From positions 1 through 42,254 of the forward strand of contig NZ_KB889715.1 of assembly GCF_000372745.1 (NCBI RefSeq): a stretch of DNA of 42,254 nucleotides, in the 5' to 3' direction. Position numbers and translations under genes: made by a program. Below, one piece after another: positions 1 through 42,254 of this stretch. This DNA comes from Embleya scabrispora DSM 41855. Its GTDB lineage: Bacteria > Actinomycetota > Actinomycetes > Streptomycetales > Streptomycetaceae. Positions within the stretch are counted from its first letter, which is position 1, and each line of letters opens with the position of its first letter. A model generated the notes under the pieces. That model saw nothing but the letters and a program-made list of their open reading frames with translations, was not told the origin of the DNA and did not search any database.

Positions 1-89
1 CCTTGCGCCATGAGGCGAAGGTATTGATCACGCTTGTCCGCCAACGGAGCAGGTCCGCGCTTCTTCGATGTTCGCCGCGGCTTGGCCAT
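1..89 (-). CDS. IS30-family transposase, N-terminal part cut by window edge
   Basis: The reverse strand opens with ATG at 89 and encodes a basic start (MAKPRRTSKKRGPAPLADKR) followed by DQYLRLMAQG. This matches the N-terminal helix-turn-helix entry of actinobacterial IS30-type transposases as I know them. Only about 29 residues lie inside the window, so the DDE catalytic core cannot be checked. The sequence just upstream (about 110-140) looks like an IS end, and the open frame beyond it appears interrupted there. Family assignment is by recognition of this short N-terminus only. Confidence 0.6.
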   Translation of the reverse strand, partial: MAKPRRTSKKRGPAPLADKRDQYLRLMAQ

Positions 90-109
90 CGCAACACCCC
101 GCAGGGTCA

Positions 110-140
110 GGTGTTGCAACCACCTTTAGAACCCAAGGCG
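110..140. repeat. possible terminal inverted repeat of the IS30-like element
   Basis: The stretch beginning GGTGTTGCAACCACC lies 20-50 bases upstream of the IS30-like start codon, where the outer end of such an element is expected. The partner end is outside the window, so the repeat cannot be confirmed and its exact outer boundary is a guess. Confidence 0.3.
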
Positions 141-142
141 TC

Positions 143-433
143 CCGCCGGGGCCAACTCAACACGTCATAGCCAGTCTTGCCCATGGGGGCGGGCAGGACG
201 TTCGTACATGCCGACACGCGGGCGCCGACACGGACCAGCAGAGCTGCACCCGATGCCTCGGTGGCGGTCCAGGCACGAGAGTTGCCGCCCTTGTCGGAGA
301 ACTCCGTTCTCCTGTACACCTGTTGGTCGCGTCCGAATCCGATCGCCTTTTCGTGCAAGGCGGTTCGAAAGCGGAACGTGATTCCTCGGTCACGTAATCG
401 GGGCCTGGTTGGTAGGGTCGCTGCGTCGACCAC
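143..433 (-). pseudogene. unrecognised protein fragment interrupted by the IS30-like end
   Basis: A reverse frame from a GTG at 433 runs toward the IS end with ordinary amino-acid composition (for example EKAIGFGRDQQVYRRTEFSD and MGKTGYDVLSWPR), unlike the Arg/Pro-rich shadow frames around it. Its in-frame stop lies inside the presumed IS terminal repeat, which suggests the element truncated the gene. No family recognised. Confidence 0.3.
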
Positions 434-471
434 ACGGGGGTGTCATCAGGCGTCGAGAACGTCGCGCGGCA

Positions 472-1320
472 ATGGCGGGTGCGATGCCGGCGATTGCGCT
501 GGGTGTGGGTTGCAGCGGTGACGGAAACAACCCGGGCCTGCCCGGGTTACCTCCGGACGCCTCCCCTGCCCCGGCGTCGGGCGGTGCGCGAGCGCCGGAG
601 CGCGGGGGGCTGTTCGGGCCGGGAACCGTGACGGTGATGTGGTGCGACGGCACGCCGGGAGGTCTGAGCACGTTCGGGGCCGCGATCGTCTCGTACACGG
701 CCGACGGGCGTGTCGCCGGGCAGCGTCCGGTCTCGTTCCCCTCGGACAGCGAACCGCAGTACGTGTGCGGGTCTCCGCGGGACCTGTCGCAGCAGCAGGT
801 GCGGCAGTTGTTCAACAAGGACTTCACCCTGCTCGCGGGGATCGTGCGCGCGGCGAACGGGCAGGGCCGGCAGGCGACCGCGCTCGATCTCGTGTCCGGG
901 CGGGTGGTCGGTCCGCGGCCCAATCCGGACGCGTTCGGTGTCGCTCCCCGTCATTCCTCGCCCGTCTTCCAGTCCGGTACGGACCTCCTGTGGTACCAGG
1001 ATCAGGACCGGCGCATCCGGTCCCGAGACGCGCGCGACGCAGACACCGCCGTCGACCACCTCGCCCCCGAGCCGGCCTCACGTCGGCAAATACCGGGTTC
1101 GGCGGACGGCAACGCCCGGTCGGCACCCACAAGGGCGTCCCGGACCCGCGCACCATCCTGATCGGCTGTTCCGCGTCCTCGACGAGGGAATGTGACGGCC
1201 TTCTCGTCCGTGACACCCGGCGGTGGCGCGCCCGGAGGCGAGGGCTTCGAACTCGGCGATCCCCCTCGGTCTGCGGGCCGGGCCGACCACACGATGTTCG
1301 GCGGTCAGGGGGCCTCCCAG
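472..1320 (+). pseudogene. secreted/lipoprotein-like protein, frameshifted
   Basis: From ATG 472 the product begins with a short hydrophobic stretch ending in GVGCSG, an imperfect lipobox. A Pro/Ala linker follows and then a folded-looking region (VTVMWCDGTPGG, FNKDFTLLAGIVRAANG, DLLWYQDQDRRIRSRD). That frame runs into low-complexity sequence at about 1050-1090. Sensible sequence continues in a second frame (PRTILIGCSASSTRECDG) and then a third (ELGDPPRSAGRADHTMFGG) to about 1320. Two shifts without a compensating stop pattern point to a broken gene, or to base-call errors. No function is proposed. The next 158 bases to the dehydrogenase stop hold no gene that I can support. Confidence 0.4.
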
Positions 1321-1478
1321 GCGAAGGCAGGGCCCGGGACCACTCCTGAAACCGGTCGTCAGGAAACGTCTGCTCAGCGGACTGGACCACCCCGGTCTCC
1401 TGTGCCTGGAGTGCTCTGTGGCCGCCGGAATGGGCCCTGCCCCACGAAGAAGAGGGCGGGCATCCGGTGGCCTGCGGC

Positions 1479-2192
1479 TCAGCGGCCGGCGGTCTGGCCG
1501 CCGTCGACGGGGAGGATGACGCCGGTAACGAACGGGGCGTTCTCAAGGTAGACCACCGCGTCGACGATGTCGCTCACCTCGCCCATCCGGCCGACCGGGT
1601 GCGAGGCGGCGAGGATCTCGTGGAACTCCTCGGGGTGCATGGGGGTCTTGATGGTGCCCAGGGCGACGGCGTTGCTGCGGATGCCGCGGGTGGCGTACTC
1701 GATGGCCAGCGCCTTGGTGGCGGATTGCAGGCCACCCTTGGTCAGCGAGGCGAGTACCGAGGTCACGTTGGAGTCGGGCTGGTCGCCCAGGCTGCTCGTG
1801 ATCTGCACGATGTGACCGCCTCCCTGTTCGAGCATGCGCTCGACCGCGAGCTGGGTGATCCGGAAGAAGCCGTCCACGTTCACGCCGAGCACCGCCTCGT
1901 AGTCGTCCTCGGTGTAGTCGGTGAAGGACTTGGCGACGAAGATCCCGGCGTTGTTGATCAGAGTGTCGATGTGGCCGAACCGCTCGACACCCGCGGCGAT
2001 GACACGCTCGGCGGTGCCACGGTCGGCGATGTCGCCCTGGATGGTGAGGATCTCCGGGTCCTGCGACTCGGGAATGCCACGCGAGGTGGCGACGACGGCG
2101 TAGCCCAGCTTCCGGTAGGCGGCGACAAGGCCGGCGCCGATCCCCTGCGAGGCACCGGTGATGACCGCGACCTTCTGACGTTGACTGCTCAT
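1479..2192 (-). CDS. short-chain dehydrogenase/reductase family protein lacking the catalytic Tyr
   Basis: This 237-residue classical SDR has the NAD(P)-binding TGASQGIG motif (residues 12-19), NNAG (80-83) and the conserved active-site Ser region ITSS (131-134). The position that normally carries the catalytic Tyr of YxxxK is Ala148, with Lys152 retained (ALASLTK-type context). I recall this SLTKGG variant from related actinobacterial proteins, so it may be a subfamily trait rather than a fresh mutation. The C-terminus (FVTGVILPVDGGQ) is complete. The start is ATG at 2192, with an AAGAAGG ribosome binding site. The gene reads away from two GACCGGTC operators set into its own promoter, so control by the TetR-family protein at 2910 is likely. 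The substrate is unknown. Loss of the Tyr makes ordinary SDR carbonyl chemistry doubtful. Confidence 0.9.
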   Translation of the reverse strand: MSSQRQKVAVITGASQGIGAGLVAAYRKLGYAVVATSRGIPESQDPEILTIQGDIADRGTAERVIAAGVERFGHIDTLINNAGIFVAKSFTDYTEDDYEAVLGVNVDGFFRITQLAVERMLEQGGGHIVQITSSLGDQPDSNVTSVLASLTKGGLQSATKALAIEYATRGIRSNAVALGTIKTPMHPEEFHEILAASHPVGRMGEVSDIVDAVVYLENAPFVTGVILPVDGGQTAGR

Positions 2193-2230
2193 GGATGACC
2201 TTCTTCAAGAGGGTGGGATCTACGAACCGA

Positions 2231-2280
2231 ACTAGTCGACCGGTCAGTTTCAAAGTAGACGACCGGTCGACAATTGTCAA
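2231..2280 (-). promoter_or_regulatory. promoter of the dehydrogenase gene with two TetR-type operators (sites A and B)
   Basis: On the reverse strand a consensus TTGACA (-35, 2280-2275) is followed after 17 bases by TACTTT (-10, 2257-2252). Site B (core GACCGGTC, 2261-2268) fills the spacer. Site A (core 2238-2245) covers the predicted transcription start. The cores are 23 bases apart. Occupation of either would block RNA polymerase. The flanks of site B (TAGAC left, GACAA right) extend the dyad to about 18 bases. Confidence 0.8.
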
Positions 2281-2601
2281 AGAGCGGCTCCGGGCAGGGG
2301 TGGCCCGGCCTCCGGCGGCAGCGCAAGTAGCCCGAGCGGGCTGCGTGTGGCCTGACACGCGCAGGTGATGCGGGAAACCGATCCGGTGAACGGTGGCCGC
2401 AGCAGCGGCGGCCGGGGCAACGACGGCCCTCGGGAGCGGACCCGGTGGCAACCGCGGGGAGCCAGTGTTTACGACGCGGGGCGGTGAACCGGCGATGCGT
2501 GCGCGGCCCCGCCCTCGCGAGCCCGGCCGGAGGCCGCCGGCTGCGCCGCGGGCTGCGGCCGGGCACACGGCTCCAGGCCGTTCGACCCCGGCTGCGGCAG
2601 G
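2281..2601. other. intergenic stretch without a supportable gene
   Basis: This stretch lies between the dehydrogenase promoter and the muconolactone isomerase-like remnant. All open frames here are Arg/Pro/Ala-rich shadow frames. I see no domain, RNA gene or clear terminator. Confidence 0.4.
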
Positions 2602-2861
2602 TCAGACCGCGTCGCCGGTGCCGCCTGGGTCGTTGGGGCGCGAGTGGACGGGAGTGACCACCGCAGTCGTCCACGGCCACAGGGAAGTGAGCCGAGCACC
2701 TTCTCGTACAGCTCGGCCTCGTCGGCAGCCCGCCACAGACCGACACTGCGCAGTTCACCCACCGGGCGCCACGGCCTGACCAGGTGACCGACGGCAGCCA
2801 ACTCCGCGGCCCTGACGGCTTCGGCCGTGCGGCGGCGGTCGACCTCGGTCGAATCGCCCAC
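2602..2861 (-). pseudogene. muconolactone delta-isomerase-like remnant (second copy of 9005-9307)
   Basis: The reverse-strand translation (TEVDRRRTAEAVRAAELAAV, GHLVRPWRPVGELRSVGLWR) follows the intact isomerase-like protein at 9005-9307 closely. It then slips frame after LGSLP and resumes in another frame as PLWPWTTAVVTPVHSRPNDP to a stop at 2602. The first 15 or so residues (the KEFLVTLTTTVP part) are missing. The sequence begins directly next to the operator at 2867. Both the missing N-terminus and the frameshift mark it as dead. Together with the intact copy it is evidence for a partial duplication of this locus. Confidence 0.75.
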
Positions 2862-2903
2862 TAGCCGACCGGTCCAGTAAACATAGTCGGGCGGTCGTAT
2901 ACT
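2861..2903 (+). promoter_or_regulatory. tetR promoter with operators C and D; probable leaderless start
   Basis: Site C has the exact core GACCGGTC (2867-2874). Site D (2889-2896) is a degenerate GGGCGGTC whose flanks TAGTC and GTA keep the pattern. The cores are 22 bases apart. A -10 hexamer TATACT lies at 2898-2903, one base after site D. That puts the transcription start at about the A of the ATG at 2910. No Shine-Dalgarno is present, so the message is probably leaderless. The layout implies autorepression by the TetR-family protein encoded just downstream. Confidence 0.75.
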
Positions 2904-2909
2904 GGCAAC

Positions 2910-3527
2910 ATGGGACGGACCAGTGATGCCAGAGAGAAGATCCTCAGCGCTGCGCAGTCACTCATCGAGCTGCGTGGCTACTCGGCCCTGGGTGTGGCCG
3001 AGATCTGCAAGGCAGCCGAGGTACCCAAGGGCAGTTTCTACTACTTCTTCGAGTCCAAGGAGGCTCTCGCGCTGGCCGTGATCGACGAGCACTGGGCCAC
3101 CCAGCAGCGCGACTGGACCCGCATCATGAACAGCGACGCGGAGCCACTGCAGCGGCTGCGGCAGCTGTTCGAGGAGACGGAAGCGGGCCAGCGCGCCGGC
3201 CAGCAGAGCTGCGGGACCGTTTCGGGCTGCCTGTTCGGGAATCTCACCCTGGAGATGAGCAACCAGACCGAAGCGGTCCGCAAGCGCCTGCAGGAGATCT
3301 TCGACGCCCAGGCCGAGATGGTCGACTCGGCCATCACCGAGGCCCTCGAGCGTGGCGAGGTCACGGTCACCGACACCCGTGCGGCCGCCCGATCCGTCGT
3401 CGCACAACTCGAGGGCCAGGTCCTGTTCGCCAAGCTCTACAACAACACGTCCCAGCTCGGCACCCTCTGGACCAACTGCCTGGCGATGCTGGGCGCTCGC
3501 GCGCCCCAGGCGCCGGCAGACGCCTGA
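2910..3527 (+). CDS. TetR/AcrR-family repressor resembling NemR
   Basis: The protein has 205 residues. An N-terminal TetR helix-turn-helix (about residues 8-55) contains VAEICKAAEVPKGSFYYFFE. The C-terminal ligand domain has the stretch SCGTVSGCLFGN (100-111), followed by a Thr-Glu-x-x-x-Arg segment. This matches the region of E. coli NemR that carries its reactive cysteines, from memory of that protein. Cys101 and Cys107 are therefore candidate electrophile or hypochlorite sensors. The gene is preceded by two GACCGGTC-type operators. The same operator occurs at the dehydrogenase and wrbA promoters, so this is the probable local master repressor. A nitronate monooxygenase gene follows in the same direction. 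An eroded inverted second copy lies at 4713-5538. Ligand and regulon are inferences. Confidence 0.9.
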   Translation: MGRTSDAREKILSAAQSLIELRGYSALGVAEICKAAEVPKGSFYYFFESKEALALAVIDEHWATQQRDWTRIMNSDAEPLQRLRQLFEETEAGQRAGQQSCGTVSGCLFGNLTLEMSNQTEAVRKRLQEIFDAQAEMVDSAITEALERGEVTVTDTRAAARSVVAQLEGQVLFAKLYNNTSQLGTLWTNCLAMLGARAPQAPADA

Positions 3528-3625
3528 GACGACGGACAGCCGCAGGTCTCGATCCGCAGTTGTCGGGGCCGATCGGTGGACCCGACGCGGTGAGCATCGC
3601 CGGCTCGCAGGAGGAGGACACGGTC

Positions 3626-4657
3626 ATGGTCTCGCCACTGGTTGCCCTCGGGGTGAGCACTCCGATTCTCGCCGCGCCCATGGCCGGCGGCCCGACCACG
3701 CCCGAACTTGTCATCGCGGCGGCCGGTGCCGGCGGCCTCGGGTTCATCGCCGGTGGGTACAAGACCGCGGACTCCCTGGGCGAGCAGATCGCCCGTGTCC
3801 GCTCGGCGGGCGTCGGATTCGGGGTCAACGTGTTCGTGCCGAATCCGGTGCCGGTGGATCCGGGAGCCTTCCGCGCCTTCGCCCGTGCGATCGCACCGGT
3901 GGCCCGGGCGTACGGCGTGGACACCACGGAGGCCGGGATCGTGGAGGACGACGACCACTGGGCGGACAAGATCGACCTCCTGCTCTCCGCCCCCGTACCG
4001 GTCGTCAGCTTCACCTTCGGCATCCCGGAACCGGCGGTCGTCGCCGCCTTTCGCGCGGCCGGAACCCTGGTCGTCCAGACGGTCACCTCACCCGTGGAGG
4101 CCCGCGCCGCCGCACGAGCGGGCGTCGATGTGCTTGCCGTGCAGGCTTCGGCTGCCGGAGGCCACTCGGGCACGTTGACGCCGCAGCGCACGCCCCCTGC
4201 CGTGCCCCTGCCCGACCTGCTGGAAGCGGTTCGGAAGGTGGTGTCCATGCCCCTGATTGCCGCAGGTGGCATCGCCGCACCGGACGCCGTGACCGAAGCG
4301 CTCCGGGCCGGGGCCGTGGCAGCCATGGTGGGTACCGTCCTGCTGTCCGCCGACGAAGCCGGGACCTCCTCCCCCTACCGGGCCGTGCTCGCCGACCCGG
4401 CACGCCGTCGGACGGTGGTGACACGCGCGTTCACCGGTCGCCCGGCGCGAGCGCTGCGCAACGACTTCACCGATCGGTTCGGCGACCTGGCCCCGGACGG
4501 TTACCCGGCCCTGCACCACCTGACCAGCCCGATGCGCAGGGCCGCAGCGGCGGCCAACGATCCGGAGCGGATCAACCTGTGGGCTGGAACGGGCTTCCGT
4601 CACGCGACCGCGGAGCCCACCGCGCGGATTCTTCAACGACTGGCCTCCCGAGCATGA
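3626..4657 (+). CDS. nitronate monooxygenase-family FMN enzyme
   Basis: The protein has 343 residues from ATG 3626, chosen because GGAGGAGG (3610-3617) lies at ideal spacing. A TTG 22 codons upstream is in frame but has no such site. The fold is the 2-nitropropane dioxygenase/nitronate monooxygenase TIM barrel. Visible features are APMAGGPTTPELVIAAAGAG near the N-terminus, the phosphate/flavin-binding GGIAAPDAV and GAVAAMVGT stretches, and the AGGHSG motif with the expected active-site His. Such enzymes use FMN and O2 to oxidise toxic nitronates. Many relatives instead reduce quinones or enones, so the substrate is open. It starts 98 bases after the TetR-family gene and may be cotranscribed, which would suit an electrophile-stress unit. 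Confidence 0.88.
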   Translation: MVSPLVALGVSTPILAAPMAGGPTTPELVIAAAGAGGLGFIAGGYKTADSLGEQIARVRSAGVGFGVNVFVPNPVPVDPGAFRAFARAIAPVARAYGVDTTEAGIVEDDDHWADKIDLLLSAPVPVVSFTFGIPEPAVVAAFRAAGTLVVQTVTSPVEARAAARAGVDVLAVQASAAGGHSGTLTPQRTPPAVPLPDLLEAVRKVVSMPLIAAGGIAAPDAVTEALRAGAVAAMVGTVLLSADEAGTSSPYRAVLADPARRRTVVTRAFTGRPARALRNDFTDRFGDLAPDGYPALHHLTSPMRRAAAAANDPERINLWAGTGFRHATAEPTARILQRLASRA

Positions 4658-4712
4658 ATGGCCCGGTTGATTCGGGATCGCCCAAGGGGCGCGAGCCCTG
4701 TCGGTGACGGAG

Positions 4713-4917
4713 TGCGCAGCGAATGGGCCCGGATCCTGCCGAACGATGCGCAGCCGCGACTGCGCCGACCGTTCGAGGAGACCGGGGCTGACCTGTGCGC
4801 AGCCGGCGGCGTTGCGGGAGCGTCTCCAAATGCGTGTTCGGCAATCTCGCCCGAAGCCCAGCAAGCGGACCGAGCCCATCCGCAAACGCCTGCGGCAGAT
4901 ACTCGACCCCGGGAGGC
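4713..4917 (+). pseudogene. middle section of a decayed second tetR copy, forward strand
   Basis: Three successive forward frames carry pieces that align in order with residues about 69-130 of the intact regulator. They are SEWARILPNDAQPRLRRPFE (compare RDWTRIMNSDAEPLQRLRQL), then CGSVSKCVFGNLA (compare CGTVSGCLFGNLT), then RTEPIRKRLRQILDP (compare QTEAVRKRLQEIFDA). The need to change frame twice, and the absence of both ends, make it a remnant. Its N-terminal counterpart lies inverted at 5453-5538 with a different gene fragment in between. Confidence 0.75.
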
Positions 4918-5029
4918 CGCCGACACTCGTCGCTCTCCGCACGTCGACCGGACATTGCAGCGTCAGCTCCCGACGAGCCCCGGATCGGTGGGCAGGCCAA
5001 GCGCGAGGCTTTCCTCGGGCGTCTGCCAC

Positions 5030-5452
5030 CTACGGCAACACCTTCGGCAGTCGCTCCGCCAGAATCGCGGCCGGGGCGTGGCAGACGACGGCGTGCGGTT
5101 TGCCCGAGGGCGAGCGCCGCGGTCAGCAACCGGCCCACGTCGGCGTTGAGCCACAGGTCTTCCATCGGACCGTGGCCGCCGGGGAGGTGGACGGCGTCGT
5201 AGTCCTCCAAGCGGGCGTCCGACAGCTGGATCGGTCGCCGGATCTCCTCCACGGTGCGGATGACACACTCCAGGGCGAGGGTGATCCGGGCACGGCCTGC
5301 CATCTCGGGGCGCAGGCTCATCATGTCCAGGTTCGGGACGACCCCGTTGGGGGTGGCCACCACCACGTGGTGGCTTCCGTGAGCGCCTTGTACGGGGCCG
5401 CGAACTCCCCGGCCCAGTAACCGGTCGCGTGTCTGGTGCCGTCCTTGAGCAC
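5030..5452 (-). pseudogene. DJ-1/PfpI-family (class I glutamine amidotransferase-like) remnant
   Basis: Reverse-strand pieces read VLKDGTRHATGYWAGEFAAP, then in the next frame VVVATPNGVVPNLDMMSLRP and EDYDAVHLPGGHGPMEDLWL, and after another shift AVVCHAPAAILAERLPKVLP to a TAG at 5030. These are the start, the PGGHGPM loop and the nucleophile-elbow Cys (VVCHAP) of the DJ-1/PfpI family. Members act as chaperones, glyoxalases or proteases. Two frameshifts, an early stop and the missing C-terminal third make it inactive. Its 5-prime end is joined within a few bases to the inverted tetR N-terminus at 5453. Confidence 0.75.
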
Positions 5453-5538
5453 TTGCAGATCTCGGCCACGGCCGGCACCGAATAGCACCGCAGTTCGATG
5501 AGCGACTGCACGGCGCTGATGATCTTCCCCCGGCGCAC
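5453..5538 (-). pseudogene. N-terminal piece of the decayed second tetR copy, reverse strand
   Basis: The reverse strand from GTG 5538 reads RRGKIISAVQSLIELRCYSV then PAVAEICK, nearly the same as residues 8-34 of the intact regulator. A few more matching codons lie upstream without a start. The frame then merges into the DJ-1-like remnant inside a shared AAGTGCTC stretch. The upstream region, with two operator sites, is also a copy of the intact gene's promoter, so promoter and N-terminus were duplicated together. Confidence 0.8.
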
Positions 5539-5560
5539 CGGTCCATCCGATGGTTGCAGA

Positions 5561-5603
5561 CATACGACCGCTCGACTACTCTCATACTAGACCGGTCGGC
5601 TAC
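5561..5603 (-). promoter_or_regulatory. duplicated tetR operator/promoter region (sites E and F)
   Basis: On the reverse strand site F (exact core GACCGGTC, 5590-5597) and site E (GAGCGGTC, at 5573-5566) are 24 bases apart. They align base for base over most of 40 positions with the intact tetR promoter. The -10 hexamer TATACT of the intact copy has become TATGTC-like. It may still bind the repressor, as a decoy or to control something rightward, but no intact gene is positioned to use it. Confidence 0.65.
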
Positions 5604-5718
5604 TAATCCCCGGTGTCCACGCGCGCAGTCCGCGACGACGCACAGCGGGAGCCGCCTCCGCACGCCCACGCGCAGATGAGAGCCGAAGCGATGAGCCATC
5701 CGATACATGACGCCCTTC

Positions 5719-5750
5719 GGCGCCGGAAGGCCGCTTCGGCTCCCGGCGCC
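5719..5750. terminator. GC-rich hairpin downstream of the TetR remnant
   Basis: GGCGCCGG (5719-5726) pairs with CCGGCGCC (5743-5750) around a 16-base loop. It sits about 40 bases past the stop of the reverse-strand TetR-like gene. There is no T-run, as is common in actinobacteria, so termination is only a possibility. The 188 bases from 5603 to 5790 otherwise hold no gene that I can support. Confidence 0.35.
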
Positions 5751-5790
5751 GGGTCCTCGCGACGGGAGGTGCACATGGCGCGCCGCGGAT

Positions 5791-6252
5791 TCAGTGGATG
5801 GTGGCGACGGCGGTGCGGTACAGGACTTCCTCGGCTCGGTCCCACGACCAGCCGTTCTCGACCACCAACGTACGCCAGCCGCCGGGGCCGAACCAGAACC
5901 GCAGCAGGTCCGCCGTCTCGTCCACCGTGTAGCGGGGAGGTGGAGCCAGAGTGTGGAGGTGACCGGCGGCGGCGTGGAGTGCGTCACGGTAGTCCGTGGT
6001 CGCACGTTCCCACAGCGCCTCGCCGTGCTCGTGGGAGGGCAGGGCCTTGCGGACCGCCTCGTGCACGGTGAACTGCCCCTCATTGCCCAGCCGCGTGCCG
6101 CGGGCGAGGGCTTCGAGAACCCCCTCGGGCGTCCGCTGGGCGATCACCTGTTCCATGGCCTGCTCGTAGTCCGGCGCCGCGATGTCCGCGACGGTCACTC
6201 GCCCGTAGCCGCGGTCGGCGAACAACTCGGCGGCCCGCCGCAGGATCAGCAC
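5791..6252 (-). pseudogene. TetR-family regulator lacking part of its DNA-binding domain
   Basis: The frame starts ILRRAAELFADRGYGRVTVA DIA, the usual first helices of a TetR protein, but then jumps straight to PDYEQAMEQVIAQRTPEGVL. The recognition helix and fourth helix (normally about 20-25 residues containing SxxTxYxxFxxK) are absent. The C-terminal domain (RYTVDETADLLRFWFGPGGW, WSWDRAEEVLYRTAV) seems complete. Upstream codons continue the typical start (FKRAYISPLREEAAARAR) to about 6310, but the expected ATG is ATC. The only usable start is the GTG at 6252, inside helix 1. A protein made from it could not bind DNA normally. Confidence 0.7.
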
Positions 6253-6451
6253 ACGCGCCCGAGCGGCGGCCTCCTCACGCAGGGGTGAGATGTACGCGCG
6301 CTTGAAGGCGATGGGCCACCCTACCGATGACCGTTTGACGTATTGATTAGGCGCTTTGGAACTTCAATTACGCCCGGCCCGACCGAACCGAACCGGTTGC
6401 GGCAGCCGAGGCGGCGGCCGGCGAAGGCCGCACAGCGGAGAGGTGGAAACG

Positions 6452-7036
6452 ATGACCCCGGACACCGTCGAACTGGCGCACGGGCTCTTCCGGATACTCG
6501 AGACGGGCGACCCGGCCCTGGCTCTCGATGTCGTGGGCGAGGACAACCACAACCGGGAGGCCGCCGTCGCACCGCCGGCCTGCGCCGCAGCGGGACCGGC
6601 GGGCACACTGGCCTCGTCGGCGTGGCTGCGTTCGGCCTTCAGCGACCTGCGCTTCCCCGTCCTCGGCATTGCCGCGAACGATGATCAGGTCTGGGTCCGG
6701 CTGCGCATGCAGGGTCGGCACACCGGCCCGTTCGTGCGTTTCCGGGACGGCGCGCTCGACCAGGCCATCCCCCCGACCGGACGCGAGATCGATTTCGAGC
6801 AGGTCCACGTGCTCGACATCCGCAACGCGAAGGTGGTCCGGCACGAGGCGCTGCGGGACGACATCGCCATGCTCGGGCAGCTCGGCGTATTCCCCCCGTC
6901 TCCGGCCACCGCCCTGCGCATGCTCGCCTGGCGGATGTCCGGACGGGCCGCCCGCGCGGCCGCCGAGGTCACGAGCCTGGCCGCCGACGCCGCCGGCACC
7001 GCCGCGGGCACCCCGCGTCCGGGCGACGCGGAGTAA
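6452..7036 (+). CDS. SnoaL-like ester cyclase/polyketide cyclase-family protein
   Basis: The protein has 194 residues from ATG 6452, preceded by GAGAGGTGG. It has the SnoaL/NTF2-like fold signature. An N-terminal helix (ELAHGLFRILETGDPALALD) is followed by a helix-strand region (WLRSAFSDLRFPVLGIAAND), then WVRLRMQGRHTGPF and a C-terminal strand set ending FEQVHVLDIRNAKVVRHEAL with DDIAMLGQLG. True SnoaL enzymes close polyketide rings by aldol chemistry. Most relatives of this short type have no known reaction. An Ala/Thr-rich tail of about 25 residues follows the domain. It stands alone between remnants, and no operator of the local regulon is seen in front of it. Confidence 0.8.
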   Translation: MTPDTVELAHGLFRILETGDPALALDVVGEDNHNREAAVAPPACAAAGPAGTLASSAWLRSAFSDLRFPVLGIAANDDQVWVRLRMQGRHTGPFVRFRDGALDQAIPPTGREIDFEQVHVLDIRNAKVVRHEALRDDIAMLGQLGVFPPSPATALRMLAWRMSGRAARAAAEVTSLAADAAGTAAGTPRPGDAE

Positions 7037-7164
7037 CCGACGGGTTGCCCGGACCGCCCGTCGGGTGCACGGTTGCGTCACGCCACCCGTCCATACGGGA
7101 CTCGTCCGAGGCCGAAGGCACAGGCGGCGGAAGCGACTTGGTGCTCATACCCGCCGACACACCC

Positions 7165-7335
7165 CGCAGTCGAGACTGCGATGCATCCCGAGCGGGCACC
7201 ACGCGCGGCCCGCCGAACTCCACCCGGTGGGTCGCATGGGCGTAGGTCGGCGACATCACCGATGCGGTGATCCACCCGGAGAACGCCAGCTTCGCCACCG
7301 GGGCGATCCTGCCCGTGGACACCGGACGACACCGC
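7165..7335 (+). pseudogene. C-terminal remnant of a second SDR copy
   Basis: Forward frames carry VETAMHPERA, then after a shift HARPAELHPVGRMG, then after another shift VGDITDAVIHPENASFATGA ILPVDTG. These align in order with the last 60 residues of the dehydrogenase at 1479-2192 (KTPMHPEEF, ASHPVGRMGEVSDIVDAV, FVTGVILPVDGG). Nothing of the nucleotide-binding half is present. It supports duplication of the locus. Confidence 0.7.
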
Positions 7336-7448
7336 TGGACACCGACCACGGCAGTGGTCGGCCGGGGATCCGGCGGCTGCCGGCCGCATCACCGCCGGGC
7401 GGTTTCCGGGCGGTGCCGTCGCTCCGGTCGGCCTTTCGGCGTGTGTGG

Positions 7449-7749
7449 TCACGAGGATTGGGCCAGATGTCGGCCGAGGTCGCGCTCGACGCCGTCCGGA
7501 CGCCGGAGGCCGGCATCGAAGAGCCGCTTGACGCGGTGGATGTTCTCCGTTCGGCCGGACGTGCGGAAGAACACGGCCGGTGCCGTCCCGAACCCCTCGA
7601 CGGGAGGCAGGGGTGACCGCATCGACGAGCGACTTGGCTTCCCGTACCGCCACGCGGTCGAAGCCGGGGACCCTGCGGGCGAAGGCGTCGACGAACTGCT
7701 CCAGTTCGCGCTCCGGCACGACGCGGTTGACGCAGACGCCGACGCCGCC
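7449..7749 (-). pseudogene. enoyl-CoA hydratase/isomerase C-terminal remnant
   Basis: The reverse strand reads VNRVVPERELEQFVDAFARR and VPGFDRVAVREAKSLVDAVT, then in another frame LPPVEGFGTAPAVFFRTSGR and RVKRLFDAGLRRPDGVERDL to a stop at 7449. This is the usual C-terminal part of crotonase-fold proteins (VNRVVP followed by the helical trimerisation region). The N-terminal oxyanion-hole half is missing and one frameshift is present. Confidence 0.65.
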
Positions 7750-7960
7750 CGGGCCGGCGCCGTGTTCACCCTCGGCGCCATGGTCGGCGCCACACACACA
7801 TGGCCCGCGCCACAGCCGGCCCCGACCTGTCCGACGAACCACTGTGGTCCGTCGCCGACCGGCTCAGGCGGCGCGCGCCGCGAACCCTGCCGCCCATCAC
7901 CCGACGCGCACCCCAGGTCCCGGCTCGGTGCGGTGCGGCAGGCTCGCGGGTCGCGGCCAT

Positions 7961-7990
7961 TTGCCACTAGACGACCGGTCGACTAATCTC
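7961..7990 (+). promoter_or_regulatory. wrbA promoter with operator G in its spacer
   Basis: TTGCCA (-35, 7961-7966) and TAATCT (-10, 7984-7989) are 17 bases apart. The exact core GACCGGTC (7973-7980), flanked by TAGAC and GACTA, occupies the spacer. This is the best-preserved dyad of the set and has the same geometry as site B at the dehydrogenase promoter. Repression by the TetR-family protein at 2910 is the obvious reading. Confidence 0.8.
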
Positions 7991-8062
7991 CGGAGGGTCG
8001 ACTTCGGCTCACGAAGTCCCCCGTGACAAGAAACCGAGTCCCTCATGAAGTGGAGAGCCCGC

Positions 8063-8689
8063 GTGGCCACCCCCGTCAAGGTCGCTGTCGTCTACTACTC
8101 GTCCACCGGCACGATCGCCGAGATCGCCCAGGAACTGCGGGATGCCGGCATCAAGGCCGGTGCCGAGGTCCGTCTGCTCAAGGTCGCCGAACTCGCTCCG
8201 AGGGCGGCCATCGACGCCAACCCCGCGTGGGCCGCCAACCACGCCGCCACGGCGGGCATCCCCGAGGCCACCCCCGAGGACATCGAGTGGGCCGACGCCG
8301 TCCTCTTCGGCACCCCCACCCGCTTCGGCAACGTCTCGTCCCAGCTGAAGCAGTTCATCGACACCCTCGGCGGCCTCTGGGCCGAAGGCAAGCTCGCCGA
8401 CAAGGTCTACAGCGGCTTCGTCTCCAGTGCGACCGCGCACGCCGGCCAGGAGTCCACCCTGCTGGCGCTCTACAACTCCATCCACCACTTCGGCGGCATA
8501 ACCGTCAGCCCCGGGTTCACCGACCCCGCCAAGTTCACCGACGGCAACCCCTATGGCACCTCGCACGTCGATGCCCAAGGCGGCAACCCCGTCGACGACA
8601 CCACGCGCACCGCCGCCCGAATCCAGATCGAGCGCGTCATCAAGATGGCCGCGGCGTTCAAGTCCGCCACCGTCAAGGACGCGGCCTGA
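8063..8689 (+). CDS. wrbA: WrbA-type NAD(P)H:quinone oxidoreductase (flavodoxin fold)
   Basis: The protein has 208 residues from GTG 8063, chosen because GTGGAGAG lies 7-13 bases upstream. An in-frame ATG at 8045 has no ribosome binding site. FMN phosphate-binding loop VVYYSSTGTIAEIA is near the N-terminus. GTPTRFGNVSSQLKQFID and a GGxW segment follow, and a later segment matches the NPYGTSHV region conserved in WrbA. WrbA enzymes are tetrameric FMN proteins that reduce quinones by two electrons and so avoid semiquinone radicals. The operator in its promoter places it in the same circuit as the NemR-like regulator and the dehydrogenase gene, which fits a quinone/electrophile response. A strong hairpin follows the stop. 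Confidence 0.92.
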   Translation: MATPVKVAVVYYSSTGTIAEIAQELRDAGIKAGAEVRLLKVAELAPRAAIDANPAWAANHAATAGIPEATPEDIEWADAVLFGTPTRFGNVSSQLKQFIDTLGGLWAEGKLADKVYSGFVSSATAHAGQESTLLALYNSIHHFGGITVSPGFTDPAKFTDGNPYGTSHVDAQGGNPVDDTTRTAARIQIERVIKMAAAFKSATVKDAA

Positions 8690-8708
8690 CCGACCCGCCG
8701 GGCGCATG

Positions 8709-8742
8709 CCTGTCAGGCGCCGCCCGCGGCGGCCCTGACAGG
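8709..8742 (+). terminator. hairpin terminator after wrbA
   Basis: CCTGTCAGG at the left pairs with CCTGACAGG at the right, and the inner GCCGC/GCGGC bases extend the stem. It begins 20 bases after the wrbA stop. There is no T-run, typical of actinobacterial terminators. Confidence 0.7.
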
Positions 8743-9004
8743 CTCCGACGGCACCGCTGTCTGCGTGCGGGGCCGCAATGTGGGTGCCGATGACGGACGA
8801 TGACAGAAGGCTCCTCCGTGCCGAACACGCCGCTGAAGCGCCCTGAGCCGGCCTCGGCGCCCTCGCCATCGTCGGCGCCGACCGCGGACCCGGTGCCCGC
8901 GAAAGCCGGGCGAGCCGTCCCGTGCGCGGGAGACACGGTGCCGCTCCGAGACGGGACCGGCGGCCCGGCGGCCCGTAAAGCAGAAGCGAGAGAGGAGAAG
9001 GGCC

Positions 9005-9307
9005 ATGAAGGAGTTCCTGGTCACGCTCACCACGACGGTGCCCGACGGGACCGACCCGGCCGAGGTCGGCCGGCGCCGCGCCGATGAGTCCGTGCGGGCG
9101 AAGGAGCTCGCCGCCACGGGCCACCTGGTCAGGCTGTGGCGCCCGGTGGGGAAGCTCTACAGCATCGGCGTATGGCGCGCCGACGACGAGGCGGATCTGC
9201 GCGAGAACGTCCTGGGGACGCTGCCCCTGTGGCCGTGGATGACCGCGGTGGTCACCGCCGTACAGCCGCACCCCAACGACCCGGGCCCGACAGGCCATTC
9301 CGCCTAG
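9005..9307 (+). CDS. muconolactone delta-isomerase-family small protein
   Basis: The protein has 100 residues from ATG 9005 with GAGGAGAAGG just upstream. The family signature is visible: KEFLVTLTTTVPDGTDPAEV at the start, then ESVRAKELAATGHLVRLWRP, SIGVWRADDEADLRENV and LPLWPWMTAVVTAVQPHPND. Classical members (CatC) form ferredoxin-like decamers and isomerise muconolactone in the beta-ketoadipate pathway. Streptomycete relatives outside catechol clusters are of unknown role. No catechol pathway genes are seen here, so the reaction should not be assumed. It is the intact partner of the remnant at 2602-2861. The 262 bases before it contain no other supportable gene. Confidence 0.82.
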   Translation: MKEFLVTLTTTVPDGTDPAEVGRRRADESVRAKELAATGHLVRLWRPVGKLYSIGVWRADDEADLRENVLGTLPLWPWMTAVVTAVQPHPNDPGPTGHSA

Positions 9308-9400
9308 TTCGAACCTTCCGCGCCCGTGGCATGCCCCACGGGCGCGGCAACGATCGCCATCGGGTGCCGCCCGTGCGGCCCCTTCATGAGAGGAGACCTG

Positions 9401-9772
9401 ATGAACGACGCGGCAGCACAGGACGCGATCCTGAGTGGCGTCATGGACCGGTGGAAGGCGGGGGTCGATGCCCACGAACCGGAGGAGGTCGCCGCATGTT
9501 TCACCGAGGACGCCGTCTTCCAGGGACTTCGTCCCTACGTCGTCGGCCGTCAGGGCATCGCCGAGTACTACGATGCGCAGCCTCTCGGGTTGACGGCGGA
9601 CTACCGGGTACTGGAGACACGACAGTTGGCCGAGGACGTCCTGCTCGGCTACCTGGGCGTCGACTTCTCGTTCACCGACCGACCGACCGTCAAGGTCACT
9701 CTCGGCGTCGTCTTGAGGCGTGCCGCCGACCGGTGGTCCATCGCCCACTACCAGGTATCGAAGCTGGATTGA
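9401..9772 (+). CDS. SnoaL/NTF2-fold small protein (SgcJ/DUF4440-like)
   Basis: The protein has 123 residues from ATG 9401, behind GAGAGGAGACC. It is a single NTF2-like domain. The first helix is AILSGVMDRWKAGVDAHEPE, then AACFTEDAVFQGLRPYVVGR, the strand-helix GIAEYYDAQPLG, and C-terminal strands ending DRWSIAHYQVSKLD. Homologues annotated SgcJ/EcaC are small proteins in enediyne and other gene clusters with no proven catalysis. It lies 93 bases after the isomerase-like gene and could share its transcript. Its role is unknown. Confidence 0.78.
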   Translation: MNDAAAQDAILSGVMDRWKAGVDAHEPEEVAACFTEDAVFQGLRPYVVGRQGIAEYYDAQPLGLTADYRVLETRQLAEDVLLGYLGVDFSFTDRPTVKVTLGVVLRRAADRWSIAHYQVSKLD

Positions 9773-9798
9773 GCGCAAACCGGTACGTGGATCGACTC

Positions 9799-10089
9799 AT
9801 GGCCGACACCCGCACGATTCCCATCCTCCGCTGCGCATCGACCGACGAGATCGCCGACCTCCACACAGCCCTCGGATTCAAGGTGGGCTATCGGCCGGAC
9901 CGGACGCCCGGATCCGCGCGCGCGGCGTTCCTGACCGGGTACGGCGGGTCGCTCACCCCGGTCGAGGAGGAACACCTGACTGCCGTGTCCGCACGAGATG
10001 CCGTCTCCGGGATCCGGTACGGCTGCGAGCACGGCGATCCGGAACCGGTCGAGCGCGGGCGCCGCACCCTGGCCGGCCTGCGCGCCTGA
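9799..10089 (+). pseudogene. VOC (glyoxalase-fold) family protein, degraded
   Basis: From ATG 9799 the product starts TIPILRCASTDEIADLHTAL then GFKVGYR, a clear VOC-domain first beta-alpha unit. The usual metal-ligand strand and the rest of the module do not follow. Instead the frame reads Arg/Gly-rich sequence to a stop at 10089. Either a frameshift soon after residue 35 or a deletion has ruined it. It begins 26 bases after the SnoaL-like gene. Confidence 0.55.
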
Positions 10090-10767
10090 CCCACCGCACG
10101 GCGCGGGAGCCGGATCGGGCGGGCCGCAGGCGTCGGGCCCGGGACCGGGCATCGTCGCGAAGGAGGAGCCGGAGCGTGATGGGGGCCGCGAGGTACACAC
10201 GACGTCGGCGTTCCGCCTTCCCGGGTGGTGACGGCCGGGAGTGGGCCGAGTTGCCGACCGGACGCGGCATGGCCCGCCTTCCCCGGTCGGGGCGCCCTGT
10301 TCCACCTCGTCCTCGGGGTCTCCGTGCCGGCGGGTCGTGACAGGGTCGGCGTTGCGGTGTCGAAGAGGTCTCCGAGGCCGACGCCGCGGGGGATCCGGTC
10401 GAGGGCGGTGAACAGCGCGCCGCCCAGCTACGGCGGCCGATTCCGGGTTACTGGGCGGCGAGCAGGTGCAGTTGGGCGCCGTGTGCGTCGGCCGAGCCGC
10501 GAACGCGAACCCGTCCACCGCGGCCCTCTTCGGCCTCCGGGGCGTGATCGGCCGGGCCCGAATTCCTGTGCCACGCGCTCCAGTCGGCCTCGGTGGTTCT
10601 CCCACCACGGACCGGTTGCCCGGCGGCAAGCCGTCGTTGTCCTCCGACGTCCCTACGGCCCCGTCGATGAGCTCCCGGACGATGTCGGCGTGGGGCCGGT
10701 GTACCGGTGGATTTCGGCGATCACGCGCACTCCTGAGGTTTTCGTCGTGATGTCGGTGGGTTGGTTT
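10090..10767. other. intergenic stretch without a supportable gene
   Basis: The frames here are shadow-like and Arg/Pro-rich on both strands. I found no domain, operator copy or RNA gene. It separates the redox locus from transposase debris. Confidence 0.4.
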
Positions 10768-11050
10768 TCATTCCCTGGGTCGGATGGTGAGGCCGGTTTC
10801 GGCGAGGCAGGCGTCGTTGGATGTGGCGGAGGCCGTGTCTGATCGTGCGGACCAGGTGGTCGGCGTCGGTGAACCCGACGTTGCCGGTGAAGCCGCGACG
10901 GACCAGCGACCGGATGCCCTCGACCGGGTTCAGGTCCGGCGCGTAACTCGACAACTGTCCGATCGTCAGCCAGTCGTGCTCGGCGGTGTATTCCGGGATG
11001 CCGACCCGACCCGAACTGTGGTTGTGCACCGAGACGATCGACGCGTTCGT
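10768..11050 (-). pseudogene. IS630-family transposase C-terminal remnant
   Basis: The reverse strand reads HNHSSGRVGIPEYTAEHDWL, then LSSYAPDLNPVEGIRSLVRR and DADHLVRTIRHGLRHIQ. After a frame change it reads ACLAETGLTIRPRE to a stop at 10768. The PDLNPVE segment holds the last acidic residue of the DDE triad as in IS630 elements. The first two acidic residues and the N-terminus are missing. Confidence 0.75.
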
Positions 11051-11324
11051 CCTGACGGGATGCCCGGCCGCAGCCCCGGATCCGTGCTCACCCACCGTTC
11101 GCTGCTGCGACGGCTGCGCAATGCCCTGGTCTGGCCGTTCGCATGTCGGCTCCCATGGTGCGCGACGCTCCATACGAGACGACCGTCATGGCCCAACTCC
11201 GCGGTTGAGCGGGTCATTTGGCCGGGCGGAGGAGGCTCGACCGGCCACGTACGGGTGACCGTGCTCGCCAGGGCGAAGGCGCCCGGGCGGCGGGAGACGC
11301 CCGTCGGCGGTCCGCAAATTCGGG

Positions 11325-12073
11325 TGACATGCCTCGATTCCGTCGGCATCATCGATCGGTTGTTCTGCCACGTCCGACTTCGGGGGTACACCACGTCCAT
11401 CCACCGGGAACTGCGAGCCTGGGCGCTGCCGTGGCCCGCCGCCGACCCTCGCCAAAACGCCTTCGAATGGGACGACGACGAGAGGGCCCGGCTCACGGCT
11501 CTGGTCGCCTCGATGACCCCTCCGGCCGATGTCGACGGAACGGAGAACTACCGCTTCACACGCGAGGTGACCGCGTTGCTGGTGTCGCGCTACGGCCGCT
11601 GGGCCTGCCGCTGGAACTGGACGATCTACAACGGTGGACCTGTTGCCACCTGGTACTACCACGCGCATTCGGCCGGAGAGGCGCAGGAGATCGCCGCACG
11701 GGTCGTGGCTTCCTTGCTGGAGTGGCGTGACTGGCTGGAGGACACGGCCGAACGGTTCGAGGATCTCGCCCCACCTCCCGGCTCGGATACCGAGGACCGC
11801 AGTTGGCATCTGGAGCGCGCGGTGACCCGTCTGGTCACCGCGGTGGTGGACCGCACGCACGCCGAGTCGGGCTGGTACGCGCTCTGCGACACGACGTTGA
11901 CCTGGTTCCTGTCCTCCACCGGCCTGGGACCCGAGGAGGCGACGGAGGCGGTCGAGGCGGCGATCGGCGGGCGGTTCAAGAGCTGGGTCGAGCCCGCTCC
12001 GACGCTGGTGGACGCGGTGGGCGAGGCCCTGGCGATCGGCCTCACCGGTTGCGGGTTCTACCGTGAGCAATGA
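11325..12073 (+). CDS. unrecognised protein translationally linked to the Fic gene
   Basis: The frame encodes about 249 residues with normal composition. Examples are IHRELRAWALPWPAADPRQN, YRFTREVTALLVSRYGRWAC then RWNWTIYNGGPVATWYYH, and a helical C-terminal half with many acidic residues. No family recognised, and no signal peptide or membrane segment is seen. The start is uncertain: GTG 11325 is the first good candidate. The conserved-looking part begins later, at TSIHRELR, where an ACG sits at the position and spacing expected for a start after GGGGG. Its stop (12071-12073) lies inside the following Fic gene, an 11-base overlap, so the two are cotranslated. An inhibitor, substrate or adaptor of the Fic protein is a reasonable inference only. 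Confidence 0.65.
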
Positions 12074-12698
12074 CGCGCTGGCCACATGGCGCCAAGTCAG
12101 GGAGCGGGTCGACTGGTCCTCGGCCGCGGCGGCGGCCACCGTTCCCGTGCCCCCGGTCGTCGACGGACTCGCCGCCTGGTTCGACGGCCCGGTTCGACGG
12201 CGCGACCCGGGCCGTGCCGATCGGCTGCTCGCCGCGATGACCCTCTCCCGCGCCGCAGCCGGCCGGGGAAAACCGCTCACTCCGGCCCTGCTCCACGACT
12301 GCCGGAAACTGGTGCTGGGCATACCCGACGTGCGCTTGCGTCAGGGCGACGCCTTCGCCAAAGGCGGCCGGGAACGGTACGCCCTGACGCCGTACACCTG
12401 GCGGGACTTCGCCGCCTGCCTGCACCAGAGCGCGGATCCGTCGCTGCCCCTGTCCGCCCGCGCGGCCAGGGCCTATCTCGACATCGCCTTCTTCCACCCG
12501 TATCCGGACGGCAACGCCCGCCTGGCGCTATTGGCCCTCGCCCACGTCCTGGACGTGGCGGGAGTCCGCCTGGACGAAGTGGGGCCGCTGCAGACCACCC
12601 GTTACGCGGACGACCCCGCCGGCGCCCTCGACCTCGCGACTCTGGTCTGCGTACTGATCCGCGCCACCCATCGGCGCGCAACCGCAGCCGCACAGTGA
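12063..12698 (+). CDS. Fic-domain protein with a variant motif
   Basis: The protein has 211 residues from GTG 12063. The Fic core is seen at HPYPDGNARLAL (residues 145-156), preceded by the usual helix ARAYLDIAFF. It keeps the catalytic His145, Asp149, Gly150, Asn151 and Arg153. The second Arg of the HPFx(D/E)GNxRxxR consensus is Leu156. Fic proteins usually transfer AMP, or other phosphate-containing groups, from nucleotides to protein hydroxyls. That second Arg contacts the nucleotide phosphates, so activity may be altered. I see no (S/T)xxxE(G/N) inhibitory helix in the chain, so restraint may come from a partner. The overlapping upstream gene is the candidate. No terminator is obvious. 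Confidence 0.8.
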   Translation: MSNDALATWRQVRERVDWSSAAAAATVPVPPVVDGLAAWFDGPVRRRDPGRADRLLAAMTLSRAAAGRGKPLTPALLHDCRKLVLGIPDVRLRQGDAFAKGGRERYALTPYTWRDFAACLHQSADPSLPLSARAARAYLDIAFFHPYPDGNARLALLALAHVLDVAGVRLDEVGPLQTTRYADDPAGALDLATLVCVLIRATHRRATAAAQ

Positions 12699-12733
12699 CG
12701 GAAGTCGTCGCCATCGCGGACAGGTGAGCCGTG

Positions 12734-12907
12734 TCAGCCGTACGCGGCTGAGCGCCCGTGTACGCCGACGCCCGGCACGCTTCGTTCGTCCCACGGGTGG
12801 GCCTGGGCAACGAGCGCCGCCGCGTGTTCTCGGGTGAGTGTCGGCGGGCCCGTGGCGGTGAGCCGCCCGTGTTCGAGGTTGCGGCGGTATCGCTCCGCGA
12901 CGCACCG
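12734..12907 (-). pseudogene. short coding-like C-terminal fragment, unrecognised
   Basis: The last 57 codons of a reverse frame (AERYRRNLEHGRLTATGPPT then LTREHAAALVAQAHPWDERS to a stop at 12734) have normal composition, while the frame upstream does not. It is probably the tail of a broken gene. The rest of the stretch to 13065 shows nothing that I can support. Confidence 0.3.
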
Positions 12908-13065
12908 CGCTTGCGTCGAGCGGGGAATCCGTGTGGTGCGCTGCCCGACCCACGGTCTTCGGCCTCCCCCTTCGCTCCGGCCTCGCAGGAACGCGGGGCA
13001 GGACGATCGCCGCCGTCGAGGGTGCGGCGCGGCCCCACCCGGGTCGTTGCCGGGGTTGCGGGCGC

Positions 13066-13263
13066 TCAGCCGTCGACGCCGGCGCCTGCGGTGCGGACGA
13101 GGTCGGCGTCGCCGCGCAGGGCGTCGAGGACCCGGGCGTCGATCCGCGCCTGGCCGTGCTTGTCGCCGCACGGACACAGGCTCCATCCGTGGGACTCGAT
13201 CCGGTCGGCGACGTGGTCGAGGATGTCGGCGGCCTCGTCGAGGACGCCCACGGGGATGTCCAT
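13066..13263 (-). CDS. small hypothetical protein
   Basis: A 65-residue reverse frame from ATG 13263 begins MDIPVGVLDEAADILDHVAD, with a short Cys pair (LCPCGDKHG) and a helical end (ARVLDALRGDADLVRTAGAG). Composition is normal and the N-terminal helix resembles small actinobacterial plasmid or phage-borne proteins. No family is assigned. It may be the downstream gene of the decayed reading frame at 13380-13760. Confidence 0.4.
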   Translation of the reverse strand: MDIPVGVLDEAADILDHVADRIESHGWSLCPCGDKHGQARIDARVLDALRGDADLVRTAGAGVDG

Positions 13264-13379
13264 GCGCTCCCGGTCGGGTCGGCCCCGACCGCGACGCCGA
13301 GTTCGAAGGAGAGGTATCGGCGGCGTGCTGCACCGTTCGGAAGTCCCCGTTGGTGGAGGCGCACTTGACGGCCTGGGCC

Positions 13380-13760
13380 AGCGCCATCAGGGGCTGTGAG
13401 CAGGCGTGTCGGGGCGTGGGGACCGAGCGCGCGTCGGGGCGGGCCGGGCGAACATCGTGGACGTGTTCCGCCCCCTCCGTGGCGGGGTCGGCAGCGGCGA
13501 TCCGGTCTGCGATCACGTCGGGGTCGATGTAGAGCAGGACCGCCCGGGGCCGACGTCCAGGCGTTCGGCCGGCGTCGCCACCGCGTGGGCGAGGACGTTG
13601 CGCACCGCCACGGGCTCCACGTCCAGGACGCGCCCTGAGGGGCCTCGCGTTTCCGTGTCACCAGGGACTCGTACGTCGTGCTCTCTTCGATGTCTGCCAC
13701 GACCGTCAGCGCAGGACCGGCCTTCGCGTCGGGTCCGGCGAACCGGGCGCGGCCAACCCG
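13380..13760 (-). pseudogene. decayed reverse-strand gene, unrecognised
   Basis: Normal-looking protein sequence is scattered over three reverse frames. VVADIEESTTYESLVTRKRE is followed in another frame by LDVEPVAVRNVLAHAVATPA and RLDVGPG, and in a third by IADRIAAADPATEGAEHVHD and PLMALAQAVKCASTNGDFRT. The order is consistent with one gene carrying several frameshifts. No function can be given. Confidence 0.35.
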
Positions 13761-13911
13761 GACGAGTGGACTCCAGCCGCCCGCACCCAGACCCGACGGG
13801 AAACCGGGTAGCGGCGTGCCGGAAACACGCCGTCGTCGGCTTCGGGGGGCGGCACACCCGGCCTCCGCAGCGAGGGCGGGCCGTCGTGCGCAGGGTCCCG
13901 GGAGGGAGTCG

Positions 13912-14137
13912 TCAGCGTCGGGTGACGCCGTAGCCGCTGTCGTGCAGTGCCGCGGTGCACTCGTCGCGATCGAACCACTTGTCGATGTCGGGCATCCGCG
14001 TGGAGACGGCGTCCATCCGCGCCTGCCAGTCGTGACCGGCCGGGCCGCGCGCACTCGCACTCGTCACACCCGTCCTCGCCGTGGATGTGGCCCGCCATCC
14101 ACGCGTTCACCGCCACGTTGTGGACAGGGTGTGACAT
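13912..14137 (-). pseudogene. small Cys/His-containing hypothetical protein, one frameshift
   Basis: From ATG 14137 the reverse frame reads SHPVHNVAVNAWMAGHIHGE then DGCDECECARPG. A one-base change of frame near 14030 allows HDWQARMDAVSTRMPDIDKW and FDRDECTAALHDSGYGVTRR to a stop at 13912. The joined product would be about 75 residues with a HIHGEDGCDECEC cluster that could bind metal. It is probably a pseudogene, or a single sequencing slip. Confidence 0.45.
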
Positions 14138-14619
14138 TGACCGTTGACCAACGAAACTCTGCCCTTGCCAGGTTCGACTCCGAGGGGTGGGTGGCGGACT
14201 GATACGGAAGCAACGCCAACCGGACAGCGACGAGACACCCGAACGCACGACAACTCCTGGCCGGTTCGGCCTCCGTCAACTACGGGGTCGGCCAACAGGG
14301 TGCAGAAGGTCGAACGCGACAACGGATGCGGGGCCTGGGGCGGATCGGCGAGCAGGCGGACCTACCACACGAAAAGGGATCGCCACCCGCAAGACGGCCG
14401 AAGAGCCGGGCGGGGGCCGGTGCCGCCTCCACGACCGACCGGCCTGCACGAGCCCGGCCACGCTCCCCGGCGATGTCTCCGCGCGACGGGGCCGGACCGC
14501 GTGCCCACGGGGATCGTCCCGGTCGGCGACCACGACTTCACCGGCGTGTCGGTCCCGTGAGGAGTTCCTGCTTCATCCAAGATCCCCATTGGGAGCAAAT
14601 TCCCGACAATCCACTAAAA
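14138..14619. other. intergenic stretch upstream of the copper storage gene
   Basis: No coding sequence can be supported on either strand here. The final 100 bases are less GC-rich than the surroundings, which is typical of a promoter region. Confidence 0.35.
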
Positions 14620-14634
14620 GGAACAATTGGTTCC
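14620..14634. promoter_or_regulatory. palindrome upstream of the copper storage gene
   Basis: GGAACAATTGGTTCC has 5-base perfect arms (GGAAC/GTTCC, allowing one offset) around an AATT centre. It lies 35-49 bases upstream of the ATG at 14669 in an unusually AT-rich patch. It could be an operator for a metal-sensing repressor. It does not look like the usual CsoR box, so the regulator is unknown. Confidence 0.35.
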
Positions 14635-14668
14635 CGTTCGCACGGGCAGCCACGTTCGAGGAGAAGAC

Positions 14669-15028
14669 ATGAACCACGGCGGACAGATGACCGCGGAAAT
14701 GCAGAAGTGCATCGACGCCTGCATGGAGACACACGCCGCGACCGAGCGGACCGTGAGCCACTGCCTGCAGCAGGGCGGGCGTCATGTGGAGATGGCGATG
14801 ATCGGCAGCCTCATGGACGCCTCGGACATGACACGCACCTGCGCGGACATGATGATGCGCCAGTCGCCCATGGCCGGCGAGATGGCCGCGATGTGCGCAA
14901 AGCAGTGCGACATGACGGCGGAGGCGTGCATGTCCATGGGAAGCGACGAGATGATGAAGCGGTGCGCGGAGGCGTGTCGAAGCTGTTCCGAGGCATGTCG
15001 CGCCATGGGTCGCATGCCTGCGCGGTAG
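14669..15028 (+). CDS. Csp-type four-helix-bundle copper storage protein (DUF326)
   Basis: The protein has 119 residues from ATG 14669, with GAGGAGAAG 3-11 bases upstream. It contains 11 Cys and many Met, spaced along predicted helices: KCIDACMETH, SHCLQQGG, TRTCADMMM, MCAKQCDMTAEAC, and the C-terminal KRCAEACRSCSEACRAMG. This is the signature of cytosolic Csp3-like proteins, whose bundle core binds many Cu(I) ions through Cys thiolates. No Tat or Sec signal is present, so it should act in the cytoplasm. A perfect hairpin terminator follows at once, so it is monocistronic. Its setting with remnants of other metal genes suggests a former metal-resistance cluster. Confidence 0.9.
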   Translation: MNHGGQMTAEMQKCIDACMETHAATERTVSHCLQQGGRHVEMAMIGSLMDASDMTRTCADMMMRQSPMAGEMAAMCAKQCDMTAEACMSMGSDEMMKRCAEACRSCSEACRAMGRMPAR

Positions 15029-15033
15029 CCCGA

Positions 15034-15069
15034 CGTGCGGGCGGCCCCGGCACCGGGGCCGCCCGCACG
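15034..15069 (+). terminator. perfect 17-bp hairpin after the copper storage gene
   Basis: A 17-base arm beginning CGTGCGGGCGGCCCC pairs perfectly with its complement across a CA loop, 5 bases after the stop codon. It is the strongest terminator-like structure seen in the window. Confidence 0.85.
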
Positions 15070-15310
15070 GAACGATCTCCCGCTGCCTCCCCGGTCCAGC
15101 CGTCCCACCGCTCCCGCATGGACGAGGCCGCCGTAGGCGACACGGTCCGCATCGCACGGACGTCGACAACATTGATTCGACTTTCGCAACACCCCGAGCG
15201 GTCGGCGGCGTCGGCTATCGCTCGCTGTCACACCAGAACGGCGATGTGTCGGTGCAGACGGATCCGGCTCTCGATTTGCGTGATTCCCTCTTTGTCCTGG
15301 CGGGGGACGG

Positions 15311-15619
15311 TTATCGGGCGGTCACCGGGATTCCGTTGCCGACCAGAAACTCCCCGATCTCGGCCTGCGCCGGCACGAGACTGGGAACCGGATCGACCAA
15401 CCGCAGCCTGACAGGTCCGTGCGCTGCGAACAGGGCCTCGCGGACATCATCAGGTGCCCGTCCCGGACCGGCGTGTTCGCACAGGCAGGTGCCGCAGGAC
15501 CCGCAGGAGAACTCCGAGTCCCACCACAACTCGTCCCGAAGGATGCACCGGTTCACCCGTCGCACCGCCATGCCGCCGCACTCGCAACGCGATGCGATCC
15601 TCGCCGTCCGACCAGTCAC
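15311..15619 (-). CDS. small Cys-rich hypothetical protein (zinc-ribbon-like)
   Basis: A 102-residue reverse frame from GTG 15619 has normal composition and a Cys pattern CxC (residues 12-14), C25 and CxxCxxCxC (39-47: [10 protein letters not shown]). That could hold one or two metal ions. The C-terminal half reads [20 protein letters not shown] and [14 protein letters not shown]. No family is assigned. It stands alone. The 241 bases before the copper gene's terminator side show no other gene. Confidence 0.45.
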
Positions 15620-16058
15620 CCCGAACTCCCCGACGTTCCCCTCCTGCCGGCGTGATCCTCTCGCAGCCGACGACGCCCGCGCGACCGGATTCGGGCACGA
15701 CCGCGTCCACCACGCGGCCGGTGACGGGATCCGTCGCGGAACTCGTCACACCGACGGGCAGGGCGAGACTGCGGCTTCGGCGTCAGCCATCAAGACCCGG
15801 TGCCAACAATCAAAACCAGGTTCCAACCACCGTGTCACGGCCCAGTGCTCGAACGGGCACCGACTGGCCTGGCCGAGCAACGCTGACCGTCGCAGGGAGT
15901 GTGACGACGACCGATAGATGGCCGGCCGTAGCCGAGAAGGCGCGACTCAGAATCTCAGCGTCGATTCGTAGAAGGCCCAACCGTCGACTGATAGTTGGCC
16001 GCTCGTGCACCGCGATGCTGCTGTGCTCCGCTACGTCGATCCGGTTCCGTGAAAGTGG
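15620..16058. other. intergenic stretch without a supportable gene
   Basis: The long forward frame crossing this stretch is Arg/Ser/Pro-rich and looks like a shadow. No RNA gene or clear regulatory dyad was found. Confidence 0.35.
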
Positions 16059-16217
16059 TCAGCAGCAGGAACAGCCCGTCGCGCACCCGCACGAGTCGCC
16101 GCTCGCCTTGTCCGCCGTGCGGGAGGTGCCGGCGTGGGTGGGGGCGCAACAGCCCTCCCCACGCCAGGCGTTGACGCCTTCCTTGATGGCGATGGCGGCG
16201 ACGACCAAGGCGGGCCG
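16059..16217 (-). pseudogene. C-terminal tail of a lost cation transporter
   Basis: The last 52 codons of a reverse frame read [20 protein letters not shown] then CC and a tail with [13 protein letters not shown]. The [14 protein letters not shown] pattern is what I know from the end of short actinobacterial cation-diffusion-type transporters: the last membrane helix plus a Cys-rich tail. All preceding membrane helices are gone, since upstream sequence is the YnfA gene on the other strand. Confidence 0.55.
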
Positions 16218-16302
16218 CGCACGGGTGCACCGGATCGTCGTGCGGCTGCGGGCACACTGCCGCCGCCGGGTCCGCCGTCGACGTCTCGGTACGCTCCCGC
16301 CC

Positions 16303-16638
16303 GTGACGATCTTGCGCTCCACCGCCCTGTTCCTGGCCGCTGCCGTCCTGGAGATCGGCGGGGCGTGGCTGGTGTGGCAGGGCACCCGCGAACACCGCGG
16401 CTGGGCCTGGATCGGCGCCGGCGTCATCGCGCTCGGCGCGTACGGGTTCGTCGCCACGCTCCAGGACGACGCCAACTTCGGCCGCATCCTTGCCGCGTAC
16501 GGCGGTGTCTTCGTCGCCGGGTCCCTCGTCTGGGGCATGGCCCTGGACGGCTACCGCCCCGACCGCTACGACGTCACCGGCGCCCTGATATGCCTCGTCG
16601 GCGTCGCCGTCATCATGTACGCGCCCCGAACCACCTGA
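16303..16638 (+). CDS. YnfA-family small membrane protein
   Basis: The protein has 111 residues from GTG 16303. It has four predicted membrane segments: [53 protein letters not shown] and [16 protein letters not shown]. It carries the family landmarks AxxEIxGxWLxW near the N-terminus, AYGGVF in helix 3 and a DRYDxxGAxICLxGVxxI segment before the last helix. YnfA (UPF0060) proteins are SMR-like. Some are reported as small-molecule exporters, but for most the function is unknown. There is no strong ribosome binding site. Confidence 0.85.
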
Positions 16639-16701
16639 AGTACCCGGGGACGCGCCTGATACGGGCTGCCCCGCACCAACTCGCGTGCCCGGGCGTCGGG
16701 T

Positions 16702-17483
16702 TCAGCGCAGGCCCTGCACCGCGTACAGCACACCGACAGCCGCAGCCGGCGAACCCAGGAGGAGCCGCAGCGCGGTCTCGGGCGGGCGCGGCTGAACCGG
16801 GCGGCCGCGGTAGCCGCCGGCCAGGCCGCCCAGTCCGCACGCCAGGCCGAGCAGCCACTGCGGGGCGACGTCGCCGGGCGCGGCCGGCGCGAGCGCGGCG
16901 TAGGTGCCGGCGCCGACCAGGGAGGTGACGAACGTGGCGGCCGGCGCGGCGGGCAACGACGGCCACCGGCATGCCGCGGCCGACGAGTATCGGCCCGGGG
17001 ATGGAGCCGCCGCCGATGCCGTAGATCCCGCCGACCGTTCCGACGCCGAGCGCGAGTGCGGTGGTGGTCCGCGGGGGAAGCGGTGCCGGGGTCCGAGCAC
17101 GGGCCGGGCGCCGGGTGCGGGCGGACAGTCACAGGCCCAGCGGCAGGAGGAGGACCGCGACCAGGAGCCGGAAGACGCGCGGGCCAGGGACGGCGAACAC
17201 GCACACGGCGGCGCCGATCACCATCCCCGGGGCACTGCCCCAGATCAGCAGCCGGACCAGCGGACCGCGGAGGGCTCCGGTCTTGCGGTGGCGCGCGAGC
17301 GCGCCGGGTCCGGCAACGACGTTGAACAGCAGGTTCGTCGGCGTCACCGCCGGGCTCGGCACCGCCAGGATGCCGACCCGCACGGGCAGCAGGAACACCG
17401 CACCCGACACGCCCACCGGGGTGGTCGGCACCGATATCAGCAATCCCGCGGTGAACCCGAGCAGCCCGGTGGACCAGGTCACC
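16702..17483 (-). pseudogene. TauE/SafE-family permease, broken by an in-frame stop and a frameshift
   Basis: From GTG 17483 the reverse frame reads LLGFTAGLLISVPTTPVGVS then GAVFLLPVRVGILAVPSPAV and PTNLLFNVVAGPGALARHRK, the standard first half of a TauE/SafE sulfite/organosulfonate permease. A TGA at 17131-17129 ends it within the loop after FRLLVAVLLLPLGL. The same frame then continues as TALALGVGTVGGIYGIGGGS, the start of the second half. It slips near 16945 into another frame (AATFVTSLVGAGTYAALAPA to AVGVLYAVQGLR, stop 16702). Both halves are otherwise intact. Confidence 0.8.
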
Positions 17484-17637
17484 GCCGGCCCCTCCCCGGA
17501 ACCGCCTTGATCTTCCGCGGTCGGTATCGGAGGTGCCCGGCAGCACCGGACGGGCAGGGGGTGTAGGCGCCCCACCGCGTCGGCGACCCGGTACTGTCGC
17601 CCGGCACACACCGAGCGGGAAGAGGGGCGTCGTTCCT

Positions 17638-18234
17638 GTGGACCTGGGCATCGTCGGGCAGGCGGTCGGGCTGTTCGCGGTCACGAACGTCGACGACATC
17701 GTAATTCTGGCGCTGTTCTTCGCTCAGGGTGCCGGGCACCGCGGGTCCGCCCGCCGGGTGGTGCTCGGCCAGTACGCCGGATTCGCGGCCATCCTCGCCG
17801 TCGCCGTGGCCGCTGCGGTCGGTGCGACGTTCCTGCCCGAGTCGGCGATCCCCTACCTCGGTCTGCTGCCGCTGGCCCTCGGGTTGAAGGCCGCTTGGCA
17901 GGCGTGGAAGCACCGGGGCGACGAGGACGATGAGCCGGAGGCCAAGGAAGGCGGCCCGACGATCCTGGAGGTCGCCGCAGTCACGTTCGCGAACGGCGGC
18001 GACAACATCGGCGTCTACGTCCCCGTGTTCGCCACCGCAGGTGGGGGCGGGATGGCCGTGTACGCCGCGGCCTTCCTGGTGCTGGTGGGCGTGTGGTGCC
18101 TGGCCGGCCGCTTCTTCGCCACCCGCCCGGTCATCGCCAAGGCCCTGAGCCGGTGGGGGCACATCCTGCTCCCGCTGGTCCTGATCACCATCGGGCTGCT
18201 CATCCTCGTCGAAGGCGGCGCCTTCGGCCTGTAG
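17638..18234 (+). CDS. CadD-family cadmium resistance transporter
   Basis: The protein has 198 residues from GTG 17638, behind GAAGAGGGG. It is hydrophobic with about six membrane segments and the CadD landmarks. TNVDDIVILALFFAQ near the N-terminus has paired Asp residues, PYLGLLPLALGLKAAW is in the middle, an acidic cytoplasmic loop (DEDDEPEAKE) follows, and VTFANGGDNIGVYVPVFA is the second Asp-containing repeat. The two NxxD repeats suggest an internal duplication of the LysE/CadD superfamily type. Known members give modest cadmium (and quaternary amine) resistance. No metal-sensing regulator gene is adjacent. The reverse-strand TauE remnant is divergent from it across 154 bases. Confidence 0.85.
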   Translation: MDLGIVGQAVGLFAVTNVDDIVILALFFAQGAGHRGSARRVVLGQYAGFAAILAVAVAAAVGATFLPESAIPYLGLLPLALGLKAAWQAWKHRGDEDDEPEAKEGGPTILEVAAVTFANGGDNIGVYVPVFATAGGGGMAVYAAAFLVLVGVWCLAGRFFATRPVIAKALSRWGHILLPLVLITIGLLILVEGGAFGL

Positions 18235-18256
18235 CGACCCGGGAGTTCCGCCGCGG

Positions 18257-18570
18257 TCAGCGGCTGCGCCGCAGCGCCGCCCACGTGCCCCACCCGGCCT
18301 CCGCCTCGACCGCGTCCCACCGGCCCGGCAGTGCGGCAGCGACGTCGGCGGCGGGCAGGTACAGCGGCCCGTCAACCCCGAGCTGGTTGACCCACAGCAG
18401 CACCCGCCGGGCGCGAGCACCCGGGCGGTCTCGACCGGGAAGAGCAGCATGCCCACCGCCACGGATGCGTCCGCCGGCGGCAGCGCAGCCGCGTCCGCGC
18501 ACACCCGCACCGGCGACCGGCCCTCCGCTCGGCGCAGCATCGCCGTCGACAGGTCCTGGTCGGAAGGGTC
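18257..18570 (-). pseudogene. class I SAM methyltransferase C-terminal remnant
   Basis: The reverse strand reads STAMLRRAEGRSPVRVCADA then AALPPADASVAVG, and in the next frame VETARVLAPGG, then LLWVNQLGVDGPLYLPAADV and a C-terminal GWGTWAALRRSR to a stop at 18257. These are the last motifs of a Rossmann methyltransferase (DLSxAML, D-ALP-AD, RVLxPGG). The glycine-rich SAM loop is missing, because the fragment begins where the transposon remnant ends. Confidence 0.65.
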
Positions 18571-19244
18571 CAGCCCCGGAGGCTGGTGCGTCGGCGGCGG
18601 TAGTCGATCAGGCCGGATGCGGCATCGAGTGCGGCCACGATCGGCGGGAGGGCGCCGTCGTACGCGAACAGGTCGCGGGGCAGGCGCCTCCGGGGGTGGC
18701 GCTCGTCGGTGAGCAGCCACGCGTGGGGGGTACCGAGGAAGTCGGTGGCCTCGCCGACGTCCATGTCCGAGGCCGGCTGGACCATCCGGACCGCGACGGC
18801 TCTGCATGCGAGGAGGTGGCGAGTGCGCGTGGTGGCGGGGAGGGGGCCGCGCCAGGAGTCGGGAAGCCGCTGCGGGATGTTCTCCGGCAGACAGCGGGCG
18901 CCGCGGCGGCCGGCCTTGGGGCCTCGGAGCAGGGCTCGTGCGCCGGGGAGGTTCGTCTGGGCCGGCTCGAATTCGCGGCGCTGGTACGAGGATGCGCGAG
19001 ACCCGAGGTGAGCCCGGATCCGGCCCCAGGACACGGCGGTGGTGCGCGGGCCTGCGTGCAGCATGGTGGTCAACGCGTCGCGGAATTCGCCCTGTTCGAG
19101 GTTGATCATGGTGTCGGCGGCCTCGAGCAGGGTCGCGGAGGCGACGGCCGAGGGCGGCGGTGTGTCCCATCGCAGCCTTCGCCGTTCGTTCCTGTCGACG
19201 GCCGGCCGATTGAGGTGGTCGATGTGATGCTCGAACGCGTCGGA
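18571..19244 (-). pseudogene. second transposition-associated module fused to the DDE remnant (TniQ-like, tentative)
   Basis: In the same reverse frame as the DDE remnant, residues about 243-470 read DAFEHHIDHLNRPAVDRNER, then DALTTMLHAGPRTTAVSWGR, RREFEPAQTNLPGARALLRG, CLPENIPQRLPDSWRG and LLACRAVAVRMVQPASDMDV. The helical C-terminal style recalls TniQ-type proteins carried with Mu/Tni transposases in streptomycetes. I cannot verify this. A deletion that removed the intervening ATPase gene would explain the in-frame fusion. The frame runs on to 18372 through methyltransferase DNA in the wrong phase. Confidence 0.4.
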
Positions 19245-19985
19245 GGATCCAGAGACGACCCACTTGCTCTTGCGCCTGCCGCCGCGGGCCGAAGGGAGGT
19301 GGAAGCGGGGGTCGTCCAGGACCGGTTCGTGGTACCAGAGCCCGCCGATCTTCACCCCGCGCCGAGGGTGGACCTTGACATGGTGGGCCTTCAACAGGCG
19401 GTGGTACAGCGTCGCTTCGGGGATCCGCAGCGCGAAGCCGCCCTGCGATATCGCCGCGGCGAACAGCGAATTGGGGCTGTGGTCCTCGCCGGCTCCCCAC
19501 GCCGGGGCGTACTCGCCCAGGATCCTGTTCTGCCGGATCGCCACCACCCAGGTCGCGATCAGGTGCTCCATCCGTTCCGTCGACAGCACCGCGTCGGCCT
19601 CCGGGGAGGCTCCGCGGTCGGCGACGTCCGCCCCGGTGAAGCCCGGCAGTTGCTCCAGCAGCAGGGCGTTGATCGCGGGGAACGCCCGCTCGACGGCGAA
19701 CTTGTCCGTGGGGCGCAGCGTGCGGGCGGGCAGGATGTTGCGCCCCAGCGTCCGCTCCGCCTCGACGAGATGGTGGTTCTTGTAGGAACTGCCGTGGTCG
19801 GTGGTGACCGTCTCCGGGCAGAAGAACGGCAGCGCGGCGACCCGGTGGCCAGCGAACTCGGCGACCGGCGTGGCCGGGACGCCGGGGTAGGGCCATTCCA
19901 TCTCCTCGCCCCTGCCCTCGCGCATCGGCAGCGGCATCATCACGTCGCGCAGCAGCATCGCGATGTCCACGAACGTCGCGGTGCC
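19245..19985 (-). pseudogene. Mu/Tni-type DDE transposase remnant, N-terminally truncated
   Basis: The reverse frame reads DIAMLLRDVMMPLPMREGRG then PETVTTDHGSSYKNHHLVEA (second catalytic Asp), NILPARTLRPTDKFAVERAF (catalytic Glu at the end) and VHPRRGVKIGGLWYHEPVL, the Mu transposase C-terminal beta-barrel signature. The helix-turn-helix domain and the first catalytic Asp are missing: the sequence begins at about 19985, just past the WYL gene's stop. It is therefore inactive. Confidence 0.75.
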
Positions 19986-19998
19986 GCGGCGAGGATGG

Positions 19999-20955
19999 TC
20001 ATCGGGGTGCGCGGGTGGCTCGGGTGAAGCGGGCGCCCCATTCCTGGACGTGCGCCGCGAACTCCGGTGGGCCCAGGACCTCGAACTCGGCGCCCATGTT
20101 GCCCAGTGCCTGGGTCGGCCAGTCGAGGGAGGTCGAGGTCATGGTGAGCCGGCAGCTGTCGTGGTCGAGCGGTTCGATCGTGCCCCAACGGCCGACCACA
20201 CGCCGTACCCGTGAGGACGGCGCGTGTACGAGGACCTCGACCGTGTACGGAGCCGGGGCCCCGTTCGCAGCCTGGACGAAGGCCACGGCGTCCTCGGCCG
20301 GGAGCAGCCGCGAGCGAAAGCGCGCGCCGGTCGCCTTCGGTTCGGTCAGCCGGTCGAGGCGGAAACTGCGCCAATCGTGCCGGCCGAGGTCGTAGGCCAC
20401 CAGGTACCAGCGTCCGCCGAGTGCCACGACACGGTGCGGCTCGACCTCGCGCTCGGTGGGTGCGCCGCCCCTGGCCGTGTAGCCGAATCGCAGCCGCTCC
20501 TGGTCCCGGCATGCCTGGGCGACCGCGGTCAGCAGCCCCGCCGCAACAGCCGGCCCCGACCCGCCGGCGGAGACGGTCATCGCCCGCAGGGCATCCACCC
20601 TGGTCCGCAATCGGGGCGGCAGGACCCGCACCACCTTGGTGAGTGCGCGCAGCGACGCCTCCTCCAACCCCTCGATCCCGCGCTGCGCCGCGTCGCCGAG
20701 ACCCACCGCGAGGGCCACCGCCTCCTCGTCGTCCAGCAGCAGCGGCGGCAGGACGGCGCCGGGCGCGAGTTGGTAGCCGCCGTCGGTGCCACGCGCCCCG
20801 CCGACCGGGTAGCCGAGTTCGCGCAGCCGCTCGACGTCGCGGCGCAGCGTCCGCTCGGAGACCCCGAGCCGGTCGGCCAGTTCCGGGCCCGGCCAGTGCC
20901 GGTGGGTCTGCAGCAGCGAGAGCAGTCTGAGGGTGCGTGAGCTGGTGTTCGCCAT
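19999..20955 (-). CDS. YafY-type HTH/WYL-domain transcriptional regulator
   Basis: The protein has 318 residues from ATG 20955. An N-terminal winged helix (about residues 6-60: LRLLSLLQTHRHWPGPELAD, SERTLRRDVERLRELGYPV) is followed by GGYQLAPGAVLPPLLLDDEE, a WYL domain (about 140-215: RLRFGYTARGG, EPHRVVALGGRWYLVAYDL, WRSFRLDRLTE) and a WCX-type C-terminal extension. Several studied WYL regulators bind nucleic acid ligands such as single-stranded DNA and respond to DNA damage. It is divergent from the MDR oxidoreductase/AlkZ-like pair over a 91-base gap that carries an inverted repeat, so it most likely controls that pair and itself. The ligand is unknown. Confidence 0.9.
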   Translation of the reverse strand: MANTSSRTLRLLSLLQTHRHWPGPELADRLGVSERTLRRDVERLRELGYPVGGARGTDGGYQLAPGAVLPPLLLDDEEAVALAVGLGDAAQRGIEGLEEASLRALTKVVRVLPPRLRTRVDALRAMTVSAGGSGPAVAAGLLTAVAQACRDQERLRFGYTARGGAPTEREVEPHRVVALGGRWYLVAYDLGRHDWRSFRLDRLTEPKATGARFRSRLLPAEDAVAFVQAANGAPAPYTVEVLVHAPSSRVRRVVGRWGTIEPLDHDSCRLTMTSTSLDWPTQALGNMGAEFEVLGPPEFAAHVQEWGARFTRATRAPR

Positions 20956-20973
20956 GGCTGCATCCTGCCCGGA

Positions 20974-20998
20974 CTTCCGGTCGGAAAGTGGCCGGAAG
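20974..20998. promoter_or_regulatory. inverted repeat in the divergent WYL/MDR promoter region
   Basis: CTTCCGG (20974-20980) and CCGGAAG (20992-20998) form perfect 7-base arms separated by 11 bases, one helical turn centre to centre of about 18 bases. It lies between the divergent starts, 7 bases before a possible -10 TAGAGT (21005-21010) for the rightward genes. It is a good candidate binding site for the WYL regulator. Confidence 0.6.
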
Positions 20999-21046
20999 CC
21001 TCCCTAGAGTCGATCTCGAAGGCCATCCCCGAGGCGAGGACAGACC

Positions 21047-22036
21047 ATGATCACCCGTGAGATCCGACTGACGGCCCAGATCGCCGGTATCCCGACGCTG
21101 GACCATTTCACCGTCGCCGAGACCGAGGTGGACGGTGAGGTCCTGGTACGCACCGACCGGATCGGGCTCGCCGCGACCTACCTGGAGCTGATGCGGGCCG
21201 ACTGCACCATCCCGGTGCCGGCCTGGCGGCCGGGGCAGCGGGTGGGGGTGGCCGCCATCGGCACCGTCGTTCGATCCGACAGCCCGGAACTCGAGGTCGG
21301 CGACCTGGTGCAGTCCATGACCGGCTGGAGCGAGTATTCGGCCGGGCCGGCCGGTGCGTACCTCAGGCTCGACCGCGACCTGTTCGCCGACCCCGGCCAC
21401 CACCTCGCCCAGGGACCGACCGCCTTCCACGGGATGGCCGAGGTGGCGAAAGTGGGCGAAGGCGACGTGGTCTTCGTCTCCGGCGCGGCGGGCGGGGTCG
21501 GGTCGCTGGCCGGGCAGATCGCCAAGTGCCTCGGCGCGTCGCGGGTGATCGGCAGCGCCGGCAGCCCGGCGAAGGTCGACTGGCTGGTGAACGAACTCGG
21601 CTTCGACGCCGCCTTCGACTACCACGACGGCCCGACGGCCGACCGGCTCGGGGAGCTGGCGCCCGAGGGCATCTCGGTCTTTTTCGACGTCGTGGGCGGC
21701 GAGCAGTACGAGGGTGCGCTCCGCGCGGCCCGGCCCGGAGCCCGCTTCGCCCTGTGCGGTTCGCTGTCCAGCCAACTCGGCGACGCGGCGCAGCGCTTCC
21801 CACACCCCGACCGCGCGGCGGCCGAGGCCGGCGGCATCGAGCTGTTGCCGTTCTCGTGCCGCCATACGCCCGACCAGATTGCGGCCTGGCGCGAGCACTT
21901 CGGCAGGTGGCTGGGCGAGGATCGCTTCGTCTACCCGCAAACAGTGGTCGAGAGTGGGATCGAGGGCGTGCCGCAGGCGTTCCTCTCTCTGCTGCAGGGT
22001 TCCTACCAGGGCAACGTCTCGGTGCGGCTGTCGTGA
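21047..22036 (+). CDS. MDR-superfamily NADP-dependent oxidoreductase
   Basis: The protein has 329 residues from ATG 21047. It is the zinc-free medium-chain dehydrogenase fold of the prostaglandin/leukotriene reductase, curcumin reductase type. A catalytic N-terminal domain (VDGEVLVRTDRIGLAATYLE, GVAAIGTVVRSDSPELEVGD) is followed by the Rossmann domain with VFVSGAAGGVGSLAGQIAK (AAGGVGS dinucleotide loop), FFDVVGGEQYEGALR and a C-terminal NVSVRL. Such enzymes reduce activated double bonds (enones, quinones) with NADPH. Its stop overlaps the start of the AlkZ-like gene (GTGA), so the two are translationally coupled. This suggests a joint role, possibly removing a reactive electrophile while the glycosylase repairs its DNA adduct. 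Confidence 0.88.
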   Translation: MITREIRLTAQIAGIPTLDHFTVAETEVDGEVLVRTDRIGLAATYLELMRADCTIPVPAWRPGQRVGVAAIGTVVRSDSPELEVGDLVQSMTGWSEYSAGPAGAYLRLDRDLFADPGHHLAQGPTAFHGMAEVAKVGEGDVVFVSGAAGGVGSLAGQIAKCLGASRVIGSAGSPAKVDWLVNELGFDAAFDYHDGPTADRLGELAPEGISVFFDVVGGEQYEGALRAARPGARFALCGSLSSQLGDAAQRFPHPDRAAAEAGGIELLPFSCRHTPDQIAAWREHFGRWLGEDRFVYPQTVVESGIEGVPQAFLSLLQGSYQGNVSVRLS

Positions 22037-23151
22037 CCGCACTCTCCCTGCGGGCCCTGAACCGGGCGCTGATGGACCGCCAGTTCCTGCTGCAGCGCAC
22101 CGATCACACCCCGCTGGAGGTGATCAGGCGACTGGTCGCACTACAGGCACAGGAGCCGAACTGGGCCTATGTCGGACTGTGGACCAGGATCCACGCCTTC
22201 ACGCAGCGCGAACTCACCGCACTGGTGGAGAACCGGCAAGTGGTGCGCTCCGGCCTGCTGCGCAGCACCCAGCACTTCGCCGCAGCCGACGACTTCCGTC
22301 GGCTGCGGCCACTGTTGCAGCCCGTGCTCGACCGCACGGCCGGCTCGCCCCACTTCACCCGGAACAGCGCAGGCCTGGACGCGGCGTCCTTGGTGGCCGA
22401 AGGACTCGGGCTGCTCGCGGGAGGAACGCTGTCGCGCAAGGAGTTGGCCCGGCGGCTCACCGAACGCCATCCGGGACGCGACGGCCGGGTTCTGGCCGGG
22501 CAGGTGGAACTGTGCACTCCCCTCGTCCATGACGTTGCCACCGGCGCATGGGGCTCCTGGGGCAACCGGTCGGCGGTCTCGGTGACGCCCGCCGAGGTCT
22601 GGCTGGGACAACCGATGACGACGACGGCGACTGCCACCAAGGATTCGGCCAAGGAACTGACCCGCCGCTATTTGGCCGCCTTCGGCCCGGCCGGAGTCGA
22701 GGACGTTCAGCGCTGGTGCGGGCAGACCCGGTTGGGCGAGGTCGTCGCGCAGATGCGCGACGAACTGCGCTGCTACTCCGGCCCCGATGGCAGGGATCTG
22801 ATCGATCTGGCAAACGCTGAGCTGCCCGATCCCGAGACGCTCGCTCCGGTGCGGCTGCTGCCCGCCTTCGACAACGTCCTGCTCGGCCACGCCGACCGGA
22901 CCCGGGTCATCAGCGACGAGGACCGGAAGCGGGTGATGCCCGGCCGGGCACGGGTACTGCCCACCTTCCTGGTGGACGGATGGGTGCACGGAACGTGGTC
23001 CCTCGACACCGGGACGCTGCGACTCACCCCGTTCCGACCGCTCCGGGCGACCGATCGGGCGGCCCTGGAGCAGGAAGCCGACCGGCTGCTGCACTTCGTG
23101 GGAGCCGGGGCGGTGTCCTACAGCGACTCTGTCGCGGCTCAGTCGTCGTGA
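22033..23151 (+). CDS. AlkZ-like winged-helix DNA glycosylase (HTH_42 family)
   Basis: The protein has 372 residues from GTG 22033, inside the stop of the preceding gene. It is an HTH_42/AlkZ-family protein: LNRALMDRQFLLQR at the start, then LVALQAQEPNWAYVGLW with the Q-x-Q motif that marks the AlkZ catalytic site, RSTQHFAAADDFRRLRPLLQ, and the conserved C-terminal VRLLPAFDNVLLGHADRTRV and TFLVDGWVHGTWSLD. AlkZ of the azinomycin producer unhooks bulky interstrand crosslinks, and relatives in streptomycetes guard against self-made or foreign genotoxins. The Q-x-D form of E. coli YcaQ is not present here. Coupling to a reductase gene and divergence from a WYL regulator suggest a DNA-damage or toxin-resistance unit. 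No biosynthetic cluster is visible next to it. Confidence 0.85.
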   Translation: MTALSLRALNRALMDRQFLLQRTDHTPLEVIRRLVALQAQEPNWAYVGLWTRIHAFTQRELTALVENRQVVRSGLLRSTQHFAAADDFRRLRPLLQPVLDRTAGSPHFTRNSAGLDAASLVAEGLGLLAGGTLSRKELARRLTERHPGRDGRVLAGQVELCTPLVHDVATGAWGSWGNRSAVSVTPAEVWLGQPMTTTATATKDSAKELTRRYLAAFGPAGVEDVQRWCGQTRLGEVVAQMRDELRCYSGPDGRDLIDLANAELPDPETLAPVRLLPAFDNVLLGHADRTRVISDEDRKRVMPGRARVLPTFLVDGWVHGTWSLDTGTLRLTPFRPLRATDRAALEQEADRLLHFVGAGAVSYSDSVAAQSS

Positions 23152-23204
23152 CCCCGGCACCTACCACTGGATGCGTCATCATCGTCGCGCCGAAGCCGCA
23201 TCCG

Positions 23205-23262
23205 GCCGACCGCGACCTCAAACTCGCCGGCTACGAGGTCTTCCGATTCGGTCACCGTCCTG
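23205..23262 (+). pseudogene. tiny C-terminal-like fragment, unrecognised
   Basis: The forward strand carries DRDLKLAGYEVFRFG, a phrase I associate with the end of nuclease-fold hypothetical proteins (RLAGYEVYRFG). Nothing recognisable precedes it. No function should be assigned. From here to 23570 no gene can be supported. Confidence 0.3.
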
Positions 23263-23572
23263 CGCCTGGTCGCACCCTTCGGCTGAACCCGGCATCCGTG
23301 CCACGGGGTCTCGGCACCCGAGGGCGCAACCGCCCGCGCTCGAACTCGCGCAGTGCGAGTGCGTTCGTTTCATTCGGTGAACGGCACGTGGTGAACGGCA
23401 CGTGCCGCAGCATCCGTTACAGGGTTCGGGCGCGCGGCGGGTGGACGGGGCGTTCGGGTGGGTCCCTGGATCAGTCAGGAGTGAACGTGGTGGAAAGGAC
23501 AGGCCCGCATCGCCTCGAGCCGCACCCGTCGCAGAAGACGCGGGCTCGATCACGCGGATCACTCGAGCGCCC

Positions 23573-23886
23573 CGAAAGCCACAATGCCTGTGCTCGGCCT
23601 GCCGGCAACGCCGACCCGAGCGGGCCTTGACCAGAGCCGAGAACCTCATCGCCGGACTCGACCAATGCCCCGCATGGCTCGGGGACTTCGCCATCGAGGT
23701 CGCCGCCCGGTTCAGTGCGGGACGCGCCTGCGTCTTGCTCACCGACCTGGGCCGAACGCTCGCCGACGGTGCCACCCGAATCACCCACAAGCCGTACTCG
23801 ACCGCGCCCGCCGAACGGGACGATCCATGGGCTCGCCGGCCCGCGCGCTCGAAACGTTCTTCACCACCCGCCGCCTGGCACTGCCG
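23573..23886 (+). pseudogene. XerD-like tyrosine recombinase N-terminal region remnant
   Basis: The forward strand reads KPQCLCSACRQRRPERALTR, then LIAGLDQCPAWLGDFAIEVA and SAGRACVLLTDLGRTLADGA. After a frame change it reads HPQAVLDRARRTGRSMGSPA and RALETFFTTRRLALP. This matches, from memory, the N-terminal Cys-rich and arm-binding part of a streptomycete integrase family. The catalytic domain with the Arg/His/Tyr residues is absent, so it is inactive. Confidence 0.55.
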
Positions 23887-24105
23887 CGGGCGTGGCGCAG
23901 GGTGTGCGGGACGACGTCGATGCCGTGGTGTTCGAGGGTGGTGATCAGGGCGTGTTGGGCGGCGTCGACGATGGCCGGGTTCGGGGCGACCATGAGGAGG
24001 TTCATCCCGATCCACGGCGAACTGAGCGGGTGCGCGGTCGCGGGTGGCGTGCTCTCGCGCATCGGTGGGCACCAGAAGAACCCGCAGCCGTCCAACACCT
24101 CCCGA
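23883..24105 (-). pseudogene. amidinotransferase-family C-terminal remnant
   Basis: The reverse strand reads LDGCGFFWCPPMREST, then LSSPWIGMNLLMVAPNPAIV and LITTLEHHGIDVVPHTLRHA. It stops being sensible right after RHARG. In glycine and inosamine-phosphate amidinotransferases this region is followed by LGGGFHC with the catalytic Cys, which is missing here. Such enzymes move amidino groups from arginine in creatine-like or aminoglycoside pathways. Only about 75 residues survive, ending at the integrase remnant. Confidence 0.6.
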
Positions 24106-24180
24106 AGCAACCCACCACGTCCCCGGGAACGAGGCATAAGGTGGTATTGGCGGCAGCCCGAGAGGTACTGGAGGCACGCC

Positions 24181-24876
24181 GTGACGTTCGTTCAACTCAT
24201 CGAATGCAAGACCGGCAGGGTCGACGACATGAACCGGCTCATGGACACATGGGTCGAGCAGACGAAGGGCAAGCGGACCGCCACTCACGCGATCGTGGGT
24301 CGGGACAGGTCCGACGCGACGCACATCGTCGAAATGGTCGAGTTCCCGTCGTACGAGGAAGCGCAACGCAACTCGTCACTCCCCGAGACCAATCGGATTT
24401 TCGAGGAGATGGTCGCGCTGTGCGACGAACCGCCGACGTTCACCGACCTCGACGTGTTGCGTGACGAACAGCTCAACAAGCAGAGCGCGCTGCGTTTGTT
24501 CGAGGAGGTCATCGCCAAGGGAGACCTGGGTCGACTCGACGAGTTCTTCGCGGCCGACTATCACGATCACGACGTCGCCAACGAAGAGGACACCCGCGGT
24601 GTCGACGGCATACGCCGGGAGATCGAGGGCTACCGGGCGGCGTTCGACTTCGAGTTCACCGTGGACAGCGCGCTGGCGGACGGCGACGAAGTCGCGGTCC
24701 GGTGGAGTTGGCTGGGCAGGCACATCGGCGACTTCGGCGGCATATCGCCGACGAACGAGAATGTCTCGTTCACCGGCGTCACGAGCTTCCATTTCCATAA
24801 CGGCAAGATCGTGGAAGGCTGGTGGAACTGGGACAACCTCGCGATGCTCCGCCAGGTCGGCGCGATCACGCCGTAG
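24181..24876 (+). CDS. two-domain ABM-like/SnoaL-like protein
   Basis: The protein has 231 residues from GTG 24181. Residues 1-95 (TFVQLIECKTGRVDDMNRLM, THIVEMVEFPSYEEAQRNSS, FEEMVALCDEPPTFTDLDVL) have the ferredoxin-like ABM/dimeric alpha-beta-barrel layout. Residues 100-231 are a SnoaL-like NTF2 fold (LRLFEEVIAKGDLGRLDEFF, ADYHDHDVANEEDTRG, EVAVRWSWLGRHIGDFGG and FHNGKIVEGWWNWDNLAMLR). Separate ABM and SnoaL proteins are common in aromatic polyketide clusters, one oxidising and one cyclising. Joining both in one chain may couple two steps or may be a stress-protein arrangement. No cluster is adjacent, and the gene stands alone between remnants. No catalytic claim is possible. Confidence 0.82.
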   Translation: MTFVQLIECKTGRVDDMNRLMDTWVEQTKGKRTATHAIVGRDRSDATHIVEMVEFPSYEEAQRNSSLPETNRIFEEMVALCDEPPTFTDLDVLRDEQLNKQSALRLFEEVIAKGDLGRLDEFFAADYHDHDVANEEDTRGVDGIRREIEGYRAAFDFEFTVDSALADGDEVAVRWSWLGRHIGDFGGISPTNENVSFTGVTSFHFHNGKIVEGWWNWDNLAMLRQVGAITP

Positions 24877-25129
24877 CGCCGGCTCCGGCCATGGTCGCTT
24901 CGGAGCCACGCGACCACACGGCCATATCCCGGCGGCCAGGGCCCGCTTCCCGTCGTCCGTGGCGCGGTTCCGACGGCCTCGCGACGTCCTCCCGACCGTC
25001 GGACGCCCAGGAGCGAAGGGCTCTCGAAGACCGCCCCGAAAACAACCATCGGCACACGGCCCGGCCCTTCCCGTCACCGCGCAGCCTCCACTCCGCGCGA
25101 CGACCGAAGGACCGCCGACGACGCGACCG

Positions 25130-25470
25130 AGGAACGTCGTATCCGGCGTCGAACCCGATCAACACGTCCGGATCGCCCGACTTCCACCGGCCGGCGGTCA
25201 CCAACCGTCCGAGGATGGTGCGGACCTGGACCGCGGTGGCCGCGGCCTCGTCCTCGCCGGGCCCGAGTCGCACCGCGTCCAGGACCACCGTCCACGAGTT
25301 GCTGCCCGGCTCCAGAGCGGCGACGACCGAGAACGGCCGGCCGGGCATCGTCCGGTGCCTGCCCTCACCGCGTCCGAACGTGTGGCGGAACGCACGGCCC
25401 GGGCTGGTGTCCGCGTCCGGCCGGAGCCACGGGCTGATGTCGACCGCGAGGACGAGTCGTCCGTCGGCCG
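25130..25470 (-). pseudogene. IS701-like streptomycete transposase fragment
   Basis: The reverse frame reads GRLVLAVDISPWLRPDADTS, then GRPFSVVAALEPGSNSWTVV, LDAVRLGPGEDEAAATAV and VLIGFDAGYDVPR. AVDISPWLR and FDAGYD carry the first two catalytic Asp of a DDE transposase type common in streptomycetes. The C-terminal half with the Glu and the N-terminal domain are missing. Confidence 0.6.
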
Positions 25471-25504
25471 CGCGATGACCGGGCGGGCCGGGCCCCGGAA
25501 GGGC

Positions 25505-25570
25505 ACCGGGAATGCGCAGCGCGTCCGCGATCCGTTCGATGGTCTCCAGCGCGGTCACCGTCGCCTCCCC
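25505..25570 (-). pseudogene. tail of an XRE-type helix-turn-helix fused upstream of the transposase fragment
   Basis: VTALETIERIADALRIPGAL is the classic last helix of a streptomycete XRE-family DNA-binding domain. It runs in frame into the transposase fragment. The first helices of the DNA-binding domain are absent, so the chimera came from a deletion. Confidence 0.5.
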
Positions 25571-25898
25571 GCGCGATCTTGGAGTTCCGGTGGGGGCGCA
25601 GGGCGCGGCCGGTGCCCGAGGGGCGGGGCGGCCGGCCGCGACGTGTCGACGGGGACGTTCGGGCCCACACGCGAACGCTCCGCGACACGGCCCACGATCG
25701 CGCCCGCCCGACCACCCGGCCGGGGTGCCGCGCCGGGCCGGGGTCGTGTGTTCACCCGATCCGCCGTGCCAACCGCTCTCGGCGGCGGTGTCCGACGGCC
25801 TGCCGGGCCTGCTCGCGGACGCCGCCACGTGTCCGGTCGAGGTCAGGCCAACGCTCAGTTCCGGGGGATCTTCAAGACCGTCCAACATTGGTCGGCCC
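25571..25898. other. intergenic stretch without a supportable gene
   Basis: Only Arg/Pro/Ala-rich shadow frames are present. The last 30 bases before 25899 may be the left end of the IS3-type element. Confidence 0.35.
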
Positions 25899-26093
25899 AT
25901 GAAACGTCCCGGCTCGCATATGCCCGAGTTCCGCGAGGAAGCGATTCAACCGGCGCTGAAGTCCGCTTCTCGGCCGATCGCGCAGACCGGGCGAGAACGC
26001 GATGTGCGCCCGGAGGCGCTCCGCAACCGGGTCCGGGAGTACAAGCGCGAGCACGAGAGCACCGACGAGGCGTCCTCCGTGGACGAGCGCGCG
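25899..26093 (+). pseudogene. IS3-family OrfA N-terminal remnant
   Basis: From ATG 25899 the product reads MPEFREEAIQPALKSASRPI then QTGRERDVRPEALRNRVREY and KREHESTDEASSVDERA, the helix-turn-helix of an IS3-type OrfA. The expected leucine-zipper part (ELKRLRRENREL-type) does not follow, and no OrfB or slippery site is seen. Confidence 0.75.
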
Positions 26094-26290
26094 CCAGGCT
26101 ACGACGACGCTCAGGTGCCGAAGGACAGTCGGTCGGGGCTGGTCTCGTACTTCGTGGCCGGTCCCAACGACCGGATGTCCGAGCTCTACACCGCCTTCGT
26201 CGATGCGGTCGGCAAGGTGGAGAAGCGCCACCCGGAGATCCGCATCGTGGCCGGACGCGGCGAACATGACGCTCAACGTGCAGGACGATG
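26094..26290 (+). pseudogene. unrecognised coding-like fragment joined to the IS3 remnant
   Basis: The same frame continues as GLVSYFVAGPNDRMSELYTA then FVDAVGKVEKRHPEIRIVAG. This has normal composition but is not IS3 protein. It ends in shadow-like sequence after about 26280. It is probably part of the gene into which the element inserted. No family recognised. Confidence 0.3.
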
Positions 26291-26297
26291 CGCGTGG

Positions 26298-26747
26298 TCA
26301 CGACGCCTCCTTCTTGCGCCGGCGCTCGGCAGCGCTGGTCAGGAGCCTGGTGTACATCGCGCAGTGAACGTCACGGCCGGTCTGCGGGTCGGCCGTCCAG
26401 GCCGCGAACCAGGGGCTCGCCCCGGCGGCCGCGCTGCCGATGTAGGCGCCGATCGCCGCAGACGGCGGGGCGATGCTCTCGGTGGTGTCCTGGGCAACGA
26501 GGCCCTGGGTCGAGTTGACCTCGTAGGTGTGGGACGGGTGGGTACACACGAGGCTCCCTGCTGTCGCGTGGCCGGGGTGGTTTCGGATCGAACCGATGGG
26601 ACCGGCAACCTCCGGTCCCGGTCGCCCCGTTGACAGCAGACGACCGGGACCGACCTGGAATGCGTCGGGTTCAGGGACGGCCGACGTCGAGGAAGACGCG
26701 GTCCCCGTTGATGCGCGGCGCGTGATATGCGTACTACCTGACCGCAC
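26298..26747 (-). CDS. hypothetical protein, possibly partial
   Basis: A reverse frame of up to 149 residues ends with a convincing stretch: THPSHTYEVNSTQGLVAQDT, APPSAAIGAYIGSAAAGASP, FAAWTADPQTGRDVHCAMYT and LLTSAAERRRKKEAS. The first 50 codons are less convincing, so the true start may be near 26600. No family recognised. It could be a small secreted or phage-derived protein. Confidence 0.4.
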   Translation of the reverse strand: MRSGSTHITRRASTGTASSSTSAVPEPDAFQVGPGRLLSTGRPGPEVAGPIGSIRNHPGHATAGSLVCTHPSHTYEVNSTQGLVAQDTTESIAPPSAAIGAYIGSAAAGASPWFAAWTADPQTGRDVHCAMYTRLLTSAAERRRKKEAS

Positions 26748-26894
26748 AGGTGTTCGGCCACCCGCGCGGCGACCGCGACGCTGGCGCAGGTCAGCAGGTC
26801 AGCAGGTCACCGAACACGGCGTCCGTCTGGAACGTGCAGTTCGGGTCGATCGTGCGAGCTTGAATCAGGCGAGCGTCGTCGCTGCTCATGAGGG

Positions 26895-27300
26895 CCTCCG
26901 AGGTGTGGGTGTCGAAGGCGGCCGGGTGACGCGATTGCGGGTTCGGCGCAGGACGGCGTACGGGCCGACAACGGCGCGCATGGCCTCTTCGCGCTGCTCG
27001 TGCATGGTGTACAGCGCGGGGTTGACCTCGAGGTGGTGTCTCCACTGGGTCTGACCAGCCCTGGGCGAAGAGCCGAGGCGGTTCGGTGCCCAGCGCGCGG
27101 CACCAGTCCAGCATCTGCTGCTTGGTCAGGTAGGGAGGCCGAAGGAGGGGAAACGAGGTCCGCCACGGTTTCCAGTTGCCCCGGATGCCGGGGAGGCGGC
27201 GGCGTTCGGAGTTGTCTATGCCGATGCAGAGGATGGTGTGGGCCGGGTCCTTGTTGACCTCCAAGCAGTCCTCGCACGAAGCGCGCGGGTTCGCGGATTC
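26895..27300 (-). pseudogene. PAPS reductase-like (adenine nucleotide alpha hydrolase) remnant
   Basis: The reverse strand reads SCEDCLEVNKDPAHTILCIG, then LPGIRGNWKPWRTSFPLLRP, YLTKQQMLDWCRALGTEPPR and LFAQGW. After a shift it reads QWRHHLEVNPALYTMHEQRE and AMRAVVGPYAVLRRTRNRVT. This matches the middle of PAPS-reductase-fold proteins often found on phages and plasmids. The HNNCGG(x)CV segment expected between GW and QWRHH is missing, as is the N-terminal nucleotide-binding loop. Confidence 0.6.
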
Positions 27301-27347
27301 CGGGACGACATGACGTGCCAATCCACCCGCCTTTCGGTTTGGTTGGC

Positions 27348-27745
27348 CTATGGCCAAACGATCAGCCGGCCCGCAGCGGGCCGGGCGGCGGACATCGACG
27401 GCCGTCCGTTCAGCGCGCTCGACCACGCGAGTACCGTGCCGTCCGGACGCAGCACCTGGACGAGTACCGACCCACCGCGCTCGGCCGGGAACTCGCCGCC
27501 CGGTACGCCGGTGCGGGCCAAGTCGACCGGCGACGGTCCGGGCCCGCCGACTCGCGTCGGCGTCGATCGTGCGTTCCAGGGACCGCCGGTGGAGCAGGAC
27601 GAACGCGGCGATCGCCACAGCCAGGACCAGCGCCACCACCACGGCGGCGACCGGGTGCGCACGCCCGCGTGGCACCGGGACCACGTACCACCCACGTACC
27701 TGTGCCCACCGGTCCGCCAACGCGGTGCGGCCGCGCTCGATCATC
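27348..27745 (-). pseudogene. sensor histidine kinase N-terminal remnant, third gene of the DedA operon
   Basis: ATG 27745 overlaps the PAP2 gene's stop (ATGA). The frame reads GRAHPVAAVVVALVLAVAIA AFVLLHRRSLERTIDADAS, a membrane helix followed by the start of an extracellular sensor domain. A frameshift near 27520 moves it to VLVQVLRPDGTVLAWSSALN, and a stop follows at 27348. HAMP, kinase core and partner regulator are absent. It shows that the operon once continued into a two-component system. Confidence 0.65.
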
Positions 27746-28352
27746 GCCCGGTGGCGACCCACGGACGCATCCGCGAGTCGCGCATCCGCTCCACCAAGGG
27801 CGCGGCCCGACCCGCCGCCACGGTCAGCGGCCACGCGAACAACGCCCCGACAAGGAGACCTACGAGGACGTCGTGCGGGTAGTGCACGCCCACCCACACC
27901 CGGGAGGCCGCCATCGCCAGTGCCGCGACCGCCGCGAGGATGCCCAGGGCACGGTTCAGCAGCCAGATCACGGTCGCCGCCGCGGCCGCGATCACCGCGT
28001 GGTTGCTCGGAAACGACCAGTCGCCGGGAGCCGGGCAGCTCTCGACGGTGAACGAGTTCGCCATGGTCTGGCAGGGCCGCTGTTCGTGGACCAGGCTCTT
28101 GAGCCCGGTGTCCAGCGCGTACACCAGGGCCACCACCAGCGGCGCGCACAGCGCCCGGGCCATTCGTACCGTGTCCTGCCCGCGCGCCGACCACCACGCG
28201 AGCACCATCAGCACCGCGAACACGGCCAGGCCGTACGCGGTCCAGTCCTCGATCACCCGGTTGACGAAATCCGGCGCGTGCCGGGCCCATGCGGTCACCC
28301 GCGTGTACAGCCCGCCGTCGACGGACGAGCCGGAAAGGGCCGACTCGCTCAT
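27741..28352 (-). CDS. PAP2-superfamily membrane phosphatase
   Basis: The protein has 203 residues from ATG 28352, whose first bases overlap the stop of the DedA gene. GGAGGAATC lies just upstream. The three PAP2 motifs are all present: KSLVHEQRP (KxxxxxxRP), then GDWSFPSNHA (PSNH variant of PSGH), then SRVWVGVHYPHD (SRxxxxxHxxxD). Several membrane helices surround them. Such enzymes remove phosphate from lipid substrates such as undecaprenyl pyrophosphate or phosphatidic acid on the outer face of the membrane. Coupling to a DedA-family gene, whose members can move C55-P or other lipids, supports a role in lipid-carrier recycling. The downstream kinase gene in the operon is broken. Confidence 0.9.
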   Translation of the reverse strand: MSESALSGSSVDGGLYTRVTAWARHAPDFVNRVIEDWTAYGLAVFAVLMVLAWWSARGQDTVRMARALCAPLVVALVYALDTGLKSLVHEQRPCQTMANSFTVESCPAPGDWSFPSNHAVIAAAAATVIWLLNRALGILAAVAALAMAASRVWVGVHYPHDVLVGLLVGALFAWPLTVAAGRAAPLVERMRDSRMRPWVATGR

Positions 28353-29029
28353 GATTCCTCCCGATGTCCGGCGTGTCGGAGTGTGGTGCTCTGCTTCCGC
28401 CGCCGCGTCTTGAGCAGTTCGAGGGCGATGGGCGTCAGCGACACCAGGACGACCAGCGCCACGATCGGAAGCAGGTAGGTGTCCACGTTGGGCACCGACG
28501 AACCCAGGCCGTAGCCCGCCATGACCAGACCGATCGCCCAGACCGCCCCGCCGAGGGTCTGCCACAGCGTGAAGGTGCGCACCGGCATCTCCAGGACGCC
28601 GGCGAGGGGGTTCAGCACGGTACGCACGATCGGTACGAAGCGGGCCAACACCACCGCCTTGGCGTGTCCGTACCGGGCCAGCAGTTCCTCGGCCCGCTGC
28701 ACACCCTCGTGCAGGCTCTTGTTCTTGTACCGGGCGAGCAGCGCGCGTCCGCCGCGGCGGCCCAGGACGTACCCGACCTGCGCGCCGATCAGGGCTCCGG
28801 CCACGGCGGCCAGCAGGACCTGCCACAGCGTCAGGTGGACCCCGGAGGAGCTCGACACGCACAGCAGACCGGCGGTGAACAGCAACGAGTCGCCGGGTAG
28901 GAAGAAGCCGATCAGCAGACCGGTCTCCGCGAACAACACCACGGCAATTCCGATCGCACCGAACGCGGACAACAACGAACTCGCGTCCAGGACGTTCACG
29001 GCCAGGTCGGACACGGCCGACGGCGCCAT
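28349..29029 (-). CDS. DedA-family membrane protein
   Basis: The protein has 226 residues from ATG 29029, chosen because GGAGGGAG lies 6-13 bases upstream. An in-frame GTG-type start 30 codons further up has none. Landmarks of the DedA/SNARE-associated family are present: FAETGLLIGFFLPGDSLLFT near the N-terminus, ALIGAQVGYVLGRRGG, the amphipathic RYGHAKAVVLARFVPIVRTV with its conserved FxPxxR, then LGGAVWAIGLVMAGYGLG. Members transport or flip undecaprenyl phosphate and other phospholipids. It heads an operon with PAP2 and a former kinase gene, joined by 4-base ATGA overlaps. Confidence 0.9.
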   Translation of the reverse strand: MAPSAVSDLAVNVLDASSLLSAFGAIGIAVVLFAETGLLIGFFLPGDSLLFTAGLLCVSSSSGVHLTLWQVLLAAVAGALIGAQVGYVLGRRGGRALLARYKNKSLHEGVQRAEELLARYGHAKAVVLARFVPIVRTVLNPLAGVLEMPVRTFTLWQTLGGAVWAIGLVMAGYGLGSSVPNVDTYLLPIVALVVLVSLTPIALELLKTRRRKQSTTLRHAGHREES

Positions 29030-29124
29030 AGCGCTCCCTCCGATATTTCGCGGTCCGGTGTCGGTTCGACCGTGTATCGCGGGAACGACGACGTACCGGA
29101 ACTCTTTCCTCGAAACCATTGCGG

Positions 29125-29775
29125 ATCACGCCTGAGAGAACGCTGAGAGCAAGGGGCGCCGCGCGGCCCAGCGCGGGGCGTCCTCGCCCGGTCGGACCAG
29201 ACCTGCGTAGGGGAACAACACCCGCGCATGCCGGCCCGGCCTCGACCGGACGACGACGGCCCCTGGGGGGTGGCCCGGCCGGGTTCGTTGTGCGCCGAGA
29301 TCGAGACAGTGCGCGGCAAGGCGGTGCGGCCGAAGTCGATGTCGACCCGGGCCCGGGCATCGGGGGCGGCGTGTTTGACCCATCGGTGGGCGCCTCCTGG
29401 ACGATCCGGTGGTGGCCGGGTCAATCGGCGCGGCCCTGAGCGCAACGGGCGACCAGCGCCTTCAGGTTCGAGGAGGCGTGTCGGGGCGTACGGGCGCGTC
29501 CCGTCGGCGCGGGCAAGTATGTCGAGGACTGCGAGCAACAGACGTGGATGGGCCAGGGCCGTGCGGCCGGTGTCGGTCACGGTGGACAGCGTGCGGTCCA
29601 CCACCGCGGGCTGGTCGGCGCGGGCCGGCTTGGTGGCCTCCGCGTGCAGGACCGTGATCGAGACGCCGTGCTCCAGGATGTCGTGGATCTCCCGGGCGAT
29701 TTGGTCCCGTTCCTCGGCGACCGCGGCACGGGCGAGCGGGTAGCCTCCTGGGCCCGGCCCGGGGCCGGCTGCTTC
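29125..29775 (-). pseudogene. NarL-type sensor histidine kinase remnant
   Basis: Reverse frames give EERDQIAREIHDILEHGVSI then TVLHAEATKPARADQPAVVD (the HisKA_3 helix with its phosphorylatable His), then TLSTVTDTGRTALAHPRLLL. In another frame HRIVQEA is followed by KHAAPDARARVDIDFGRTAL, the N-box of the ATPase domain. A degraded tail follows to a stop near 29129. At least three frame changes are needed and the N-terminal sensor part is missing. The 168 bases up to the response regulator stop show nothing further. Confidence 0.65.
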
Positions 29776-29943
29776 GTCGGCCTGGAGGTTGCGGACGGCT
29801 GTGCCGCCGAGGTGGTCCGGCCGGCGCCCAGCTACCCCACGGTCGACGAGGTCCGCGGCGTGCTGCGGGCCGTGTGCGTGAAGCCGGCGCCGCCGCGGCC
29901 ACCGCGCGCCGGCCGTACCACGTGGCCTCCCGGACCGGGGAGG

Positions 29944-30627
29944 TCACTCGGGTCCGCCCGCGTTGGGCCGGGCCAGGCCGAGGTCGTACGCGAAGATCAC
30001 CGCCTGGATCCGGTCCCGGGCGCCGATCTTCGCCAGCACCCGGCCGACGTGCGTCTTGACGGTGGACTCCGAGACGACCAGGCGCTCGGCGATCTCCGCG
30101 TTGGTCCAGCCGTTTCCGATGGCCAGCAGGATCTCGTGTTCGCGTTCGGTCAGCGTGCGCAGGCGCGGGTTCTCGCTCGGGTCGCGCTCCTCGGCGTGGG
30201 TCGGCAGGTGCCGGGCGTACGCGTCGAGCAGACGTCGGGTCAGCGCGGGCGCGATCACCGCGTCCCCGCCCGCGACCGCCCGGATGCCGGCCAGCAGTTC
30301 CTCCGGATGCGCGTCCTTGAGCAGGAAGCCGCTGGCCCCGGCGCGCAGCGCGGCGTGCGCGTACTCGTCCAGGTCGAAGGTGGTCAGTACGAGTACGCGC
30401 GAGCGGCCACCGGCGGCGATGATCCGCCGAGTGGCCTCGATGCCGTCCATGCCGGGCATCCGTACGTCCATGAGCACCACGTCGGGGCGCAGTTCGGCGG
30501 CCTGCCGTACCGCCTCGGCGCCGTGCGCCGCCTCGCCGGCGACCTCGGTGTCCGGAACCGCTTCGAGCAGCATCCGAAAACCGTAGCGCTGCAGTGGCTG
30601 GTCGTCGACGATGAGCACGCTGGTCAT
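29944..30627 (-). CDS. NarL/LuxR-family response regulator
   Basis: The protein has 227 residues from ATG 30627, preceded by GGAGCTGCCTC. The receiver domain (1-120) has the acidic pair DD (8-9), phosphoacceptor Asp54 in VLMDVRMPGMDG, Thr in VLTTFD and Lys in FLLKDAHPEE. The C-terminal LuxR helix-turn-helix reads LTEREHEILLAIGNGWTNAE then SESTVKTHVGRVLAKIGARD. It overlaps the histidine kinase gene by ATGA, so the two form a pair. The ABC exporter genes lie upstream in the same direction and are the likely regulatory target. Confidence 0.93.
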   Translation of the reverse strand: MTSVLIVDDQPLQRYGFRMLLEAVPDTEVAGEAAHGAEAVRQAAELRPDVVLMDVRMPGMDGIEATRRIIAAGGRSRVLVLTTFDLDEYAHAALRAGASGFLLKDAHPEELLAGIRAVAGGDAVIAPALTRRLLDAYARHLPTHAEERDPSENPRLRTLTEREHEILLAIGNGWTNAEIAERLVVSESTVKTHVGRVLAKIGARDRIQAVIFAYDLGLARPNAGGPE

Positions 30628-31937
30628 GAGGCAGCTCCTTGCGGACCGGGCAGCGGGGCGAGGTGGAGGGTGGCCTGCACCGTCCATCCTCCGCCGGGTC
30701 GGGGTCCGGCGACCACGGTTCCCCCGTACAGCGCGGCGCGCTCGCGCATGCCCGCGAGGCCGTGTCCTTCCTCGGGTGCGAACGTGGGCCTCTTGTCGTC
30801 GGTGGGTGGTCCGGTGTCCTGGACGTGGATGCGCAGCCGGCTTTTCCGGACGTTCAGCGCGAGTCGGGCCCGGGTCTGCGGTCCAGCGTGTTTGAGCGCG
30901 TTGGTCAGCGCTTCCTGGGCGATCCGGTAGGCGGCCAACTGCACGCCGCGGTCCAGTGCGGCCACGTCCCCGGTGCTGCGGTATTCGACCTGTGGTCCGG
31001 CGGCGCGGATCCGGCTGCACAGCGCGTCCAGGTCGGCCATCCCCGGTTGCGGGCTGAGTTCGAGGGCGTCGGTCTGCTCCCGCAGCGCGCCGAGCATCCG
31101 CCGCAGTTCGCCCAGCGCTTGGCGGCCGGTGTCGGCGATCAGGTCGAGCGCCTCGGGGCCGCGCTCGGGGGTGACTCGAGCCGCGTACGCGCCGCCGTCG
31201 GCGAGGGTGATCATCACGGACAGGTTGTGCCCGACGATGTCGTGCATCTCGCGCGCCACCCGGGTGCGTTCGCCGGCTGCTGCGAGCTTGCTGCGCTGAT
31301 CGCGCTCGATCTCCATCCGGGCCGCGTGCTCGCGCAGGACCGCGAGCTGGGCCCGCCGGATCCGGACCGCGAACCCCAGGGCGGTGGCCGCGGTGATCGC
31401 GCAGAACAGGAAGAACAATCCCTCGCCCACGGATACCACAGCCCAGAGCCGGGCGGCGACCACGGCCGGCACGGCGGCCAGGAGCAGGCCGGCCCAGGGC
31501 AGCCGGCGCAGCCGCCCGTGCAGGGCCAGGCTGTACAGCGCGATCAGCAGCGCGACGTCGGTGCGCAGCCAGACGCCGATCGACCACTGGAGCACGAAGA
31601 CGGCCGTGATCGCGGCGAAGGCCGGGAACGGCGCGCGGCGCCGCCACAGCAGCGGCAGTACCAGTCCGGCCTGCAGCGCCACGGTGGCGGCCACGGGCAC
31701 GGAGTGGAACACGCCCGTCAGTTCTCGCGGGCCGTTGCGGTGGATCAGGTCCGGCACACAGAACATCAGGCAGACCGCCATCACGATAGCCGCGTCCAGG
31801 GCCCATGGGTGGGCCCGATCCGCCCGGCGCAGCCGCCGGCCCAGGCGGGCTGCCCGGATCACCAGCGGGTGGCTCCACAGTGGGTCGAGTACTTCGGCGG
31901 GAGGCGGTCCGGGGGCGTCGGTGTGCACGAGAGTCAC
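30624..31937 (-). CDS. HisKA_3 sensor histidine kinase with membrane-embedded sensor
   Basis: The protein has 437 residues from GTG 31937. About five to six membrane helices fill residues 48-190 (AIVMAVCLMFCVPDLI, VALQAGLVLPLLW, LLAAVPAVVAARLW, FFLFCAITAATALG) with almost no extracellular domain, as in intramembrane-sensing kinases. A coiled linker follows, then REMHDIVGHNLSVMI with phosphorylated His232, an N-box YRIAQEALTNALKHAG and a G-box GHGLAGMRERAALYGG. It overlaps its response regulator gene by 4 bases. The ABC permease gene ends 66 bases upstream, so all four genes are probably one transcript. Such cassettes often sense cell-envelope stress or peptide antibiotics handled by the transporter. 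Confidence 0.93.
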   Translation of the reverse strand: MTLVHTDAPGPPPAEVLDPLWSHPLVIRAARLGRRLRRADRAHPWALDAAIVMAVCLMFCVPDLIHRNGPRELTGVFHSVPVAATVALQAGLVLPLLWRRRAPFPAFAAITAVFVLQWSIGVWLRTDVALLIALYSLALHGRLRRLPWAGLLLAAVPAVVAARLWAVVSVGEGLFFLFCAITAATALGFAVRIRRAQLAVLREHAARMEIERDQRSKLAAAGERTRVAREMHDIVGHNLSVMITLADGGAYAARVTPERGPEALDLIADTGRQALGELRRMLGALREQTDALELSPQPGMADLDALCSRIRAAGPQVEYRSTGDVAALDRGVQLAAYRIAQEALTNALKHAGPQTRARLALNVRKSRLRIHVQDTGPPTDDKRPTFAPEEGHGLAGMRERAALYGGTVVAGPRPGGGWTVQATLHLAPLPGPQGAAS

Positions 31938-32003
31938 CTGTCGATGATGGCTGGTGCCGGGCCGGTGTGGCGCCGACCCGGCCCGTCGGGACTGCTGACG
32001 CGA

Positions 32004-32852
32004 TCAGGCGTCGGTACGCGCCAGCCGCCACGCGGCGCCGGTCAGGGCCAGGGCGGCCCATCCGAGGAAGACCACGAGCCCGGCCGTCGGCGTCAGGGTA
32101 TGTGCGCCGTGGTGCAGCTCGAACATGGACTGGCCCGCTTCGCTGGGCAGGTACAGCTTGACGTGGTTCTGCCACGAACTGGGCAGCAGCGAGGTCAGGC
32201 CGGGGATCAGCATCAGCGAGGCGACCAGCACCGAGATGCCGCCGGCCACCGAGCGCAGCAGGGCGCCGAGGGCGACGCCGATCACCCCGACCAGGCCCAG
32301 GTAGAGTCCGGCGCCCAGCAGGCTGCGCAGCACACCCGAGTCGGAGATGCCGATCGCGGCGGGCGTGCTCGAGACGATGCCGCTGCCGATCGGGAAGGCG
32401 GTGAACACGCCGACGAGACCGACCGCGAACGCGATCAGGCCGAAGACCGCGGCCTTGGCCCACAGCACCGGGAGGCGGCGCGGGACCCCCACCAGGGTGG
32501 AGCGGATCATCCCGGTAGAGTACTCGCCGGCGGTGACCAGCACGCCCAGGACGCCCAGCGCCAGCTGAGCGAAGTTGGTCCCGAACAGGGACAGGCTGAC
32601 CGCCGTGGAGTCTGCGAAGTCGGCGTCCATGTGTCGCCCGGAGGAGAACCTGGACTCGTACTGCGCCGCGGCGATCAGCCCGAAGGCGACCAGGAACACC
32701 AGGGCCAGGGCGAGGGTGATCCAGGTGGAGCGCAGCGACCACAGCTTCGCCCACTCCGAGCGCAGTACGCGCCGACCGGTGACCCGATACACCGGGCGTA
32801 CGGCCGGCGTGGGCGCGGCAGCGGGGACCGCGGTGGTGGTGAGTGTGCTCAT
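32004..32852 (-). CDS. ABC-2 type exporter permease
   Basis: The protein has 282 residues from ATG 32852, overlapping the ATPase gene's stop by 4 bases. A basic N-terminal region (RRVLRSEWAKLWSLRSTWIT) leads into the first membrane helix, a hallmark of ABC-2 permeases. At least five further helices follow (FAQLALGVLGVLVTAGEYST, LWAKAAVFGLIAFAVGLVGV, GAGLYLGLVGVIGVALGALL, GLVVFLGWAALALTGAAW). The GEYSTGMIRSTL segment is typical of the EcsB/YhaP-like actinobacterial group. With the ATPase it should form a homodimeric exporter for an unknown lipid, peptide or antibiotic. Confidence 0.9.
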   Translation of the reverse strand: MSTLTTTAVPAAAPTPAVRPVYRVTGRRVLRSEWAKLWSLRSTWITLALALVFLVAFGLIAAAQYESRFSSGRHMDADFADSTAVSLSLFGTNFAQLALGVLGVLVTAGEYSTGMIRSTLVGVPRRLPVLWAKAAVFGLIAFAVGLVGVFTAFPIGSGIVSSTPAAIGISDSGVLRSLLGAGLYLGLVGVIGVALGALLRSVAGGISVLVASLMLIPGLTSLLPSSWQNHVKLYLPSEAGQSMFELHHGAHTLTPTAGLVVFLGWAALALTGAAWRLARTDA

Positions 32853-33781
32853 GCGGCTGCCCTCGCGGAGATCTCGGTGGTGCCGTGGTATTCGACCGAG
32901 TCCTTGGTCAGCTCCATGAACGCGGCTTCGAGCGAGACCGTCCTGGCGGTCAGTTCGAACAGGGCGATCCCGGCCGCGGCGGCCTTCAGGCCGATCTCGC
33001 GCGCGGTCAGGCCGACCACATACAGCTCCTCCTCGCCGCCCCGGCCGGTGATCTCCACACCGGGACCGGCCAGCACCTCGCGCAGGCGCGCGGGGTCGGC
33101 GGTGGCCACCGACACCGTGTCGCCGCCGGCCCGGCGGACCAGGTCGTGCACGGTGGTGTCGGCCAGCAGGCGGCCCTGGCCGACGATGATCAGGTGGTCG
33201 GCGACGAGCGCCATCTCGGTCATCAGGTGCGAGGAGACGAACACGGTGCGGCCGTCGGCGGCCAGTTCGGTGAGCAGGTTACGAATCCACAGCACGCCCT
33301 CCGGGTCCAGGCCGTTGACCGGCTCGTCGAGCATGATGGTGGCCGGGTCGCCGAGCAGCGCGGCGGCGATCCCCAGGCGCTGGCCCATCCCCAGGGAGAA
33401 GGACTTCGCGCGCTTCTTCGCCACCGACTGCAGGCCGGTCAGCTCGATCACCTCCTCCACCCGGCGGCGCGGAATCCCGTGGGTGTGCGCCTGCGCCATC
33501 AGGTGCGCGAAGGCGGAGCGGCCGGGGTGGACGGACTTGGCCTCCAGGAGCACGCCGACCTCCTGGAGGGGGGCCGTGTGCCCCGCGTAGCGGCGCCCGT
33601 TGACGGTCACCGTGCCGCCGGAGGGCGTGTCCAGACCCACGATCATCCGCATGGTGGTGGACTTGCCCGCCCCGTTGGGGCCCAGGAATCCGGTCACGGA
33701 TCCCGGCTTGACCACGAAGTCCAGCCGGTCGACGGCCGTCCGGTCTCCGAAACGCTTCGTCAGCTGCGTTGCCTCGATCAT
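32849..33781 (-). CDS. ABC exporter ATP-binding protein
   Basis: The protein has 310 residues from ATG 33781, with GAGAGAAG upstream. Walker A is GPNGAGKST (34-42), the Q-loop region is VGVLLEA, the signature is the variant SLGMGQR, Walker B is ATIMLDEP, and the switch His is in VFVSSHL. A C-terminal extension of about 90 residues (VSVATADPARLREVLAGPGV to VSLEAAFMELTKDSVEYH) is typical of the drug-exporter DrrA/BcrA-like class. It is first in the probable operon ATPase-permease-kinase-regulator. A strong palindromic site lies 82-130 bases upstream. Confidence 0.93.
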   Translation of the reverse strand: MIEATQLTKRFGDRTAVDRLDFVVKPGSVTGFLGPNGAGKSTTMRMIVGLDTPSGGTVTVNGRRYAGHTAPLQEVGVLLEAKSVHPGRSAFAHLMAQAHTHGIPRRRVEEVIELTGLQSVAKKRAKSFSLGMGQRLGIAAALLGDPATIMLDEPVNGLDPEGVLWIRNLLTELAADGRTVFVSSHLMTEMALVADHLIIVGQGRLLADTTVHDLVRRAGGDTVSVATADPARLREVLAGPGVEITGRGGEEELYVVGLTAREIGLKAAAAGIALFELTARTVSLEAAFMELTKDSVEYHGTTEISARAAA

Positions 33782-33862
33782 CGCGTCTTCTCTCGCCTAC
33801 GACGGGTCCGGGCTTCCCGGACTGCCTCACCGGCAACGCTAGAAGCAGCGAAGCCGCCGACC

Positions 33863-33911
33863 GTGGTACCGCGGACTGATCCGCGCGCCGGGGGTGGTAC
33901 CGCGGTACCAC
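33863..33911. promoter_or_regulatory. tandem palindromic sites upstream of the ABC exporter operon
   Basis: A perfect 18-base palindrome GTGGTACCGCGGTACCAC lies at 33894-33911. Its first 12 bases recur as GTGGTACCGCGG at 33863-33874, a 31-base (about three-turn) shift. This arrangement suits a dimeric LuxR-type response regulator binding on one face of the DNA. It is a candidate site for the regulator encoded at 29944-30627. Confidence 0.65.
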
Positions 33912-34465
33912 GGCGGGGCCCGGAGGAATGGGCGGCGGCCGTTCCGGGCCGGGGTCGACCCGAAGTGCGCTGATCCGGCGGCCGATCGCCATGCCGCCGG
34001 AGTTGGTGGCCATCCACGGCCGCGCGGGCAGCGCCGGGGTGATGGTCACCGTCAGTGCGAACTCCCCCTGCGTACGGGAGGATCGACGGCGTAGCCGGCC
34101 GAACTGCCCGACCGGCCGTTGCCGCCGGAGCGACCCGAGGAGCCCGAACAGCCTAGCCGGTGCCGCCGCTACGGCTACGGGGAAGAGGAACTCCACGAAG
34201 ATCCGGTGAGTGAGCGTTCGGGTTCACGGGGAGCCTTCCTCGACCCCGGCACGTACTGCGGAGACCCGGCGGCGGAAGCCGCGCAAGGCGTCACGACGCG
34301 ATCGGCGACCGCGGCACGCCACAACCTGGCGGCCTCCGACCCTGGACACGGCTTCTGCAACGACTCGCAGACCCAACGCATCCGCCCCGGAAGCGACGCC
34401 GCGCCCCGCTGGTCCTGCTCATCGCGTTGACCAGCCTGTTCGCCCACACGCGGGGACGGATCGAG
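33912..34465. other. intergenic stretch without a supportable gene
   Basis: The stretch separates the intact and decayed sensor/ABC cassettes. Short forward frames (for example IRRPIAMPPELVAIHGRAGS) could be remnants, but none extends or matches a family I know. A hydrophobic run LVLLIALTSLFAH lies just before the tandem repeat and may be the end of a lost membrane protein. Confidence 0.35.
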
Positions 34466-34525
34466 GCAACCGGAAGGGCAACCGGAGACGCAATGGGAGG
34501 AGCAACGGGAGAAGCAACCGCGACC
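34466..34525. repeat. five tandem 12-bp repeats
   Basis: Copies start at 34466, 34478, 34490, 34502 and 34514. They read GCAACCGGAAGG, GCAACCGGAGAC, GCAATGGGAGGA, GCAACGGGAGAA and GCAACCGCGACC. In one forward frame they encode an ATGx-type tetrapeptide repeat that follows the hydrophobic run before it. Confidence 0.75.
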
Positions 34526-34615
34526 GCCGGTCGCGCGCCGGCCCGGGCCATCGCACCGGCGCCACCGGCCCCGTGATCACGGGAACGCTCGCGGGCGTGG
34601 CCTCTCGTGTCCGCC

Positions 34616-35306
34616 TCACCCCTGCGCTCGCGCCGGCTCGCTGCCGCCGCCTGCGCTGACCAAGCCCATCTCGTAGGCCGCCACCACCGCTTGGACGCGG
34701 TCCCGGAGGCCGAGTTTGCCCAGGATGCGGGCCACATGGGTCTTGACCGTCGCCTCGGACAGGTGCAATCGGCCCGCGAGTTCCGCGTTGCTCAGGCCCC
34801 GGGCCGGCAGGCCCAGGACCTCCAGTTCCCGAGGGGTCAGCGCGGACAGGTCTCGGTGGAGCGAGGTCACGTCCGGATCACGGCGGGCGAACCGTTCGAC
34901 CAGTCGACGGGTGATCGCCGGCGCCGACAGTGCGTCGCCGGAACGGACCATGTGCACGGCGGCGACCAGGTGTTCCGGCGTGACGTCCTTGAGCAGGAAG
35001 CCGCTCGCCCCGGCGGACAGCGCCGCGTAGACGTAGTGGTCCAGGTCGAACGTGGTCAGGATGACCACCCGAGGCTCGGCAGCGGCACCGGTCAGGACGG
35101 CGGGTGGCCTCCAGACCATCCAGCTCGGGCATCCGGATGCCCATCAGGACCACGTCGGGTCGGGTCCGCCGAACCGCCTCCACGGCTTCGGTGCCGTTGG
35201 TCGCCTCGCCGACCACGTCGATCCCGCTCGCCGCCAGGATCATCCGGAACCCGGTGCGCACCAGCGCCTGATCGTCGGCGACCACAACGCGCAACGGCTC
35301 GGTCAC
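34616..35306 (-). pseudogene. response regulator with lost phosphoacceptor and a frameshift
   Basis: From GTG 35306 the reverse frame reads LRVVVADDQALVRTGFRMIL then VVLMGIRMPELDGLEATR. The phosphoacceptor Asp of the receiver domain is replaced by Gly56 (GGC for the expected GAC). A one-base deletion near 35100 shifts the frame. The rest of the receiver and the LuxR helix-turn-helix continue in another frame (VVILTTFDLDHYVYAALSAG to LSEATVKTHVARILGKLGLR), stop 34616. The GTG overlaps the kinase stop (GTGA), so it was a coupled pair. Confidence 0.85.
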
Positions 35307-36058
35307 GGCGCCTCCAGGGGGATCAGGGCTTCTACGCGGTAGCCACCGCCGACACGCCGCCCGGCGTGCAGCGTCCCACCGTAGACGGCGAGACGTTCGC
35401 GCAGTCCGATCAGGCCGCGCCCGTTGCCCGCATCGGCGCCGGTACCGGGTTGGCCGCCGGAGTCGGCGCCTCCACGCGCAGTTGCTCGGCACCATACTCG
35501 ACCAGCACCGTCGCGGTCGCGCCCGTCGCGTGCTTGACGGTGTTGGTCAACGCCTCCTGGACCACCCGGTACGCGGCCAGTTCGACCCCCGAGGGCACGG
35601 CGCGTCGCTCCCCGGTCACGGTCAATTCCACCGGCAGTCCGGTTTCGCGGACCCGCCCGATCAGCGCGGCCAACCGGTCCAGTCCGGGCTGCGGCGTCAG
35701 GTCCGCGGTGCCGGCCGGTTCGGGTGCGTCGGTGTCGACCGCGAGCAACCCCATCACGCGCCGCAACTCGGCCAGCGCCGCCCGACCGCCCGCCTCGACC
35801 GCGAGCAGCGCCTCGCGGGCCTGCTCGGGAGCACCGGTCATGACCGTGCGCGCGGCGCCGGCCTGAATCACCATCACACTCACGTTGTGCGTCACCACGT
35901 CATGCAACTCCCTTGCGATCCTGGCGCGTTCATGCTCCACCGCACGGTGCAGCGCGTCCTCTTGGTCGCGCTCCAGGTCGCGCAGCCGGCGGCGGTCCTC
36001 GTCCGCGCGACGCCGCCAGGTGCGAAGTCCGTTGGCCGCGACCACGATCGGGGCCAGG
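35303..36058 (-). pseudogene. sensor histidine kinase lacking its membrane sensor, frameshifted
   Basis: The reverse strand begins abruptly at about 36058 with VVAANGLRTWRRRADEDRRR and goes on to RARIARELHDVVTHNVSVMV (HisKA_3 His), then VELAAYRVVQEALTNTVKHA (N-box). Near 35420 it changes frame to NGRGLIGLRERLAVYGGTLH (G-box), with a stop at 35303. The whole N-terminal membrane region is missing. The break falls within a few bases of the break in the divergent ABC ATPase gene at 36061. Confidence 0.85.
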
Positions 36059-36060
36059 AT

Positions 36061-36716
36061 GGGGCCATCAGGGCGCGCCGCCCGCCCTCGACGACGTGTC
36101 GCTGACCGTACGCGCCGGTGAGGCGGTGGCGATCCTCGGCCCGTCCGGCAGCGGCAAGTCCACCCTGCTCAACCTGATCGCCGGTCTGGACCGACCCGAC
36201 GCGGGCTCGGTCACCGTGGCCGGCGTGCGGATGGACGCACTCACCGAGGCGGCCTCGGCGCGCCATCGACGAGATCGAATCGGCATGGTCTTCCAGTTCT
36301 TCAACCTGCTCGACGACCTCTCCGTCACCGACAACCTGTTGTTGCCGGCCCAACTGGGCGGCCTCGCTCGCGGCCCGGCCCGGCGGCGGGCAGCAGAGTT
36401 GCTCGCATCGCTGGGCATCGAGCGACACGCCCACGCCCGACCGGGCCGGCTGTCCGGCGGCGAGCGGCAACGCGTCGCGGTGGCAAGGGCATTGATGAAC
36501 AGACCGGTGCTGCTGCTTGCCGACGAACCGACCGGTGCGCTGGACACCGCCGCCGGCGCGGACGTGGGGCACCTCCTCACCGAGTTGCACGCCGACGGCC
36601 AGACCATCGTCCTGGTCACCCACGACCAGGCACTGGCCCGAGCCTGCGCAACCCGTACCGTCCGGCTCGTCGACGGCCGGGTGGCCGACGACGTCGTGGC
36701 GGGATCGACCCGATGA
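36061..36716 (+). pseudogene. MacB/LolD-type ABC ATPase missing its N-terminus and promoter
   Basis: The forward strand starts inside the protein at APPALDDVSLTVRAGEAVAI, then has Walker A GPSGSGKST, the Q-loop MVFQFFNLLDDL, the signature LSGGERQRVAVARAL, Walker B LLLADEPTGALD and the switch His VTHDQ, with a normal C-terminus at 36716. Everything after the first 20 or so residues is intact, but no start codon with a ribosome binding site is present. The frame simply runs back into the reversed kinase gene. The permease gene overlaps its stop (ATGA). Confidence 0.82.
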
Positions 36717-39116
36717 GGGCGCCGGCCCGGGGGGTCCGTTCGGCGGTGCGGCTCCGGCGGGTGCAGACCCTGGTGATCAGCCTCGCCACCTTGATGGCGG
36801 TGGCCGCCTCGGTGCTCGGCGGGTCGCTCCTGGTGGCCTCGATCGCGCCATTCGACCAGGCCTTCGCGCGACAGCACGGCGCGCACCTGACCGCGCAGTT
36901 CGACGCGGACAAGGTCACGCCCGAACAGTTGGCGGCATCCGCCCACGCGGCCGGAGTCGACTCGTCCGCCGGGCCGTTCCCGATCACCTCGATCGCGCCG
37001 CGCGGCGGCCCGGGCACCGAGATCTTCACCGGCTTCGACCTGCCGCCGATGACCGTGGTCGGCCGCTCCGCACCCGGCGGACCCGTGGACGCGGTCACCC
37101 TGACCAACGGCGTCTGGGCAACCCGGCCCGGCCAGATCGTGATGTCGATCAGCAACCCACACATGGCCCTGGGCAGCGTCCTGGTGTTGCCCGATCTGCC
37201 CGGCGCACCGACGCTGATCGTGGTCGGCGTCGCCCGCTCGGTCGGTCGCAGCGCCGACGGCTGGGTCGCGCCCGCCGAATTCGCCACGCTGACCGGGCCC
37301 CGCTCGTACCAGATGCTCTACCGCTTCGCCTCGGCCGACAGCGGCGCCCACGTCGCCTCGGGCCGCGCCTCGGTAACTGCCGCGCTGCCCGCCGGGGCAC
37401 TGAGCGGAGCCCGGTCCTGGCTCGACGTCCGGCGCGGCACCGACCGCAACACCGCGCTGTTCGTACCGTTCCTGATCGCGTTCGGCGCCCTGGGCCTGAT
37501 CATGTCGGTGCTGGTCGTCGGAAACGTGGTGGCCGGCGCCGTCGGCGCGGGCGTACGCCGGATCGGCATCCTCAAGGCGCTCGGCTTCACCCCGGCCCAG
37601 GTGGTTCGGGCCTACCTGGGCCGGGCGTTGGTCCCGGCGGTGATCGGTACGGTGTTCGGCCTCGTGCTCGGCAACCTGCTCGCCGTCCCGGTACTGGCCA
37701 AGACCGGACGGGTCTACGACACGCCGACGTCGAGCGTGGCCCCGTATGTCGACGTCGCGGTGTTCGTCGGAACGCTGACCCTGGTCGCGCCGACCGCGTG
37801 CGCGGCCGCGTGGCGGGCGGGCCGGCTGCGCACGGTCGACGCGCTCGCCGTCGGGCGGGGAGCCGGGCCCGGTCGGGGTCGACGCGCAGCCCGGCTGACC
37901 GCGCGGCTGCCGCTGCCGCGCCCGATCGGCCTGGGTCTGGCCCACCCGTTCGCCCATCCGTTCCGGGCCGCGTCGATGGTCGCGGCGATCGCGTTCGGCG
38001 CCCTCGCAATCACCTTCGCGATCGGGCTGACCTCGACGCTGACCTGGATCCAGACAGCCAAAGACCACCACAGCGCGGACGTGGTCGTCGACGCCCTCGA
38101 TCCGGGCGACTCGGGATTCGGCCCGCCGCCACCGCGCCCCGGTACACCCGAAGGGCTCCCCGCCGCCACCGGACCCGCCGCGCGGCCGGCGGCCGATCCC
38201 GCGACCGTCGCCGCGTCGGTCGCCACGACGATCGCCGCCCAAGCCGGAACCAAGGCGTACTACGGCGTCGCCCACGCACAGGTCACCGTACCCGGCACGG
38301 CCGGCGCCACCGAGGTCCTGGCCTTCAGCGGCGACGCCTCGTGGAGCGGCTACCGGATGACCTCGGGAAGGTGGTTCGGAGGCGGTCGCGCCGACCCCGT
38401 TCCTGACCGCGGCCGGCGCGCGCATCGGCGACACCGTCACGCTGACCGACCACGGCACGGCGGTCCCGGTCCGGATCGTCGGCGAGGTCTTCGACACCGC
38501 GCATCAGGGCATGGAACTGCTCACCGACGCCGCGACGCTCACCACCACCGAACCGAACCTGCGGGCCTCGAGTCACCACATCGCGCTGCGCCCGGGCACA
38601 GACCTGACCGGCTACGTGGACGCGCTCAACGCCGCGTTGCAACCGACGGGCCTGTTCGCCCGGGTGGACACCGCCGGTACCAAGAGCGACGTGATCGTGC
38701 TGTTGGTCTCGCTCTGCTCCCTGCTCACCCTGATGCTGGTCGTCGTGGCCGGCCTGGGCGTGCTCAACACGGTCCTGCTCGACACCCGCGAACGCGTGCG
38801 CGACCTCGGCGTGCACAAGGCGCTCGGGATGACCCCTCGACAGACGATCGCGATGGTCCTCGCCTCGGTCGCCCTGGTCGGGCTCGTCGGTGGCGCCATC
38901 GGAGTGCCGGCCGGCGTCGCCCTGCACGCGGCGGTGCTACCCGCGATGGGACACAACGCCGGGATCAACCTGCCCGCCTCGGCCGTGGCCGTGTACCACC
39001 CGGCCGAACTGGCCCTGCTGGGCCTCGGCGGCCTCGTGATCGCGATGATCGGTGCGCTGTTGCCCGCCCGCCGGGCCGCCCGCGCCCGCACCGCCACAGC
39101 GCTGCGGACCGAGTAG
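36713..39116 (+). pseudogene. FtsX-like ABC permease with one frameshift
   Basis: From ATG 36713 the product has the first membrane helix (TLVISLATLMAVAASVLGGS) and a long extracellular region. The FtsX helix bundle follows (FVPFLIAFGALGLIMSVLVV, RRIGILKALGFTPAQVVRAY), then a second helix set (FRAASMVAAIAFGALAITFA) and a second extracellular part. At about 38385 the frame is lost. It resumes as TPFLTAAGARIGDTVTLTDH and goes on through VIVLLVSLCSLLTLMLVVVA, DLGVHKALGMTPRQTIAMVL to a natural stop at 39116. Joined, it would be about 800 residues, the usual length of BceB/MacB-like actinobacterial permeases. A single base error could also explain it. Confidence 0.82.
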
Positions 39117-39169
39117 GAGCTGCGGGCCCCTCGGGTGCATCGCTGAGTAGGACCACGCCGGCGAGGTCG

Positions 39170-39886
39170 TTCGGGTCACCGACCAGACATCCGATGCGTC
39201 TGCGGGCGTCGCAGGATCTCGCGGAGCCGGTCGGCCTCGGCCTCGATCCCGCGCTTGCGTCCGGCTCGCCGGACGACCGCGCGCAGTTGCGCGCGGGTGA
39301 GCCGGGCAGCCTGCCCGGGGGTGGGAGCGGCGGCAAGGAGTGCGCGGGCCACCGGGTGGCAGAGCCCTTCGCGTACCGACTCGAAGGAGCCCAGGAAGCC
39401 GGGAAGTATTCACGCAGATGGGAGCGGAGTTTGTTGCGGCTTGGGTCCGGTCCCAGACGGCGTCCTGCTGGGCGCGGGCCAAGACCGCTATGGCCTTGGC
39501 GAGTTCGCTGTCGGCCGGCAGCGTTCGGAAGGCGGCCCGGGTCGGTCCGCAGGATGTCGGCCGGCACCGTCGCGTCCAGATGGTCGGACTTCTTCCGGCT
39601 GACCGCGTGGCGCTCCCGGTAGCGGGCGGCGGCCATCAGGTTGATGGCGTAGACCGGTCGCGCGCAGGCAGGCGACAAGAAGACCGCGCGAGGTCTCGAT
39701 GGCGACCGGGGTCGGCACGTCCGGGCTATCCCCGTGTGTGGTCAATGGTTCAAGGAGTGTGTTCAGGCCGGTGGGGTCGTCGGTGATCCTGGCCTTGGCC
39801 ACGACGACTCCCTCCCCGTCGACCAAGGCGATGTCATGGTGGTCGCCGGCCCAGTCGATGCCGCAGGTGACGGCCCTTCGTGCGTA
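39170..39886 (-). pseudogene. IS110-family transposase, frameshifted and C-terminally truncated
   Basis: The reverse strand begins AVTCGIDWAGDHHDIALVDG (first catalytic Asp of the RuvC-like DEDD core), then PTPVAIETSRGLLVACL (Glu). In other frames it has AARYRERHAVSRKKSDHLDA (last Asp pair), ARAQQDAVWDRTQA and KLRSHLREYFP. It fades after about 39170 without the C-terminal Transposase_20 serine domain. Several frame changes are needed. A clean start codon is not visible. It ends next to the permease stop at 39116, so part of the element was deleted there. Confidence 0.8.
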
Positions 39887-40332
39887 CGTCCTCTCGGTTC
39901 GAGGTGCTGCCCGGTCGCAGTCGAGCAGGGGTCCGCGGCTCCCTGCTGGAAGGGCTCGGTGGCCCGGCATCCGATTGGCCGTTCGTGACCCCAGCAGCGG
40001 GCAGGGCTCTCCGTCCGTGAGGGAGCTCGATGGCTCCCGGCCTGTTGAGAGATGACTCCTGCCGGCGACTTGGACCACGATCACCGATGGCCGATCGCCC
40101 GCCCTGGGCGAGCGCCCTTGGGGTCCTGGGGAAGATCAATGGGCCGGGAGAGAGGAGGGACGGCGCACGGCCCGTCTGGTCAAAGGACTCCGAGATCCTG
40201 GCCCGCAGCAGAGCTCCGCACCGTCCCTGCGCGCCCATCACTTACGTAATCGACCGGGGACATCGAACATGTGGCGGGCGGCAGGGTTCCGTCAACCGGG
40301 TGTTGCGGGCGTGTGGGTGCGATCGGCGGTGG
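39887..40332. other. non-coding flank of the IS110 remnant, possible bridge-RNA region
   Basis: IS110-group elements carry a long non-coding end upstream of the transposase that encodes the bridge RNA. This stretch is in that position and has several short inverted repeats (for example around 40095-40130). No gene can be supported in it. Whether any functional RNA remains is unknown. Confidence 0.3.
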
Positions 40333-41859
40333 TCAGCCTGCGGCGATGCGCTGGAGGAGTCGGAGGAACACGGCGTCGCCGTCCCACTTGCCCTTGGTCT
40401 GGGCCTCGACGAGGCTCTGGCGCAGGTCGCGGGCTTTCTCGGCGGCTTTGCCCGTCTCGCCGCCGCGCAGCTTCTGGGCGATCTCGTTCACGTCGCCGCG
40501 GGTTTCCCGGGCCAGTTTCTGCTGCATCGACGCGGACGCGGCGGGGTAGGCGGCGTTCAGGTCGGCAGCCAGTTGCGCCGGGCCCGCAGTGGACGGCGGT
40601 GCAGTGCTCGCCACGGTTGAGGGCGGCGCGGTGGACGGCGTGCCCGGCGTCGTGGTCGCGGGAACAGGGGCGCCCGGACCCGTCGCGGAGGCCGTCGCCT
40701 CGGCACCGCCCGGAGCGGCCGACGCGGATCCGCCGGCGGTGCTCTCGGAGGCCGGACCGGCCTGGTTGCCTCCGGTGTCCACGGCCGCGAGCAGCACGAT
40801 CACCAGCACCACCGCGAGCGCCGCGCCGACCAGGCCCCCGACCAGCAGCAGGCCACGACGCCGGCCGCGGGGGTCGCCGCTCCGTGCGCTGTGCGGCGGC
40901 TCGTCGTCGGACAGCAGCTGCGGCAGCAGCGCAGTGGCTCCGTCGTCGGGCGGTGCGGCCTCGGCCGGCGCGGACGCGGGTACGGGCGGCAGGAGCTGTG
41001 TCGCGCTCGCACCGGGCACCGCGACCGCGGCGGAACCCGGCCCGGCCCAGGCGGCCAGTGCGTGCGCGGTCTCGGCGGCGGAGCGCGGCCGGTCCTGCGG
41101 GCTCTTCGCCAGCAGCCGGTGGACGAGCGCACCCAACTCGGCGGGGGCGTCGGGGCGCACCGGCGCGACCGGTGCCGGTTCCTCGTGGATGTGCCGGTAC
41201 AACACCTCGGCGGGGTCGCCGCCGACGAACGGCGGGTGGCCGGTGAGGGCTTCGTACAGCACACAGCCCAGCGCGTACAGGTCCGCCGCCGCACCGCTCG
41301 GGTGCCCCAGGGCACGTTCCGGGGCGGTGTACGCGGCCGTGCCAAGCCCCGGCGCGCCACCCGCATCCGGCGCGGTGCCGGCATCGGGGGTGGCGGCGAT
41401 CCCGAAGTCGACCACCTTGACCACTTGCTCGTCGGTGACCAGCAGGTTCGACGGCTTGATGTCGTGGTGCACCACCGACGCACGATGGGCCGCGGCCAAC
41501 GCACGCGCGGTCTGCGCGCCCAGATCCGCAACGGTCGGCCACGACAACGGGCCGTGCTCGCGGATCAGCTGCTGCACACTCGACCCGCGCACCAGCTCCA
41601 TCACCAGGTAGTCCCGGCCGTCGGGGGCGCGGTAGACATCATGGACCGCCGCGATATTCGGGTCGCTCAGCCGCGCCACCGCCCGCGCCTCATCCCGCAA
41701 CCGCGACCCGGCACCCGGATCCCCGGGCACGGCCGTGAGCAGCTTCACCGCCACCGCGCGTTGCAGCTCGGCGTCCCACGCCTCCCACACCTCGCCCATG
41801 CCACCCCGGCCGAGCAAGCACACCCAGGTATATCGGCCACCGAGCTGCCGCGTCTGCAC
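40333..41859 (-). CDS. membrane-anchored Ser/Thr protein kinase
   Basis: The protein has 508 residues from GTG 41859, chosen for AAAGGGTGGA just upstream. An in-frame start 49 codons earlier lacks one. The kinase domain (8-270) has GRGGMGEVW (17-25), Lys39, HHDIKPSN (131-138) with catalytic Asp133 but His in place of the usual Arg of HRD, DFG (151-153) and GTAAYTAPER. A proline-rich linker follows, then a membrane helix (LLVGGLVGAALAVVLVIVLL), a Ser/Thr/Pro-rich extracellular spacer and a C-terminal helical region (LAADLNAAYPAASASMQQKL, GKAAEKARDLRQSLVEAQ). There are no PASTA repeats, so it does not sense peptidoglycan like PknB. The loss of the HRD Arg suggests that activation-loop phosphorylation is not needed. 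Confidence 0.9.
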   Translation of the reverse strand: MQTRQLGGRYTWVCLLGRGGMGEVWEAWDAELQRAVAVKLLTAVPGDPGAGSRLRDEARAVARLSDPNIAAVHDVYRAPDGRDYLVMELVRGSSVQQLIREHGPLSWPTVADLGAQTARALAAAHRASVVHHDIKPSNLLVTDEQVVKVVDFGIAATPDAGTAPDAGGAPGLGTAAYTAPERALGHPSGAAADLYALGCVLYEALTGHPPFVGGDPAEVLYRHIHEEPAPVAPVRPDAPAELGALVHRLLAKSPQDRPRSAAETAHALAAWAGPGSAAVAVPGASATQLLPPVPASAPAEAAPPDDGATALLPQLLSDDEPPHSARSGDPRGRRRGLLLVGGLVGAALAVVLVIVLLAAVDTGGNQAGPASESTAGGSASAAPGGAEATASATGPGAPVPATTTPGTPSTAPPSTVASTAPPSTAGPAQLAADLNAAYPAASASMQQKLARETRGDVNEIAQKLRGGETGKAAEKARDLRQSLVEAQTKGKWDGDAVFLRLLQRIAAG

Positions 41860-42096
41860 AGGTCCACCCTTTCGAAACCATCTTTCGCGCCACCGGTCGA
41901 TCACCGGCGCCCCGGACCCTACCAACCCACCGACGGACGAACACCCGGCAGGAACCGGTGCCTCCAGGCAAGTCGAGCATCGGTCACAGCCGTCCGAGGG
42001 AAACATCCGTGTCGCCCGTCATCGACCCCATGACCGTCCGTTAAGCTCGCGCCGCCACACAGGTTTCGACTCTTCACGGAGGGCAGGACGGCAAGG

Positions 42097-42254
42097 ATCA
42101 ATCGCGAGCGTCTCGTCGGAACGCTGACGTTCTGGCTGCGTCCGGCCTTCGCGTTGCGAGTCGTCAACCGGTTTCAGCGGATCGTCGGTTTCGACCGCTC
42201 GATGGCCCTGGCGTCCAGCGCCCTCACCGCACTGGTTCCGCTCGCGGTCCTCGG
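42097..42254 (+). CDS. YihY/BrkB-family membrane protein, N-terminal part cut by window edge
   Basis: The last 158 bases encode RINRERLVGTLTFWLRPAFA then VVNRFQRIVGFDRSMALASS and ALTALVPLAVL, the start of a YihY/BrkB-type integral membrane protein, with its conserved FDRSMALASSALTALVPL entering the first membrane helix. An ACGGAGGGC ribosome binding site lies at 42076-42084. No ATG, GTG or TTG is in frame at the right spacing, only GCA or ACG codons, so the true start is unresolved. The old ribonuclease BN label for this family is not justified. Confidence 0.65.
   Translation, partial: MNRERLVGTLTFWLRPAFALRVVNRFQRIVGFDRSMALASSALTALVPLAVL

Follow-up and report, generated by a model that had tools for sequence, protein, structure and literature searches.

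A probable operator dyad repeated at several promoters around a predicted NemR/AcuR-type TetR repressor gene of Embleya scabrispora

The window analysed here, 42,254 nucleotides of the Embleya scabrispora DSM 41855 genome, contains a small gene island with a tetR gene, an SDR oxidoreductase gene, a nitronate monooxygenase-family gene (NMO), wrbA, genes for muconolactone isomerase-like and SnoaL-like proteins, and seven copies of an 18-base dyad (Table 1). The protein encoded at 2910 belongs to the TetR family and to its TetR_C_13 subfamily, with domain matches above the gathering score (PF00440, 54.5 bits, cutoff 24; PF16925, 56 bits, cutoff 27). The original prediction called it NemR-like, which is apt, as E. 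coli NemR is its best PDB sequence match. Its best NCBIfam match is AcuR (NF051457), at a score of 101.8 bits that fails the equivalog cutoff of 247. The start of wrbA may be GTG 8063. In four of nine wrbA loci (L032, L043, L044 and L069), wrbA and the genes for the isomerase and the SnoaL-like protein keep the same order and direction, and this gene order suggests that the latter two probably share the wrbA transcript.

Table 1. Features of the gene island (window coordinates; mismatches are to TAGNCGACCGGTCGNCTA)
Feature	Coordinates	Strand	Remarks
SDR oxidoreductase gene, predicted target	1479..2192	-	Pfam; operator upstream in 56/58 SDR loci
Operator site 1	2233..2250 (core 2238-2245)	none	3 mismatches; downstream of SDR -10
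Operator site 2	2256..2273 (core 2261-2268)	none	1 mismatch; within SDR -35/-10 spacer
Operator site 3	2862..2879 (core 2867-2874)	none	2 mismatches; upstream site of tetR promoter
Operator site 4	2884..2901 (degenerate core 2889-2896)	none	3 mismatches; overlaps tetR -10
tetR -10 hexamer TATACT	2898-2903	+	One base past core; 6 bases before ATG
tetR, predicted NemR/AcuR-type repressor	2910..3527	+	Pfam TetR_N + TetR_C_13; PDB match 4yze, 1e-20
NMO, nitronate monooxygenase-family gene	3626..4657	+	Pfam NMO; behind tetR
Truncated tetR copy, ~30 codons	5440..5538	-	Runs into broken DJ-1/PfpI gene reaching ~4992
Operator site 5	5561..5578 (core GACCGCTC)	none	3 mismatches; relic tetR promoter
Operator site 6	5585..5602 (core 5590-5597)	none	2 mismatches; relic tetR promoter
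Operator site 7	7968..7985 (core 7973-7980)	none	0 mismatches; wrbA promoter spacer
wrbA, NAD(P)H:quinone oxidoreductase, predicted target	8045..8689	+	NCBIfam NF002999 above cutoff; operator in 9/9 wrbA loci
Muconolactone isomerase-family gene, downstream of wrbA	9005..9307	+	Pfam PF02426
SnoaL-like/SgcJ-like gene, downstream of isomerase	9326..9772	+	Profile matches

Seven places in the window, spanning 2233-7985, match TAGNCGACCGGTCGNCTA with at most three mismatches, compared to ∼0.19 expected by chance (first-order Markov simulation, 200 runs), and the next-best place has four. The exact core GACCGGTC lies at sites 1, 2, 3, 6 and 7, and near copies begin at 5566 (GACCGCTC, one mismatch) and 2889 (GGGCGGTC, two mismatches), all as originally predicted. 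The claim that sites are paired at three promoters, with cores 22-24 bases apart, likewise agrees with the measured start-to-start spacings of 23, 22 and 24. Two more exact GACCGGTC cores occur in the window (28918 and 39652), within 18-mers of five and six mismatches. Across the whole genome (11.39 Mb), TAGNCGACCGGTCGNCTA is found at 69 places with up to three mismatches versus 51 for the reversed pattern, so most places outside the island are background at that looseness. When a single mismatch is allowed, there are two places, both inside the window; for a stricter pattern, TAGNNGACCGGTCNNCTA, likewise with one mismatch allowed, there are four, again all in the window, against one for the reversed control. 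Thus, the extended dyad is not equally common elsewhere in the genome, the outcome that would have spoken against an operator. Five places with at most two mismatches lie outside the window. Four of these (L003, L005, L006 and L009) sit within long high-GC3 frames, and the other (L004) is right at the start of an open frame and may precede a gene.

Operators had been described at four promoters within 6 kb. Three of these look live, and the fourth (5561-5602) is dead, a duplicate of the tetR promoter in inverted orientation ahead of the truncated tetR; self-comparison and tblastn identify 5452-5602 as an inverted copy of 2862-3011 (80% match). Fragments of isomerase, SDR and DJ-1 genes in the island also point to repeated rearrangement.

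The SDR promoter, on the minus strand, consists of TTGACA (2280-2275, fitting the −35 at 6/6 positions), a 17-base spacer and TACTTT (2257-2252), and the wrbA promoter of TTGCCA (7961-7966), a 17-base spacer and TAATCT (7984-7989). In both, the core is inside the spacer, three bases ahead of the −10, in line with the predicted geometry of a core in the −35/−10 spacer, 1-3 bases from the −10. For tetR only half of that geometry is seen: the spacing to the −10 agrees, but no −35 with at least four of six matches was recognisable. A consensus promoter scanner reported none of the SDR, tetR and wrbA promoters, its single match being on the other strand; those of SDR and wrbA were missed because their −10s match TATAAT at 3/6 positions, below the scanner limit. 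Since the tetR −10 is so close to the ATG, the mRNA is predicted to be leaderless, probably starting at or near the ATG. In 79 of 80 TetR-ortholog loci a −10-like hexamer precedes the start by 6-7 bases, a leaderless arrangement like that of AcuR. For the 80th locus, L047, the start codon used in scoring was two codons too far downstream. Among relatives, the wrbA operator is within a consensus-like spacer at eight of nine loci, the ninth having no fitting promoter. For the SDR gene, the operator is inside such a spacer in 11/58 promoters and just downstream of the −10 in 20/58, and 27/58 have no consensus-like promoter with an operator by the rule used; SDR regions with shuffled flanks gave in-spacer fits in 17 of 1160 cases.

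To judge conservation, we considered the 80 ortholog loci, which are not independent; L021 and L022, for example, share a contig. The dyad is found ≤250 bp upstream of tetR, with at most three mismatches, in 79 of them, and the remaining one (L029) has a four-mismatch form at −27. All 80 loci together hold 201 dyad matches versus six of the reversed pattern in the same DNA. Most relatives have the position of site 4 (−26) occupied, and many that of site 3. Such conservation of the dyad in its own promoter marks the TetR protein as a predicted autorepressor. Six loci belong to a clade of 46-51% identity; here the dyad is beside tetR in 3/6 and beside or near an NMO-like gene (32-34%) in 6/6. 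Upstream regions of still more distant relatives (34-37% identity; L135, L136 and L137), read by eye, include TAGTCGACCGGTCTA in Paenarthrobacter and looser dyad matches in Thiothrix and Pseudomonas, which is suggestive.

Nearly all SDR loci and all wrbA loci carry an operator (Table 1). The SDRs without one are those of L030 and L095 and a second SDR (62% identical) of L020, and none was seen, at up to four mismatches, for the SDR on an S. tendae plasmid. An operator of their own is rare for the isomerase (4/40 loci) and for close SnoaL relatives (1/39). In 12 of the 80 loci a SnoaL-like protein of lower similarity (31-42% to that of the window) is encoded divergently from tetR, starting 3-98 bases from the operator. 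In single relatives, by automatic frame choice, the operator precedes genes for a mycothiol-dependent nitroreductase, DsbA, an FMN reductase, an aldo/keto reductase, and DJ-1 and glyoxalase-family proteins; gene-calling clusters C4 and C5, partly antisense frames, were left out. NMO is a possible target through readthrough from tetR. Matches to it of at least 45% occur in 10/80 loci: behind tetR in L016 and L017; behind SDR in L019, L024 and L040 (in L040 in two frames); divergent from SDR in L035 and L043; and without a link in L030 (partial), L058 and L087. Hence NMO is not behind tetR or SDR in five of the ten.

We propose that the NemR/AcuR-type repressor binds the 18-base dyad TAGnCGACCGGTCGnCTA as a dimer and, without inducer, would block RNA polymerase at the three live promoters. 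At its own promoter it would act through sites 3 and 4, the second fused to the −10, with NMO behind tetR; at the SDR promoter through sites 1 and 2, covering the spacer and start region; and at the wrbA promoter through the single site in the spacer. A reactive compound acting on the C-terminal domain, perhaps on Cys107 beside Lys175, would release the repressor, and detoxifying redox enzymes would then be induced along with fresh repressor. Gene content inclines us to a thiol-reactive electrophile such as a quinone, or to a carbonyl or nitro compound, as inducer. Cys107 and Lys175 are invariant in the 80 orthologs, and Cys33 (80/80), Cys101 (79/80) and Cys190 (76/80) are kept as well. The aligned PDB chain 3bru has Cys107 and Lys175 too, so that these residues characterise the subfamily and are weak evidence, not proof, of redox sensing.

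On the inducer question only, a less probable but sizeable alternative is that the same operators are bound and that a specific small molecule, binding reversibly, releases the repressor, which would then be AcuR-like and no thiol-based sensor. The ligand would be an acrylate-like acid, an aromatic or a natural-product intermediate, and the island a catabolic or biosynthetic-tailoring unit. AcuR, the best NCBIfam match, is acrylate-responsive according to PMC3017554, and the muconolactone isomerase-like and SnoaL-like genes point to aromatic or polyketide chemistry. However, many of the genes linked to the operator in relatives encode redox or detoxification enzymes, among them the mycothiol-dependent nitroreductase and DsbA, and the retention of all four cysteines also argues for a reactive inducer. 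In the NemR-based sensor Hypocrates, the lysine is described as dispensable (PMC8748444).

The closest characterized systems share parts of this arrangement. The sensor Cys106 of E. coli NemR corresponds to Cys107 here, and Lys175 is present in both. Upstream of nemR lies the palindrome TAGAC-CGACTG-GTCTA, which we take to be the NemR operator; its half-sites are shared, but they are six bases apart there and eight here, with the fixed GACCGGTC core. Overall identity to NemR is 28%, and our protein has Ile and Ser in place of NemR Cys21 and Cys116. None of nemA, gloA, acuI and dddL was found among the eight neighbouring proteins scanned. NemR is described in PMC3739934 as the repressor of an operon formed by its own gene and a reductase gene, with gloA repressed too, via readthrough, whereas operators lie at three live promoters here. 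The AcuR system of R. sphaeroides (acuR-acuI-dddL) has a repressor gene that is leaderless and whose promoter is overlaid by an inverted repeat, the operator TAATAGAC-n6-GTCTATTA (PMC3017554); in our case the spacing differs and several promoters carry operators. Pantoea AltR (alt cluster) is, according to PMC13178969, a NemR-related autorepressor of a gene cluster with a key Cys100, but its operator is CAATCTAC-n6-GTAGATTG, it answers thiosulfinates, and its genes are different.

Which protein binds the dyads is best judged from their distribution. Among 297 sampled genomes of the family, 55 have both dyad and TetR, three the dyad only, one TetR only (56 with TetR in all) and 238 neither (Fisher P = 4.5e-55, by a test that ignores shared ancestry; reversed-pattern control, P = 1). 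The TetR-only match covers just residues 1-122 and has a stop inside. In the 16, 14 and 3 kb around the three dyad-only places, there was no match to tetR, SDR, wrbA, NMO, isomerase, SnoaL or DJ-1; in one of these genomes (G161) the dyad is perfect, and the 16 kb of surrounding sequence showed no recognised partner. TetR also occurs in other actinomycete genera, such as Nonomuraea, Microbispora, Kribbella and Catenulispora. This co-occurrence, with only four discordant genomes, and the 79/80 loci support the original proposal that the protein encoded at 2910 binds dyads at several promoters. Binding and autoregulation by this protein are, on these comparisons, predicted with near certainty, and it very probably controls the SDR and wrbA promoters in addition to its own.

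It is very unlikely that another regulator, for example a TetR paralog, binds the dyads and the protein at 2910 is merely one target. The genome does have 29 TetR-like places at E ≤ 0.001, counting tetR itself and the relic fragment, and a second TetR-like gene of the window is near site 6. Yet dyad and this TetR co-occur almost perfectly in the 297 genomes, and the match of the window's second TetR to the TetR_N profile covers only half of it (24/47 positions). Paralogs matched over at least 140 residues reach only 25-31% identity, and among 150 scored candidates no place other than the relic fragment exceeds 38% local identity. Even less credible is that the dyads are repeated DNA from local duplications without regulatory meaning: sites 5 and 6 do duplicate sites 3 and 4, and gene fragments in the island are rearranged, but neither the SDR promoter nor that of wrbA is a copy of tetR's (the sole self-comparison match involving either is 20 bases, 7968 versus 2256), and across the 80 loci the dyad is kept while its flanks vary.

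With the protein at 2910 as the preferred binder, the regulon is most likely a further case of the known NemR/AcuR-type autorepressor arrangement, in a small chemical-stress gene island. A bolder reading, which we find attractive but would not quite bet on, is a portable actinomycete regulon of the NemR class that responds to electrophiles or quinones. It would use an operator code of its own, with eight-base spacing and a GACCGGTC core, and would pass from genome to genome, taking further promoters under its control. SDR would be its most constant target, with wrbA, NMO, mycothiol-dependent nitroreductase, DsbA, DJ-1 and glyoxalase joining by lineage, and the intact operators of the relic tetR copy could be decoys that tune the repressor. 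An unnamed TetR gene gains a defined operator, a defined set of targets and an inducer class open to testing, and in Streptomyces the tight promoter-operator could be put to use as a sensor part. The comparison further suggests a way in which the half-sites of NemR and AcuR operators may have changed their spacing in evolution. Our literature search found, among the papers listed, no description of this TetR regulon or operator in actinomycetes. Among papers that mention GACCGGTC and the TetR family, those on Thermus TTHB023 (PMC7022988) and Burkholderia PA degradation (PMC2770484) concern different regulators; two others are a paper on Thermus SbtR (PMC4948773) and a review of PAA (PMC9493321).

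Seven copies of the 18-base dyad TAGNCGACCGGTCGNCTA (operator sites 1–7) are present in the window at up to three mismatches, at the places originally noted, versus 0.19 expected by chance in a Markov-1 simulation of the window. A search of the 11.39 Mb genome confines the strict forms to this stretch: both places with the dyad at ≤1 mismatch lie in the window, as do all four with TAGNNGACCGGTCNNCTA (reversed control, one). At ≤3 mismatches there are 69 places genome-wide versus 51 for the reversed pattern, and matches of the loose search outside the window are therefore mostly noise.

Operator sites, genes and gene fragments (window positions unless a locus is named)
Feature	Position	Strand	Remark
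Operator site 1	2233		3 mismatches to TAGNCGACCGGTCGNCTA
Operator site 2	2256		1 mismatch
Operator site 3	2862		2 mismatches
Operator site 4	2884		3 mismatches
Operator site 5	5561		3 mismatches
Operator site 6	5585		2 mismatches
Operator site 7	7968		0 mismatches
Short-chain oxidoreductase (SDR)	1479-2192	-	
TetR regulator	2910-3527	+	TetR_N + TetR_C_13 domains
Nitronate monooxygenase-family gene (NMO)	3626-4657		
WrbA	8045-8689		
Muconolactone isomerase-family gene	9005-9307		
SnoaL/SgcJ-like gene	9326-9772		
Isomerase copy	about 2614-2855	-	fragment
tetR middle piece	4753-4910	+	fragment
Broken DJ-1/PfpI gene	4992-5452	-	fragment
SDR tail	7188-7329	+	fragment
L134, HxlR-family regulator and 239-aa protein	8346-8822 and 4219-4938		

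Among the best 80 of 116 TetR-ortholog loci found (69–90% identity), 79 carry the dyad ≤250 bp upstream of tetR, and the 80th (L029) has a four-mismatch form at the same place. Summed over these loci, dyad matches number 201 and those of the reversed pattern 6. In a family-wide sample of 297 genomes, counted irrespective of relatedness, the dyad (≤1 mismatch) was seen in 58 and TetR (E ≤1e-40) in 56, with both together in 55; the reversed pattern occurred in 24, of which 4 have TetR. The match in the one TetR-only genome covers residues 1–122 and contains a stop. Around the three dyad-only places, 16, 14 and 3 kb were searched with seven proteins and gave no match; the first is a perfect dyad (L138, 7278–7295) in G161, which lacks a TetR ortholog. 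We predict from these comparisons, with very high confidence, that the TetR at 2910 binds the dyad and autoregulates. Dyad and TetR are each found in 8 of 17 genera, and just one of four genomes in the window's own genus has either, a patchiness that suggests gain and loss, or transfer. TetR copies (74–83% identity) also occur in five plasmid-collection records (Streptomyces, Embleya, Nonomuraea). One genome, G162, has two TetR copies with mirrored dyads, each ∼0.14 Mb from an end of a 9 Mb contig, an arrangement that would fit terminal inverted repeats.

The top PDB sequence match of the regulator is E. coli NemR. Upstream of E. coli nemR lies the palindrome TAGAC-n6-GTCTA, which we take to be the NemR operator; its half-site and layout resemble those of the window dyad, as do those of the AcuR operator. 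The latter is given as TAATAGAC-n6-GTCTATTA in an excerpt of PMC3017554. Half-site spacing differs, being eight around GACCGGTC in the window versus n6 in AcuR and the nemR palindrome. While TetR probably works like NemR/AcuR, its score against AcuR, its top NCBIfam match, is far under that model's cutoff, and its operator spacing and operon depart from those of NemR; hence we file it as a new TetR_C_13 repressor, neither NemR nor AcuR itself. Among the papers listed in the literature searches, no published description of this regulon or operator in actinomycetes was found.

The sensor residues Cys106 and Lys175 of NemR correspond to Cys107 and Lys175 of TetR, both invariant in all 80 orthologs; Cys33 is kept in 80, Cys101 in 79 and Cys190 in 76. 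We somewhat favour an electrophile or thiol-reactive compound as inducer. Because the Cys-Lys pair is present in 3bru too, and AcuR is ligand-gated according to the same excerpt (PMC3017554), the gene content argues more convincingly for an electrophile or quinone than these residues do.

The operator core was originally placed in the −35/−10 spacer of the SDR, tetR and wrbA promoters. This holds for SDR (TTGACA/TACTTT) and wrbA (TTGCCA/TAATCT), both with 17-base spacers; the tetR operator extends into the −10, GGTCGTATACT. Relatives have the operator in the spacer at 8/9 wrbA promoters and 11/58 SDR promoters, with 20 of the latter having it just downstream of the −10 and 27 neither, by our rule; SDR regions with shuffled flanks gave an in-spacer fit in 17/1160. 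Paired sites are spaced 22–24 bases apart in 29 of 39 pairs from relatives, in agreement with the window. Since a −10-like hexamer ends 6–7 bases before the tetR start codon (79/80 loci), its mRNA is likely leaderless, as the excerpt of PMC3017554 shows for acuR.

SDR was found in 58 of the 80 TetR loci, with an operator ≤260 bp upstream in 56; none was found within that distance for the SDR of L030 or L095, or for a second SDR (62% identity) in L020. All nine loci with wrbA have the operator. Control of SDR and wrbA by TetR is, on this comparative evidence, highly probable. On a Streptomyces tendae plasmid (L134), sites precede wrbA, an unnamed gene and tetR, and the SDR has no upstream operator even at ≤4 mismatches. 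An HxlR-family regulator sits between SDR and tetR in this island, and an operator adjoins a 239-aa protein that matches no Pfam family.

Other neighbours vary. NMO matches occur in 10/80 loci. Two of these have the match behind tetR, three behind SDR, two divergent from SDR and three without link to either. In a more distant clade (six loci, TetR identity 46–51%), an NMO-like gene (32–34% identity) is near the dyad in all six, and tetR adjoins the dyad in three (L120, L121, L125) and is ∼2.8 kb off in the others. The consecutive, co-directional wrbA, isomerase and SnoaL genes of the window recur in 4/9 wrbA loci (L032, L043, L044, L069). On the opposite strand, a SnoaL-like gene (protein 31–42% identical to the window's SnoaL) starts 3–98 bases from the tetR operator in 12/80 loci. 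In single relatives, by automatic frame choice, the operator adjoins a mycothiol-dependent nitroreductase, DsbA, FMN reductase, aldo/keto reductase, or DJ-1 or glyoxalase-family gene. The nitroreductase (Rv2466c-like) lies behind the operator in L087 (by scan) and L017 (by clustering), and in L017 an operator also fronts a DsbA-family gene, which may tie the repressor to mycothiol chemistry.

Sites occur at all four promoters first described, but the fourth (sites 5 and 6, 5561–5602) is dead: 5452–5602 repeats 2862–3011, which spans the tetR promoter and the gene's first codons, in inverted orientation at 80% identity. In an alignment with L019 and L024, this relic retains both sites and has a decayed −10 and start codon; its tetR frame runs ∼30 codons before the broken DJ-1/PfpI gene. 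Given this decay and truncation, sites 5 and 6 may be bound by the repressor and yet regulate no live gene. On the other side, 5452–5736 matches L019 into the beginning of its divergent SnoaL-like gene, which is also cut off in the window, its frame reading MSHPIHDALRRRKAA before diverging from the L019 protein. The DJ-1/PfpI, tetR, isomerase and SDR fragments indicate several rounds of local duplication and decay. A second TetR-like gene (5791–6252, minus strand), whose HTH domain covers just half of the TetR_N profile (positions 1–24 of 47), has counterparts in L043 and L064, and L064 shares in addition the SnoaL-type cyclase gene that lies at 6452–7036 in the window.
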